IMG/VR virus record: IMGVR_UViG_3300046167_000168
Location: 1 to 45,475 of that record
DNA length: 45,475 nt
Source of the DNA: a virus
Reading direction: 5' to 3' (one strand)
Part shown: piece by piece, positions 1 through 45,475 of the stretch
Numbering within the stretch: the stretch's first letter is position 1
Layout of the letters: the number at the start of each line of letters is the position of its first letter
The notes under the pieces: model-generated
Seen by the model: only the letters and a program-made list of their open reading frames with translations
Databases searched by the model: none
What the model was told of the DNA's origin: nothing
Program-made: the position numbers and the translations under genes

Positions 1-1
1 T

Positions 2-193
2 GTAAAAAATGGCAAGTTAGTAGTAGGCAAAAACGCATTACTCGAAATAAAGCAAAATCCTGAGTTACACATTACTGATTATTTAGACAACAAAAATCTT
101 TATGATAGCTTACTAGGAGTAGGTACGAATGAATCAACTGAGGTTGAAAGCACTGTTAGCGTCTCTGATCGTTTCCGCACCAGCGTACAGTAA
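2..193 (+). CDS. C-terminal end of an unidentified upstream gene (partial)
   Basis: Frame 2 is open from the first base of the window to a TAA at 191-193, giving the last 63 residues of a protein whose start lies outside. The peptide begins VKNGKLVVGKNALLEIKQ and ends DRFRTSVQ; it is soluble and charged, with no motif I recognise. It overlaps the start of the next gene (129) by 65 bases. It is probably real because the next gene's ribosome binding site (AGGAG, 115-119) lies inside it and the neighbours are also tightly overlapped. It could be the end of a tail-fibre-related or chaperone gene, but nothing in the visible part shows this. Confidence 0.45.
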   Translation, partial: VKNGKLVVGKNALLEIKQNPELHITDYLDNKNLYDSLLGVGTNESTEVESTVSVSDRFRTSVQ

Positions 194-971
194 CGAAATA
201 GATACTCTAGTTAATGCAAGTCAATCCATACGAGACAGTTTTAAGTATGGCATTCAAGCTGTTGGTGGTATGCAGTCGTATGCGTCTCAAGGAAAAATAG
301 CTCCTACGGGAACAGTGCAGGGCGGTAAGATTAGTTACGATCAATCTGACGCATATAATCAGGCTCTTGCTGCTGTTCAAAACACAGTCTATACATACAA
401 TCCCGGCGCTCAAGAATACTTCGACAATCAAGCCGACCAAGCCATGAGCGAAGTAAACACAGCAGTAGATACGTTTGTTGAAGCTAGTCAAGCTGTAATA
501 GAAGTAGTTGTTGTAAATCAAATGGCTGAAGATGCTCAGAATGCTGGTGATGAGCGTGGTGCTATGGCCCTTCAAGAGTATATAGAAGCCAACGATGTTG
601 TTTTAGCAGACGCAGAAGTAGATTTCTACAACGAGTCTTTAGAAAATGTTGAGTCAGCCGCACAGGTTGCAGCCGCTTATTTCGCTGTAGCCAACGACGA
701 AGACTTAATAGCTTCAGCAGATGATATGGCCTATGACATTCGTGTCACATATCAAGAAGCTGCTTCATCGTTTTTTGATGTTGCTACACAGGCTGTATGG
801 GTTTCGTTTGATGGAGGCACAACAATACAAGGTTTATCACTTCAAGGATATTTTATAACTGTTGAGTCTGTTCTTATTGAAGGTGAACAAACAGACTTCT
901 TTAAAAGTTCCCCTGAAGGTGCTTGCTGGTTCGCTATAGATTATGAGGCATGTCTTAATGGCCCTGTCTGA
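129..971 (+). CDS. Secreted or virion-associated protein, unknown function
   Basis: A 280-residue protein. The start at 129 is fixed by AGGAG at 115-119. The N-terminus (two basic residues, then LKALLASLIVSAPAYS) looks like a cleavable signal peptide with a plausible cut after residue 21. The rest is mostly alanine-rich helix (about 100-210), then a more beta-like C-terminal part with two cysteines ten residues apart (ACWFAIDYEAC) that could form a disulfide, consistent with export. It precedes the membrane and lysis cluster, so it may act in the periplasm or on the virion surface; no catalytic motif is visible and I do not assign a function. Confidence 0.75.
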   Translation: MNQLRLKALLASLIVSAPAYSNEIDTLVNASQSIRDSFKYGIQAVGGMQSYASQGKIAPTGTVQGGKISYDQSDAYNQALAAVQNTVYTYNPGAQEYFDNQADQAMSEVNTAVDTFVEASQAVIEVVVVNQMAEDAQNAGDERGAMALQEYIEANDVVLADAEVDFYNESLENVESAAQVAAAYFAVANDEDLIASADDMAYDIRVTYQEAASSFFDVATQAVWVSFDGGTTIQGLSLQGYFITVESVLIEGEQTDFFKSSPEGACWFAIDYEACLNGPV

Positions 972-1488
972 GTTAGAACTAAACATTGGCGGTCAGTCGT
1001 TTAAGGGCGTTTATGTTGCAGTAGTTGTTTCTTTTGCATCAACTATTGCTGGAGGTATTTGGACAGCCAGTGAGTTCTTTAGTCGCTTAGACGCTCAGGA
1101 AGCCGCTGTAGCTGAAGCTGGAGTTACCGCTACTACCCTAGAGGCTAGGTTTGAAGATTTGCGTGAGAGTCAATCTACAGCCTTACAAGGCTACGAAGTC
1201 ATTATATCTAACATGCAACAAAGTCTTGAGGACAATGACGTAGCAAGTCTACAAGGAAAGCTGGCTGAACTAGGTACAAACCTTGAAGCCATTATGAAAG
1301 CACAACAGGACTTACTAGACTTACGAGATCGTGTAGCTTCTGTAGAAAAAAGTAATTCAGAATCTGTACTTAAAGTAGAAAACAGAGTTGAGTCGCTAAA
1401 GGACACAAGTGAGCGTCTAAAGCGTATACAAAAAGAAATAGATGATCTATGGCTTGGCCTAGATTCTTTAGCGAACCCACTAGGATAA
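958..1488 (+). CDS. Single-pass membrane protein with long coiled coil (spanin-like candidate)
   Basis: 176 residues. I place the start at the ATG at 958 (MALSELELNIGG) because GAGG lies about nine bases upstream, whereas the in-frame ATG at 943 has no ribosome binding site. A hydrophobic segment (about residues 18-38, VYVAVVVSFASTIAGGIWTA) is followed by roughly 130 residues of charged heptad-like helix. One N-terminal membrane anchor plus a long periplasmic coiled coil is the topology of inner-membrane spanins, and the next two genes look like holin-type proteins. There is no partner outer-membrane lipoprotein and no family match that I recognise, so the lysis role is inferred from topology and neighbours. 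It overlaps the previous gene by 14 bases. Confidence 0.7.
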   Translation: MALSELELNIGGQSFKGVYVAVVVSFASTIAGGIWTASEFFSRLDAQEAAVAEAGVTATTLEARFEDLRESQSTALQGYEVIISNMQQSLEDNDVASLQGKLAELGTNLEAIMKAQQDLLDLRDRVASVEKSNSESVLKVENRVESLKDTSERLKRIQKEIDDLWLGLDSLANPLG

Positions 1489-1492
1489 AAAG

Positions 1493-1678
1493 ATGTCGAA
1501 GACTGAGGAACTATTAGCACGTATTGAAGGCCATGAAAAAGAATGTGCTGTTCGTTATGAAATGATTCAACGACAGTTAGATTCTGGAGTTAAAAGATTC
1601 GATAAGCTAGAAAGAATGGTCATGTCTATTTATCCATTTATTATAGCAAGCATTGTATTTGCGGAGTATTTTCGATGA
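1493..1678 (+). CDS. XhlA-like small membrane protein (holin-associated)
   Basis: 61 residues: a charged amphipathic helix (about residues 1-42) followed by one C-terminal membrane segment (MSIYPFIIASIVFAEYF). This arrangement is like the haemolysin XhlA family, small membrane proteins that associate with holins. AGGA lies about eight bases before the ATG, inside the end of the preceding gene. Its stop overlaps the next start as ATGA (1675-1678), so the two are probably translationally coupled, which fits a lysis pair. The function is inferred from topology and linkage. Confidence 0.65.
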   Translation: MSKTEELLARIEGHEKECAVRYEMIQRQLDSGVKRFDKLERMVMSIYPFIIASIVFAEYFR

Positions 1679-2151
1679 AGTTTGATGTTATTAAAGGAAT
1701 ATTAGGAGAAATAGCCCCTACGATTGGAACAGCCCTTGGTGGTCCTGTTGGGGGTGCGGCAGCAAGCATGTTAGCTGATGTGTTGGGTTGTGATCCTACG
1801 CCACAAAAAATTGAAAAGGCTCTTGCACAAGCTACGCCAGAACAGTTGGCAGAAATTAAAAAAGCAGAATTAGACTTTGAAGTTCGCATGAAAGAACTAG
1901 AAGTAGACGTGTTTGCCTTAGAGACAAAAGACACGCAACACGCTAGAGAGTCATTTAAAGAAGATTGGACTGCGCGAGCTATTGCGCTTATTTCTGTTAC
2001 GCTTTTTGGTGGATACATTCTTTTAGTAACAGTACAACCGCCAGATGCGAATGACGACGGTATTGTAAATCTTGTATTAGGCTACCTTGGAGGCATCGTG
2101 TCTTCTGTAGTTAGCTTTTACTTTGGCGCTAGTAAGTCAGGGTCTAAGTAA
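1675..2151 (+). CDS. 3TM-type holin
   Basis: 158 residues. A glycine- and alanine-rich N-terminal hydrophobic stretch (about 7-38, IAPTIGTALGGPVGGAAASM) is followed by a charged helix (about 45-95, including MKELEVDVFALETKDTQHAR) and two C-terminal membrane spans (about 100-118 and 129-150). This order matches the phage holin family with three membrane segments and a central charged helix. The role would be to permeabilise the inner membrane at a timed moment so that lysozyme reaches the wall. It is coupled by ATGA overlap to the XhlA-like gene. The lysozyme is about 12 kb away, so the lysis genes are not one cassette. Confidence 0.78.
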   Translation: MKFDVIKGILGEIAPTIGTALGGPVGGAAASMLADVLGCDPTPQKIEKALAQATPEQLAEIKKAELDFEVRMKELEVDVFALETKDTQHARESFKEDWTARAIALISVTLFGGYILLVTVQPPDANDDGIVNLVLGYLGGIVSSVVSFYFGASKSGSK

Positions 2152-2176
2152 AAGACCTATAAGGGAGAAGTAAGAA

Positions 2177-5100
2177 ATGTCGAAGAAAAGACAGACACGA
2201 AATTCTAAAAAGTTTAAAAAGGCTGCTGCGTCTCAGAGAGCTAGAGCGCCTATGCAAAAAGGCGGTCGAATGTTTGCTGGTGGCACATCAGGTTTTGATG
2301 AGCGCACAGGAACTATAAAACAAGCGCCAACTAAACAAGCGCCTATTACTAATCGAACAGGTGGTATTACACCTTCACAACCTCCCGGCAAGCGAGATCC
2401 TTCAGAAGGAACGCCTCGTCCTGCGCCAGTATCTACTGGAGTATCAACACGTCCAGATAATACAAGTGGTCAGTTGCCAGAGTTTACAGGGACTGTTCCA
2501 AACACAACGGCGACTGGTCGTGTTTTTCAGCCTACTACAACTACAAGAGTTCCTGTTGGTGATGATGCAGGTCAGCTTCCTCCTAGTGATGATGATGGAC
2601 AGGCTAAAGGACAAACACAAGCAGGGACTACTACAACAGACCAGAATACTTTTTCAGATTATCCTAATTTTGAAGATTTTAGTCAGGGTGTACAAGATCC
2701 AGCCTATATACAGGCTGTTCGAGATTGGAATGATGCCAATCCAGATGCTTTTCGAAATATTGGAAATATTCCAAACACAGACACAAATGGCGACGGTATT
2801 TCTGATACTTATGTTGCCAGCAACAACTTTGGTTTTGGAGGCACAGGCTCAGGTTCATCACAAGCTCCAATAGATCTTGAAATTAATCTTCCTGATCGTC
2901 CAGACCTTCCGCAAATGACGCCTGAAGATGTAGCCTATGGTCCAGACTCTGTAGCCTATCAAATGGCTGATACAGGCGATGCAAAAGTTACAAGGGCCGC
3001 AGCAACAAAGGCTACAGCAAAGCCAGACGGAGTAGCTGCACAAGCAGATGATCCTCGTGAAGTTGTTGGTTCTGGATATGACGCAGCAGTTGCAGATGGC
3101 GTTATGCCCGGAATAGGAATAGGTGGACAACTAAGCGAAGGCGCTATTGCACAATTTGAAGCAGGTGAGATTACTAAACCAGCTGTAGCGGCTGAAAGAG
3201 ATCCTCTTCAAGAAGCAGAAGCTAGGGCTGTTGCGGCTCAAAGGCCTGAAGCTCGTGATTATGCTGAAGCTGCTACAACCGATGAAAGATTTGAAGTAGC
3301 ACCTGTCGAAGGTCCAGCAGTAACTACGCGAGAAGGAAATGTAATTTCTGAAGATGAGCTAGGTGCTTTAAGACAAATAGCTCAAGGACGTGGAGTGCCT
3401 CTTGAAGATCTTCCAGAGTATAAGCTTGCACAACAAAGAGTAGCACAACAAGGTGAAGCAGCTACTGGTGAATATCGCTCACGTCTTGGACCAGCACCAC
3501 AAGAAGAAGCAGCAAGAGCAGAGTTCTTTGGTATAGATGAAACACCACAAGCCCGTCAGCAACGCATTGAACAGTTTGACTCGTTTAGTCCTGCAAAGCG
3601 TGAAGCATATACAGCTTTGGGTGTTGATGCTCCTGAAGCCGCACAAATGGAAGATGTTCGGCAAGCTGCTGCTGCAAGTCGTGAAGCTATTACGGCTGAT
3701 ACGCCTTCTGACGTTATTGCTCAACAAACAGATCTCGATCAGCTTGGCACATATCAAATGGTGGCAAGGCGTACAGCACAGGTTGCTGAAGCCGCTGAAG
3801 GCATTGCTGCTCAACTAGGTGGTCAGCCTGCAGTAGATCTTGAAGGTCGTCAAGCAATTCTTGGTGAGGCTCCTGCAGGTGATGCGGCTCAGATTGGTGG
3901 TATTCCAACTGCACAGGCCGCACAGATGCAAGCTGTTACAGGCCAAGAAAGACGTATGGCTGCAGCAGACATGGCAGCTGTTGTTGTTGAAATGCCTCCA
4001 GAAGTTACGGCTGCAATCTCAGAAGACCCTGCAACTGTTGAAGCACAACTTGATACTGGTGAAGACCCTCAAGTTGTAGCGGCTGTTGCAGCACTACCAG
4101 AAGAAGCACTTGTATCTACACAGATGGAAGGTCTTCTTGCTGGCATGGAAGACGGTGAAGTCCCAATGTGGGCACGACCAGCTGTAGATGCTATCAACGC
4201 TCAAATGGCTTCAAGAGGCCTTAGCACGTCTACTGTAGGACGAGATGCGTTGTTTAATGCAATCATACAGAGTGCGCTTCCAATGGCTCAGAGCAATGCT
4301 CAAGCCCTTCAGCAACGTGCTACACAGAACCTTAGTAATCAACAGCAAGCAAACATAGAGCAGTCTAAGCAAATTGCTAGTGTTCGTATGCAAAACCTTG
4401 CTAACCGTCAAACTGCTGCATCTCAAACAGCACAAATGGCACAACAAATTAAAGTGCAACAGGGCGAGTTCCGTCAGCAAGCACAAATACTGACAGCACA
4501 ACAAGAACAACAGTCTCGCATGGCTGATGTGCAGTTCCAACAACAGAGGGCACAACAAGAGTCTGCACAGCGTCAGCAGGCGGCTGTACAAAACTTGTCG
4601 GCTTCTCAGCAAATGGAGCTTGCAAACCTACAGGCCATTAACGCTTCTTCTGCTCAAAACCTTAGCGCAGAACAACAAACACGTCTTGCGTCTTATCAGG
4701 CACAAGTCAACCGTACTGTGCGTCAGGCTGAACTACAGCAGGACATGGAAAAAGCAAACCTTAGTACATCTCTTCAGGTTGAACTGAAGAACCTGTCTGA
4801 GCAAAATTTATCTGCTCGTGATACTATGACAGCTGAGAATCAAGAGCGTCTAACTAACTTACAGACTCTTGTAGATTTTAAAAAGACTAACGCACAGTTA
4901 GCACAGCAAATGGATTTAGCGAACTTATCTAATGATCAACAGGTTCGTCTTGCTAATCTTGCTGAAAAATCTGCTACAGACTCTGCAAACTTTACAGAAG
5001 CCAATCGTTTTGAGTTGACTAGACTTCAAACTAGTGCACAAGTATTGTCACAAAATACTCAGCTTCGTCAACAAGCAGAGCTTGCTAATCTTAGTACAGA

Positions 5101-6835
5101 AGAAAAAATTACCCTTGCAAACTTAACTGCACAGAACCAAGCATCAGCTGATAATCTTAACGCAGAACAGCAGGTTGAGTTAGCTAACTTAAATGCCCGA
5201 CTTCAAGAAGCTAGTCAAAATGCTCAAATGCGTCAGCAGATTATTACACAAGACTTTAGTCAAAGTCAACAAACTGAGCTTGCAAACCTTGAGGCGTTAA
5301 ATCGTGCAGGTTCTGAAAATCTTAATGCTGAACAGCAGGCAAAGTTAACAGAATACAATGCACAAGTCAACAGAAAAATACGTCAAGCAGAACTAAACCA
5401 ACAAACTGAAGGTGCAAATCTTGATGCTCGACTTAAGGTAGAGTTGTCAGAGCTTACAGAGCGTAATGCAACTTCTCGTGCAAACATGTCGGCTGAACAA
5501 CAGACACGTCTTGCAAATCTTAATGTTCTTGTTGACTTCCGAAAAACTGATGCACAGTTTGCTCAACAAATGGACATGGCAAACCTTGCTAATGAACAGC
5601 AGATGGAACTTGCAAACCTTCAGGAAAGAGCTTCAGCAGATGCTGCAAACTTTACTGAAGCTAACAGATTCCGTATGCAAGAGTTGAACAACTATGTTCA
5701 AACTATGTCACAAAACGAGCAGTTAGCACAACAAGCAGATCTTGCAAACCTTAGCATGGAAGAAAAGATTTCTCTTGCTAATCTTGATTCTAAGAATCGT
5801 GCAGACTCTGAGTCTATGTCGGCAGAAAACGTTGCAGAGCTTCAGCAGTATGAAAAGAAAATGCAAGCGGCTCAGGTTAATGCACAGCTTGCACAGCAGA
5901 TGGGCCTTGCAAATCTTAGCAATCAACAACAAGCTTCAATGTTTAATGCACAGATTGATGCTAATCTCGACATGGCTCAGTTTGATGCTAATCAGCAGGC
6001 TGCAATGGCTAACAGTCAGTTTATGCAATCAATGACTATGAAGGACTTTGATGCTCGTCAACAGTCTATTATGCAAAACGCAACAGCTATGGCCTCTATG
6101 GACATGGCAAACCTTGATGCTCAGACACGTTTGGCGGCTCAGAATGCTCAATCATTCCTTCAAATGGACATGGCTAATCTTAGCAACTCTCAACAAATGG
6201 CTGTGTTGAACCAACAACAAGCCCAACAAACTATGTTGTCAAATCAAGCTGCTGAAAATGCATCACGACAGTTTAATGCTGCTAATGAGCAACAAGCTAA
6301 TCAGTTTATGGCAAGTTTGTCATCTCAAACAGAACAGTTTAATGCTGCTCAATCAAATGCGATGAGTCAGTTTAACATCTCTGAACAGAATCGTATATCG
6401 GCTCAAAATGCTCAGAATGCTACACAAGTATCTCTTGCTAATGCACAAATGGCAACAGATATTTCAAAGTTTAATGAGACTATGGATCAACAGCGTGAGC
6501 AGTTTAATGTTTCAAATCAACAAGCAATCGAACAAGCCGATATTGCGTGGCGTCGTCAATCAAATACAATCAATACTGCGGCTCGTAATGCAGCTAATCA
6601 GCAGAATGTTATGAATGCTTTTAATCTTGAAATGTCAGAGCTTCAGTTCCTTTGGCAGGAAGCTCGTGATAATGCAGCATACACACGACAGGCCTACGAA
6701 AACGATCAGACTCGTAGGACTCAGTTGTATGCAACAGCCATTGGTAACGAGGCGGCTGCTAGTGGTGAAAAGAATTCAACGACAATCTCTGCAGTTGTTG
6801 GCGCAGTAGATAGAATATTAGGTCTTGGAGGTTAA
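2177..6835 (+). CDS. Giant hendecad-repeat virion protein
   Basis: 1552 residues. The ribosome binding site is GGGAG in aagggagaagtaagaaatg. The N-terminus is basic (MSKKRQTRNSKKFKKAA), then about 200 residues are proline/threonine-rich and disordered. Residues about 240-650 are alanine-rich helix, and residues about 650-700 hold a more conserved block (ARPAVDAINAQMASRGLSTS). From residue 705 to 1463 the protein is 69 consecutive 11-residue units with consensus like LANLSxEQQxE, with no break in register. The last ~90 residues resemble the repeats but decay. Eleven-residue repeats favour long right-handed or straight helical bundles, so this is likely a rod or internal fibre in the virion or ejection apparatus. 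It is followed three bases later by a membrane-active-looking protein. No enzyme motif is visible. Confidence 0.85.
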   Translation: MSKKRQTRNSKKFKKAAASQRARAPMQKGGRMFAGGTSGFDERTGTIKQAPTKQAPITNRTGGITPSQPPGKRDPSEGTPRPAPVSTGVSTRPDNTSGQLPEFTGTVPNTTATGRVFQPTTTTRVPVGDDAGQLPPSDDDGQAKGQTQAGTTTTDQNTFSDYPNFEDFSQGVQDPAYIQAVRDWNDANPDAFRNIGNIPNTDTNGDGISDTYVASNNFGFGGTGSGSSQAPIDLEINLPDRPDLPQMTPEDVAYGPDSVAYQMADTGDAKVTRAAATKATAKPDGVAAQADDPREVVGSGYDAAVADGVMPGIGIGGQLSEGAIAQFEAGEITKPAVAAERDPLQEAEARAVAAQRPEARDYAEAATTDERFEVAPVEGPAVTTREGNVISEDELGALRQIAQGRGVPLEDLPEYKLAQQRVAQQGEAATGEYRSRLGPAPQEEAARAEFFGIDETPQARQQRIEQFDSFSPAKREAYTALGVDAPEAAQMEDVRQAAAASREAITADTPSDVIAQQTDLDQLGTYQMVARRTAQVAEAAEGIAAQLGGQPAVDLEGRQAILGEAPAGDAAQIGGIPTAQAAQMQAVTGQERRMAAADMAAVVVEMPPEVTAAISEDPATVEAQLDTGEDPQVVAAVAALPEEALVSTQMEGLLAGMEDGEVPMWARPAVDAINAQMASRGLSTSTVGRDALFNAIIQSALPMAQSNAQALQQRATQNLSNQQQANIEQSKQIASVRMQNLANRQTAASQTAQMAQQIKVQQGEFRQQAQILTAQQEQQSRMADVQFQQQRAQQESAQRQQAAVQNLSASQQMELANLQAINASSAQNLSAEQQTRLASYQAQVNRTVRQAELQQDMEKANLSTSLQVELKNLSEQNLSARDTMTAENQERLTNLQTLVDFKKTNAQLAQQMDLANLSNDQQVRLANLAEKSATDSANFTEANRFELTRLQTSAQVLSQNTQLRQQAELANLSTEEKITLANLTAQNQASADNLNAEQQVELANLNARLQEASQNAQMRQQIITQDFSQSQQTELANLEALNRAGSENLNAEQQAKLTEYNAQVNRKIRQAELNQQTEGANLDARLKVELSELTERNATSRANMSAEQQTRLANLNVLVDFRKTDAQFAQQMDMANLANEQQMELANLQERASADAANFTEANRFRMQELNNYVQTMSQNEQLAQQADLANLSMEEKISLANLDSKNRADSESMSAENVAELQQYEKKMQAAQVNAQLAQQMGLANLSNQQQASMFNAQIDANLDMAQFDANQQAAMANSQFMQSMTMKDFDARQQSIMQNATAMASMDMANLDAQTRLAAQNAQSFLQMDMANLSNSQQMAVLNQQQAQQTMLSNQAAENASRQFNAANEQQANQFMASLSSQTEQFNAAQSNAMSQFNISEQNRISAQNAQNATQVSLANAQMATDISKFNETMDQQREQFNVSNQQAIEQADIAWRRQSNTINTAARNAANQQNVMNAFNLEMSELQFLWQEARDNAAYTRQAYENDQTRRTQLYATAIGNEAAASGEKNSTTISAVVGAVDRILGLGG
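4289..6565 (+). repeat. 69 x 33-bp (11-residue) hendecad repeat
   Basis: Protein residues 705-1463 of the giant virion protein divide exactly into 69 units of 11 residues, from QSNAQALQQRA to QADIAWRRQSN. Position 3 of the unit is most often N, positions 1 and 4 are usually hydrophobic, and Q is common at positions 8-9. Typical units are LANLSNDQQVR, LANLSTEEKIT, MANLANEQQME and QFNVSNQQAIE. I found no insertion or deletion across 2277 bases. Confidence 0.9.
4586..5905 (+). repeat. 660-bp tandem duplication (2 x 20 hendecads)
   Basis: Units 10-29 (4586-5245) and 30-49 (5246-5905) of the hendecad array align one to one at an offset of exactly 660 bases. Paired units include LASYQAQVNRT/LTEYNAQVNRK, VRQAELQQDME/IRQAELNQQTE, LTNLQTLVDFK/LANLNVLVDFR, SANFTEANRFE/AANFTEANRFR and LANLSTEEKIT/LANLSMEEKIS. 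The copies have diverged at the DNA level, so the duplication is old. Confidence 0.85.
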
Positions 6836-6837
6836 TA

Positions 6838-7992
6838 ATGGGATTTATTAAAAAAATTGGTAAAGGAATTAAAAGCGCCTTTAAAAAAATTGGTAAAGGA
6901 ATTAAGAGTGCTTTTAAATCTGTTGGTAAGTTCATGGATAAGATTGGCATTCTTGGTCAAATAGGCTTGTCTCTTTTGCTACCGGGAATAGGGTCAATGT
7001 TAAGTGGAGCTTGGGGAAGTTTAGTAGGAGGGTTACAAGCGTATGGAGGAGTAGGCTCTTCTATTGTTAATGGTGCTGGTAATTTTTTAAATGCCGCAAC
7101 TAAAGTTGCTTCAAATATTACAAAGCCTTTTACTACAATTACTGAAGGCGTTAAGAATGTTGTAGGTGAAACACTTAAGGCTGGTGCGAATGCGCTTGGT
7201 TTCGATAAAGCTGCTATATCACTAGGAAAAAAGTTTGGATCACAATATTTACAAGATCTTGGAGCTAATATTAGTAACGCTAATCTTACTTCAATTGGAG
7301 ATGCTTTTGACGAAGGCGTAGAAGGATTTTTGGGATCATTCTCTGGAGGCGGTGTTGACCCAACAGGTGCTTATGAAAAAGCTCGATTAGAGGCTACAAC
7401 TGCAAGTCCTGCTGAAATAGCAAGCATTACGCCTCCTACACCACAGTTTGCTGATCCAGATATTGTCACGCCTGATATGCCTGCAACTGTAGTAAAAACT
7501 GACTCTTTGTTATCTCCTGCCGTAGATGTAACTCCTCCTGTGGTGGGCGATCCTTCTGCGGTAGTTAATCGTCAGCTTATGACAGACGCAGAATTTTTGG
7601 ATATTGCACAGCCAGATTTTACTGATACTACTAAGCGTGGTTTTATTGAAAAAACTTACGACAGAGCAGTCACTGCCGCTACTAAAATGATTCAAGAAGC
7701 TCCTGAGAAAGCTATGGACAAACTAGGCTCAACGATTACTGATATGCCTTCTCAATTTGCTAGAAGGGCAGTAGGGCTTGATCCAGATCCAGTATTCAAC
7801 CAAGTGTCTTACGCTACTGTTGTTCCAACAATCCAAGAGGCTCCAATGGTAGGCTCGCAACCAATGATGGACCCAGTGCAGTACGTAGCTAATAATCAAG
7901 AATCAATGGCTCTACAGCCCTTTGGTCTCAACGCTAACATGTATAACGCGGCAACTTACATGAACACAATGCGTAAGTATGGTTTTGCATAA
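6838..7992 (+). CDS. Virion protein with amphipathic, membrane-active N-terminus
   Basis: 384 residues, starting three bases after the giant repeat protein. The N-terminus carries a perfect tandem repeat of the cationic amphipathic unit KKIGKGIKSAF (residues 5-26), then a hydrophobic glycine-rich stretch (about residues 38-75, GQIGLSLLLPGIGSMLSGAW). This pairing of a cationic helix and a hydrophobic helix is typical of membrane-inserting peptides. The middle is small-residue rich, then proline/valine rich; the C-terminus is helical (MYNAATYMNTMRKYGFA). With its neighbours it is likely an ejection protein that enters or lines the host envelope during DNA delivery. That role is inferred from position and composition, not homology. 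Confidence 0.78.
   Translation: MGFIKKIGKGIKSAFKKIGKGIKSAFKSVGKFMDKIGILGQIGLSLLLPGIGSMLSGAWGSLVGGLQAYGGVGSSIVNGAGNFLNAATKVASNITKPFTTITEGVKNVVGETLKAGANALGFDKAAISLGKKFGSQYLQDLGANISNANLTSIGDAFDEGVEGFLGSFSGGGVDPTGAYEKARLEATTASPAEIASITPPTPQFADPDIVTPDMPATVVKTDSLLSPAVDVTPPVVGDPSAVVNRQLMTDAEFLDIAQPDFTDTTKRGFIEKTYDRAVTAATKMIQEAPEKAMDKLGSTITDMPSQFARRAVGLDPDPVFNQVSYATVVPTIQEAPMVGSQPMMDPVQYVANNQESMALQPFGLNANMYNAATYMNTMRKYGFA
6850..6915 (+). repeat. Two tandem 33-bp repeats (KKIGKGIKSAF)
   Basis: Two adjacent 33-base units (6850-6882, 6883-6915) encode identical 11-residue peptides and differ at only three synonymous positions. They form the cationic amphipathic start of the virion protein. A degenerate third unit (KSVGKFMDKIG) follows. 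Confidence 0.9.
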
Positions 7993-8005
7993 GGAACAAT
8001 AACAC

Positions 8006-8611
8006 ATGAACGAAGAATATAATCAAATGGTTTTAACAGGCGGAAGACCTATTCCGGGTCAAAGTCTAACAAGCGATCCTTCAAATCCAGCGCCGTATGA
8101 AAAACCTCCACAATATACTTCAGTTCATGAGGCGTCAGAAGATATTTTTGAAGGGCTTATCGAAGAGCAGGCGTATCAAGAGATTTTAAATTTGTTGACT
8201 GAGAATGTACCTGTCATGGACATTGTACAGACTCTTTTGTTTACTGGATTTAAAGAAGGCAAATGGAATCCTGATTTGATGCTGATGCTTGTTGAGCCTG
8301 TAGCTTATATGCTGTTGGCTCTTGCTGAACGTGCAGGACTTGATCCAAAGATCTACCAAGGCGAAGAAGACGACGACGCTGAAGAGCGCGTGTTGGGTGT
8401 TGAGTTTAGAAAAGAAAAGATATCTCGAATTAAAAAACTTGCTGAGATTGGTAAAGCACCTTCAAGCGCTATCACACCTGAGATGGTAGAGACAATAGAA
8501 GCATTGCCTGTTACAGAAGTGCCAAGTCTTATGGAGCGTCCTCCAGAGGCACAAGCCCCTACACAAGAAAGCCTAATGGCTCCTCCATCCGTTGAAGAGG
8601 AAGAAGTATAA
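8006..8611 (+). CDS. Virion-associated hypothetical protein
   Basis: 201 residues. AAGGAA precedes the ATG. The N-terminus is proline-rich (GGRPIPGQSLTSDPSNPAP), followed by a helical middle containing a hydrophobic run (about residues 90-105, PDLMLMLVEPVAYMLLALAE) and an acidic, proline-rich tail ending EEEEV. I recognise the N-terminal GQSLTSDPSNPAPYEKPP style from structural regions of other marine phages but know no function. The stop and the next start overlap by one base (TAATG), so it is co-translated with the next virion gene. Confidence 0.75.
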   Translation: MNEEYNQMVLTGGRPIPGQSLTSDPSNPAPYEKPPQYTSVHEASEDIFEGLIEEQAYQEILNLLTENVPVMDIVQTLLFTGFKEGKWNPDLMLMLVEPVAYMLLALAERAGLDPKIYQGEEDDDAEERVLGVEFRKEKISRIKKLAEIGKAPSSAITPEMVETIEALPVTEVPSLMERPPEAQAPTQESLMAPPSVEEEEV

Positions 8612-10014
8612 TGTCTATTGAACAGTTTGGTGAATCTCTTTTAGGAGATATTCGCAAAAGAAGAGAGCAAGAATCTCGAAGACTTCGAAAGCAAGAAGAG
8701 CGTCAGGCTCTTATGGGCTTGGGCATCGGGATTGCGGCTAAGATAGGTAACGAAAGGCTTGCTAATAAAACACAAGATTTTCTTAAGAAAGAAGAGTTCT
8801 TGTTGGGTCAGCAAGCTCAGAACACAGCACTTGGATACACTTCGCAGCTAAACAACTATCGCTCTGCTATTCAAAAAGGAGGGGACGGTTATTCTTCTGG
8901 AGACACGATAGGCTATGCAATGACTCAGTTTAAGCCAGAATTTGAAGCTCGTGCGAAAGAAGAACTGTCTAATGTATATATTAGTGATGTAAGAGCTTAC
9001 GACGCTAAAGTTCGCCAAGAAACAAAAAGAATGGCTGAAGAATGGGCTAGAGATTACGATCAAGCTATTTCGTTAGCTGATGAAGTTTTAGACAAAGATT
9101 CGTATTCAGCAATGGTTAAACTTCGTGCAACAAAAGCTAATCCAACAAACATGGGTGACTATATCACAAGAGGCATCTCAAGTCTCTTCGGAGGTAAGTC
9201 TCAAGAAGAGTTTGAAGAAGAAGCTTTTGAGGCCATCACTGACGAAATGGAAGACGCTAAAGAACTAAATACGTTTATGACAACTTTCCAGACCTTTGGA
9301 GACATGGTAAGAGCGTATGAGTTTACGAAAGATGTTTTTCCTCCAGAAGCTTTTAATGCTAATAAAACTGAAAAAGTTATAACAGAAGAAGATACTGTAG
9401 AGCGAGGGGATAATTTTTATCGTGTAAAAATTGAAACAAAACAAAATTTACTAGATCCTACTGAATCTTCAACTAAAACTGTAACGTATTTAGACAAGGA
9501 TAAAAACGGAAAAATACTGCCTGTCTTTGGCCCAGACCCTAAAGTAACTGCAGCTAATGAATTAAAAGCCCAGCTAGATATTTTTAATCCTGCCAAGCTT
9601 GCAGTTCAGGAATTTACTAAAGAGGGTTTTGCAGAATTTTTACGAATGGCACAAGAAGCAAATGTTGAAAATCCTTCTAATCCACAAAACACTGCAGAGT
9701 ATTTAGCAGTTTCAAATGTTTTTAATACTTTAGTTACACGCACTACAGGTACGGGAGTTTTGGACGATCCTTCTAGAAGAGAAATGATATCTGATTCTGT
9801 GAATGTTTTCATGACAGGAATTATAACTTCTGATATTATTAAAACGCAAGTGTCTGATAAATCTCCAGAAGAAAGAAATAGTGCCTTAGCAGATATAATG
9901 CGAAATATGTATAAAGCAGCCGAGGAAGTATATGGAACACCAGAATTTCCAGAGCTTGAAGACTACGGCTTTGTTTCATATTCAACAGTGGAAACTGCCA
10001 CACAGCAACAATAA
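8611..10014 (+). CDS. Virion-associated helical protein, probable ejection complex
   Basis: 467 residues starting at the TAATG overlap. The first ~60 residues are very basic and helical (RKRREQESRRLRKQEERQ), followed by mixed charged helix and a more globular C-terminal half. No cysteine pair, metal site or nuclease motif is visible. It sits between the amphipathic virion protein and the 1449-residue internal-virion-like protein, the usual place for the second or third ejection protein in short-tailed phages. I infer a packaged, DNA- or membrane-contacting structural role; the family is not one I can name. Confidence 0.72.
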   Translation: MSIEQFGESLLGDIRKRREQESRRLRKQEERQALMGLGIGIAAKIGNERLANKTQDFLKKEEFLLGQQAQNTALGYTSQLNNYRSAIQKGGDGYSSGDTIGYAMTQFKPEFEARAKEELSNVYISDVRAYDAKVRQETKRMAEEWARDYDQAISLADEVLDKDSYSAMVKLRATKANPTNMGDYITRGISSLFGGKSQEEFEEEAFEAITDEMEDAKELNTFMTTFQTFGDMVRAYEFTKDVFPPEAFNANKTEKVITEEDTVERGDNFYRVKIETKQNLLDPTESSTKTVTYLDKDKNGKILPVFGPDPKVTAANELKAQLDIFNPAKLAVQEFTKEGFAEFLRMAQEANVENPSNPQNTAEYLAVSNVFNTLVTRTTGTGVLDDPSRREMISDSVNVFMTGIITSDIIKTQVSDKSPEERNSALADIMRNMYKAAEEVYGTPEFPELEDYGFVSYSTVETATQQQ

Positions 10015-10036
10015 TATTTTAACGAGAATATAAACT

Positions 10037-13000
10037 ATGTCTAGAGTTGTGCAAACACCTGATGGCAAGATAATGTATGGCGTTCCTAATAGTGTTTCTG
10101 ATGAAGAAGCAATTCAGAACTACTTATCAGCTAAGAATAGCGGCGTAACTGATTTTTCGTTGCCGAAGCCAGAGCCTGTTGTTGAAGAGCCAATGCCTGT
10201 TGTTGAAGAGAAAGAGGAAGAAACAAAAGCGCCTGTTGTATCTCAATCAGAAGCTCTTTTAAAAACTGCGGTCGAAGAAGATCCAAGCATTGCTACAGAC
10301 ATCGTTAGGGGTCTAACACAATACGGTCGTTTTGTTCCTAAAGTAATTACTGATGTGTTACCAACACCTTCAAAGTTTGAAAGCAGTGATCAGTTTATAA
10401 ATCAAACTACAAAAGCTTTTGCTCAAATGGTTACAGATATTATTCCGGGCGTTGAGTCTGAAGATGTCGTAACTGAAGAAGGCAAAGTAAAAGAAAGAGG
10501 CCTTGCAGGAGCAGCAGTACAAGTAGCGCCTTATATTGTTGGTGGAAGCATTATTCAAGGAAGTAAGTATGCAGCCAAAACACCAAGTTTAATTCGCGCT
10601 GCTGTTGAAGGGACGTTGTTGAGTCAGTTATTTTACACTGGAGATGAAGAAGAAACATTTTTCAATCTTTTAGAAAACGATGACATTACAAACGAATCTG
10701 CAAAAGCTTTAATTGAATTCATGTCTATTGATAAGGACGATACTGTACTTGAAGAAAGAGTAAAGTTGCTTGCAGAAAACGCCGTAGTTGGTGGCGGAGG
10801 GATGGCACTCTTAAAAATTATAGAGCGCACAGCACCTGCAGTTGTTGAAACTGTTAGAAAGCCTTTGTCTTCTCTTACTAAAAAAGAACAAGTCAAAGCA
10901 ATTGTAGATGGTCTAAAGATTAACAGAGATAAAGCTCCTTCAGCCTATGATCCTGCCAAAGTTACTGAATACATAAAAATTGATGAGGATGCTGCACAAG
11001 TATTCTTACAAAATAAATTTAGGCCAGACATGCCTTATACGTTCCATAGTGGACCTTTACGTCGTTTTATGCAGCGTACTTTTACTTCTCGTGGCTACTG
11101 GACACCTAAAGCTTTCAATGCTTTTAATGACGCAGCTTACGCACAGCGACAGATTGTTGCCCAAGCAGAGCATATTTCTAATAGACTTAAAAAGTCTTTA
11201 GACGATCTAAATAGCGACGTAAAAACTAAAACAGCGGCTACTAATGTTCAGCGGGCTTTGTCTGAAAATTTAGACTTTCCTCCAGATATGTCTGTAGAAA
11301 AACAAATTAGTCACATATCTCAAAAGTACAAAATTAATAATAACATTGCTACTGAGGTTGTCAATGCACGTAATCTTATTGACGATCTATCTGGAAAAAT
11401 TGTTAATTCAGATCTAGTCTCTTCAGACTTTAAAGAAACTATTGTCGATAACATGGGGATGTATATTCGTAGATCATACCGCATGTATGAAGATGCTGGG
11501 TATCGTCCCTCATCTGCTGCAGTAAAAGAAGCAACAGAATATTTTAGACAGCAAGCAAGGAATCTAGGAAAAACTGAGCTAGAAGAAATAGAAGTGTTTG
11601 CATCTAACAAAGTTCAAGAAGTTTTAAAAAGCATAAATAATATAGACGATAATAAAAAGTTTGAAAGTTACTACGACAAAGTTAGTAGATTAAACAAAAG
11701 TGTTTTACAAAAACGAGAAGAAATTCCTCAAGCAATTAGAAACTTGATGGGAGAAATAAAAAATCCTAGTGAAAATATTATTTTGACAGTTTCAAAACTT
11801 TCAAGGCTTACAGAAAATAATAGATTTTACAACGAGCTTTATCAGCTGGGCAAGGGTAAGTATATTTTCGATGAATCTAAAAGCAATGTAGGCGCAGATG
11901 TTGTTATCAGCGGAACTAACTCTTTTCTAGACGGTAAGTTTACTACAAAAGAACAGGTTACTGCTATACAAAACAAAGTAGCTCGACTGTCGGCTTTAGA
12001 TAATTCTTTTTTTACGGGGCTTGCTAATATAAAAGGCATGTCTCAAAAACAAAAAACCGTATATAGCCTTACTACACACGCTAGAAACATAACGGGAGGC
12101 GCACAGTTTGGTGCATTTAACGGAATAAATCCCTTTGCTCACGGTAATACAACAAGACAGGTGTTGTGGAACAGAATTAATAGGGGCGGGGATGCAGAGC
12201 TTGATGCTATGTATGAAAAGTATCTTCGTCTTGGAATCATAAATACTAGCGTAAGAGCTAATGAAACTCGTGAGCTATTAAAAATAGGCGCAGAAGCAGA
12301 CGCAGACACTTTTATTACTCGTCTAGGTCAAAAAGCTGTTGGTTATGGTGTGCCTAAAAAGCTAGTAGGAGTAACTGAAGCTGTTGATGATGCATTGACT
12401 AGCACATATATGGCTGTCGATGATTTTTATAAAATTAATATGTTTGAAAGTGAGTTAGCTACTTTTAAAAAAGCTTATCCTAATGAGTCTATAGAAGTTT
12501 TAGAAGAACAAAGTGCTTGGCTTGCTCAAAATATGATAGCAAACTATGATCGTGTTCCTCCTGCAATTAAACAACTTCGATATCTTCCTGTAGGTAACTT
12601 TGTTTCGTTTCCTGCAGAAATTATGCGTACCTCTGCAAACATGTTAAAACAGTCTGCAAAAGAAATTGGATCTGGAAATGCTGTTATAAGAAGAAGAGGG
12701 TTACAACGTCTTGCAGGAATAAGCACAGGAGCCTTTGGATTTACTTTAGGAGCAACGGCAACTTATCAGCTTGCTGGATTTGATTCAGAAGAGCAAAAAG
12801 CAATTGAAAGATTAGCGGCAACTCCTTGGTCTAAAGCGCCCAAGAATGTTGTTCGGATAGACGATAAGTTATATGTAAATGATACTCAGTATATAGATAG
12901 TTACAGCGCTGTGAAAGAACCTTTTGCAGAAATAGCTCGTCAAATAAAAGAAGGCGAACTAAAAGGTGAGCAGTTAGATGAAAGACTAGGCGATGCTATA

Positions 13001-14386
13001 TATCAAGGGATTACAAATATTTTAGCTCCTTACTTTGGTGAGTCTATGGTAACTGAAGCTGTCTTAGATGTTCAAAGTGCTATTAGAGGAAGCGGATATA
13101 CTAAAGACGGAAAAGAAATATCTGTCGAAGGAATGTCTTTTCTAGATACAGCTGCAGCATCTATGTATCATATATTTGAATCTTTTGAGCCCGGTACTTA
13201 CACTTCCTATAAAAACATTAAAGACGCTGTGGACGGTAAGCAACACCCTGTAACTGGAAAGATAAAAGATCCTTTCCTTGAAGCTGCTGGTTCTCTTACT
13301 GGCTTTAAACTTACTGAGTTTGATGCACGAGATTCTTTTAAGTACAAAGTAAAGGCATATGCCAGAAAGAAAAGAAACATGCTTTTAACTTCTCCTTCGT
13401 TTGGACAGCTTTCAACGGACATGGTTGATCGATATGTTTCTCGTCAAGAAGCATTATACAACATTCAACAAGAACTATACATGGATTACTTAGCTGCTGA
13501 TACATTAATAGGCGGCACTGCGGTTCAGATTATGCTTGATAACTTAGGTGATGAAGAAGCAGAAATGATAATTGCAGGTGTCTTTCGACAGGAGGACCAG
13601 CTGACCGATAAGAAACTTACTGGTGTTCTTGAGAAAATGAACATGGATTCTGAAAAGCATACTGATTACGTCAATAGAATTATTGAAGCGCAAACAAGAA
13701 TGTATTCAACGCCTCTAATGAATCCTGATCCAGATAGAGTAGATGAGATATTTAGTCGAGATACAGTTAAGCTTTTAGATACTTCTATGGAAGGCGTTAA
13801 AAATTTACCAACCGAAGAAGAAGCAATGCGAGGTAATTTTGCAAAAGGCGGCGAGGTCGTAGTACCTAACGCGCCTGTTGAACCTGATGAGCGTATTGAC
13901 AAGATGACGGGTCAGCCCTACAACATCCAAGCTGGATCAGCTTTCGTAGATGAAGAAGACCCTGAGAAGCGCATGTTGTTTAACGAAGGTGGTTTTGTTG
14001 ACAGGATTAAAAAAGCAGGCTATGACGCAGCTGTAAAGGCCTTGGGAATTCCTAAAGAAGGGCTTGAGTGGGCAATGAATATAGATAAAAATTACCCTGA
14101 AAACGAGCAGCTTGACGGTCGTGGAGACGCTGCAAGACACTTAGCCCTAGGCGTTATTGCTCAAAAATCTGACTATCCCGAAACAACTAGATTCCTTGCA
14201 CACTTGAGAGAGTTTATTGAGCTTGATATTAAGGGTGGGGCTATGGACATAGAGAACAACAACAAAGGGTTTAACATTGAAGCTGATAGCTATGAAGAAG
14301 CTGAAAGAAAAATTGATAAGATGATTCGTAATGGAGAAGTAACATATCTTACTCCTGACGAAAGCATAGCTAATCGAGGATACTAA
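10037..14386 (+). CDS. Large internal virion (ejection) protein
   Basis: 1449 residues, the size class of T7 gp16-type core proteins. Residues about 40-75 are a proline/glutamate linker (EPVVEEPMPVVEEKEEE). Hydrophobic alanine/glycine stretches at about residues 160-182 and 248-265 (KLLAENAVVGGGGMALLKII) could contact membrane. The bulk is long charged helix with a further small-residue segment around 905-925 (LAGISTGAFGFTLGATATYQ). Near the end are two GG motifs (FAKGGEVVVP, MLFNEGGFV) and a C-terminal globular domain with a D-A-A-R-H motif (GRGDAARHLALGVIA). I see no lytic transglycosylase signature at the N-terminus, unlike T7 gp16. The C-terminal domain may be separate in function; whether it is enzymatic is unclear. 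Confidence 0.8.
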   Translation: MSRVVQTPDGKIMYGVPNSVSDEEAIQNYLSAKNSGVTDFSLPKPEPVVEEPMPVVEEKEEETKAPVVSQSEALLKTAVEEDPSIATDIVRGLTQYGRFVPKVITDVLPTPSKFESSDQFINQTTKAFAQMVTDIIPGVESEDVVTEEGKVKERGLAGAAVQVAPYIVGGSIIQGSKYAAKTPSLIRAAVEGTLLSQLFYTGDEEETFFNLLENDDITNESAKALIEFMSIDKDDTVLEERVKLLAENAVVGGGGMALLKIIERTAPAVVETVRKPLSSLTKKEQVKAIVDGLKINRDKAPSAYDPAKVTEYIKIDEDAAQVFLQNKFRPDMPYTFHSGPLRRFMQRTFTSRGYWTPKAFNAFNDAAYAQRQIVAQAEHISNRLKKSLDDLNSDVKTKTAATNVQRALSENLDFPPDMSVEKQISHISQKYKINNNIATEVVNARNLIDDLSGKIVNSDLVSSDFKETIVDNMGMYIRRSYRMYEDAGYRPSSAAVKEATEYFRQQARNLGKTELEEIEVFASNKVQEVLKSINNIDDNKKFESYYDKVSRLNKSVLQKREEIPQAIRNLMGEIKNPSENIILTVSKLSRLTENNRFYNELYQLGKGKYIFDESKSNVGADVVISGTNSFLDGKFTTKEQVTAIQNKVARLSALDNSFFTGLANIKGMSQKQKTVYSLTTHARNITGGAQFGAFNGINPFAHGNTTRQVLWNRINRGGDAELDAMYEKYLRLGIINTSVRANETRELLKIGAEADADTFITRLGQKAVGYGVPKKLVGVTEAVDDALTSTYMAVDDFYKINMFESELATFKKAYPNESIEVLEEQSAWLAQNMIANYDRVPPAIKQLRYLPVGNFVSFPAEIMRTSANMLKQSAKEIGSGNAVIRRRGLQRLAGISTGAFGFTLGATATYQLAGFDSEEQKAIERLAATPWSKAPKNVVRIDDKLYVNDTQYIDSYSAVKEPFAEIARQIKEGELKGEQLDERLGDAIYQGITNILAPYFGESMVTEAVLDVQSAIRGSGYTKDGKEISVEGMSFLDTAAASMYHIFESFEPGTYTSYKNIKDAVDGKQHPVTGKIKDPFLEAAGSLTGFKLTEFDARDSFKYKVKAYARKKRNMLLTSPSFGQLSTDMVDRYVSRQEALYNIQQELYMDYLAADTLIGGTAVQIMLDNLGDEEAEMIIAGVFRQEDQLTDKKLTGVLEKMNMDSEKHTDYVNRIIEAQTRMYSTPLMNPDPDRVDEIFSRDTVKLLDTSMEGVKNLPTEEEAMRGNFAKGGEVVVPNAPVEPDERIDKMTGQPYNIQAGSAFVDEEDPEKRMLFNEGGFVDRIKKAGYDAAVKALGIPKEGLEWAMNIDKNYPENEQLDGRGDAARHLALGVIAQKSDYPETTRFLAHLREFIELDIKGGAMDIENNNKGFNIEADSYEEAERKIDKMIRNGEVTYLTPDESIANRGY

Positions 14387-14388
14387 TA

Positions 14389-14814
14389 ATGAAAAGACTC
14401 ATAGAAACTCTAAAGCGTCATGAAGGCGTCAAGTACTATGTCTACAAAGACCACTTAGGCTACGAAACTATTGGCGTCGGTCGTTGTTTAAAAGAAGGCG
14501 TAGGCTTAGGGCTTACTCACGACGAAGTAGACTACCTTCTAATGAATGATATTAATCGTTGTCTCGAAGAGCTAGACGCGGCTTTTCCGTGGTTCAAAGA
14601 TCTTACAGAGATCCGAAGAGAGGCAATGATAAACCTGTGTTTTAACTTAGGACTCACACGTCTCAGAAAGTTTGAGAAGGCTTTGGCAGCTATGTCAATT
14701 CACAACTACGAAGAAGCAGCCGATGAATTCTTAGACAGTCGATGGGCTAAACAAGTAGGCAATCGAGCAAAAGAGGTTACTGAGATGATACGTACTGGAG
14801 AGCAGCATGCCTAA
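14389..14814 (+). CDS. T4-type lysozyme (glycoside hydrolase family 24 endolysin)
   Basis: 141 residues. It hydrolyses the N-acetylmuramic acid/N-acetylglucosamine bond of peptidoglycan for lysis. The catalytic triad of T4 lysozyme (E11, D20, T26) is present with the same spacing as E12, D21 and T27 in RHEGVKYYVYKDHLGYETIG, followed by the GVG turn; NLCFNLG is the second conserved helix. There is no signal peptide, so export depends on a holin (candidates at 1675 and 15293). AGGA lies upstream of the ATG, two bases after the previous stop. The length is slightly shorter than T4 lysozyme (164), consistent with a single-domain enzyme. Confidence 0.93.
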   Translation: MKRLIETLKRHEGVKYYVYKDHLGYETIGVGRCLKEGVGLGLTHDEVDYLLMNDINRCLEELDAAFPWFKDLTEIRREAMINLCFNLGLTRLRKFEKALAAMSIHNYEEAADEFLDSRWAKQVGNRAKEVTEMIRTGEQHA

Positions 14815-15097
14815 GAAAAAAGATCCAAGGCTAGAAAGGGCAGGAGTAAGTGGCTACAACAAACCGAAACGTACACCCAATCATAAAACAAAGTCGCACG
14901 TCGTGGTGGCAAAGGAAGGAGATAAAGTTAAAACAATTCGCTTTGGTCAGAAGGGCGCGAAAACTGCAGGCAAGCCTAAAGCAGGTGAGTCAGAGCGCAT
15001 GAAAGCAAAGCGGAAGTCGTTCAAGGCAAGACATGCTAAGAACATTAAGAGAGGAAAGATGTCAGCGGCTTACTGGGCTGATAAGGTCAAATGGTGA
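14807..15097 (+). CDS. Small very basic protein, possible nucleic-acid binding
   Basis: 96 residues with over a quarter lysine plus arginine (KPKRTPNHKTKSH; RMKAKRKSFKARHAKNIKRG) and a short beta-like segment (VVVAKEGDKVKTIRFGQ). It overlaps the lysozyme stop by eight bases. Its C-terminal half resembles small basic proteins found in marine phages; I cannot give a family name with confidence. A role in DNA condensation or as a packaged basic protein is plausible, and two similar proteins lie just downstream (15481, 15669). Confidence 0.75.
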   Translation: MPKKKDPRLERAGVSGYNKPKRTPNHKTKSHVVVAKEGDKVKTIRFGQKGAKTAGKPKAGESERMKAKRKSFKARHAKNIKRGKMSAAYWADKVKW

Positions 15098-15282
15098 TGA
15101 AGTTATTTACTAAACATCCTAAGTCAGTTGGTGAGTCTTACTGGGAACACTTTAAAACAGCGACTGTTTTTTCAGGGTGGTTGATTTTAGCAGGCATTGC
15201 ATGTGCGGTGCATGCGATCTTCCCTTTCTTGTTCACTAAGACTGCAAGTAAAATAGTAAAAAAATTATACATAAAATACTAA
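15097..15282 (+). CDS. DUF6356-like small membrane protein
   Basis: 61 residues from the ATG at 15097, chosen because it overlaps the previous stop as TGATG and sits about ten bases after AAGG; an in-frame ATG at 15091 is only four bases from it. The pattern KLFTKHPKSVGESYWEHF, then one membrane segment (AGIACAVHAIFPFLF) and a basic tail strongly recalls a family I know from alphaproteobacterial genomes (DUF6356). Function unknown; a membrane effector or lysis accessory is possible. Confidence 0.7.
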   Translation: MKLFTKHPKSVGESYWEHFKTATVFSGWLILAGIACAVHAIFPFLFTKTASKIVKKLYIKY

Positions 15283-15292
15283 AGGATAAAAA

Positions 15293-15484
15293 ATGGACAT
15301 AAGACAAGCACTCAAATCACGAACAGTACAGTATGGTGTTGCTCTTGCTGTTCTTTCAGTTCTCCAAGGCTTTGTAGGTTTTCTTCCTGCTAATCCAGCT
15401 GTTCAGGCTATGGTAGGCTGTGCAATTGCAAGCGGTATTGTTGTTCTTCGATTTATGACAACTCAACCAGTGAGTAAAAAATGA
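15293..15484 (+). CDS. Small two-helix membrane protein (holin-like)
   Basis: 63 residues with two predicted membrane spans (about residues 13-31 and 36-54, VQAMVGCAIASGIVVLRFM) joined by a short turn (PANPA), with charged ends. AAGGA lies about seven bases before the ATG. Small two-span proteins next to the endolysin are commonly class II holins, so this may be the main lysis holin, with the 1675 protein as an alternative. It overlaps the next gene by four bases (ATGA). Confidence 0.65.
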   Translation: MDIRQALKSRTVQYGVALAVLSVLQGFVGFLPANPAVQAMVGCAIASGIVVLRFMTTQPVSKK

Positions 15485-15669
15485 CAGCCAAGAAGAAAAC
15501 AAAGTCTAAAGTAAATGAAGCAGGTAACTATACCAAGCCTACTATGCGTAAGCGGCTCTTCAACAAGATAAAGGCTGGTTCAAAAGGTGGTAAAGCTGGT
15601 CAGTGGTCTGCGCGAAAAGCTCAAATGCTTGCTAAAGAGTATAAGGCTGCAGGCGGAGGATATAAGTAA
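15481..15669 (+). CDS. Small basic protein with KAGSKGGKAGQWSARKAQ motif
   Basis: 62 residues, coupled to the upstream holin-like gene by ATGA. After a lysine-rich start, residues about 20-62 form a conserved module (TMRKRLFNKIKAGSKGG, QWSARKAQMLAKEYKAAGGG). I have seen this module as a stand-alone small protein in marine phages and in giant-virus proteins. It is probably nucleic-acid binding given its charge; no enzymatic role is implied. The stop overlaps the next start (TAATG). Confidence 0.75.
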   Translation: MTAKKKTKSKVNEAGNYTKPTMRKRLFNKIKAGSKGGKAGQWSARKAQMLAKEYKAAGGGYK

Positions 15670-15920
15670 TGGCTCTCAAGAAGTCTCAAAAGTCTCTTAA
15701 GGCTTGGACAAAACAAAAGTGGCGTACTAAGTCAGGCAAGAAGTCCAGCGAGACTGGAGAGAGATACTTACCTGCAAAAGCTATCAAGGCTTTATCAGCT
15801 AAAGAGTACGCCGCCACTACTAAAAAGAAACGAGAAGATACTAAGAAGGGTAAGCAACACAGCAAGCAGCCTAAACGTATCGCTAAGAAGACTCGCACCT
15901 ACCGCTCTAAGAAAGCCTAG
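15669..15920 (+). CDS. Small basic protein of a widespread viral family (DUF5872-like)
   Basis: 83 residues, about one third lysine and arginine. The conserved pattern runs WTKQKWRTKSGK, then TGERYLPAKAIKALSAKEYA, then KKGKQHSKQPKRIAKKT. I associate this with DUF5872 but cannot verify the name. Like its two neighbours it may bind DNA or RNA. It is the last rightward gene and overlaps the last leftward gene tail-to-tail by 14 bases. Confidence 0.75.
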   Translation: MALKKSQKSLKAWTKQKWRTKSGKKSSETGERYLPAKAIKALSAKEYAATTKKKREDTKKGKQHSKQPKRIAKKTRTYRSKKA

Positions 15921-16140
15921 CATTTAGAGCATCAAGTTCCAGCTCTATCTTTTCATGAAGGCCGCTCAAATGATGGGTGGCCTCTTCTAATACCTTCCTA
16001 ATTATTTTCTGTTCTTCGGTTTCCCGAAAGAATCTAGAAACCTCTTGTTCTGGTAGATGATGAAACTCTGACATGAGATTGCCAGAGCTATCAAAAAATA
16101 TTCGAAACCCAATTAAATTTCCCTCGCTTTTATTTGTCAT
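15907..16140 (-). CDS. Hypothetical protein, last gene of the leftward operon
   Basis: 77 residues from the ATG at 16140 (MTNKSEGNLIGF); a GTG at 16161 would add seven residues. The protein has a beta-like N-terminus (LIGFRIFFDSSGNLM) and a charged helical C-terminus rich in glutamate. It overlaps the upstream gene by 11 bases and the convergent + strand gene by 14 bases. No family recognised. Confidence 0.6.
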   Translation of the reverse strand: MTNKSEGNLIGFRIFFDSSGNLMSEFHHLPEQEVSRFFRETEEQKIIRKVLEEATHHLSGLHEKIELELDALNARLS

Positions 16141-16360
16141 CGCGTGTTTCCATTTCAACACGAACGATGTCTAAGCCTTCAAGATAATCTTTAGATTCCA
16201 TCAAAAGCTTTAACTGAGATTCAATTGCCTCATAGAAAGCATCATGATCGTGGAAGGCCATTGGATTACTAATGATAACCTCAACAGCCATCGCGTGTTT
16301 CTTCACGTCTGCTTCGTAATAGCTTCGCATTGTTTTTAATATCTGCTTTGTTGTTAACAT
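16130..16360 (-). CDS. Hypothetical helical protein
   Basis: 76 residues. GAGGGG precedes the ATG by about five bases. The protein is almost wholly helical and acidic, with repeated aromatic/leucine positions (FYEAIESQLKLLMESKDYLE), suggesting a small coiled-coil dimer. It follows the RNR C-terminal fragment by only 11 bases, so it belongs to the same transcript. Function unknown. Confidence 0.65.
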   Translation of the reverse strand: MLTTKQILKTMRSYYEADVKKHAMAVEVIISNPMAFHDHDAFYEAIESQLKLLMESKDYLEGLDIVRVEMETRDDK

Positions 16361-16371
16361 CTTACCCCTCT

Positions 16372-17289
16372 TTATATCTCACAGTTATTACCAGTACATG
16401 CAAGCGTCTGTGATCCTTCTGTCATATCACTTTCTTCAGTAATGTCCCACGACATTTCAGTAGGAAAATCAGCAACCAGTGTTTCATATTCTTCTTCACT
16501 GATAGGCTCATAAGGTGCTTGTTGATATGTGTGCTCGCTATATGGTAAGAAACTAATACCACTAATCTTGTCAAACTTATTGTACAACCACTGGCCTACC
16601 TCAAGGAACTCGTCGTCACGATAGTAACACGTCATTGAAGGCTTGTGTTCACACCAAAAGTCTTGGTAGATTTCCCAAAGCTCAAGCTGTTCCATAGCAC
16701 CCATCTCAGAGGCCGTCACAGCCCCGTCAGGAGACTTTATAGGAAAGGAGAATACCTTAGTACTAGGAGACATTACATCGTCTTCTACGGGGATTCCTGA
16801 GGCTTCAAGGACTTGGCAGAGGGGGTCTCTAGAGTCTGCTCGAACTCGTCTAATGTATTGAGATGAATATCTAGGGTGGATTCCACTCGCGCTATCAACA
16901 AGCTGACTAACAGTGCCGCTAGGCTTAATGGCGGTAATAGCAGTAGAAACTTCAATACCAAGAATATCAGCCCATCGTCTGTTGGTTTCGACGGCTTCTT
17001 CGCGTAGTTCTGTGAGCCACGTCTTAAGGACACCTTTGTCTCTCCTTCCCGACAACGTCGGATGATCCATAATGCCTGTTAAGCTAACGCCCAACAAGGC
17101 CTCTTCTTCTGTGTTGTTCTTCCACACCTTTCTCAAGTATCTGAAATTGGTAAGGGTAGCTTGTAAAGTTCCAAGGATAGTCGCAGTACGTACTTTCCGT
17201 TTGAGGTCTGAGAGACTATCGGACGACCTGACAACAACCTCTGATAGATTGCAGAATTGGTAGGGTCCGTAAGATGATTTCGCTAGCAT
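16372..17289 (-). CDS. nrdJ: Class II ribonucleotide reductase, C-terminal fragment
   Basis: 305 residues starting at the ATG at 17289, whose first seven bases (ATGCTAG) overlap the stop of the N-terminal fragment. It begins MLAKSSYG, then rejoins the family exactly at PYQFCNLSEVVVR. C13 is equivalent to redox Cys419 of Lactobacillus leichmannii RNR. Further family blocks are LLGVSLTGIMDHP, the phosphate-loop region IKPSGTVSQLVDSASGIHPR, and the C-terminal CX4C shuttle (C298 and C303, CTGNNC). Together with the upstream fragment it should reduce ribonucleotides using adenosylcobalamin. The conserved GEIILR loop is not encoded in this frame but is present out of frame just before PYQFC. Either a genes-in-pieces enzyme or frame errors in the sequence. 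Confidence 0.85.
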   Translation of the reverse strand: MLAKSSYGPYQFCNLSEVVVRSSDSLSDLKRKVRTATILGTLQATLTNFRYLRKVWKNNTEEEALLGVSLTGIMDHPTLSGRRDKGVLKTWLTELREEAVETNRRWADILGIEVSTAITAIKPSGTVSQLVDSASGIHPRYSSQYIRRVRADSRDPLCQVLEASGIPVEDDVMSPSTKVFSFPIKSPDGAVTASEMGAMEQLELWEIYQDFWCEHKPSMTCYYRDDEFLEVGQWLYNKFDKISGISFLPYSEHTYQQAPYEPISEEEYETLVADFPTEMSWDITEESDMTEGSQTLACTGNNCEI

Positions 17290-18245
17290 GGATTAGTTCC
17301 AAAGTCATAGGTAGCATCTCTTCGCTCGTTCTTTGCAGCTTGCTTTTGACTTGCGACTCTAGAGAACATACCTCGCTCTCCTGAACGGGACTCGTATAAA
17401 CTTTTCCACTCATTTAAAAATGCCTCAAAGTCTGGCTTCTCTGTATAACATGCACTATTGTTCGCTAGTCCCCGTTGGGGATTATCTTGCCACCACTGGC
17501 CTGACTTGCATCGTCGGAGTCTATCGTCAGTGAGGTTAGATAAACTGATGAGAGCGGACCTGCGTACACCGCCGACGACGACGATCTGTGCAATCTTACA
17601 GCAGAGATCATGACATTCGATGGAACTAAGTTTACGTCCAGCAGCCTCCCGAAAGACGCTGACTGTGAAGTTGAACAGATCGACAAGAGGCTCTGGACCA
17701 GACGCTCTACCTCCAAAGGTTTTAAGGGCTGCCCCTGCAGATCGTACTCCAGACACGTCCCATTTTGGAAGTTGACCTGAATAGAGCAAGCTAACAAGTT
17801 CCCTGTAAGCTTTAGCCCATCCAATTTTACTGTCGGCGACATGTATAACGGTATCGGTTTCATGGAATTCCTCTGCTACTTCTGGTAATTTTGTTACGTA
17901 CTGACGCTCAACAGAGAAGCCTACGCCTGTACCACACATCAAGACGTACATCATTTCGTCAAACGCTTTTGGGTGGTCGATAGGCATATAACTACAGTTG
18001 AAGCCAGCAACATTATCACGATCCAGCGCTTCACCAGCAGTCATCAAAGCCCTCATACTGGGCATAACATCTAAGCTGTGGATGTCTGCAAACATTCCGT
18101 TAGCCTGCTCTAGTGTTAGCTTACCCTTCTCAATCCAGAAGTTCAAGTACCTGTCGATTGTTTCTTCCCAAGTCTCGCGCCGCTGTTCTTCTGGTAGGTA
18201 ACGTGCGTATCGTGACTTGTGAATGTATTGTTGATATAGATCCAT
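17283..18245 (-). CDS. nrdJ: Class II ribonucleotide reductase, N-terminal fragment
   Basis: 320 residues. AAGGAG lies seven bases upstream of the ATG, and the start overlaps the preceding stop (TAATG). The fragment has the class II monomeric reductase N-terminal half: MPSMRALMTAG, GFNCSYMPID (C84, equivalent to redox Cys119), MCGTGVGFSVER, and the thiyl-radical loop FGTNPC, where C320 (equivalent to Cys408) is the very last residue before a TAG. A complete family member would continue GEIILRP. The reaction is nucleotide to deoxynucleotide, feeding phage DNA synthesis and using cobalamin instead of an iron cofactor, as in many marine phages. Alone, this fragment lacks Cys419 and the C-terminal shuttle cysteines, so it cannot be active without the second fragment. 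Confidence 0.87.
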   Translation of the reverse strand: MDLYQQYIHKSRYARYLPEEQRRETWEETIDRYLNFWIEKGKLTLEQANGMFADIHSLDVMPSMRALMTAGEALDRDNVAGFNCSYMPIDHPKAFDEMMYVLMCGTGVGFSVERQYVTKLPEVAEEFHETDTVIHVADSKIGWAKAYRELVSLLYSGQLPKWDVSGVRSAGAALKTFGGRASGPEPLVDLFNFTVSVFREAAGRKLSSIECHDLCCKIAQIVVVGGVRRSALISLSNLTDDRLRRCKSGQWWQDNPQRGLANNSACYTEKPDFEAFLNEWKSLYESRSGERGMFSRVASQKQAAKNERRDATYDFGTNPC

Positions 18246-18349
18246 TATTTCTCCTTAGCTCTCCGACGTTTAGGTGTCGTGTCTTGTCGTGTCTTATGTT
18301 TTTTCTTTCGATTGAATTTGTTTGTTCTTTCTTGCTTCCTATCAATCAT
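18245..18349 (-). CDS. Tiny basic peptide between endonuclease and RNR
   Basis: 34 residues from the ATG at 18349 (MIDRKQERTNKF) to a TAA overlapping the RNR start (TAATG). Its start overlaps the endonuclease stop by eight bases. Half the residues are lysine or arginine. It is supported only by perfect packing between two overlapping genes; a longer in-frame extension upstream has a start inside the endonuclease and looks like a shadow. It could simply be the RNR leader. Confidence 0.4.
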   Translation of the reverse strand: MIDRKQERTNKFNRKKKHKTRQDTTPKRRRAKEK

Positions 18350-18800
18350 CTTCAGACGACCACCCCTCCGGTAAACTACTTTCGCTGTACCAACGAAAAC
18401 CTTTGGAACTAGCCCACTCCCCATGAGATCGTTTAGTGCCATCAACACGTCTCTTTGCCTGAGGCATGGGAGCACTAGGATCAGAAAACAAGAACACAAG
18501 CTCATAGTTTTCAGGCAAGCATTTACTTATCCAAATATATTTACTATATTCAGGTGCATCCCAAAACCTTCCTTTGGCTTCGAGCAGTATTGTCTTACCA
18601 TCAATCTCTTTAACAAAGTCGGCATGATACGTATGCTCAACGATATAGTCGATCTTTGTTGTATGGATATCCCATTCGGATAGAGGGCCTGAGTGCAGCT
18701 TGTACTCCCAATGAGAATCGTAGCCCGGCTCTAAGTCTTTCTCAACCGGACGCGGGACTCTTTTTTTTCTAAAGCCTCTTCTTATTTTAGGTGCTGTCAA
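18342..18800 (-). CDS. T7 endonuclease I-like Holliday junction resolvase
   Basis: 152 residues. The start is a TTG at 18800, overlapping the upstream stop as TTGA; no ATG fits and the protein begins MTAPKIRRGFRKKR when read from it. The PD-(D/E)XK nuclease core of phage endonuclease I is visible as E32 (SHWEYKLHSG), D61 (TYHADFV) and E74-x-K76 (TILLEAKGRFW). In T7 the equivalents are E20, D55, E65 and K67. It resolves branched replication and recombination intermediates before packaging and helps degrade host DNA. It sits in the replication operon beside the RNR. The basic N-terminus probably contacts DNA. Confidence 0.85.
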   Translation of the reverse strand: MTAPKIRRGFRKKRVPRPVEKDLEPGYDSHWEYKLHSGPLSEWDIHTTKIDYIVEHTYHADFVKEIDGKTILLEAKGRFWDAPEYSKYIWISKCLPENYELVFLFSDPSAPMPQAKRRVDGTKRSHGEWASSKGFRWYSESSLPEGWSSEDD

Positions 18801-18967
18801 TGTAAAACCGCCTCTCTTTTTTCTATCTCAAGACACACAGCTTCATGAAGATTAAAAAGAGCTTCGTCATCTACAGTATCTATTTCATTACCACTTGAAA
18901 TATGTATTGCAAAGCCCATTATAATTGCTTCAAGTGGAACTAAGTCTCCAAAGTCTTCATCTTCCAT
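18797..18967 (-). CDS. Small acidic hypothetical protein
   Basis: 56 residues, MEDEDFGDLVPLEAIIMGFA through to EIEKREAVLH. The ATG at 18967 lies inside the 3' end of the upstream gene (28-base overlap), and the TGA overlaps the TTG start of the endonuclease as TTGA. It is acidic and helical with no recognisable motif. It fills an otherwise empty 139-base gap, which supports it. It could modulate the adjacent nuclease, but that is speculation. Confidence 0.5.
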   Translation of the reverse strand: MEDEDFGDLVPLEAIIMGFAIHISSGNEIDTVDDEALFNLHEAVCLEIEKREAVLH

Positions 18968-19248
18968 GAATTCATCACTGATTGTATGTCGCTTAGTGTA
19001 AAGGAATCAATGGGTCTTTCAGGATACATAACCACTAACTGCTTCAGTTTCTTCCTAACCCATCGAGGTGAAAAGGTACTTAGAAAAAACTTGTTGTTGG
19101 CGTAGACATGAGTTTGATCGGGCAAGAGTTCTTTGTAATTATTAATAGTGATTTGGTTAGCTTCTTCTTCCGATACTAATGTTTTAAGCCAAGCAACAAG
19201 TATAATTCCTACCTGTTTGTTTATTCTTTTTATCTTCCTTTGATTCAT
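18940..19248 (-). CDS. Hypothetical protein
   Basis: 102 residues. The N-terminus is basic (MNQRKIKRINKQ) with one moderately hydrophobic helix (VGIILVAWLKTLV); a basic patch lies near residue 65 (RWVRKKLKQLVVMYPERP). The ATG overlaps the exonuclease stop by four bases. The pattern may indicate a small DNA-binding helical protein acting with the nuclease genes around it. No family recognised. Confidence 0.6.
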   Translation of the reverse strand: MNQRKIKRINKQVGIILVAWLKTLVSEEEANQITINNYKELLPDQTHVYANNKFFLSTFSPRWVRKKLKQLVVMYPERPIDSFTLSDIQSVMNSWKMKTLET

Positions 19249-19802
19249 AAGATTTCTTCTACGCGAGGTTCTGATACAACCTTCGTAAAGTACACAGGGC
19301 CACTAGAGTAAGCAAAAGATCGAAGACCTTGACCGTCGTTAGCGTCTGCGTAGCATTCAAATTTATAGGGACAGTATGAGCATCCTGAGGGTAATTTCAT
19401 GTTGCCTTTTTTACCGTCAGAAATAGTATTATAACATCGATCTGGAGGTGTGTCAAGACTTAAAGCCTTACGAACGTCTTTAATTTTCTGTTCGATGTTA
19501 GGCTTCTCTAAATCCTCAGGCTGGAACAAGCACAACTCGCCGCTCTCTTTGTTGATAACAAGGAAGCCTCCATCGTCTGTGTTCTCTGCAGCCTCGTAGC
19601 CAGCAAGCTGTGGCAGATAACCAAAGGGATCATTGTCAGCTAAGGACCCATCGACAAATTTCTTAAAAGAGTAACGAGAAGCAGACTTGACATCTACCAC
19701 TTGCCCGTTGATCTTACAGTCCATGTGGCCTTTGATGCCAGAGACACTAATCTCTTTCTGCTCTGATGAAACCTCGTGACCAGCCAGTCGAACCAACATC
19801 AA
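19245..19802 (-). CDS. RecB/Cas4-like exonuclease, C-terminal part (frame-broken gene)
   Basis: The catalytic half of a PD-(D/E)XK exonuclease: GIKGHMDCKINGQVVDVKSAS gives D28, D37 and K39, followed by QLAGYE (motif with Q) and a C-terminal C-x2-C-x5-C cluster (CSYCPYKFEC) like the metal or iron-sulfur clasp of AddB/Cas4 nucleases. The nominal TTG or ATG start (19802 or 19799) is not the real beginning: the same frame is open back to about 19871 and reads family-like sequence (APTQIKFLYGHILEEIV). The N-terminal part is in the other frame (19856-20101). The likely role is 5'-3' DNA degradation or recombination in replication. Whether a functional protein is made depends on the frame break. Confidence 0.75.
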   Translation of the reverse strand: MMLVRLAGHEVSSEQKEISVSGIKGHMDCKINGQVVDVKSASRYSFKKFVDGSLADNDPFGYLPQLAGYEAAENTDDGGFLVINKESGELCLFQPEDLEKPNIEQKIKDVRKALSLDTPPDRCYNTISDGKKGNMKLPSGCSYCPYKFECYADANDGQGLRSFAYSSGPVYFTKVVSEPRVEEIL

Positions 19803-19855
19803 AACAATTTCTTCAAGTATGTGTCCATAAAGAAACTTAATCTGTGTTGGTGCGC

Positions 19856-20101
19856 TTATAGCTGAAGGGAACTAGAGTTCTTGTTGTCATACCACAGTTG
19901 CCTAAGAGGCCTTCCAACATTAGACATCCTGAGAGTGAATTCTTTCGAAGACTCTCTAGGTTTAGACCAAGCCAGAATGCTTTCCTTCATACGCACCATC
20001 GTCTGATCTAGTTCTTCTTCATTTATCTCAAGAGCCTCTCCATTGGAAAGGCCTTCAAGCTTTGCATAGATATCTTGAACTAATGTATTTAAACTTTCCA
20101 T
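19856..20101 (-). CDS. RecB/Cas4-like exonuclease, N-terminal part (frame-broken gene)
   Basis: 81 residues from the ATG at 20101 (MESLNTLVQDIYAKLEG); a further ATG at 20125 would overlap the resolvase by 37 bases. The segment FTLRMSNVGRPLRQLWYDN is the N-terminal block of phage RecB-type exonucleases, normally followed by the nuclease core. Here it ends after SSSLQL at a TAA (19858-19856), while a -1 frame continues into the core. The frame change must lie between 19856 and 19874, because the other frame has a stop just upstream. No slippery heptamer is visible, so a one-base indel (real or artefactual) is the simplest explanation. Confidence 0.72.
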   Translation of the reverse strand: MESLNTLVQDIYAKLEGLSNGEALEINEEELDQTMVRMKESILAWSKPRESSKEFTLRMSNVGRPLRQLWYDNKNSSSLQL

Positions 20102-20388
20102 TCTGTATGATCCACGAACCGACATCTTCGGTTTCTTGCATTGAATTCAACTACTTGAACTCTAAGTTTCTTTTGCTCTTCGGTTCGCTTATGACCCCAA
20201 GAACCTCCAGAGTTTTTAGATTTTACATCTATGAAGATAGGTGTTCCATTCTTCACAGCAATAATATCTATTGCACCAGTGCATCCAGTGTTCCGAAAGA
20301 CTTCATAGCCTTCATCCCACAACCAAGTAGTGACGTAATGTTCTGCCATGTCTCCAAGACGTGAAGGGTCTGTTATTTCTTTTGGCAT
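20089..20388 (-). CDS. PD-(D/E)XK resolvase/nuclease (Hjc-like)
   Basis: 99 residues with the compact fold of archaeal-type Holliday junction resolvases: E16 in GDMAEHYVTTWL, D41 in TGAIDIIAV, then D54-x-K56 in PIFIDVKSKN. GGAG lies upstream of the ATG. It overlaps the exonuclease start by 13 bases and sits in the recombination part of the operon. It likely cuts branched DNA or acts as a structure-specific endonuclease. A second, unrelated junction nuclease (endonuclease I-like) lies 1.3 kb downstream, so the two may have different substrates. Confidence 0.75.
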   Translation of the reverse strand: MPKEITDPSRLGDMAEHYVTTWLWDEGYEVFRNTGCTGAIDIIAVKNGTPIFIDVKSKNSGGSWGHKRTEEQKKLRVQVVEFNARNRRCRFVDHTEWKV

Positions 20389-20397
20389 GCTAGGCTC

Positions 20398-20703
20398 CTA
20401 CTTATATTTAATGTGTCTAATAACTCGCGCTTTGTCGCGCTTATCGCCAAGATAGAAGACAAGTCCCAGCTTTTCTAGCTCATTGGGTCGTGAGGATATG
20501 GAACTAGTGGGAATGTTTGGATGACTCCTAGTCATTTCTTTAATGGTTGTTCCTCGAGGCCCTGCTTCTTCAATTAGATTTAAAACAAACGTCCTAGTTC
20601 TACCTATCTGAGCAGAGGAGGCAGCTTCTTTACTCGTTGAAGGATCGTTCTTTCTGAATAACTTAAAAGATAATATATTTTCAAACATGTTTAGCTGTTC
20701 CAT
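20398..20703 (-). CDS. Winged-helix DNA-binding protein
   Basis: 101 residues from the ATG at 20703, one base after the polymerase stop; a GTG at 20718 is a less likely start. The segment DPSTSKEAASSA precedes a winged-helix pattern: a first helix (RTFVLNLIEEAG), a turn with GTTIKEMTRSH, a recognition helix (SSISSRPNELEKLGLV) and a wing (FYLGDKRDKARVIRHI). Phages often carry this type near replication genes; it may regulate the operon or load replication proteins. Specific target unknown. Confidence 0.72.
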   Translation of the reverse strand: MEQLNMFENILSFKLFRKNDPSTSKEAASSAQIGRTRTFVLNLIEEAGPRGTTIKEMTRSHPNIPTSSISSRPNELEKLGLVFYLGDKRDKARVIRHIKYK

Positions 20704-20704
20704 A

Positions 20705-22465
20705 TTAGTGTGTTTCACTCCAACTATCTCCTATTTGATACTCGCCTGTCAACCCACAACGTAAATTAAACTCTAGTCCTGCTTGTTCAATAGCCTCGAC
20801 ACCCAGCTCTCCTACACGCTGAGAGACATCTTCGAGTGCTTCGATCTGCCATTCGTCATGCACATTAGCTACGAAGTGTGCGTCCATGCCGGACAGCTTA
20901 TCGTTTAAGATAACAAGTCCTTTCTTCATAACTATTGCGCCTGCCCCTTGAAGCAGTGTGTTGAGTGCGGCGTGTTCAGATCTTACAAACAACTTGCGTC
21001 CGTCTAGCCCCTTGAGGTAGCCACGCTTTGCCGCTCTTGCAACTCTGTCTTTAAGAACTTTAAATGCAGGGAGATTATCGAAGAAAGATTGTCTAAGTCG
21101 TCCACCATCGTCTGCGTTTCCTCCGACCACCGTTCCAAGCTTCGCATCTCCTGCTCCGTACAAGAGTGCATAGATGAAAGTTTTTGCCTGATTTCTTGAT
21201 TCAAGTCCCGCAGCCATTTGATTTGCTGTGTGTATGTCTCCGTTGAGAAGCTCATAAGTAAATCCCTCATCGTTCATATAGTGTGCCAGCATCCTTAGTT
21301 CCAAGCCGCTGGCGTCTATGCCCACAAGTTTATACCCATCCATCACCGTCCAGCACTGTCGGCACTCTTTACCATAAGGACTTCCGGTGCTAGGAACCTG
21401 CGCCATGTTCGGATGACTGTGTGTCATGCGTCCTGTCACTGCGCCGTTGGTATTAACAAACCCACGAACCCGTCCATCATCTTCCACAACCTTGAACCAT
21501 GAAGTTATCTGAGCAATACGCTTTTGAAGCATAAGATACTTAGCAATAACTGCAGCTTCAGGAATGTCCTTTATCTTTGACAGGACTTTTTCATCAACAA
21601 TTGGCTGTCCCGTAGGCGTAAATTTTGTAGGCTTCCAACCAAACTCCACGAGATATTCTCCAATTTGTTTCCTAGAGCCAAGGTTAAAAGGTTCAGAATC
21701 ACAACGAACAAGATGCTCGTTCGGATTCTCATTCGCCTTTTCGTACTCCTCATCTGACAGTCTGACCTTCTTGGTTTCACCTTTTAATTGTGCCATCTTA
21801 GAAACCTTACCAGCTTTTGTCATAAGAGGGACAAGAGTTAACTGTGTTTCTCGTGGCCTGAAAGTTTTGTGAACAAGCTTCTCAGCCTGTGATATGTTTT
21901 CATTTAGTTCAGCCAGTAAGCTCATGGCGTGTTTTTCATCTAGCAAGAATCCACGATCTCGCTGTGCCTGCATGACTCGATACACAGAGTGTTCTAAAGC
22001 AACGGCATCTTTACTAAATCCTGCTGCCTCGACACGCGCAAGATGCTGATAGACCTTATGATTTAGTGACACGTCTTGTCTGCAATATGCCATCATCTCC
22101 GGCGAAAAGCTTTCAAAATCTTCGAACTCAATCTTCTTGTGTCGTAGCCTGTAGCCCCATCCTTCGAGGCCGTGACCCCCTTCTCGTGTTGGGTTGAACA
22201 GTCGAGATAGTACGAGAGTATCTATGATGAACCGATTGCCATCATCGAGATCAGAGCGAAGAAGTTTCTTGACTACAGGTATATCATATCCAAGGATGTT
22301 GTGACCGATAAGTTCTTTAGACTCTTCGAGCAGCTTGACGCCTTGATCTAATTGCTCTGGTCCAAACTCATAGAACTTCTTAGTTGCTGTGTCCATCGCA
22401 ACAATACAAAAGACCTCAGTAGGATCGAGTCCGTTAGCTTCGATATCAAAAACATAGCTTGTCAT
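20705..22465 (-). CDS. Family A DNA polymerase with 3'-5' exonuclease
   Basis: 586 residues. Exonuclease: ExoI D7/E9 (FDIEANGL), ExoII D61 (GHNILGYDIPVV), ExoIII Y127/D131 (YCRQD). Polymerase: motif A D384 (VGIDASGLELR), motif B R424 to Y436-G437 (RNQAKTFIYALLYGAG), motif C H536-D537-E538 (NVHDEW). All catalytic residues are intact. The position equivalent to E. coli Pol I F762 is Y432, as in T7, which is known to lower discrimination against dideoxynucleotides and is associated with fast-replicating lytic phages. There is no 5'-3' exonuclease domain and no obvious T7-like thioredoxin-binding loop. It overlaps the helicase gene by four bases. It copies phage DNA with the primase-helicase and SSB. 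Confidence 0.95.
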   Translation of the reverse strand: MTSYVFDIEANGLDPTEVFCIVAMDTATKKFYEFGPEQLDQGVKLLEESKELIGHNILGYDIPVVKKLLRSDLDDGNRFIIDTLVLSRLFNPTREGGHGLEGWGYRLRHKKIEFEDFESFSPEMMAYCRQDVSLNHKVYQHLARVEAAGFSKDAVALEHSVYRVMQAQRDRGFLLDEKHAMSLLAELNENISQAEKLVHKTFRPRETQLTLVPLMTKAGKVSKMAQLKGETKKVRLSDEEYEKANENPNEHLVRCDSEPFNLGSRKQIGEYLVEFGWKPTKFTPTGQPIVDEKVLSKIKDIPEAAVIAKYLMLQKRIAQITSWFKVVEDDGRVRGFVNTNGAVTGRMTHSHPNMAQVPSTGSPYGKECRQCWTVMDGYKLVGIDASGLELRMLAHYMNDEGFTYELLNGDIHTANQMAAGLESRNQAKTFIYALLYGAGDAKLGTVVGGNADDGGRLRQSFFDNLPAFKVLKDRVARAAKRGYLKGLDGRKLFVRSEHAALNTLLQGAGAIVMKKGLVILNDKLSGMDAHFVANVHDEWQIEALEDVSQRVGELGVEAIEQAGLEFNLRCGLTGEYQIGDSWSETH

Positions 22466-24090
22466 ATTTCATCTCCGTCATAGTCTCCAAGGTCATCAAC
22501 AGATATTTCAGAAAGGCGTCCACTGTCTGAGTCATAGTGGAGGTGAGTGGCTAGACCAACATCCCCTGTGTATCTAGACTTTAGCACACGCACCTTGGTT
22601 GTTGAAGCAACCATAGGATCATCTGATTGTTGATTACGCTCTAAGCTTATCACGCAATCGCTCAATTGTGCTATGGACTGAGAGCCACGTAAGTGATTCA
22701 GTGCAGTTTCGATTCCGTTCTCATGGCCTCGATCCCCCTGTGTTCGTCGAAGGTGAGAGACAAGAATCATTCCACAGCCTGTCTCTTCAACAAGAGTTCG
22801 AAGCCTGTGCATGATCATGTCAATAGCCTTACGCTCATCAGGGTCATCAGAAAGCAGCACGAGCATATGAAGGTGATCAAGTATTATCCACTTACAGTCG
22901 CAGCCTATGATCATATAACGAAGCTTACTAAAAACACTTTCAAGATCGTTCATGCCAAGGTGTCCATACACCCACACACGATCCTTGTTCTCTCCTCCAA
23001 ACATCTGGTGGTGTATCTGTCGGAGATCGTCTTGATCAAAAAGATTACGGACGCTGTCGAGGTGTAGTCTGGCGTCGGCTTCGATGGATAGAATACCGTC
23101 GATAGTTCTCTGCCAGTTCTCTTCAAGGGCCATGACGCCCACGTTGTCTTTGGTCTTCTTAATGAGCCAGTGTTCTAGCTCACGGGTGACACTTGATTTT
23201 CCAAGCCCTGTACCACCCGTCAATGTAACTAATTCACCCGCACGAAGACCTTCTAGTTTTTCGTTCAGCCCTACCCAAGGGAAAGGCACTGAGTCTTTTC
23301 GTGTGCGAGTGAGATAGTTTTCTACGTTCTCAGATACATTCAAGACTCCAGAGGGTGTGTATAACTTGGAGTTCCACCAGTACTGGACGTAGGCTTTGTG
23401 TTGCGAACCGCGCAACATGTCATTGGCGTCTTTGTAATCGACGGGCAGTGACATGATCTTTGCTTTACCGGGACGCAATAGTTTGGCTACCTTTCGAGCA
23501 GCCTCTTCCCCCACCTTATCAGTGTCAAAGTTAATGATGATGTTATCGAAGGACTCTAAGAACTCTAGGTTCTCCTTAACATCACGATCAGCAGACTGTG
23601 CGCCATTACGAATGGAAACAACAGGCCACTGTGAACCCATGAGTTCATAGGCTGACATGGCATCTACTTCACCTTCCACAATGGTTACGTACTTGCCACC
23701 ACTTTGAAATAGCTGTTGACCAAAGAGACCAACATTTCTAGATTCACCTTGCCATGTAAAGTTTTTATCAGGCTTGCGAGTCTTTGATCCTACTCGCTCG
23801 CTGCCAGAATAGTACGGGTAAACGTGCTCGACTATTTGACCTTTTGAATTCTTTGTGGATTTAACTCCGTATTTCTTAGCCGTTGCCAGACTGATTCCTC
23901 TGTCTGTTAGGGCGTAGTATTCACCGTCGTCCATAGACTGCCTCGATGATATTGGAGTGACGTTATCAAGTTTATTACTTGGGATGAAAACACCGCAGCT
24001 AAAACATTTGATGGAGCCATCGTCGTTCATCGCTGCGGGATCAGATCCCCCACACTCAGGGCAGGGGATGTGAGTTTTTTTAAATGCCAT
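22462..24090 (-). CDS. Primase-helicase (T7 gp4-like)
   Basis: 542 residues from the ATG at 24090 (MAFKKTHIPCPEC), chosen because GAGGA lies just upstream and the zinc site starts there. The zinc-binding domain is C10, C13, C29, C32. The TOPRIM domain has E139/D143 (IVEGEVDAMSAYEL) and D189-x-D191 (NFDTD). The RecA-like helicase has Walker A (GGTGLGKS, 292-299), Walker B-like WIILDHLHML (D405) and later SHLRR. It unwinds DNA and makes primers at the fork. The acidic C-terminus ends DYDGDEI, as does the SSB next door (DGDEI). In T7, the gp4 tail docks on the polymerase, so this is likely a shared polymerase-binding tail. It overlaps the polymerase start by four bases. Confidence 0.93.
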   Translation of the reverse strand: MAFKKTHIPCPECGGSDPAAMNDDGSIKCFSCGVFIPSNKLDNVTPISSRQSMDDGEYYALTDRGISLATAKKYGVKSTKNSKGQIVEHVYPYYSGSERVGSKTRKPDKNFTWQGESRNVGLFGQQLFQSGGKYVTIVEGEVDAMSAYELMGSQWPVVSIRNGAQSADRDVKENLEFLESFDNIIINFDTDKVGEEAARKVAKLLRPGKAKIMSLPVDYKDANDMLRGSQHKAYVQYWWNSKLYTPSGVLNVSENVENYLTRTRKDSVPFPWVGLNEKLEGLRAGELVTLTGGTGLGKSSVTRELEHWLIKKTKDNVGVMALEENWQRTIDGILSIEADARLHLDSVRNLFDQDDLRQIHHQMFGGENKDRVWVYGHLGMNDLESVFSKLRYMIIGCDCKWIILDHLHMLVLLSDDPDERKAIDMIMHRLRTLVEETGCGMILVSHLRRTQGDRGHENGIETALNHLRGSQSIAQLSDCVISLERNQQSDDPMVASTTKVRVLKSRYTGDVGLATHLHYDSDSGRLSEISVDDLGDYDGDEI

Positions 24091-24091
24091 G

Positions 24092-24322
24092 TTAGTCCTC
24101 GATGACTTCGGCTTCCTCAATGAAAACAGCATCTTCGGTCAAGTACTCTTGAACCTTAGAGTGTAGAGCAACTGCTGCTGCTTGTGCGATAACGACACGA
24201 TCTTCTAGGGATCGCACGTCTTGTTCTGCTGTTACCAAAAGCTGGAAAGCTTTCTGCCCTTCAGCAGGCAAGAGGGTTACGTCATAAGACGTATCGTTGT
24301 GTGTGTAAATAACATTAGACAT
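24092..24322 (-). CDS. Small helical protein between SSB and helicase
   Basis: 76 residues. The start overlaps the SSB stop (TAATG) and the stop is one base before the helicase ATG. The protein starts with a short beta hairpin (VIYTHNDTSYDVTLL), then a long helix (AFQLLVTAEQDVRSLEDRVV) and an acidic tail (IEEAEVIED). It resembles small phage proteins that begin with a xxxYxxxxLxxEAQ pattern (DUF6447-like), though I cannot confirm the match. Position suggests a replisome accessory. Confidence 0.7.
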   Translation of the reverse strand: MSNVIYTHNDTSYDVTLLPAEGQKAFQLLVTAEQDVRSLEDRVVIAQAAAVALHSKVQEYLTEDAVFIEEAEVIED

Positions 24323-24747
24323 TATATTTCGTCTCCGTCTCCGTCTTCGATATCAAACTCAGAACCATCTGGTGAGTTATATTCTACAAGATCAAGGACT
24401 TGCATTGCTTGGAAATCCAAACCCTTAAATACTTGCCCGTTCCACTTAGTGTCCCACTCCTTGTATTGGACCTTAACGTGTGAACCATTACCAACATTCA
24501 CATCAATCTCTCGCTTACTCTTGTCATAAAGCCTAGGCGCTTGACGAACCATGCCGTCCTTGCCATCGACCTTACGCTTGATGATCAACGCAGGGCCTTC
24601 TTCCATGTCTTTGACTGTGAAACCACGATCACGGAATGAATCAGCTGTTGAATCATCGACAACAAGATTAACTGAGTATGCTGGTGTAAACTTTGTGTTA
24701 GGTGTAGTAACAAAAGACCAGTATGCTTTGCCTTCAATCACTGCCAT
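24322..24747 (-). CDS. Single-stranded DNA-binding protein (T7 gp2.5-like)
   Basis: 141 residues. It has an OB-fold-like protein core: KAYWSFVTTPNTKFTPAYSV, LIIKRKVDGKDG and VGNGSHVKVQYKEWDTKWNG are blocks I recognise from gp2.5-type SSBs of marine phages. The C-terminus is very acidic and ends EFDIEDGDGDEI, the feature by which SSBs contact polymerase and helicase. It coats ssDNA and coordinates lagging-strand synthesis. It is first in the core replication block (SSB, small protein, helicase, polymerase), all overlapped by one to four bases or nearly touching. In gp2.5 the terminal residue is F; here it is I. Confidence 0.85.
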   Translation of the reverse strand: MAVIEGKAYWSFVTTPNTKFTPAYSVNLVVDDSTADSFRDRGFTVKDMEEGPALIIKRKVDGKDGMVRQAPRLYDKSKREIDVNVGNGSHVKVQYKEWDTKWNGQVFKGLDFQAMQVLDLVEYNSPDGSEFDIEDGDGDEI

Positions 24748-24751
24748 TATA

Positions 24752-24967
24752 TTATCTCCTATATAAATATGTAATAAAATCAGGTATTTGTCTTAAAATA
24801 TATTCTTCAGTAATTTCAATACCATTATACTGAGAATTTATTGTAACCCACTCTTTCATAAATGTCAAACTTTCTTTTGATGGCATGTGAACTCCAAGCA
24901 TCATCACGAAAGCCCTCGCTAAAACATCATCTAGCAATTCATCATCAGATAGTGTATCATCACACAT
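24752..24967 (-). CDS. Hypothetical acidic protein
   Basis: 71 residues with a strong AGGAGG four bases before the ATG. It starts with an acidic helix (SDDELLDDVLARAFVMML) and ends with aromatic/basic ITYLYRR. Four bases separate it from the SSB start, so it shares the transcript. No family recognised. Confidence 0.65.
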   Translation of the reverse strand: MCDDTLSDDELLDDVLARAFVMMLGVHMPSKESLTFMKEWVTINSQYNGIEITEEYILRQIPDFITYLYRR

Positions 24968-24975
24968 CTCACCTC

Positions 24976-25266
24976 CTATTGGTTTACTTCTTGGATAAGT
25001 CTATCAACATACCACTTACATTTTCTGAGGTCTTCAATCGGCTTACCCTTGTAGTCGTAGCGCCACAAATACTTCAACGCATTGCCTTTCAGGTAGCCTC
25101 TGAACTCATTCTCAGGCATCGAAGCTTTGATAGCTTCAATGGCTTCGACAGCCCCTTTGTTGTAGTGATCAGGCTTCGTCACTGGGTCAGCAGGCTTCCG
25201 TATAGAAAGCTCATTCAGTTTTCTCATGGCGTCCCACTGATCTGGACTCGCATTATCTATGGACAT
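24976..25266 (-). CDS. DUF3310 (SaV-like) protein, T7 gp1.7-related
   Basis: 96 residues. The DUF3310 signature is clear: KPDHYNKGAVEAIEAI (31-46), then FRGYLKGNALKYLWRYDYKG (55-74) and the helix KCKWYVDRLI. T7 gp1.7, of the same family, is a nucleotide kinase that acts on dTMP and dGMP; whether all DUF3310 proteins have this activity is not established. AAGGAG lies upstream of the ATG. It overlaps the previous small gene by ten bases. It fits a dNTP-supply role with the RNR. Confidence 0.87.
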   Translation of the reverse strand: MSIDNASPDQWDAMRKLNELSIRKPADPVTKPDHYNKGAVEAIEAIKASMPENEFRGYLKGNALKYLWRYDYKGKPIEDLRKCKWYVDRLIQEVNQ

Positions 25267-25436
25267 GTATAATCTCCTTCTCGTATTGAATGAAGTATAT
25301 AGAATACCTCAGTCGGAGTCAAATTTAAACCCTCCAAACCTTTAGCAACTGCTGTATAATCAGGATAAGGATTATTAAAAATGTGCATCCAAACTAGATC
25401 ATCTACTGTTAGCTGCTTGTTGTCAAGACTTTCCAT
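25257..25436 (-). CDS. Small hypothetical protein (59 aa)
   Basis: 59 residues, MESLDNKQLTVDDLVWMHIF through to YILHSIREGDYTCP. AGGA lies eight bases upstream of the ATG. It occupies the otherwise empty gap between the 25446 gene and the DUF3310 gene, overlapping the latter by ten bases. The segment DYTAVAKGLEGLNLTPTEVF has the helix-turn-helix rhythm of a small DNA-binding protein, but this is weak. It was found by reading the gap directly. Confidence 0.6.
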   Translation of the reverse strand: MESLDNKQLTVDDLVWMHIFNNPYPDYTAVAKGLEGLNLTPTEVFYILHSIREGDYTCP

Positions 25437-25445
25437 TATATTTTC

Positions 25446-25724
25446 CTATATCATATTAACATATTCATCATTGATGATTGTTTGTATGTGGACGTACCCT
25501 TCAGGCCAATATGTATAAGACTCCTTCAAGGCCTTCGCTGTCCTATGTACTGACGCCTCGAAGTGCTCATACAACCCTAGTTCGTCCTTACAGTACCAGA
25601 AGGGTATCCGCAGCACTGGCTCTGCTGGCCCACGTTCCTCATAGTAAACAATAATTTCAGCGTCGTTACCTATAGGTCCGTCGTTACCAAAGTGTTTCGA
25701 ATGATTGTTCTCTGGTTGTTTCAT
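25446..25724 (-). CDS. Hypothetical protein
   Basis: 92 residues, MKQPENNHSKHFGNDGPIGN onward, with beta-like segments (AEIIVYYEERG, VLRIPFWYC) and an aromatic C-terminus (TYWPEGYVHIQTIIND). The start overlaps the preceding stop as ATGA. The composition suggests a small globular beta protein; no motif assigned. It is one of the early small-protein train. Confidence 0.62.
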   Translation of the reverse strand: MKQPENNHSKHFGNDGPIGNDAEIIVYYEERGPAEPVLRIPFWYCKDELGLYEHFEASVHRTAKALKESYTYWPEGYVHIQTIINDEYVNMI

Positions 25725-25972
25725 AACTCACTCTCCGGTAGCTCATCACTCGCTAAGAACAGGATCTTATCTAGCATTTGTTTTGTCATTACTACGTTAC
25801 CCCTATCGTCTAGGGTGTACTCGAAATCCTTACGGATCACAAACGGAATACCTCCCCAAGGATCTCTCTTCATGATGTCATTGGTCACAGTCCTTGCCTG
25901 CGTGTAGCCTTGACAGTAAACAGAATAGTCTCCGCCTGTGACCTCGTAGATTGATGCTTCATTTATCAGCAT
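25721..25972 (-). CDS. Hypothetical protein
   Basis: 83 residues from the ATG at 25972 (MLINEASIYEVTGGDY), which has AAAGGAG ten bases upstream; a longer reading from 26020 would run through the small membrane peptide gene and lacks a binding site. Beta-rich, with YSVYCQGYTQARTVTNDI and FEYTLDDRGNVVMTK. It overlaps the next gene by four bases (ATGA). Function unknown. Confidence 0.62.
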   Translation of the reverse strand: MLINEASIYEVTGGDYSVYCQGYTQARTVTNDIMKRDPWGGIPFVIRKDFEYTLDDRGNVVMTKQMLDKILFLASDELPESEL

Positions 25973-25985
25973 TGTTTGTGCTCCT

Positions 25986-26072
25986 TTAAGAGACGATGAA
26001 GTTAACGTAAGCCAACGCAAACGCTGGCGAAGCTAAGATTGCAAGTATCAAATAAGCTTGTAGCATTTTCAT
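25986..26072 (-). CDS. 28-residue membrane peptide
   Basis: MKMLQAYLILAILASPAFAL onward, ending NFIVS. GAGGAG lies eight bases before the ATG at 26072, in the end of the upstream gene, and the ribosome binding site of the next gene follows the TAA. It is one hydrophobic segment that could be a membrane span or a signal-peptide-like sequence (ASPAFA). It is the smallest credible gene in the window; packing and binding site are the evidence. Confidence 0.5.
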   Translation of the reverse strand: MKMLQAYLILAILASPAFALAYVNFIVS

Positions 26073-26076
26073 TTTA

Positions 26077-26298
26077 TTACTCCTCTGGGTAAGATTCTTC
26101 GAAGACATAGTTGTCTATCATGTAGTCAACTATCTCGTTCTTCTGATGCTCTGTCAATAGATTTATAATCTCCGTGATGTTCAGAAGCTTTGCCGAGTTT
26201 AGGTAGATCCGCTTTTCAATTTTGTCGTACTCATAACCGACAGTTATATCTAAAGTCATTTCATGATCTAGTAAATCATACTCATACTGTAGTGTCAT
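26077..26298 (-). CDS. Hypothetical acidic protein
   Basis: 73 residues from the ATG at 26298 (MTLQYEYDLLDHEMTLDITV), with AGGAG 11 bases upstream; an extension to 26406 would be a shadow of the upstream gene. An N-terminal beta sheet (DITVGYEYDKIEKRIYL) is followed by helices (EIINLLTEHQKNEIVDYMI) and an acidic end. No family recognised. Confidence 0.62.
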   Translation of the reverse strand: MTLQYEYDLLDHEMTLDITVGYEYDKIEKRIYLNSAKLLNITEIINLLTEHQKNEIVDYMIDNYVFEESYPEE

Positions 26299-26665
26299 TG
26301 CTTTCGTCTCCTGAAAATTGAGTAAGGATAGTTCTGCCATCGGTTGCTTCGTTCTGATAGTCACCCGAAGCAAGCTTATGGTATGCCTCTGCGTCTGCTG
26401 CGTCAAGAATTAAGTCTTCGTCTTCATCTACTGCTGCCAACACATCAACAACAACGTCCACGTTCATGGTTACAAGGACTCGATGGACACACGTATCTAC
26501 CTCTTTCTTTGTGTCCTTACAGCAGTCCTCAAGGTTGTCAAGGGCCACTAAGACTGAGTCAAATCTTAAGTCATCAAAGTCCTCGATCAGTTTCTTGTAG
26601 GTCTCGGCAGTATCCGCCAAGTTTCTTAAGGCCTTGCGCTTTTCTTCTTCCTGATAGTTATTCAT
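26282..26665 (-). CDS. Hypothetical acidic helical protein
   Basis: 127 residues from the ATG at 26665 (MNNYQEEEKRKALRNL), preceded by GAGGA. It is helical and strongly acidic (VLAAVDEDEDLILDAADAEA), with a coiled-coil-like N-terminal half (ALDNLEDCCKDTKKEVDTC). Highly acidic early phage proteins sometimes mimic DNA; this one could be such a mimic but has no specific match. It overlaps the next gene by 17 bases. Confidence 0.65.
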   Translation of the reverse strand: MNNYQEEEKRKALRNLADTAETYKKLIEDFDDLRFDSVLVALDNLEDCCKDTKKEVDTCVHRVLVTMNVDVVVDVLAAVDEDEDLILDAADAEAYHKLASGDYQNEATDGRTILTQFSGDESNDTTV

Positions 26666-26675
26666 TGATATGTCC

Positions 26676-26870
26676 TCAATATAAATCCGTGAACGCTCCA
26701 TTGCGTCGTGGTGGTTCGTAGTCTTCTACAGCTTCTAAGAAGGCCTTAAGCTTGCCAGACTTTCTTAGCTTCCACAAGGCGCTGTTCTCGATCTGCTGGA
26801 CTGTAGCCCTACTGACCCCTAGCTCTCGTGCAATCTCTTTGTGTGACATATGGTACTGAATGTATTTCAA
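26676..26870 (-). CDS. Sigma-70 region 4-like helix-turn-helix protein
   Basis: 64 residues. The start is TTG at 26870, overlapping the upstream TGA as TTGA, with GGAGGA six bases upstream; an ATG at residue 8 is an alternative. The HTH is typical of sigma factor region 4: SHKEIARELGVSRATVQQIE followed by NSALWKLRKSGKL, as in host sigma70 (GLTLEEVGKQFDVTRERIRQIE). It may bind promoter -35 boxes or host RNA polymerase and redirect transcription, the sort of regulator a phage without its own polymerase needs. The length is only one domain, so it is not a complete sigma factor. Confidence 0.8.
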   Translation of the reverse strand: MKYIQYHMSHKEIARELGVSRATVQQIENSALWKLRKSGKLKAFLEAVEDYEPPRRNGAFTDLY

Positions 26871-27046
26871 AGTATGTCCTCCGTAATTATCTTTTGAATT
26901 TTGTACTCGAGGCCGTTGTCTAGGTTCTTTAGCCTGTAAAGCATTGCTTTTGCCTCACCAAGATCTACAAACTGAGCGGCCACTTCCCAGAAAGGATTGC
27001 TGTTGTCCCGTGCCTGTATCTGATACTGTATGTCGATGCCAATCAT
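26867..27046 (-). CDS. Small hypothetical protein (59 aa)
   Basis: 59 residues, MIGIDIQYQIQARDNSNPFW through to QKIITEDIL. The start overlaps the upstream stop (TAATG) and the TGA overlaps the TTG start of the HTH gene. The mixture of beta (IDIQYQI) and helix (DLGEAKAMLYRLKNL) suggests a compact domain. It was found by reading the gap between two longer genes. Confidence 0.6.
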   Translation of the reverse strand: MIGIDIQYQIQARDNSNPFWEVAAQFVDLGEAKAMLYRLKNLDNGLEYKIQKIITEDIL

Positions 27047-27240
27047 TAGATATACCTATGTGCTGGTTGAAGTTCTTCCAATAGAATATCAATGCCCATA
27101 TTTTTTATAAGCTTGATAGCCCTTGGCGTGAATGTCTTTGTGCCTGCTAACTCTGCAAGCATCTGTGCGTGTTCGCATACGGGATATATTTTGTCCTCGC
27201 CATACACGCTTTTTTGCTTTACTACGATTCCTTTAATCAT
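27046..27240 (-). CDS. Small hypothetical protein
   Basis: 64 residues from the ATG at 27240 (MIKGIVVKQKSVYGEDKIYP), with GAGGA seven bases upstream; a longer in-frame reading to 27276 overlaps the small membrane gene. The middle contains CEHAQMLAELAGTKTFTPRA, a helical turn pattern. Its ATG overlaps the end of the upstream microprotein gene by eight bases. Function unknown. Confidence 0.62.
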   Translation of the reverse strand: MIKGIVVKQKSVYGEDKIYPVCEHAQMLAELAGTKTFTPRAIKLIKNMGIDILLEELQPAHRYI

Positions 27241-27334
27241 GCTTGTGTCCTCGCTCATATCCGATGGTGTACCCAATGACTGCGCCAGCAGAAAACACGC
27301 CGACGCTTATTATTCCTAAGATTACTAATTCCAT
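27233..27334 (-). CDS. 33-residue single-pass membrane peptide
   Basis: MELVILGIISVGVFSAGAVI followed by GYTIGYERGHKHD: one membrane span with a glycine-zipper look and a polar C-terminus. GGGAG lies ten bases upstream of the ATG at 27334. It overlaps the next gene by eight bases, whose ribosome binding site lies inside it. Its role is unknown; early membrane microproteins can inhibit host functions or block superinfection. Confidence 0.55.
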   Translation of the reverse strand: MELVILGIISVGVFSAGAVIGYTIGYERGHKHD

Positions 27335-27336
27335 TA

Positions 27337-27492
27337 TTAAGCGTCTCCCTTTTCTATCTCACGCCTTTCTGCTTGTAGCTCATCGTAACAATGGTGGCAC
27401 ACGCTGTCATCATATGCTTCGTCATACATGACGGAATCCTCTCGCCAGTATCTACCGTCACATAATGGACAGTCAAACGGATAGGGCATCAT
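27337..27492 (-). CDS. Zinc-ribbon microprotein (51 aa)
   Basis: 51 residues from the ATG at 27492, with a perfect AGGAGG nine bases upstream. Two CxxC knuckles (C8/C11 in DCPLCDG, C32/C35 in VCHHCYDE) 20 residues apart form a probable zinc site, and the C-terminus is a charged helix. Such small ribbons often bind nucleic acid or host protein. It starts within the stop of the upstream gene (ATGA). Confidence 0.68.
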   Translation of the reverse strand: MMPYPFDCPLCDGRYWREDSVMYDEAYDDSVCHHCYDELQAERREIEKGDA

Positions 27493-27686
27493 TCTGTCTT
27501 ACCTCCTGCTAGTCTGTCATCTAGTGCATTCTCGACCACGTCTGTGCCGTATCGCTTTATCATGTAGTGAAGGAATGAATGGCTGTCTACATTTACATTC
27601 CCTACCTTTATGTGATGAACTCCCCAAGCATTCGCCGGTGATTCCAATCCCTCGATATACATCTCCAAATCTCTTTGTAAACTCAT
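27489..27686 (-). CDS. Hypothetical protein
   Basis: 65 residues, MSLQRDLEMYIEGLESPANA onward. GAGGG precedes the ATG, which overlaps the stop of the Cys-rich gene as ATGA. The sequence (HSFLHYMIKRYGTDVVENAL) looks like a small helical domain. It is coupled at both ends. No family recognised. Confidence 0.62.
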   Translation of the reverse strand: MSLQRDLEMYIEGLESPANAWGVHHIKVGNVNVDSHSFLHYMIKRYGTDVVENALDDRLAGGKTE

Positions 27687-28330
27687 GCCGCCCTCGCAAT
27701 AATATTTCGTTGATTCTTTTCCATTGTCTTACCGTGTCCGATGTAACAAACAACCGCCACATCTTTTGACCAGCAAGCCCTACACGTCCCACACTTACCC
27801 GCTCGCGTGTATGCCTCACAGACTGCCGCGCCTACTGGTACGCTGTCAAGTGTCGATATTGTTGACGTTGTAGCGCCTTCGATAGTCTCGCCGGTGATAC
27901 TGTCAGATGATCGGCGAATCACTACGTTCGGTAACGCTTCCATCTGTGCGATCACTTCTCGAAACTTCGGAAACTTGTGCATTCGTGTTGGTAACCAATG
28001 CTTAACCCAAGGCGTCAGCGACATAACCTCTAGGATCTTTCGAGCCAATCGGATGTCGTAAACGTCGCCGCTGTCAAACCAGCGAAAGTATCGATCGTTA
28101 TCTAGCTCTGCCGCCATATCAGCGACCCAGTCGTCACGCTTCCAGTCTTCTCGATTGTGCTCGCGTGGGGCTTTAACATTCTTGAAACGATAGTTACCGG
28201 TAGTCGCATAACATCCCGAACAAGCTGCGACCAATGAACCGTCGCTGTTTCTTGAAGCTGGGCAAGTGTCGAGCGCTTGAAGAGACCAAGAACGGCAAGG
28301 CATCTTTGAAGCTTTAGAAAGTTTTAACAT
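27683..28330 (-). CDS. GP88-like cysteine-rich phage protein
   Basis: 215 residues. The N-terminus has four cysteines in a cluster (C12, C23, C37, C40: MPCRSWSLQALDTCPAS and ACSGCYATTGNY), and the C-terminus has another (C171, C180, C183, C186, C195: CEAYTRAGKCGTCRACW). The region FRWFDSGDVYDIRLARKILE is a conserved block of the mycobacteriophage gp88-like family found in diverse phages. The cysteine spacing suggests an iron-sulfur or zinc protein and is reminiscent of radical-SAM-like phage proteins, but a canonical CX3CX2C motif is not evident. Function unknown. ATGA overlap with the next gene. Confidence 0.75.
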   Translation of the reverse strand: MLKLSKASKMPCRSWSLQALDTCPASRNSDGSLVAACSGCYATTGNYRFKNVKAPREHNREDWKRDDWVADMAAELDNDRYFRWFDSGDVYDIRLARKILEVMSLTPWVKHWLPTRMHKFPKFREVIAQMEALPNVVIRRSSDSITGETIEGATTSTISTLDSVPVGAAVCEAYTRAGKCGTCRACWSKDVAVVCYIGHGKTMEKNQRNIIARAA

Positions 28331-28340
28331 GGCTTTTGTC

Positions 28341-28550
28341 CTATGCTGTCACGTTAGTATAAAAGTCTGATTTTTTGTTGACGTACCACAAAGCGGTTTC
28401 CGCATTTGGGAATCGATACATGTCCAACACTGGCGACACATGAAACCCGCTGTCATGGTATTCGTAAAGTTTACCTTTGTCCAACACTAGCTTAACTCTG
28501 GCTGTGTGTCCATTGTATCCGTCTGGTCTGTCTGCGTAGCATACGATCAT
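28341..28550 (-). CDS. Small hypothetical protein
   Basis: 69 residues from the ATG at 28550 (MIVCYADRPDGYNGHTARVK); a GTG nine bases upstream is possible. Beta-rich with aromatic residues (LYEYHDSGFHV, ALWYVNKKSDFY). It lies between the 34-residue membrane peptide and the gp88-like gene. No motif recognised. Confidence 0.6.
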   Translation of the reverse strand: MIVCYADRPDGYNGHTARVKLVLDKGKLYEYHDSGFHVSPVLDMYRFPNAETALWYVNKKSDFYTNVTA

Positions 28551-28552
28551 GA

Positions 28553-28657
28553 TTAACACCCCATTAAAGGTTGAAAGGAAATAAGGATTGATATCGCGCC
28601 TACTGCTATGACGTTAAATCCTAGAATAAATGTATTTATGATTAATAATTTGATCAT
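28553..28657 (-). CDS. 34-residue membrane peptide
   Basis: MIKLLIINTFILGFNVIAVG followed by AISILISFQPLMGC: hydrophobic throughout, enough for one long or two short membrane segments. GAGGG seven bases upstream comes from the end of the previous gene. The stop is two bases before the next ATG. It is the third hydrophobic microprotein in this operon. Confidence 0.5.
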   Translation of the reverse strand: MIKLLIINTFILGFNVIAVGAISILISFQPLMGC

Positions 28658-28660
28658 TGT

Positions 28661-29092
28661 TTAGCCCTCTAGCTTTATATAACCAGTAACTTGCCGTCGC
28701 CCTGCAGTGCTCGCAGTCCAGTCGATTATCTCACTGTCAACGATTGTCGCCACATGACCGCACATTGATATCAAATAAACGCCCTTGGGGTTTGAGCGTA
28801 TAAACTGATTTATAGTCTGTACCTTGTACCCTGAGAATTTAGCCGCTGTCGCGGTAAATTGTGGGTAGCCATGCCATGAAACCGTTCGCCCTTTCATCTC
28901 GCAAATTTCCTTGCAAGCTTTCTCGACAATGTCCCATGTCGCTCCCCTACCGTGTGGCCTGCCATACTTCGCAAGCTTCCGATGTGCTAGACCATACGAA
29001 CAATCTAGCAAGTTTGACAAAGCGCGAACCGTACAGTCTCCGTGTTCTTTGTATGCCTTACGGCATTCCAAGTGATCTTCGTAAGTGTTCAT
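28661..29092 (-). CDS. Papain-fold (cysteine-protease-like) early protein
   Basis: 143 residues. A Cys-His-Asp arrangement is visible: C20 in HGDCTVRALSNLLD, H113 in MCGHVATIVDS and D124 in IIDWTAS. The order and spacing are those of C39-like or papain-like phage proteins (C on the first helix, H and D on later strands). Many carry the DCTVRAL motif. It could cleave a host protein or act as a deamidase or transglutaminase; the substrate is unknown. AAGG is upstream of the ATG. It is the second gene of the leftward operon. Confidence 0.7.
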   Translation of the reverse strand: MNTYEDHLECRKAYKEHGDCTVRALSNLLDCSYGLAHRKLAKYGRPHGRGATWDIVEKACKEICEMKGRTVSWHGYPQFTATAAKFSGYKVQTINQFIRSNPKGVYLISMCGHVATIVDSEIIDWTASTAGRRQVTGYIKLEG

Positions 29093-29161
29093 TGATTTAC
29101 CTTACCTTTTAAGCTGTCCACAATAGCGCCCCGTGTGAGACGCTACAATTGACCTCCTAAA

Positions 29162-29392
29162 TTATGCCGCATTGTTGATTTCGCTTAACTTGTTTAAAAG
29201 CATTTCTCGTTGGCATTCATCAATTATCTTGTCGCATCGCTCCATGTCTCTGCGAATGTCATTCAAGAATCCATATGATTCGTTTGTGCCGTCGAAATAT
29301 TTTTCGATGTAATTCGCTTCTGTGCGGTGTAGGTTCTTCAACTCATTAAGCGATTGAGTGATCATTGCATTTAGTTCTTGATACGTCATCAT
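29162..29392 (-). CDS. First leftward early protein, coiled coil
   Basis: 76 residues, MMTYQELNAMITQSLNELKN through to LNKLSEINNAA; GAGGG precedes the ATG at 29392. Nearly all helix with heptad-like leucine, isoleucine and methionine positions, so probably a dimeric coiled coil. As the first gene after the divergent region it would be expressed earliest. No family recognised. The 69 bases to the next gene hold an unused AGGAGG but no normal start codon. Confidence 0.65.
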   Translation of the reverse strand: MMTYQELNAMITQSLNELKNLHRTEANYIEKYFDGTNESYGFLNDIRRDMERCDKIIDECQREMLLNKLSEINNAA

Positions 29393-29609
29393 GTTGTTAC
29401 CCTCATAGTTTATTGCGTGTTATTTGTAGATACTCACGAGCATATGAATACCCACAAAAAACACGCCACAAACTCACAAGCTTTCTCAGTCTTTGGTGAT
29501 CTTCTGAGATCGGATTGTCTGCCCGATCCCTATCACCATTCGATACTCGCTTGCATCTGTGGCGTTAGCGCTTCCAGTACATCGTTTTTAGTTTCGATTA
29601 GTGCCTACC

Positions 29610-29697
29610 CTCGCACCTCACTTCCCCTAAGGTCCACCCGAAGATGAGACAGGATACCCTGTCAAGTAAGGTCCAGCTTAGATAGTCTCGCACGTCA
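29610..29697. repeat. Two pairs of short direct repeats
   Basis: CTCGCACSTCA occurs at 29610-29620 and 29687-29697 (77 bases apart), and TAAGGTCCA at 29628-29636 and 29667-29675 (39 bases apart). They flank the GACAGG palindrome at 29648-29663. Possible operator sites. Confidence 0.4.
29648..29663. promoter_or_regulatory. Perfect 6-bp inverted repeat (GACAGG-ATAC-CCTGTC)
   Basis: A perfect palindrome with a 4-base centre between the paired direct repeats, in the leader of the leftward operon. It is a candidate repressor or activator site, or an RNA hairpin. Confidence 0.4.
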
Positions 29698-29820
29698 TCT
29701 AGACTTCAAAACATCTGGCTAACAATTACCCGTCTGTTAGTGACGTTGGCTGTTTAAAGGTACTCAGTAATCCTTTGAAGGGCATCCTTCGCTGGCCTTT
29801 CCCTGCCGGTTGATCTCTAA

Positions 29821-29847
29821 GCTATAGATCCCTTTTGAGACTGTCAA
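29821..29847 (-). promoter_or_regulatory. Weak leftward sigma70 promoter candidate
   Basis: On the minus strand a perfect TTGACA (29847-29842) is followed after 15 bases by TATAGC (29826-29821). The spacer is short and the -10 has four of six consensus bases. If used, it gives a leader of about 420 bases before the first leftward gene. Confidence 0.3.
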
Positions 29848-29848
29848 C

Positions 29849-29885
29849 AGATATTTTTAAAATATTTTTCTGAAATGGGTAAAAA
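29849..29885. other. AT-rich segment next to the repeat cluster
   Basis: A stretch including gatatttttaaaatattttt and further A/T runs is the most AT-rich part of the region and directly precedes the second CTTTGRAG copy. It is a candidate DNA-unwinding element. Confidence 0.4.
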
Positions 29886-30138
29886 TTGTGGTAAGTCCTT
29901 GAAAACCTTTGGAGAAAAAAATTTAAAAATAATTCTTAAAAGGCCTTTGAAGTCCTTTAAAACTTGTCCACTAGTCTCTGAAATCTTTGGAGAGCTTCAA
30001 AAATCTTTTGAGATTCTCATGTGTTTTTCAGTTGAGAAAGTTTGTGAAATATTCACAGGCTTTGAAGTCTTCACAAGGGCGTGAAAATGTGGTAGGGGCT
30101 TTGAAGTGCGGGAGATTGTGGAGGGCTTTCGAGTCTTT

Positions 30139-30170
30139 GGAGGGGCGGGGCAGGTGGCCATACCCCCTCC
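30139..30170 (+). promoter_or_regulatory. GC-rich hairpin
   Basis: GGAGGGG (30139-30145) can pair with CCCCTCC (30164-30170) around an 18-base loop. An alternating TA run follows rather than a T-run, so it is not a standard terminator. The last CTTTGGAG repeat is part of the left arm. Confidence 0.4.
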
Positions 30171-30296
30171 CGTATATATATACTCATGCTCGAATATTTT
30201 TAGAAGGTTTTGGAGTGTCTACCAGATAGGCGGACAGATCTTCCAAGACCTAGGATTGTCGCCCCGATCTTCTAAGAGTCGCGGGGGATATATACA

Positions 30297-30315
30297 TGTA
30301 CCTCTGCGGGGTACA
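30297..30315 (+). promoter_or_regulatory. Hairpin upstream of the terminase promoter
   Basis: TGTACC (30297-30302) pairs with GGTACA (30310-30315) around a 7-base GC-rich loop. It lies about 60 bases upstream of the -35 box and could be a terminator for upstream read-through or a protein site. Confidence 0.35.
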
Positions 30316-30372
30316 ATAGTATTATACACCTGTATTTCAGTTTTGTCAAGAGCAAAAAACTTAAAAAAAGAC

Positions 30373-30401
30373 TTGACAAGCCTCATATATAGGTATATAC
30401 T
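30373..30401 (+). promoter_or_regulatory. Sigma70 promoter for the rightward operon
   Basis: TTGACA (30373-30378, perfect) is separated by 17 bases from TATACT (30396-30401, five of six). The expected transcription start, six to eight bases after the -10, coincides with the terminase small-subunit ATG at 30408, so the mRNA would be leaderless or nearly so. No Shine-Dalgarno sequence is present before the ATG. Confidence 0.75.
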
Positions 30402-30407
30402 ATACTT

Positions 30408-30812
30408 ATGGAAAATAAAAAAGAATTAACAATTAAACAACAAAGTTTTCTTGACAACTTAATAGAGTGTGGAGGTAATGCTAAAAGAGCAGCAGAGATT
30501 GCAGGTTATGCTCCCGGTAGTTATACCACAGTTGTTAAGGCCCTTAAAAGTGAAATACTAGATTTAACTGAAGGTATTCTAGCTCTAAACGCTCCTAAAG
30601 CTGCTGTAAAGCTTGTAGAGGTTTTAGATAGTGATGAGCCTATACCACAAGCTAATATTCGACTACAAGCAGCTCAGACGCTTCTAGACCGTGTTGGCGT
30701 AGCAAAGAAAGAAAGATTAGACGTAAAGATAGAGAATCCAAGTGGTCTTTTTATTCTTCCAGCTAAAAAAACAACAATAATAGAAGATGCAGAATATGAA
30801 GAGACGGACTAG
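30408..30812 (+). CDS. Terminase small subunit
   Basis: 134 residues. The N-terminal helix-turn-helix (LTIKQQSFLDNLIECGGNAK, RAAEIAGYAP) is the DNA-recognition domain seen in many TerS proteins, followed by helices (LKSEILDLTEGILALNAPKA) for oligomerisation and an acidic tail (IEDAEYEETD). It recognises phage DNA and hands it to the large subunit for packaging. Neighbours (TerL 0.2 kb downstream, portal next) confirm it. The ATG has no ribosome binding site and sits at the predicted transcription start. Confidence 0.85.
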   Translation: MENKKELTIKQQSFLDNLIECGGNAKRAAEIAGYAPGSYTTVVKALKSEILDLTEGILALNAPKAAVKLVEVLDSDEPIPQANIRLQAAQTLLDRVGVAKKERLDVKIENPSGLFILPAKKTTIIEDAEYEETD

Positions 30813-31029
30813 CAGTACAATTCCGTTTGGTTATAAATTAATAGATGACGATCCTGAACACATCGAAGAGATCCCCAGCCAACTTGAAGCTTTAAACAAG
30901 ATACTACCGATGATTAAATCAAGATCTTTATCTTTACGTGAAGGTGCATTATGGTTATCCCACAAAACAGGACGACCTATAACGCATCAAGGACTACAAA
31001 AAATACTAACTAAACATGACACAGAATGA
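30787..31029 (+). CDS. Small recombinase-domain-like HTH protein
   Basis: 80 residues, overlapping TerS by 26 bases and TerL by 14. The pattern IPFGYKLIDDDPEHIEEIPS followed by SLSLREGALWLSHKTGRPIT and HQGLQKIL resembles the DNA-binding recombinase domain that follows the catalytic domain in large serine recombinases (YGYxxxx, then REIAxxLNxxG, then Vxxil). The catalytic serine domain is absent, so it is not an integrase. In this place it may assist TerS in DNA recognition. An ATG at 30796 is an alternative start. Confidence 0.7.
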   Translation: MQNMKRRTSSTIPFGYKLIDDDPEHIEEIPSQLEALNKILPMIKSRSLSLREGALWLSHKTGRPITHQGLQKILTKHDTE

Positions 31030-32698
31030 TTGGGATGTTAATCCAGACAGCTATGTCAAAGATGACGATGGTAATTTTGTCCTAAAGAAAGACGGAACAC
31101 CTCGTAAGAAGGCGGGGCGTTCTAAGGGGTCAGGAGGTAGAGGCTATAACTACCACTCTAAGACCAAAGCGAAGCTAAGTGCTTCTAAGAAGATTAGAGA
31201 AAAGAAAAAAAAGATAGCGCAGGCCCGTTCCAGTATAACAAGACATCAAGAGTCTTTGAAGAAAACTGAAAAAGCCCTCGACATACTAGAAGATAAATCT
31301 AAAAATCGTATTGTCGAAGAAACGTTTGTAGAAGAGGCGACTCCTTCGCTTCAGGCTGAGTTGAAAGAGAATGTTATATTTCAACCCAATGAAGGCCCTC
31401 AAATGGATTTCTTGGCTGCAGGTGAGACAGATGTATTATACGGTGGAGCGGCTGGTGGAGGTAAGAGCTATGCGATGTTGGTAGACCCGCTTCGTTTTGC
31501 TCACAGGGCAGCACATAGAGCATTAATCCTGCGGCGCTCTATGCCAGAGTTACGAGAACTAATTGATAAGTCTCGTGAACTCTACCCTAAGGCCTTCCCC
31601 GGATGTAAGTACCGTGAGGTAGAAAAGCTTTGGACTTTCCCAAGCGGTGCTAAAGTAGAGTTTGGATTCTTAGAGCGTGATGCAGATGTATATCGCTATC
31701 AAGGCCAAGCTTATAGTTGGATAGGTTTTGATGAGATCACACACCTACCAACAGAGTTTTCGTGGAACTACTTAGCTTCACGATTACGAACGACAGACTC
31801 AGAGATTGTACCTTACATGCGTTGTACGGCTAACCCCGGTGGTGTAGGTGCAGGATGGGTCAAAAAGAGATATATAAGCCCCTCAGTGCCTAATGATTCG
31901 TTTATGGGCCACGATGGGATTACAAGAAAATTTATACCAGCTCGACTAAACGACAACCCGTATTTGGCTGAGGATGGCCGATACGAGCAGATGCTAAAGA
32001 GCTTGCCGCCTACCCAACGAAAACAGTTGCTTGAAGGTAACTGGGAAGTTGCAGAAGGCGCAGCATTTACAGAGTTTGATCGAGATATACATATTATTGA
32101 GCCTTTTGACATTCCTCTTCATTGGGAGCGTGTCAAGGGGCTTGACTATGGTTACGCATCAGAATCAGCATGTATTTGGGCTACGATAGATCCTAACGAC
32201 AATACATTAATTATTTATAGAGAATTGTATCGTAAGAATCTACTAGCTACCGAACTTGCTGAAATGTTGACAAACATGGAACTAAATGATCCGATGTCTG
32301 TCAGAGGCGTACTAGATACAGCCTGTTGGTCTAGGACAGGAACAACTGGACCCACAGTAGCAGAAACATTAATTCAAGCTGGACATAAGCTTAGACCTGC
32401 AGATAAGAACCGTATTGCAGGTAAAATACAGATACATGAACACTTAAAAGTTCTACCATCTGGCAGACCACGAATGCAGATATTTAATACTTGTCCTAAT
32501 TTGATTCGTGAGTTACAAAGCATTCCACTTGACAAAACTAATCCTGAAGATGTAAACACACACGCAGCTGATCACGCATATGATGCATTACGTTATTTAA
32601 TCATGTCGCGGCCAAGAATACAAGATCCACTAAGTCAAATAAGAGACTTACAGCGTGAACAACACTTTCAGCCTTTTGATTCAACATTTGGTTACTAA
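31016..32698 (+). CDS. Terminase large subunit
   Basis: 560 residues. After a basic, disordered first ~115 residues, the ATPase has Walker A GGAAGGGKS (143-151), Walker B IGFDE (D239, E240) and the coupling motif CTANPGG (270-276). The RNase H-like nuclease has D377 (VKGLDYGYASES), D434 (GVLDTA) and D519/D523 (HAADHAYDALRYL). All catalytic residues are intact. It pumps DNA into the prohead through the portal and cuts the concatemer. The long basic N-terminal extension (RKKAGRSKGSGG, ASKKIREKKKKI) is unusual and may bind DNA. It overlaps the upstream gene by 14 bases. Confidence 0.95.
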   Translation: MTQNDWDVNPDSYVKDDDGNFVLKKDGTPRKKAGRSKGSGGRGYNYHSKTKAKLSASKKIREKKKKIAQARSSITRHQESLKKTEKALDILEDKSKNRIVEETFVEEATPSLQAELKENVIFQPNEGPQMDFLAAGETDVLYGGAAGGGKSYAMLVDPLRFAHRAAHRALILRRSMPELRELIDKSRELYPKAFPGCKYREVEKLWTFPSGAKVEFGFLERDADVYRYQGQAYSWIGFDEITHLPTEFSWNYLASRLRTTDSEIVPYMRCTANPGGVGAGWVKKRYISPSVPNDSFMGHDGITRKFIPARLNDNPYLAEDGRYEQMLKSLPPTQRKQLLEGNWEVAEGAAFTEFDRDIHIIEPFDIPLHWERVKGLDYGYASESACIWATIDPNDNTLIIYRELYRKNLLATELAEMLTNMELNDPMSVRGVLDTACWSRTGTTGPTVAETLIQAGHKLRPADKNRIAGKIQIHEHLKVLPSGRPRMQIFNTCPNLIRELQSIPLDKTNPEDVNTHAADHAYDALRYLIMSRPRIQDPLSQIRDLQREQHFQPFDSTFGY

Positions 32699-32701
32699 TA
32701 T

Positions 32702-34867
32702 ATGAATGATGACATCTTAGACAATGCAGATAATCTTTATTTCACGGAAGTTGAAAATGAAGATGGCATGAATGTTGAATTAAACGAAACACTAAAGTCT
32801 AATTTAGCAGGTTTAATTGAAGCTCGTTACGTTTCGGCAGAACAAGCAAGAGAGTATGATGAAGATCGTTGGATCACAGCATACCACAACTTTAGAGGAA
32901 TGTACCCAAAACACGTTCCTTTCCGTGAGAATGAAAAGTCTCGCGTGTTCATTAAGATTACTAAGACTAAAGTACTGGCTGCATATGGTCAGTTGATTGA
33001 TGTTATTTTTGGAACAGGTAAGTTTCCTATTGGCGTTAGCCCAACAGAAATACCTGAAGGTGTTCCAGAGTATATGCATCTATCACAAGATGGAGCACCC
33101 GGCATAGAAACGACAACGGGCGGTATGGACGTTGCTGAAGAAGTTGAGAATCCGTTTGAAGTAGGCTTTGAAGGAGACGGAAAAGTTCTTAAGCCCGGAG
33201 CTACCTATCGAACAAACAAGTTTATCGATGATCTTGTAGAAGAAAACATAGATGACTTTGAGGACGGACCACACCCTGATCCTCAAATACTTGAAGTGTC
33301 TCCAGCTAAACAAGCTGCAAGAAACATGGAAAAGTTGATTCACGATCAAATTGATGAATCAAATGGTTCAAGTGAACTACGCAACGCTATCTTTGAATCA
33401 TGTCTGTTTGGTACAGGCATTATCAAAGGTCCGTTTAATTTTAACAAAACTTTACACCGCTGGGAAAACAGCGAAGAGACAGGAGAACGTGAATACAACC
33501 CATTATTTGTTAGAGTGCCTCGCATTGAGTTTGTTTCTATTTGGGACTTTTTTCCTGACCCTAATGCCACTAGTTTAGAAGAATGTGAATATGTGCTTCA
33601 TCGCCATAAACTCAATAAGTCACAGCTTAGGTCTTTAAGCAAGCTTCCTTACTTTGATGAAGAAAGTATTCGTGAAGCGCTTAAGCTTGGTCCTAACTAT
33701 GTCGAAAAAGATTATGAGCATGAGCTAAAAGACGATCATCGATCAGAAGAGTATGGTTCTAATAAGTACGAAGTTCTTGAGTACTGGGGAATCATGGATG
33801 CTGAATATGCCCGTGAAGTTGGTATGGAAGTTTCTGATGATGTAGACGATCTTGATGAAATTCAGATTAATGCTTGGGTGTGTAACGGCCTTGTATTACG
33901 AGCAGTCGTTAATCCATTTACACCTTCACGTATACCCTATCATGCTTTCCCTTATGAGCGCAATCCATACAGCTTCTTTGGTATTGGTGTAGCAGAGAAC
34001 ATGGATGATAGTCAGCAGATCATGAATGGTCACGCACGTATGGCTATCGATAACCTAGCTCTTAGTGGCTCATTAGTCTTTGAAGTAGATGAGTCTATGT
34101 TGGCTGGCGGTCAAAGCATGGAAGTATATCCCGGTAAGATCTTCCGTCGTCAAGCAGGAATGCCGGGTCAAAGTATTCATGGCTTAAAGTTTCCAAATAC
34201 ATCTCAAGAAAACATGATGATGTTTGACAAGTTCCGACAGCTTGCAGACGAGCAGACAGGTATTCCAAGCTACTCACACGGCATGACGGGCGTTCAAAGC
34301 ATGACACGAACAGCGTCAGGAATGTCTATGTTGCTTGGCGCAGCGTCACTAAACATTAAGACAGTTGTTAAAAATCTAGATGACTTTTTGTTACGGCCTT
34401 TAGGTCTTGCATATTTCCAATGGAACATGCAGTTCTTTGAAGGCTCTTTAAAAACTGAGGGTGATTTAGAGATTAAGGCTATGGGCACAAACAGCCTAAT
34501 GCAGAAAGAAGTAAGAAGTCAACGACTAACTATGTTCTTGCAGACAGCACAGAACCCTGCCGTTGCTCCGTTTGTTAAGATGTCTAAGCTTATCTCTGAA
34601 CTTGCATACAGCTTAGATCTTGATCCAGATGAAATTTTAAATGATCCAGAAGAAGCGGCCATTGCTGCACAAATAATAGGACTACAAAATAATGTTGGAC
34701 AAACAGCTGGCAGCGAAGCTGTCCCCACTGGCGAGCAACCCGGAGTTATGGGAGGCCCTGAAGGAGTACCTCAACCACCGCAAGACCTTGGAGCTACAGG
34801 GACTGGTGGCGGCAACATCGGAACAGGAAATGTTCCGCAAGCAGGGGAGAGTGAATTTGCTGGATAA
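32702..34867 (+). CDS. Portal protein
   Basis: 721 residues, close to P22 portal (725). Position after TerL and blocks such as WITAYHNFRGMYPKHVPFRE, YERNPYSFFGIGVAENMDD and DEQTGIPSYSHGMTGVQSM (the last with the methionine- and threonine-rich helix of the tunnel region, MTRTASGMSMLLGAA) identify it. It forms the dodecameric DNA gate at one head vertex, binding terminase during packaging and tail proteins afterwards. The C-terminus is low-complexity glycine, proline and threonine (VPQPPQDLGATGTGGGNIG), and its last 176 bases also encode another protein in a different frame. There is no clear ribosome binding site; translation is probably coupled to TerL three bases upstream. Confidence 0.92.
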   Translation: MNDDILDNADNLYFTEVENEDGMNVELNETLKSNLAGLIEARYVSAEQAREYDEDRWITAYHNFRGMYPKHVPFRENEKSRVFIKITKTKVLAAYGQLIDVIFGTGKFPIGVSPTEIPEGVPEYMHLSQDGAPGIETTTGGMDVAEEVENPFEVGFEGDGKVLKPGATYRTNKFIDDLVEENIDDFEDGPHPDPQILEVSPAKQAARNMEKLIHDQIDESNGSSELRNAIFESCLFGTGIIKGPFNFNKTLHRWENSEETGEREYNPLFVRVPRIEFVSIWDFFPDPNATSLEECEYVLHRHKLNKSQLRSLSKLPYFDEESIREALKLGPNYVEKDYEHELKDDHRSEEYGSNKYEVLEYWGIMDAEYAREVGMEVSDDVDDLDEIQINAWVCNGLVLRAVVNPFTPSRIPYHAFPYERNPYSFFGIGVAENMDDSQQIMNGHARMAIDNLALSGSLVFEVDESMLAGGQSMEVYPGKIFRRQAGMPGQSIHGLKFPNTSQENMMMFDKFRQLADEQTGIPSYSHGMTGVQSMTRTASGMSMLLGAASLNIKTVVKNLDDFLLRPLGLAYFQWNMQFFEGSLKTEGDLEIKAMGTNSLMQKEVRSQRLTMFLQTAQNPAVAPFVKMSKLISELAYSLDLDPDEILNDPEEAAIAAQIIGLQNNVGQTAGSEAVPTGEQPGVMGGPEGVPQPPQDLGATGTGGGNIGTGNVPQAGESEFAG

Positions 34868-34922
34868 TTTGATGTCGCTACCTGCACAAATCAAAGCCGC
34901 AAAGGAATTTAAAGATGAGTAA
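34692..34922 (+). CDS. Small helical protein overlapping the portal gene
   Basis: 76 residues, starting 176 bases before the portal stop in another frame and overlapping the next gene by eight bases. The sequence (ELWEALKEYLNHRKTLELQG, LDNLMSLPAQIKAAKEF) is well-formed amphipathic helix, and I recognise the same style of short protein just after portal genes in other marine phages. The portal frame here is low-complexity, as expected where a second frame is constrained. It may assist head assembly. Start uncertain. Confidence 0.7.
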   Translation: MLDKQLAAKLSPLASNPELWEALKEYLNHRKTLELQGLVAATSEQEMFRKQGRVNLLDNLMSLPAQIKAAKEFKDE

Positions 34923-36201
34923 AGAATTTCCAGACTTAACAGGTGACGGTAAAGTCACACAAGCAGACATTCTTAAAGGACGTAAAGTCTTTGCAGAAGG
35001 TGGCTCATTAATGGTTCCTGTAGAGCGTCAACAGAAAAGTGCTGGCGGTGTTATTTTTAAGCAAGTATTAAAAGCAATTTCCAAGCCTAAAACAAATAAA
35101 GCAAAAGCAATTACTACTGAGTTAAAAGAAAAATATGATCCTGCTGAAATAGAAGAAATGGCAGAGTCTTTTGTCGAGGCTGTAGAAAACAACACAAAGA
35201 TGACCAGCAAAGGAACAGTTTCTTTAAAGACCCCACTAGCTAACATTGCTAAAGAAGCTGCAGATACTTTGAATGAAAATAGAGACGTAACAAAGAATTT
35301 TATTGATGCAAAAGATATTATTAAGATATCACGGTTAGACGATTTACGTGCTGGTGGTGGTGGTAAAACAGATAATCTTTTAGATTCAATCATACAATCA
35401 GTAAGCTCAGTTACAGAAAAGCCAAGTGTCATGGGAAGCTTTATTCCTGACGAAGCTGCAGGTACACGCCCTGTCAGAAAGTCTCAAGTACTTGCTGGAG
35501 CAAAGGGAGCAGTTGCAGGTTCTTTATTAACTGGCACTGCTATGTCAGCTTGGAACACGATAAATGATAAACCACCTGTAGATGAAAAAGAAGCTTCTGC
35601 TTTTGAAAAAGCCTTTAGTAAAGCCTTTAATGAAGGCGAAGAAACATTTATGTTTGATGGTAGAGAATATACGACAGAAGTTCGAAAAGGAAAAGCAGAG
35701 GGTGGATCCATGACACTACTATTACCAGTTGAAGATATGAAGCCCGACGTAGAAATGGAAGATGATTACGTTTCATACGTTATGGACGAAACACTATCAG
35801 ATGATGAAATGACATATGTAAACAAAGCACTGGAGTCTGATAATCGATTGAGTGAGTTGTTTGACAAGATAGTGTTGGCATCAGCAGAATTTACAGGTGC
35901 TGGAGAAGTAGACGGACCCGGTACTGGCACATCAGATGATATACCTGCACGACTCTCAGATGGAGAGTTTGTATTTACAAAGAAAGCAGTAGATCAAATT
36001 GGTGTAGAAACACTTGAAGAAATGATGAAGGACGCAGAATCCGAGTACGATGCGTCTAGACAAGATATGGCAGTTGGTGGAATCATGAATGATCCAACAC
36101 AAGATGAGAAAGCTGTACTGCCAGACGAAGCTATGAGTGATGATGAGATTGAAGAGCAAATGCTCGATTCTAATCGCATTCCTAGCTTAATGCGACGATA
36201 A
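34915..36201 (+). CDS. Head-region protein with EF-hand-like loop
   Basis: 428 residues; AAGGAA precedes the ATG. Residues 7-18 (DLTGDGKVTQAD) match a 12-residue EF-hand or dockerin calcium loop with D at 1, T at 3, D at 5, T at 9 and D at 12. A GG-rich motif follows (FAEGGSLMVPVER, 26-38) and recurs at about residue 262 (AEGGSMTLLLPVED). The block DGPGTGTSDDIPARLSDGEF, then VFTKKAVDQIG, is one I know from marine phage structural genes, with unknown function. It lies between portal and scaffold, so it is likely a capsid-assembly or minor virion protein; calcium binding is inferred. Confidence 0.78.
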   Translation: MSKEFPDLTGDGKVTQADILKGRKVFAEGGSLMVPVERQQKSAGGVIFKQVLKAISKPKTNKAKAITTELKEKYDPAEIEEMAESFVEAVENNTKMTSKGTVSLKTPLANIAKEAADTLNENRDVTKNFIDAKDIIKISRLDDLRAGGGGKTDNLLDSIIQSVSSVTEKPSVMGSFIPDEAAGTRPVRKSQVLAGAKGAVAGSLLTGTAMSAWNTINDKPPVDEKEASAFEKAFSKAFNEGEETFMFDGREYTTEVRKGKAEGGSMTLLLPVEDMKPDVEMEDDYVSYVMDETLSDDEMTYVNKALESDNRLSELFDKIVLASAEFTGAGEVDGPGTGTSDDIPARLSDGEFVFTKKAVDQIGVETLEEMMKDAESEYDASRQDMAVGGIMNDPTQDEKAVLPDEAMSDDEIEEQMLDSNRIPSLMRR

Positions 36202-36324
36202 GGCTACCTAAGAAGTTTTAGCCCCTTATCACAACAATAACCTTGAGGCCACCTTGTAATCTCAAGACCCTAGAATTGCTTCTAGCCACCTTGAAAACAA
36301 ACAAGCCCCGAAAAGGAGTAAGAC
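36202..36324 (+). promoter_or_regulatory. Leader with two hairpins before the scaffold gene
   Basis: Within this 123-base gap, CTTGAG (36242-36247) can pair with CTCAAG (36261-36266), and CTAGAA-TTGC-TTCTAG (36270-36285) is a perfect 6-bp stem with a tetraloop. The word gccacctt occurs twice near them. No T-run follows, so they look like mRNA-processing or stability elements rather than a terminator. A strong AAGGAG serves the scaffold ATG. Confidence 0.45.
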
Positions 36325-37152
36325 ATGACTGAAGCACATGAACCAGAAGCTAATCCATACAATGCAACTAAATCTTGGCACGAGGAGTCAGAAGCATCTA
36401 ACGGATCAGCAGAGAGTCTATTTTTCGAATCAGAAGGTTCCGATGAGGCTACCCTAGAAGAGGCCCCTCAAAAGCAAAGAGGAACTAACTATAAGAAAAG
36501 GTATGACGACCTAAAACGACACTATGATGAAAGGATTTCAGAGTTTAAGCAAAAAGAGCAAGAACTGTTAGCACAAGCGCAGGCAGCTCAACCATCTTAT
36601 CAGCCGCCTAAATCGGCAGAAGAGTTGGAGCAGTTTAGAACTCAGTATCCTGATTTGTATGAAACTGTAGAGTCTGTTGCACATCTACGAAGTCAGAAAG
36701 AAGTACAGGCACTTCAACAAAAGATGCAGGCCATCGAAGAGCGAGAAGCAATGATCTCTCGACGTGAAGCTGAAACTAAGTTGCGAGACCGCCACCCTGA
36801 CTTTGAAGATATTCGCGGAGATGAAGGGTTTCATGAATGGGCAAAAGAACAGCCTGTAGAAATACAAGGTTGGATCTATAATAACCCAGATAATGTTAGT
36901 TTAGCAAGTCGTGCTATAGATATCTATAAAATGGAAATGGGCATGAATGTAGGAAGCCCTAGAAATCAGTCAAGTCAAAAAACGTCTAGAAAAGAAGCTG
37001 CAAGTTTAGTATCTACAAAGACTACAAGTGTAGATACTAAGCAGCCAAAAATCTGGACGACTCGGGAAATAGCTGCCCTATCTATGGACGACTATGATCG
37101 ACTTGAAAAGGAAATTGATCAAGCCGCCCAAGAAGGCAGAGTAATTAAATAA
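36325..37152 (+). CDS. Capsid scaffolding protein
   Basis: 275 residues with AAGGAG before the ATG. Acidic and disordered at the start (SEGSDEATLEEAPQKQR), then long coiled coil (KKRYDDLKRHYDERISEFKQ; QALQQKMQAIEEREAMISRR), and a compact C-terminal part (WTTREIAALSMDDYDRLEKE). The position directly before the major capsid gene and the composition are those of internal scaffolds that direct coat assembly and then leave. The charged C-terminal helix-turn-helix would be the coat-binding end, as in P22. No protease gene is visible, so the scaffold probably exits intact. Confidence 0.85.
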   Translation: MTEAHEPEANPYNATKSWHEESEASNGSAESLFFESEGSDEATLEEAPQKQRGTNYKKRYDDLKRHYDERISEFKQKEQELLAQAQAAQPSYQPPKSAEELEQFRTQYPDLYETVESVAHLRSQKEVQALQQKMQAIEEREAMISRREAETKLRDRHPDFEDIRGDEGFHEWAKEQPVEIQGWIYNNPDNVSLASRAIDIYKMEMGMNVGSPRNQSSQKTSRKEAASLVSTKTTSVDTKQPKIWTTREIAALSMDDYDRLEKEIDQAAQEGRVIK

Positions 37153-37176
37153 CTTTGTTTTTAAGGAGTCAATACA

Positions 37177-38136
37177 ATGGCTAGTAATACATCCGATCAG
37201 TATTTTGCTAAATCAGGGAGCAACTTCTCTGGCAACAACTTCATGCCAGAACTCTATTCCAAGAAGGTACTTAACTTCTTCCGTAAGGCGTCTGTAGCAG
37301 AAGCAATTACAAACACTGACTATGCTGGTGAGATCTCTGCATTTGGTGATTCAGTTAAAATCATCAAAGAGCCAGTAATCACTGTCGATCAATATGAGCG
37401 TGGTGGTGCTGTAACTGCAACAACTTTGACTGACAACGAAGTAACTCTTGTTGTTGATACGGCGAACGCATTTAAGTTCATCGTAGACGACATCGAATCT
37501 TCAATGTCTCACGTTAACTTTAAGGAAGTTGCTTCATCTTCAGCTGCTTACGCATTGCGTGATGCATTCGACACAGGCGTAATTGCTAAGTTGTTTGCAG
37601 GCGTTCCTGCGTCAGCTCCAAACCACATCCTTGGTGCGGACAGTGCATCTGATCTTGCAGCTGGTACTTTTGATGGTAGTGGTAACCTTGACATCGGCTA
37701 TGCTTCTGGCGAGCACGATCCAATTGATGTTCTTTCACACATGGCGCGTCTTCTTGACGAGCAGAATGTTCCTGAAGAAGGTCGTTGGTTCCTTGCTAAC
37801 CCAGAGTTCTACGAGCAGCTTGTACAGACTAGCTCTAAGCTCATGAGCGTTGACTTTAACGCTGGTCAGGGTTCAATCCGTAACGGTCTCGTATCTTCTG
37901 GTAAGTTGCGCGGCTTTGACATGTACAAGACTAACAACATTGCAGCTACTTCTAATGCAGCTGGTAAGTGTATTGCTGGTCACATTTCATCTACTTGTAC
38001 TGCACAGACTATTATCAACACTGAAGTAGTCCGTGATACTGCAAGCTTTGGTGACATTGTACGTGGTCTTCACGTCTACGGAGCAAAGGTACTTCGTCCT
38101 GAAGCACTTGTCTCTGCCTTCTACGGCATCGACTAA
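37177..38136 (+). CDS. Major capsid protein
   Basis: 319 residues with AAGGAG nine bases before the ATG. It follows the scaffold and precedes a terminator-like hairpin and the tail adaptor, and its codon choice is more regular than its neighbours, as for a highly expressed gene. Recognisable blocks are NFMPELYSKKVLNFFRKASV, DDIESSMSHVNFKEVA, EEGRWFLANPEFYEQLV and FDMYKTNNIAAT. This matches the N-arm, spine helix and A-domain pattern of HK97-fold coats in short-tailed marine phages. It builds the icosahedral head. No N-terminal delta domain is evident, consistent with a separate scaffold. Confidence 0.93.
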   Translation: MASNTSDQYFAKSGSNFSGNNFMPELYSKKVLNFFRKASVAEAITNTDYAGEISAFGDSVKIIKEPVITVDQYERGGAVTATTLTDNEVTLVVDTANAFKFIVDDIESSMSHVNFKEVASSSAAYALRDAFDTGVIAKLFAGVPASAPNHILGADSASDLAAGTFDGSGNLDIGYASGEHDPIDVLSHMARLLDEQNVPEEGRWFLANPEFYEQLVQTSSKLMSVDFNAGQGSIRNGLVSSGKLRGFDMYKTNNIAATSNAAGKCIAGHISSTCTAQTIINTEVVRDTASFGDIVRGLHVYGAKVLRPEALVSAFYGID

Positions 38137-38140
38137 AGCG

Positions 38141-38170
38141 GAGTGGGGGATGAAATACTCCCCCTTTTCT
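38141..38170 (+). terminator. Rho-independent terminator after the capsid gene
   Basis: GGGGG (38145-38149) pairs with CCCCC (38160-38164) around a 10-base loop, followed directly by TTTTCT. It starts nine bases after the capsid stop. Probably partial, separating very high capsid expression from the tail genes. Confidence 0.7.
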
Positions 38171-38173
38171 ATT

Positions 38174-38335
38174 ATGCCACAGATTGGAAGCGAACAAAAT
38201 CCTATTCGTATGAGCGCTAAACGCACAGTCAAAGTTAGCGGTCAATATTTAAAAAGCGAAAATAAAAAGAAATACGATGAAAATTATGATCGTATTTTTG
38301 GGAGAAAAAAAGATGCATTGCGGGACAAAACGTAA
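38174..38335 (+). CDS. Small basic protein after capsid
   Basis: 53 residues from the ATG at 38174 (MPQIGSEQNPIRMSAKRTVK), just past the terminator; a longer reading would start within the capsid gene or the hairpin. It is lysine-rich toward the end (YLKSENKKKYDENYDRIFGR). There is no convincing ribosome binding site, and an ATG at 38210 is possible. It overlaps the next small gene by 23 bases. Function unknown; possibly a minor head protein. Confidence 0.5.
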   Translation: MPQIGSEQNPIRMSAKRTVKVSGQYLKSENKKKYDENYDRIFGRKKDALRDKT

Positions 38336-38444
38336 AAAGAAAATGAATGGTGGTCGAATGGCTTACGGAAAAGGTAAGCGTGTGTCATATGAAAAAGGCG
38401 GCAAAGCTATAAAGGATGCGATGCGTCCTTGTATGCCAAACTAA
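38313..38444 (+). CDS. 43-residue glycine/lysine-rich protein
   Basis: MHCGTKRKKKMNGGRMAYGK onward, ending DAMRPCMPN. GGGAG lies eight or nine bases before the ATG. Rich in lysine, glycine and methionine, with two cysteines. It ends one base before the next ATG. Similar glycine- and lysine-rich short proteins occur near capsid genes in marine phages; nothing more specific can be said. Confidence 0.55.
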   Translation: MHCGTKRKKKMNGGRMAYGKGKRVSYEKGGKAIKDAMRPCMPN

Positions 38445-38445
38445 T

Positions 38446-38592
38446 ATGAAAGTCAAAGCTCCCGAAGGCTATCATTGGATGAAAAAGGGCAAAGAACATA
38501 AGCTCATGAAAGATCCTAAAGATGGCTACAAACCCCACAAAGGTGCTTCAAAGGAAGCTAACTTTGAAATTCAAAAGGTTCATAAAAAATAA
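38446..38592 (+). CDS. 48-residue basic protein
   Basis: MKVKAPEGYHWMKKGKEHKL onward, ending FEIQKVHKK. It lies one base after the previous stop and its TAA overlaps the adaptor ATG (TAATG). The start MKVKAPEGYHWM with a later HK-rich segment is typical of very short conserved phage proteins preceding the adaptor gene. Possibly a head-decoration or connector peptide. Confidence 0.62.
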   Translation: MKVKAPEGYHWMKKGKEHKLMKDPKDGYKPHKGASKEANFEIQKVHKK

Positions 38593-39362
38593 TGGCTGCT
38601 ACTTATCTTGAAATTACAAACGAGTTGTTGCGAGAGTTAAATGAAGTAGCTCTTTCATCTTCAACGTTTGCTGGGGCTATTGGGGTTCAGCAACATATCA
38701 AAGACTGTGTAAACAGAGCATACCTTGATATTGTTAATGAAGAACCTCAGTGGCCTTTTCTTGCTGTAGATACAAGCGGTTCTACAGATCCTTTTTATGG
38801 TAATACTTATGTAGAAACTGTAGCAGGTACTCGCTGGTATTTGTTAAAGCCTACATCGTCTAGTCTAACAACTGACTATGGATATATTGATTGGGATAAT
38901 TTTTACTTAACAACGATTGGTGTAGATGGAGAGTCTGCGCCTTATGTTAGTAAAAACCTTAAGTTTACGACTACAGAAGAATGGAAAGACTTTGTACGCA
39001 CAGCAGAAAATCAAGATGATGCAGATACTCAGAATCATGGTGAGCCAAGCAAAGTTATTATTAGCCCAGACAATCGTAAGTTTGGTCTAAGCTCTATTCC
39101 AGATAAAGTTTATCGTGTTTATTTCTTTGCATATAACTTGCCAACAGAACTAAGCGCACACGGGGATGAAATTGTATTCCCAAATATTTACAAGCCTGTA
39201 TTGCTTGCTAGAGCTAGATACTATATTCATCAGTTTAAAGAAAGCTCGCAAGCTGCAGCATTTGCACTAGAAGACTATAAGCGTGGCTTAAAGCTTATGA
39301 AAGGAAATCTCATGAGTTCTACGCCTGACTATATGAAAACTGACCGTGTGAGGTTTGTATAA
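38592..39362 (+). CDS. Head-tail adaptor (gp4/tail tubular A-like)
   Basis: 256 residues. The helical start (YLEITNELLRELNEVAL) and the block HIKDCVNRAYLDIVNEEPQW are typical of the adaptor that docks under the portal in short-tailed phages; the C-terminal helices (ARARYYIHQFKESSQAAAFA) complete it. It closes the filled head and anchors the tail. It starts at a TAATG overlap and ends directly before the next gene. No lysozyme-like domain is present, unlike P22 gp4. Position strongly supports the call; sequence alone is moderate. Confidence 0.8.
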   Translation: MAATYLEITNELLRELNEVALSSSTFAGAIGVQQHIKDCVNRAYLDIVNEEPQWPFLAVDTSGSTDPFYGNTYVETVAGTRWYLLKPTSSSLTTDYGYIDWDNFYLTTIGVDGESAPYVSKNLKFTTTEEWKDFVRTAENQDDADTQNHGEPSKVIISPDNRKFGLSSIPDKVYRVYFFAYNLPTELSAHGDEIVFPNIYKPVLLARARYYIHQFKESSQAAAFALEDYKRGLKLMKGNLMSSTPDYMKTDRVRFV

Positions 39363-40961
39363 ATGTCTCAGCCCTTTGGCGTTTCATGTAGAGGTGGTTT
39401 AAACACTAACCTCAATCAGCTTGAAATGCTTCGACAGCCCGGACTTGCTACACGCCTTAGAAACTTTGAGGTAGATCCTGATGGTGGCTATCGACGTATT
39501 AATGGCTTTACGCAATATGGTGATACACGTCCCAATAGTGATAATGACATTCTTGGGATTTTTGTGTATGGCGATGGTGTGGTTGTCTGCTCAGGTACTG
39601 ATATACATTTTAGTCTTGATGGCTCTACATGGCTACAAATTAATAAAAGCAGTGTGGCTAATACTGGTGATAACCATACCGCTTTTACGGGTCGCAGTGC
39701 CTTAACACGTACAGGCCAAGGTCAGTGCTCGTTTGCACTCTTTGAAGGTGCAACATTTGATTATGGCGAGTTAATCATTGCAGACGGCGCTAACAAGCTT
39801 TACTCATTCCGCATGGAAGGTACTGGCGCACTAACAACTCGTACATTTTTTGCGTTTGAAATTACAGTAGATGGTACTAACGGCGTTAAGTACATAGCCA
39901 ATCACGACCACCATCTTATTGCAGCAGGCGTAGAAAATAATTTAAATACGGTTTACTACAGTGTCTACAACGATCCCGATAACTTTACGGGTACTGGTGC
40001 TGGCTCAGTAGTCATATCAGATCAAATCCAAGGCATTCGTGGATTTCGTACTGATTTGATTGTATTTGCTAAGAATAGCATTCACAAGCTTATAAACATT
40101 AACGATGCTCAAAACATTCGCATAGATCCTATTACAGAAAACGTAGGATGCTTATCGGGCTATAGCATTCAAGAAATTGGTGGTGACCTTTTGTTCTTGA
40201 GTCCTGATGGTATTCGTACTATTGCTGGTACAGCCCGTATTGGTGACGTTGAGTTGAGTTCTGTGTCTCGACAAATTCAAAGTATTGTTGGAGACATAGC
40301 AAATTTAATCAATACTTTTAGAATTGATAGTTGTGTACTACGATCTAAGTCTCAGTATCGTTTATTTTATACAGACATTACATCAGGTGCACTTGTTTCT
40401 AAAGGAATTATAGGTACGTTTACACCTAATGGTTTTGAATGGTCTGAAACACTAGGCATTCAGGCTATGGGACTAACAACGGGATTTGACAGTAATGGAG
40501 TTGAAAAAGCTTTTCATGGTGATAAAGACGGATATGTTTATAATCATGATACAGGCGATGCTTTTAACTCTGCTGGTATATCTTCAAGCATAGAAGCTAT
40601 TTATCAAACACCTAACTTTGACTTTGGTGATATTGGTACACGTAAAACAGTTAAGTATGCACGATTGTCTCTTAGCCCAGAAGGTGAGATTCAGCCAACT
40701 CTTCGTATGCGATTTGATTATGAAGATACAGATATTCCACAGCCTCCAGATTATGTTTTAAATTCTGTTCCTCTTCCAGCTATTTTTGGAAGTGCTGTTT
40801 TTAACGCAGCAACTTTTGGTGCAAGCAATGATCCAATGGTTCGACAGCCTGTAGAAGGGAGTGGAAACACAGTAAGTTTTAGAGTTAGTAGTTCAGACAC
40901 TAACGCACCATACGCAGTTAATGGTCTTTATATAGACTATATGCCATCAGGTAGGAGATAA
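39363..40961 (+). CDS. Tail hub/nozzle protein (P22 gp10 or T7 gp12-like)
   Basis: 532 residues, beginning immediately after the adaptor stop. Beta-rich throughout with repeated blades (YGDGVVVCSGTDIHFSLDG; LIIADGANKLYSFRMEGT; LLFLSPDGIRTIAG), a likely beta-propeller as in tail nozzles. The N-terminus (FGVSCRGGLNTNLNQLEML) is the typical opening of this family in marine phages. It forms the tip of the short tail through which DNA exits. The fibre gene follows within three bases. Confidence 0.82.
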   Translation: MSQPFGVSCRGGLNTNLNQLEMLRQPGLATRLRNFEVDPDGGYRRINGFTQYGDTRPNSDNDILGIFVYGDGVVVCSGTDIHFSLDGSTWLQINKSSVANTGDNHTAFTGRSALTRTGQGQCSFALFEGATFDYGELIIADGANKLYSFRMEGTGALTTRTFFAFEITVDGTNGVKYIANHDHHLIAAGVENNLNTVYYSVYNDPDNFTGTGAGSVVISDQIQGIRGFRTDLIVFAKNSIHKLININDAQNIRIDPITENVGCLSGYSIQEIGGDLLFLSPDGIRTIAGTARIGDVELSSVSRQIQSIVGDIANLINTFRIDSCVLRSKSQYRLFYTDITSGALVSKGIIGTFTPNGFEWSETLGIQAMGLTTGFDSNGVEKAFHGDKDGYVYNHDTGDAFNSAGISSSIEAIYQTPNFDFGDIGTRKTVKYARLSLSPEGEIQPTLRMRFDYEDTDIPQPPDYVLNSVPLPAIFGSAVFNAATFGASNDPMVRQPVEGSGNTVSFRVSSSDTNAPYAVNGLYIDYMPSGRR

Positions 40962-40963
40962 AC

Positions 40964-42481
40964 ATGGCTCAGAATTACACTCGACAAAGCACGTTTAGTG
41001 ATGGCGATACGATTACATCTTCATTGTTTAATGACGAATACAATCAACTCGTAAATGCTTTTACATATTCAAGTACTTCAGCTTCTACTACAGGTCACCG
41101 ACACGACGGTACTGCTGGTCAAGGTGGAAACATTTTTAAGATTGGTGATTTAGACTTTTTAAATAAAATTGAAGTAGATAGCACTAATAATCGTTTAGGT
41201 TTTTATGTAGAGGTTTCTAGTGCAGCAGTTGAACAAATTCGAATTCAAGACGGCTCTGTTGTTCCTGTTACTACTAATGATATTGATCTGGGTACTTCTT
41301 CCCTCCAGTTTAAAGATCTTTATATTGATGGGACTGCCAATGTTGATAGTCTTACACTAACCTCTGGCTCAACAGTCACAACTATTCTTGATGAAGATGA
41401 CTTGTCTTCAGATAGTGCTACAGCACTTGTAACTCAGCAGTCCGTAAAAGCTTACGTTGATGCTCAGGTAACTGCTCAGGACTTTGATTTCCAAGCAGAC
41501 TCTGGTGGTGCGTTAAGCATTGATTTAGATTCTGAGACTATGACGTTTACTGGCGGTACTGGTATTACTACTACTGGTCTAGCTAATGATGTTACCTTTG
41601 CTATTGATAGCACTGTAACAACGCTTACTGGTACTCAGACACTTACCAATAAGACTCTTACGTCTCCTGATGTAAATACGCCTGACATTGATGGTGGTAC
41701 TATTGATGGGACTGTTATTGGTGGCTCTACTGCAGCAGCTGGATCATTTACTACTGTTTCTGCTACAAGCAACATCACTGTAGGCGGTACTGTAGACGGA
41801 CGTGATGTCGCTACTGATGGCTCTAAGCTGGACGGTATTGAAGCCTCAGCAGACGTAACAGACACAGCTAACGTCACAGCCGCTGGCGCGTTAATGGACT
41901 CAGAGTTGACGAGCGAAGCCTCAGTCAAAGCTCTGAACCAAGGCGTAGCTACTACTGATAGCCCAACCTTTGCCGCTGTTACTGTTAACGGTAACGTAGA
42001 GTTTGATGGTCTTTCTGGCACAGGCGCTGTTACAGTCACAGACATCCTTGACCAAGACGATATGTCAGGTAACAGTGCTACGGCATTGGCTACTCAGCAG
42101 TCGATCAAGGCGTATGTAGATACTACTGTAGCGGCAACTAACGAACTCGTAGAAGACACTACGCCACAGCTAGGTGGTGATCTTGCGTCTAATGGTAATG
42201 ACATTCTGTTTGCCGACAACGACAAAGCTATCTTTGGTGCTGGCTCTGACCTACAGATTTATCATTCAGGCAGTCATTCTGTAATCGAAGACAGCGGAAC
42301 AGGCAATTTATTTATTAAGGGTACAAACCTAAGTCTCCGTGATGCCGATGGTAATGACTACATTACTATGGTTGATGGCGGATCTGGCGGTACTGTTTCG
42401 CTATTGCATCTGGGTCTACAAAGCTCGCCACAACCTCCACAGGCATTGACGTTACTGGCAGTGTTACTGCTGATGGTTTGA
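40964..42481 (+). CDS. Tail fibre, N-terminal portion (frame break near 42406)
   Basis: As read, 505 residues. AGGAG lies about seven bases before the ATG. The N-terminal ~80 residues (FSDGDTITSSLFNDEYNQLV) form the virion-attachment domain. The repetitive beta region follows, with paired modules ILDEDDLSSDSATALVTQQS and ILDQDDMSGNSATALATQQS. The last ~27 residues (LLHLGLQSSPQPPQALTLL) do not fit; a one-base shift near 42406 restores LATTSTGIDVTGSVTADG and an open frame to the window end. The gene therefore continues in the next entry. It binds host surface receptors. Confidence 0.85.
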   Translation: MAQNYTRQSTFSDGDTITSSLFNDEYNQLVNAFTYSSTSASTTGHRHDGTAGQGGNIFKIGDLDFLNKIEVDSTNNRLGFYVEVSSAAVEQIRIQDGSVVPVTTNDIDLGTSSLQFKDLYIDGTANVDSLTLTSGSTVTTILDEDDLSSDSATALVTQQSVKAYVDAQVTAQDFDFQADSGGALSIDLDSETMTFTGGTGITTTGLANDVTFAIDSTVTTLTGTQTLTNKTLTSPDVNTPDIDGGTIDGTVIGGSTAAAGSFTTVSATSNITVGGTVDGRDVATDGSKLDGIEASADVTDTANVTAAGALMDSELTSEASVKALNQGVATTDSPTFAAVTVNGNVEFDGLSGTGAVTVTDILDQDDMSGNSATALATQQSIKAYVDTTVAATNELVEDTTPQLGGDLASNGNDILFADNDKAIFGAGSDLQIYHSGSHSVIEDSGTGNLFIKGTNLSLRDADGNDYITMVDGGSGGTVSLLHLGLQSSPQPPQALTLLAVLLLMV

Positions 42482-45475
42482 CTGTTGCTAATACTGCGGT
42501 CATTGCAGGTGATTTTGACGGAGGCACTGCGGCTACTTACATAAGACTGCAAGATGACACAGATAACTTTTTGTTTGGCTCAAACAACTCATTAGGCAAC
42601 TTCTTAATTAAAAATGAGACAGCAGATGCTTTAAGGCTGTCAGTTGCTAATACAGGCGACATTAGCTTCTACGAAGACACTGGCACGACTGCGAAGTTCT
42701 TCTGGGATGCTTCTGAGGAACGGTTGGGTATCGGCACTAGCAGTCCAGCAACAAAATTAGAAGTTACAGGTACAGGAGATGCTGAAACAGGAGTAACTAC
42801 AACACACACACGCTCAGGCGTTGGTTACACACTAATACTAGATAATCTTACTAATGCCGCTAATAATGGATCAGGCGTTAAATGGAGAAGTGGTGGTTTT
42901 GATACTGGCGCAATTATAACTCGTTCAGATTCTACAGCCGCCTCAAATGACGCACCAGCTTTCATGACATTCCACACGTCAGACGATGGAACTGAAAATC
43001 TAGCAGAACGCATGCGCATCGCCTCTGGCGGGAATGTTGGTATCGGCACCAGCAGTCCAACAGTCGGCAAATTGCAGGTCAATGATGGAAGTGGTGCTAT
43101 TTTTGCTATTACACGCACAAGCGGAGCTACATCAGGCAATTTAGGTGTAATACGTTTTGGCAACACAGACATTGACAGCAATCTTGCAAACATTACTGCT
43201 ATACAAGATGGTGCAACCAATAGCTCTGCTTTAACCTTCGAAACTCAGCCTACTGGTGGCGGTACGACAGAACGCTTCCGCATAGCCTCAGACGGCTCTC
43301 TATCCACTCCAACCGCAGGAACCTCTAACGTCCGATTCGGTGTCAACGCAGGTAACAGCATTGCAAGCGGTGGTAATTATAATACTCTCTTGGGTGATAA
43401 TGCGGGTACTGCAATTACTACTGGTGATGAAAATATTGCTATAGGGTATAACTCATTGCTTACTGAAGACACAGGCAAGTTCAGCATTGCTATTGGTGTA
43501 GGAGCTTTACAGACACAAAATAATAACGGCAACAACTACAACACAGCTGTTGGGCATGAAGCAGGTAAATTAGTAACCACAGGCACACTCAACACTCTTA
43601 TAGGCGGTCTTGCGGGTGATGCTCTCACGACAGGCGATAGCAACGTCGTATTAGGTTACAACGCACTTTCAGCCGATACGAAAGGCGCTAGGTCAATCGC
43701 TATCGGGCGGGATGCTCTCAAAGTACAAAACTTTACTACGGGTACTAACACGTACAACGTGGCTGTAGGCGACAGAGCAGGTCAGGCAGTATCCACAGGC
43801 ATCCAAAACACCCTTATCGGTGGCCTTGCTGGTGATGCTTACAATACCGCAACCGCAAACGTAGCTGTCGGTTACTTAGCTCTAAGCACTGACACCAAAG
43901 GAGAGCAGTCTGTTGCTGTTGGATGGGCGGCACTACAAAACCAAAATCAAAGCAGTTCAGCCAATGCTTATAACACAGCAGTAGGTTCTCAGGCAGGTAG
44001 GCAGGTAACCACAGGCATTGAAAACACGTTTATTGGAGGTCTTGCAGGTGATGCACTGACTGATGCTGATCGCAACACAGCCGTAGGTTATGGGGCTTTA
44101 AGCTCTGAAATATTAGGTCAGTACAGTACAGCTATTGGTTGGAACGCTTTAGGCGCACAATCAAACAGCAGTGCGGCAAATGCTCTTAATACAGCAGTAG
44201 GATATAACGCAGGTGGTTCAGTAACCACAGGCATAAAAAATACATTCTTGGGCGGTCTTACCGGTGACGCTACAACCACGGGTTTTGAGAATGTAGCGAT
44301 AGGTTACGACGCTTTAGGCACTAATATAGTCGGCTCGCATTCTGTAGCTATCGGCCCGTCTGCTTTAAGAACTCAAAACTACGGTAGCGCTACCAACGCA
44401 TACAATACTGCCGTTGGTTCTTTTGCTGGCTATGCAGTAACCACAGGCCTAGCAAATACTCTTATAGGTGGAGGTTCAGGGGATGCCCTTACTGATGCTG
44501 ACTACAATACAGCTATTGGTTACGAATCTTTAAGCGCAGATACATTAGGTAGCCGCTCAACTGCATTAGGATATTTTGCTCTTAGAAATCAAAACTTTAC
44601 TTCTGCTACTGATAGTTACAACACAGCCCTTGGTTTTGCCGCAGGTGAAGCTATAACCACAGGCACAAACAACACTCTTATTGGTGGTTTGGCTGGTGAT
44701 GCTATAACCACAGGAGCTGTAAACGTAGCCGTAGGAACAGGCGCATTAGGAGCTTTAACAACTGCGTCTTACAACACTGGTATTGGTTATGCCGCTTTAA
44801 GTACAAACATAACAGGAGCGCAAAACACCGCAGTCGGCTACTCTGCTTTAACTGCGGCAACAGGAGCGGATAATACAGCAGTAGGTTCGCAAGCATTAGC
44901 AAGCGTTACGGATGGAACTTTTAATACGGCAGTGGGAAGATCAGCAGGTCAAGCATTAACCACAGGCGTTCAAAACACTCTTATCGGTGGTTCGGCAGGT
45001 GATTCTCTAACTACTGGTGGTGAAAACGTAGCTATTGGAATGTTAGCTCTTACTGCTGAAGATACTGGTAGAAAAAATGTTGCTATTGGTACGCAAGCTT
45101 TACTTACTCAAAATGCTGATACAGATAACTACAATACCGCAGTAGGTTACTTTGCAGGTAAATCAGTAACCACAGGCGTTCAAAATACCCTTATCGGTGG
45201 TTCGGCAGGTGATGCTCTTACAGATTCTGATTATAATGTGGCTGTTGGTTATAACGCGTTAACTTCAGATACTTTAGGTAGTTATTCTACTGCTATAGGT
45301 AGAAACGCTTTATATAGCCAAAACTTTACCTCTGCTACGGCATCTCATAATACTGCGCTTGGATATGCCGCAGGTGAGGGAATAACCACAGGCACAAGAG
45401 ATACAATCATCGGTAGTGGAGCAGGTGATGCTCTTACTACTGGAAGTTTTAACACAGCAGTTGGTTATACTTCAT
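42411..45475 (+). CDS. Tail fibre, distal adhesin-like repeat portion (partial, out of frame)
   Basis: A frame one base back from the N-terminal part is open from about 42411 to the end of the window, over 1000 residues without a stop, and no start codon of its own is needed if it is one gene. It begins with chain-extending modules (RLGIGTSSPATKLEVTG; NVGIGTSSPTVGKLQV) and then nine copies of a YadA/Hep-Hag-like beta-roll unit (NTAVGYxAL, SIAIGxxAL, TTGxxNTLIGG). These are trimeric adhesin folds in bacteria; here they would form a long receptor-binding stalk. The C-terminal tip or chaperone lies outside. Confidence 0.78.
43573..45475 (+). repeat. 216-bp (72-residue) adhesin-type repeats
   Basis: The anchor TTG-x-x-NTLIGG recurs with its preceding V or I codon at 43573, 43789, 44005, 44221, 44437, 44653, 44956, 45166 and 45382. 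The first five steps and the last are exactly 216 bases; one is 303 and one 210. Within each unit, shorter x-A-[VI]-G-x-x-A-L turns about 14-15 residues apart give the beta-roll period. Confidence 0.85.

Follow-up and report, generated by a model that had tools for sequence, protein, structure and literature searches.

The hendecad-array gene and its neighborhood

The window, meaning the whole stretch of 45,475 bases analyzed here, is the IMG/VR record of a marine short-tailed phage and carries a terminase, a portal, a major head protein, and a tail spike-like gene, together with a family A DNA polymerase and a T7-type helicase-primase. Its terminase is closest to those of the Pelagibacter phages HTVC115P (67.5%), HTVC103P, and HTVC104P and next closest to those of HMO-2011-type roseophages. 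Host or prophage assignment through bacterial genomes was rejected, as only nine matches were found, every one of them in MAGs. Near one end of the window lies a long open reading frame (ORF) dominated by 11-residue repeat units (hendecads), followed by a cassette of further genes:

2177-6835, plus strand: hendecad-array ORF, 1552 aa, with the same layout in homologues from 26 isolate records and >200 IMG/VR loci
2177-4096, plus strand: N-terminal ~640 aa, Pro/Gly/Thr/Ala-rich in composition and poorly conserved in length
4097-4288, plus strand: helical cap preceding the array, PxWAxPAVxAINAQMAxRGLSxSTVGRDALFNAIIQSALPMA, with near-invariant columns in alignments A1, A3, and A5
4289-4585, plus strand: array part 1, 9 hendecads, aa 705-803
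4586-5905, plus strand: array part 2, eight 55-aa superrepeats of 5 hendecads each, two types alternating, aa 804-1243, in the same phase in relatives
5906-6565, plus strand: array part 3, 20 hendecads, aa 1244-1463, common to HMO-2011-type relatives
6566-6835, plus strand: conserved C-terminal tail, aa 1464-1552, FLWQEARDNAAYTRQAYEND (alignments A1, A3, and A5)
6838-7992, plus strand: 384-aa protein whose N terminus is basic and amphipathic, MGFIKKIGKGIKSAFKKIGKGIKSAFK; weak matches to tape-measure profiles (E 2e-5) and a match to HTVC115P gp45
8006-8611, plus strand: 201-aa protein placed where T7/P22 have their ~200-aa ejection protein, homologous in 8/8 isolates tested
8611-10014, plus strand: 467-aa cassette protein in the gp15/gp20 position
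10037-14386, plus strand: 1449-aa virion structural protein in the gp16 position (phrog_22602, E 4e-27)
14389-14814, plus strand: phage lysozyme at the cassette end (PF00959, E 2e-13; phrog_7, phrog_2083)

Judging by its composition, the N-terminal region of the hendecad protein is probably disordered, and distant relatives align only from about aa 480-610 on. Neither the array protein nor its relatives matched a Pfam, PHROG, or PDB family, and the closest homologues (HMO-2011 gp25/ADW08438, HTVC115P gp47, CHOED gp13, and the CRP and phiM6 homologues) are all recorded as "hypothetical protein." The window's protein nevertheless shares its cap, hendecad frame, C-terminal tail, and gene order with the HMO-2011-type homologues: the N cap and C tail flank an in-frame array, upstream of the ~200-aa, medium, and large cassette genes. 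It thus belongs to a real, conserved, and unusually regular family that has gone without annotation. The members differ in their arrays, which are fixed at ~21 units in the HMO-2011 clade and at 29 units in the HTVC115P-like phages, compared with 69 in the window, and the 55-aa superrepeats occur only in the window's clade, not in the other HMO-2011-type homologues. The HMO-2011-clade homologues (gp25, L001 11044-13164) also have an extra C-terminal domain, CWVAREVYG..W..FR.WL..AP.W, that is missing from the window's protein.

The 384-aa protein encoded immediately downstream is kept in the clade, with 93 homologues of similar length. Its repeated basic amphipathic N terminus, IKKIGKGIKSAFKKIGKGIKSAFK, has the look of a membrane-active segment. 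In HTVC115P (L002 13486-13935), the gene directly after the hendecad gene is gp46, annotated as a toxin-activating lysine-acyltransferase. The 201-aa protein is the most conserved and most widespread member of the cassette; it had no PHROG, Pfam, or PDB match, and the 467-aa protein had no confident structural match. Three relatives of the 1449-aa protein match the endolysin family phrog_7348. The gene order (hendecad protein, ~200 aa, ~470 aa, ~800-1900 aa, and often lysozyme) is kept in phage isolates of SAR11, SAR116, Roseobacter, Vibrio, Aeromonas, Pseudoalteromonas, and Sinorhizobium.

The 11-residue frame and the 110-residue length steps

The in-frame translation of positions 4289 to 6565 gives 759 aa, or 69 x 11 (aa 705-1463), exactly the number of units that the initial annotation had counted. 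The array is Gln/Asn-rich and almost without Pro and Gly, there being no Pro over the 759 aa. Asn occupies unit position 3 in 47/69 units, and Gln occupies position 8 in 33/69 and position 9 in 40/69, which bears out the positional preferences that had been noted by eye. The power at 11/3 residues was 19.2 for Asn and 35.5 for Gln, whereas 200 shuffles gave no more than 4.4 and 5.2, respectively. Self-identity reached 0.21 to 0.33 at lags of 11, 22, 33, 44, 55, 110, and 220 aa, compared with ~0.05 to 0.13 at other lags, with peaks at 220, 528, and 55 aa. Array length was measured from a conserved N-anchor (ending ..SALPMA) to a C-anchor (N..WRR), and it equaled 8 mod 11 in 206/206 distinct homologous arrays. 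The 11-residue frame is therefore real and maintained, and in this exact periodicity the array agrees with a canonical hendecad coiled coil.

The array had also been described as unbroken. This is true of its frame but not of its content, which is not homogeneous: 9 hendecads are followed by the eight 55-aa superrepeats and then by 20 hendecads. The 55/110-aa higher order within the array is new, and its most informative aspect is the 110-aa quantum. Of the 121 arrays of at least 300 aa, 120 have lengths of 316 + 110k aa, with k from 0 to 7 (316, 426, 536, 646, 756, 866, 976, and 1086 aa); the window's array measures 756 aa between anchors. It follows that 55-aa superrepeats come only in even numbers, from 0 to 14. 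The sole exception (L018, 569 aa) carries three additional hendecads in its C-terminal portion. Since all 75+ sequences of the HMO-2011 clade measure 228 aa and more distant relatives (162, 173, 184, 239, and 250 aa) vary by one or a few hendecads, the 110-aa rule is specific to the superrepeat clade.

On a flank-based tree of 104 sequences, from which the variable middle was excluded, parsimony required ~33 length changes, although recombination between flank and array could inflate this count of independent events. In unit-level alignments, close pairs differed by single 10- or 20-unit blocks, at differing sites; in more distant pairs a 10-unit difference was sometimes split 5 + 5 by the aligner, an ambiguous result. 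Assembly collapse was rejected as a source of the 330-bp steps: no long repeat pair within the window's array exceeds ~75% over 76 nt, and no long array was detected by Tandem Repeats Finder.

The 110-aa quantum might simply reflect the unit in which a neutral tandem repeat was duplicated in the past, without structural meaning and compatible with any role of the protein. Superrepeats separated by even lags are slightly more alike in their DNA (identity 0.489 at 110 aa and 0.528 at 220 aa) than those separated by odd ones (0.467 at 55 aa and 0.461 at 165 aa), and inserted blocks find their best DNA match at 220 or 110 aa, so that a history of 110/220-aa duplications contributes. However, these differences are small, and 55-aa slips should accordingly be almost as easy; among the ~33 inferred changes there was no 55-aa change. 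In addition, no pair of superrepeats exceeds 81% DNA identity (the maximum, 0.81, occurs at lag 220), and whole-array DNA identity is the same at lags of 165 and 330 bp. Overall identity between superrepeats is similar whether they lie one, two, or three repeats apart (0.332, 0.347, and 0.337), but odd and even superrepeats differ at specific positions, such as 8 (Gln versus Leu/Glu) and 51 (Lys/Arg/Gln versus Ala). Structural constraint, while not proven, is the simpler reading of the step, and we regard a purely historical quantum as unlikely, though it deserves to be taken seriously.

Helix faces and helix breaks

The initial annotation expected a hydrophobic period of 3.67 residues. Over the whole array this peak is weak, with a power of 0.7 on the Kyte-Doolittle scale and 5.4 for LIVMFYW (shuffle maximum, 6.6), and the dominant hydrophobic periods are 2.75 and 2.2 residues. 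The expectation is partly rescued by the superrepeats, where the LIVMFYW power at 3.67 rises to 11.8, still below 32.8 at 2.75 and 28.0 at 2.2. The single apolar stripe of a canonical hendecad coiled coil was not found over the whole array.

We folded the 11 unit positions onto an 11/3 helix, counting Leu, Ile, Val, Met, Phe, Tyr, Trp, and Ala as apolar. The first helical harmonic of the apolar residues was 0.04 and the second was 1.39, and two opposed apolar seams run near 133 and 313 degrees. It is because the apolar residues form these two seams on opposite sides of the helix that the 3.67-residue peak is weak. Gln is centered at 35 degrees, opposite charge (232 degrees) and Asn (197 degrees). 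The 55-aa superrepeat as a whole shows the two-seam pattern as well (second harmonic, P = 0.0002), as does its long helix (P = 0.005). The ordinary hendecad coiled coil first envisaged is thus not supported, the single apolar stripe being nearly absent and two opposed seams standing in its place. On general coiled-coil principles, a two-seam helix would pack between two neighbors and so favor sheets, layered bundles, or barrels over a simple dimeric coiled coil. The seam angle on the Gln side, estimated from the position values at ~171 to 177 degrees, is indistinguishable from flat, and we therefore claim no oligomer number; the geometry is as compatible with a flat sheet as with a tube.

Across 160 distinct superrepeats, Ser, Thr, Asn, Asp, or Gly is found at position 25 in 97%, at position 27 in 93%, at position 5 in 90%, and at position 3 in 89%. 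These residues look typical of helix N-caps, and the positions recur every 22/33 aa, that is, twice per 55 aa. Gly maxima lie at superrepeat positions 55, 5, and 22. An AlphaFold2 monomer of aa 641 to 1552 had low confidence (pLDDT 48.8, pTM 0.22); within its superrepeats, 14/14 predicted breaks fell at positions 3 to 5 or 21 to 28, giving predicted helices of ~17 and ~30 residues. Because AlphaFold2 reads the same sequence motifs, these breaks are supporting rather than independent evidence for the caps. The monomer of a 39-unit relative was predicted, again with low confidence (pLDDT 48.2, pTM 0.23), to form long helices, and both models were nearly all helical. A Foldseek search of the AlphaFold2 model against the PDB gave no match with an E value of ≤0.001, as is to be expected of a low-confidence model.

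A candidate role in genome ejection

The ejection operons of T7 (gp14-gp15-gp16) and P22 (gp7-gp20-gp16) are ordered small, medium, large (PMC8954989). The window's cassette has the same order and likewise a peptidoglycan hydrolase nearby, and the hendecad gene lies within this small-medium-large internal virion cluster, as a podovirus ejection-protein gene would. No hendecad-array protein is listed among the three ejection proteins of T7 and P22 (PMC8954989); searches for homology to those three gave no PDB profile match for the array protein and none that was credible for its neighbors.

Given a cassette order like that of the T7/P22 operons and a large member with endolysin relatives, a role in the ejection cassette is the best supported. 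We tentatively propose, at somewhat less than even confidence, that the hendecad protein serves HMO-2011-type short-tailed phages as an extra, fourth protein of the ejection cassette and is folded as a stack of bifacial helices. Its gene position suggests that it is a virion protein; in the literature examined we found no proteomic report of it in HMO-2011-type virions. On this proposal, the head would hold the protein until it leaves together with the other internal proteins. The array would form a folded stack of bifacial alpha-helices, with one leg of ~17 + 30 helical residues for each 55-aa superrepeat and a pair of superrepeats (110 aa) as the modular unit, in which case 110 aa would be a structural and not merely a historical unit. 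With apolar seams along both flanks, a Gln-rich side, and a charged/Asn-rich side, many such helices, whether contributed by a single chain or by several copies, could line up next to one another as a sheet, sheath, or tube, lengthening the short tail across the envelope and presenting an uncharged amide surface to the DNA. The stepwise lengths point to such a folded, modular DNA-delivery part over one giant straight fiber. The several-fold variation in array length, in exact 110-aa steps, also offers a natural series (0 to 7 blocks) on length in genome delivery.

The position of the gene is equally that of core proteins, and the hendecad protein might instead remain in the head as an internal core or scaffold component, organizing the DNA or the portal region around the ejection proteins and forming no part of a conduit, with the 110-aa blocks as spacers. 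The tolerated range of 0 to 7 blocks is spacer-like, and a long N terminus predicted to be disordered is consistent with this role, but the exact quantum is stricter than a spacer requires, and we think the alternative distinctly unlikely.

For a conduit, a parallel is available in phiX174 H, whose hendecad helices, with an amide-lined lumen, can pass DNA and whose proposed role is genome passage (PMC7354561). Like H, the array has hendecad helices with one Gln/Asn-rich face, here the Gln face opposite charge and Asn. Unlike it, the array runs to 69 hendecads, whereas H has 3 hendecads followed by heptads, and a tube domain of 121 aa, and phiX174 is an ssDNA microvirus while the window's virus is a dsDNA podovirus. 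In its best register, H aligned its lumen Gln residues with array positions 9 and 5, which are Gln-rich, but the match was not significant (P = 0.20); we therefore rejected homology, and H stays a functional analogy only. By that analogy, bifacial helices possibly line a conduit, and the ejection conduit suggested in the initial annotation is the leading but unproven reading of the array protein. A more specific version, in which hairpins of bifacial hendecad helices build an amide-lined tube whose size is tuned in 110-aa hairpin quanta (0 to 7 blocks), would account for the even number of superrepeats, since only even numbers of 55-aa legs keep the chain ends on the same side. We give this version a low probability. 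If true, a phage group that ranks among the most abundant in the ocean would have an ejection protein of a new class.

The initial annotation had also considered a continuous helix of >100 nm. A continuous hendecad coiled-coil fiber or internal rod would be ~114 nm long, which is longer than a podovirus head. Its attractions are a frame that runs uninterrupted across 759 aa lacking Pro, two nearly all-helical (predicted) models, and some LIVMFYW power at 3.67 in the superrepeats. However, the single apolar stripe is almost gone once Ala is counted, N-cap positions recur every 22/33 aa, and the low-confidence AlphaFold2 breaks fall exactly at those caps, making a continuous fiber quite improbable. 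The same caps, breaks, and paired seams favor the better half of that early suggestion, that so long a helix must be folded or bundled, and the array may serve as a compact model for hendecad helix packing. A tail-associated fiber, sheath, or adsorption appendage, suggested by the tail fiber annotation of the genes upstream in HMO-2011 and CHOED, is very doubtful given the lack of a Pfam/PHROG tail-fiber match and the high conservation of array and caps, fibers usually being variable.

Elsewhere in the window, two adjacent ORFs of 305 and 320 aa lie on the minus strand at 16372-18245. The 320-aa product matches B12-dependent ribonucleotide reductase (RNR) domains, and the pair may represent a split or interrupted RNR gene.

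Follow-up and report, generated by a model that had tools for sequence, protein, structure and literature searches.

The primase-helicase and the SSB encoded in this stretch of viral DNA (45,475 bases, hereafter the window) end in the same five residues, DGDEI (..GDYDGDEI and ..EDGDGDEI, respectively). We consider it likely that these are ordinary acidic tails of the T7 kind, whose identity stems from translational coupling together with common ancestry. The matching endings would thus probably owe most to the start signals of the genes that follow, and would only partly reflect a function as acidic tails that grip the polymerase. The match itself, to which an earlier note had drawn attention, is exact in the translated open reading frames (ORFs), and a degenerate search of the whole 45,475-base record for D-G-D-E-I-stop returned exactly two sites, the SSB and helicase ends. 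The DNA under both tails, GACGGAGAYGAAATAT, contains GGAG, a likely ribosome-binding site that runs into the next start codon: the helicase tail leads through ATGA into the polymerase gene, and the SSB tail through TAATG into a 76-aa ORF. Positions 22462-24360 take in the helicase and this ORF; of the SSB gene they include just the 3' end (Table 1).

Table 1. Genes and sites of the SSB, helicase, and polymerase region of the window
Feature	Position	Strand	Remarks
gp2.5-like SSB gene (141 aa) with acidic, disordered tail (..EDGDGDEI)	24322..24747	-	phrog_112 E 6e-7; model; T7 gp2.5 1je5 best PDB match
SSB tail DGDEI, codons GAC GGA GAC GAA ATA	24325..24339	-	
Shine-Dalgarno-like GGAG within SSB tail, 10 nt ahead of next ATG	24333..24336	-	
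TAATG, SSB stop / 76-aa ORF start, 1 nt overlap	24320..24324	-	
76-aa ORF between SSB and helicase, ends ..EVIED over GAGG	24092..24322	-	
Primase-helicase gene, gp4-like, 542 aa, ends ..DYDGDEI	22462..24090	-	start re-assigned to 24090
Helicase tail DGDEI, codons GAC GGA GAT GAA ATA	22465..22479	-	
Shine-Dalgarno-like GGAG within helicase tail, 7 nt ahead of polymerase ATG	22473..22476	-	
ATGA, helicase stop / polymerase start, 4 nt overlap	22462..22465	-	last helicase codon must end in A
Family A DNA polymerase, T7 gp5-like, 586 aa	20705..22465	-	profile matches; model pLDDT 91; 2ajq_F Z 38.5
Polymerase residues 199-259, aligned to T7 thioredoxin-binding domain (258-333), shorter and less basic	21689..21871	-	
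Polymerase residues 477-480, site of 15 absent T7 gp5 alignment columns (about 574-588)	21026..21037	-	

Profile and fold matches bore out the earlier reading of these proteins as a T7 gp4-like helicase and a gp2.5-like SSB. The SSB matches phrog_112 (E 6e-7), and its model (pLDDT 76) has T7 gp2.5 as its closest PDB fold (1je5, E 5.9e-6); its last ten residues are DIEDGDGDEI, and residues 125-141 are disordered in the model (pLDDT below 50). The helicase carries the Pfam domains DnaB_C and Toprim, matches phrog_239 (E 2e-170), and is collinear with T7 gp4 over residues 7-529 (6n7i_A, E 2e-82); a start at 24090 (MAFKK.., 542 aa) is more likely than one at the first in-frame ATG, 24132. The polymerase model aligns with 2ajq_F over 555 residues (Z 38.5, rmsd 3.2) and has a family A fold with an exonuclease domain. 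No family match was obtained for the 76-aa ORF in Pfam and PHROG profile comparisons. Both window tails lack a terminal aromatic residue, ending in Ile where their T7 counterparts both end in Phe.

The mechanism we favor operates at two levels. At the protein level, both tails would have been inherited from T7-like replisome proteins as flexible, acidic segments with a bulky hydrophobic cap. Such tails hold the polymerase in T7, and by analogy those in the window may bind theirs. At the RNA level, the 3' ends of both genes would have a second role, as ribosome-binding sites for the genes that follow; in the frame GGA-GAY, GGAG specifies Gly-Asp. The helicase is further constrained to an NNA final codon, with ATA (Ile) or CTA/TTA (Leu) replacing Phe. 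The last SSB codon is free; its Ile would derive from a Leu-ended ancestor and be kept by protein-level selection. The RNA constraint leaves the common penultimate Glu and the terminal Ile of the SSB unaccounted for.

Overlaps of -4 nt (ATGA) and -1 nt (TAATG) are described as the commonest among prokaryotic gene pairs and are tied to termination-reinitiation (PMC10666635, PMC6728339). The helicase-polymerase junction in the window, ggagatgaaATATGA (22476-22462), combines the ATGA overlap with a Shine-Dalgarno-like string upstream, and so qualifies by its sequence as a putative -4 nt coupled pair. Among relatives, a Shine-Dalgarno-like string occurs in 60 of 71 ATGA helicase tails versus 13 of 82 tails where the helicase has no overlap, and among representatives in 20/26 ATGA tails versus 9/43 non-overlapping ones; 11 of the 71 ATGA tails lack a match under the single 4-nt definition employed. 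At SSB junctions with a -1 overlap, such a site is present in 94 of 95. Ribosomes probably use the GGAG of the tails. Acidic-aliphatic ends (PESEL, VEEIL, EEEEV) are found at further coupled junctions in the window; most of its remaining coupled gene ends are not of this type.

How unusual is the five-residue match? The SSB and helicase share a five-residue ending in 6 of 195 unique pairs and in a single one of 88 tree representatives, namely the window. Residue frequencies taken position by position across the ATGA clade, window included, give such a match a probability of 0.010 per genome; it is uncommon, and not extraordinary given two acidic, aliphatic-ended tails that carry GGAG. Since the two gene ends are identical over 16 nt save for one C/T, the string might have been copied from one to the other by gene conversion or a shared insertion. 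We regard this as highly improbable: in the 85 percent relatives the ends differ (SSB EEEDEI, EEGDEI, or DEGDEI versus helicase ELGDEI or EFGDEI), on which ground gene conversion was rejected. These differing ends, with independent synonymous changes, point to ordinary drift as the origin of the match.

The last residue of the helicase depends on how its gene meets that of the polymerase. With an ATGA overlap, the last helicase codon can only be NNA, so that Phe is ruled out and Ile or Leu remain. We classed 185 scorable pairs of the 195 by polymerase start. With a -4 overlap (ATGA/GTGA), none of 56 helicases has a terminal Phe (32 Ile, 23 Leu, 1 Glu); Phe is terminal in 71 of 76 where the polymerase ATG lies within 60 nt without overlap, and in 7/7 with a -1 overlap onto the polymerase. 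The single TTGA overlap, which permits TTT, has kept Phe. Deep overlaps give Ile in 18 of 21 helicases, a residue dictated by the MxLVFDIE start of the polymerase itself. Other lineages, which would have faced the same conflict, show varied outcomes: Phe preserved through a TTG start (TTTTGA), IPF preserved next to a start that seems not to be ATG (..ACC ATT TTA AAT..), an additional Glu codon past Phe (LAF-E), and abandonment of Phe under deep overlap.

For comparisons across the phylogeny we used a tree of the 88 representatives, built by a quick method without bootstrap after removal of 8 of the 195 unique pairs for a short helicase or SSB. L046, which has a very long branch, was kept in the tree, shuffling, and ancestral-change analyses and left out of independent-pair counts. 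Eight independent pairs differ in overlap; the helicase residue tracked overlap in a mean of 5.6 of these and ran opposite in 0 (median p 0.031). This was a repeat of a first pair test in which overlap class was partly defined by the tail, and is free of that circularity. Restriction to -4 overlaps, with deep overlaps excluded, leaves 4 independent pairs, a number that puts significance out of reach. Because the exclusion of Phe by ATGA is a necessity of the code, the association is no proof that the overlap came first.

The two last codons evolve differently at the amino acid level. That of the helicase underwent 26 codon-state and 15 amino acid changes on the tree, the helicase figures being somewhat inflated because clustering retained near-identical sequences that differ in ending or overlap class. 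That of the SSB likewise underwent 26 codon-state changes, but only 3 amino acid changes. Its Ile is encoded by ATT (14), ATA (5), or ATC (4), and the residue is not forced by the TAATG overlap. Synonymous drift with so few amino acid changes implies strong amino acid constraint.

This constraint would also be expected if both tails docked at one shared polymerase site whose pocket had switched from Phe to Ile, the match arising by co-adaptation, as the earlier note proposed. In T7, the acidic tails of gp4 are reported to bind two basic patches of gp5, with a contribution from the terminal Phe (PMC12593628, PMC12230644), and gp2.5 and gp4 end in EDGDF and NDTDF. SSB and helicase endings also agree by lineage (F/F 94, L/L 26, and I/I 23 of 195), and both proteins changed from Leu to Ile on one long branch, the stem of the window's clade. 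Yet the probability of this coincidence by chance is about 0.26, and 52 of the 195 pairs are mismatched in their last residue (e.g., EDEL with GDII, GEEF with xxSI, EAEL with NIPF). In the ATGA clade outside the window's own, the observed pairs match no more closely than shuffled ones (mean shared ending 1.40 versus 1.48, p 0.97). Moreover, in 9/9 independent pairs in which the helicase residue changes, the SSB is unchanged. The two tails show no co-variation other than that due to shared descent. Of the proposed switch, there stands the departure of both proteins from Phe and the Leu to Ile change on the clade stem; joint change elsewhere (0/9) does not, and the helicase residue is explained instead by the overlap with the polymerase start.

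Two features of the polymerase also count against such a shared site. The loop carrying W579 in T7 gp5 (the beta-loop; PMC8472574) is absent from the window polymerase, T7 residues 579, 580, and 587 (K587 included) having no aligned residue; the neighboring front basic patch is described as adjoining the separation pin (PMC12593628), the role of this loop in T7. The apparent equivalent of the thioredoxin-binding domain has 11 K+R and 10 D+E in 56 aa, the corresponding T7 figures being 14 and 8 over 76 aa. Of the two T7 docking regions, one is reduced and the loop beside the other is missing. We also considered a longer hairpin in the thioredoxin-domain equivalent as a matching pocket, and set it aside as a lineage marker and not proof: the hairpin is present in 25/25 scored polymerases from genomes with Leu/Ile-ended SSBs and in 5/58 of those from genomes with Phe-ended SSBs (5 of the 88 representatives could not be scored), and it changes 4 times on the tree, with SSB class differing in 0/3 independent pairs. 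Taken together, we judge co-adaptation to one shared site quite unlikely.

A further scenario would give the overlap a causal role: ATGA first made a Phe ending impossible for the helicase, an aliphatic anchor (Leu/Ile) was then accepted by the polymerase pocket, and the codon-free SSB went along (Phe to Leu to Ile). Consistent with this, 68 of 73 Leu/Ile-ended SSBs come from genomes whose helicase was scored as ATGA (the remaining 5 are 4 L/F and 1 L/L), and an aromatic-ended SSB is the rule among the T7-like outgroups examined. In wider T7-like lineages (CRP-361-like, HTVC019P-like, and named phages), we collected 122 unique helicases, 98 with an SSB; the SSBs end in Phe (97) or Tyr (1), and the helicases in Phe (78) or Tyr (44). 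The SSBs of HTVC115P and HTVC104P, both Phe-ended when read directly, were missed by the automatic search and are counted as "no SSB." An ATGA helicase-polymerase overlap occurs in 0 of these 122 helicases, so these lineages contribute no further independent overlap events. Against the scenario, only two SSB changes fall in the clade, which in effect amounts to one or two events; in the sister lineage L020 the SSB ends in Leu and the helicase in Phe, which would allow the SSB to have changed first; and the SSB stayed Phe-ended where deep overlap made the helicase Ile. We think it unlikely; if true, a gene-overlap rule would have reshaped a replisome interface.

Coupled ordinary tails, the explanation we prefer, bear on how protein ends are interpreted. 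C-terminal tips are taken as binding motifs; the start signal of the next gene can partly write a tip, and hence matching tips alone are no evidence of a common partner. The natural series Phe, Tyr, Leu, Ile provides material for judging the importance of the anchor residue in T7-type replisome tails. Passages on coupled gene pairs (PMC10666635) contain no mention of an overlap that sets a tail's last residue, and among titles and abstract openings, from a search mostly outside subscription journals, none dealt with overlap-set C-terminal residues or tail co-variation.

The window resembles the T7 replisome in bearing a flexible, acidic, hydrophobic-capped tail on both a gp2.5-like SSB and a gp4-like primase-helicase, with a gp5-like polymerase adjoining. 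It differs from T7 in having Ile in place of Phe on both tails, in a polymerase without the beta-loop, and in a helicase tail that overlaps the polymerase start, whereas T7 genes for gp4 and gp5 are separate, with other genes between them. The E. coli SSB ends in an acidic, Phe-terminated tip, DDDIPF; many relatives' helicases end in IPF or LPF, so the likeness is on the helicase and not the SSB, and the window tails lack both Pro and Phe. Unlike in generic coupled gene pairs, the overlap here additionally determines the terminal residue of a replisome tail.

Structure and profile matches bore out the earlier note's naming of the replication proteins: the primase-helicase is gp4-like (phrog_239; 6n7i_A), the SSB gp2.5-like (phrog_112; fold match 1je5) and the polymerase gp5-like (2ajq, Z 38.5). 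The DGDEI ending it reported for helicase and SSB was likewise confirmed in the sequence. Elsewhere in the 45-kb window, ribonucleotide reductase (RNR; phrog_367) occupies two slightly overlapping ORFs, which span profile positions 32–388 and 395–696; a B12-dependent RNR insertion domain (Pfam) lies in the first.

Features of the window discussed here
Feature	Coordinates	Strand	Remark
SSB	24322-24747	minus	ends EDGDGDEI
76-aa ORF	24092-24322	minus	
Primase-helicase	most likely 22462-24090	minus	ends DYDGDEI
Family A DNA polymerase	20705-22465	minus	
Coupled acidic-aliphatic gene end	25721-26020	minus	
Coupled acidic-aliphatic gene end	19245-19802	minus	
Coupled acidic-aliphatic gene end	8006-8611	plus	
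RNR, first ORF	16372-17289	minus	
RNR, second ORF	17283-18245	minus	

The helicase tail is encoded by GAC GGA GAT GAA ATA TGA and that of the SSB by GAC GGA GAC GAA ATA TAA. The polymerase ATG sits within the helicase ATA-TGA, forming a 4-nt ATGA overlap, with GGAG 7 bases upstream in the helicase tail; the SSB ends in TAATG, the start of the 76-aa ORF, with GGAG 10 bases upstream. It is thus plausible from these motifs that the tail codons of both genes double as ribosome-binding sites. At an ATGA overlap Phe is impossible as the last residue, because the final codon must end in A. Three other coupled junctions of the window likewise encode acidic-aliphatic ends, PESEL, VEEIL and EEEEV, a pattern that would follow if ends of this kind were moulded by Shine-Dalgarno-like codons.

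Viral contig scans, together with the window, yielded 276 loci in which helicase and SSB are both complete and share a strand, some contigs being present as two loci, and these reduced to 195 unique pairs. Their terminal residues (SSB/helicase) were F/F in 94, L/L in 26, I/I in 23, F/I and L/I in 20 each, L/F in 4, F/L and F/E in 3 each, and A/E in 2. Overlap with the polymerase start, scorable in 185 pairs, explains the helicase residue. None of 56 helicases at an ATGA/GTGA overlap ended in Phe, as against 71 of 76 where the polymerase ATG lay within 60 nt without overlap; Phe also ended 7/7 at a -1 overlap, and was retained at the single TTGA overlap and in all four pairs whose polymerase has no canonical start. 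At deep overlaps 18/21 ended in Ile, because the other frame encodes the polymerase MxLVFDIE start. Where that start was distant (20 further pairs), helicases ended in Phe (8), Ile (10) or Leu (2). Shine-Dalgarno-like strings occurred in 60/71 ATGA tails versus 13/82 without overlap (20/26 versus 9/43 among representatives). On a tree of 88 representatives, helicase residue tracked overlap in a mean of 5.6 of 8 independent pairs and opposed it in none (median p 0.031).

Individual junctions vary in arrangement. Locus L145 reads TTTTGA: the stop shares a 4-nt overlap with a TTG start, so that a terminal Phe codon is allowed. In L019 and L020 the polymerase frame opens CAT ACC ATT TTA AAT TTA GTA, with no ATG, GTG or TTG ahead of the conserved LVFDIE, which suggests a non-canonical start, perhaps ATT, letting the helicase retain Phe. 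Part of a group of relatives termed the 63-percent clade (L094, L100, L105, L108, L109, L110, L114, L116) has an extra ORF of 58–176 aa between helicase and polymerase, which uses the ATGA start in place of the polymerase.

The SSB tip behaves otherwise. Across the tree its last codon underwent 26 codon-state but 3 amino-acid changes, and its penultimate Glu 24 versus 4; terminal Ile within the Ile clade is written ATT (14), ATA (5) or ATC (4). Because codons changed often and residues seldom, the tip of the SSB appears to be functional and strictly constrained, its terminal residue retained at the amino-acid level. The helicase tip looks far less constrained (last codon, 26 versus 15; fourth from the end, 53 versus 41). 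Such an apparent asymmetry does not suit a single pocket making equal demands.

The earlier note had proposed one docking site on the polymerase for both tails, its anchor switched from Phe to Ile. The tails match by lineage, but independent changes gave no support to the co-variation this implies, the SSB end being unchanged in 9/9 independent pairs differing in helicase end. Outside the window's clade, shared ending among representatives of the ATGA clade was no greater in true pairs (1.40) than in shuffled ones (1.48). The SSB end changed twice in the clade, Phe to Leu and Leu to Ile, the latter on the same branch as helicase Leu to Ile; with 15 helicase changes distributed by branch length, the chance of this coincidence is 0.26. 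The matching pentapeptide is real. Its best reading is ancestral acidic tails whose present letters are partly set by translational coupling at gene ends, together with a single joint step to Ile that is coincidental or weakly supported. The bolder reading, that overlap drove an anchor switch across the whole replisome, seems to us less likely.

In T7, gp4 tails contact two sites, a basic patch close to the thioredoxin-binding domain and, by the separation pin, a front patch (PMC12593628), the terminal Phe is reported essential (PMC12230644), and W579 is located on a beta-loop at the fork (PMC8472574). In our model of the window polymerase (pLDDT 91), the equivalent of the thioredoxin-binding domain is shorter and less basic, and the loop beside the front patch lacks counterparts of residues 579, 580 and 587. 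The two tails may share a docking site, but the model suggests that it is not simply T7's.

Further scans and named records added an outer set of 122 unique T7-like helicases, ending in Phe (78) or Tyr (44); of 98 SSBs found, 97 end in Phe and 1 in Tyr. Since these outer lineages end in Phe or Tyr, aromatic ends are the rule there and aliphatic ends the departure. The Tyr-ended helicases (..VLDDY; 44/122) are HTVC019P-like (loci L325 and L407 onward), and wherever an SSB was found beside one, it ends in Phe. Many helicases of Phe-ended relatives (e.g., L037, L042, L122) end in DIPF, IIPF, DLPF or similar, and the adjoining SSB in EEF, SEF or DEF. The bacterial SSB tip is DDDIPF; it is these helicase ends, not the adjoining phage SSBs, that resemble it.
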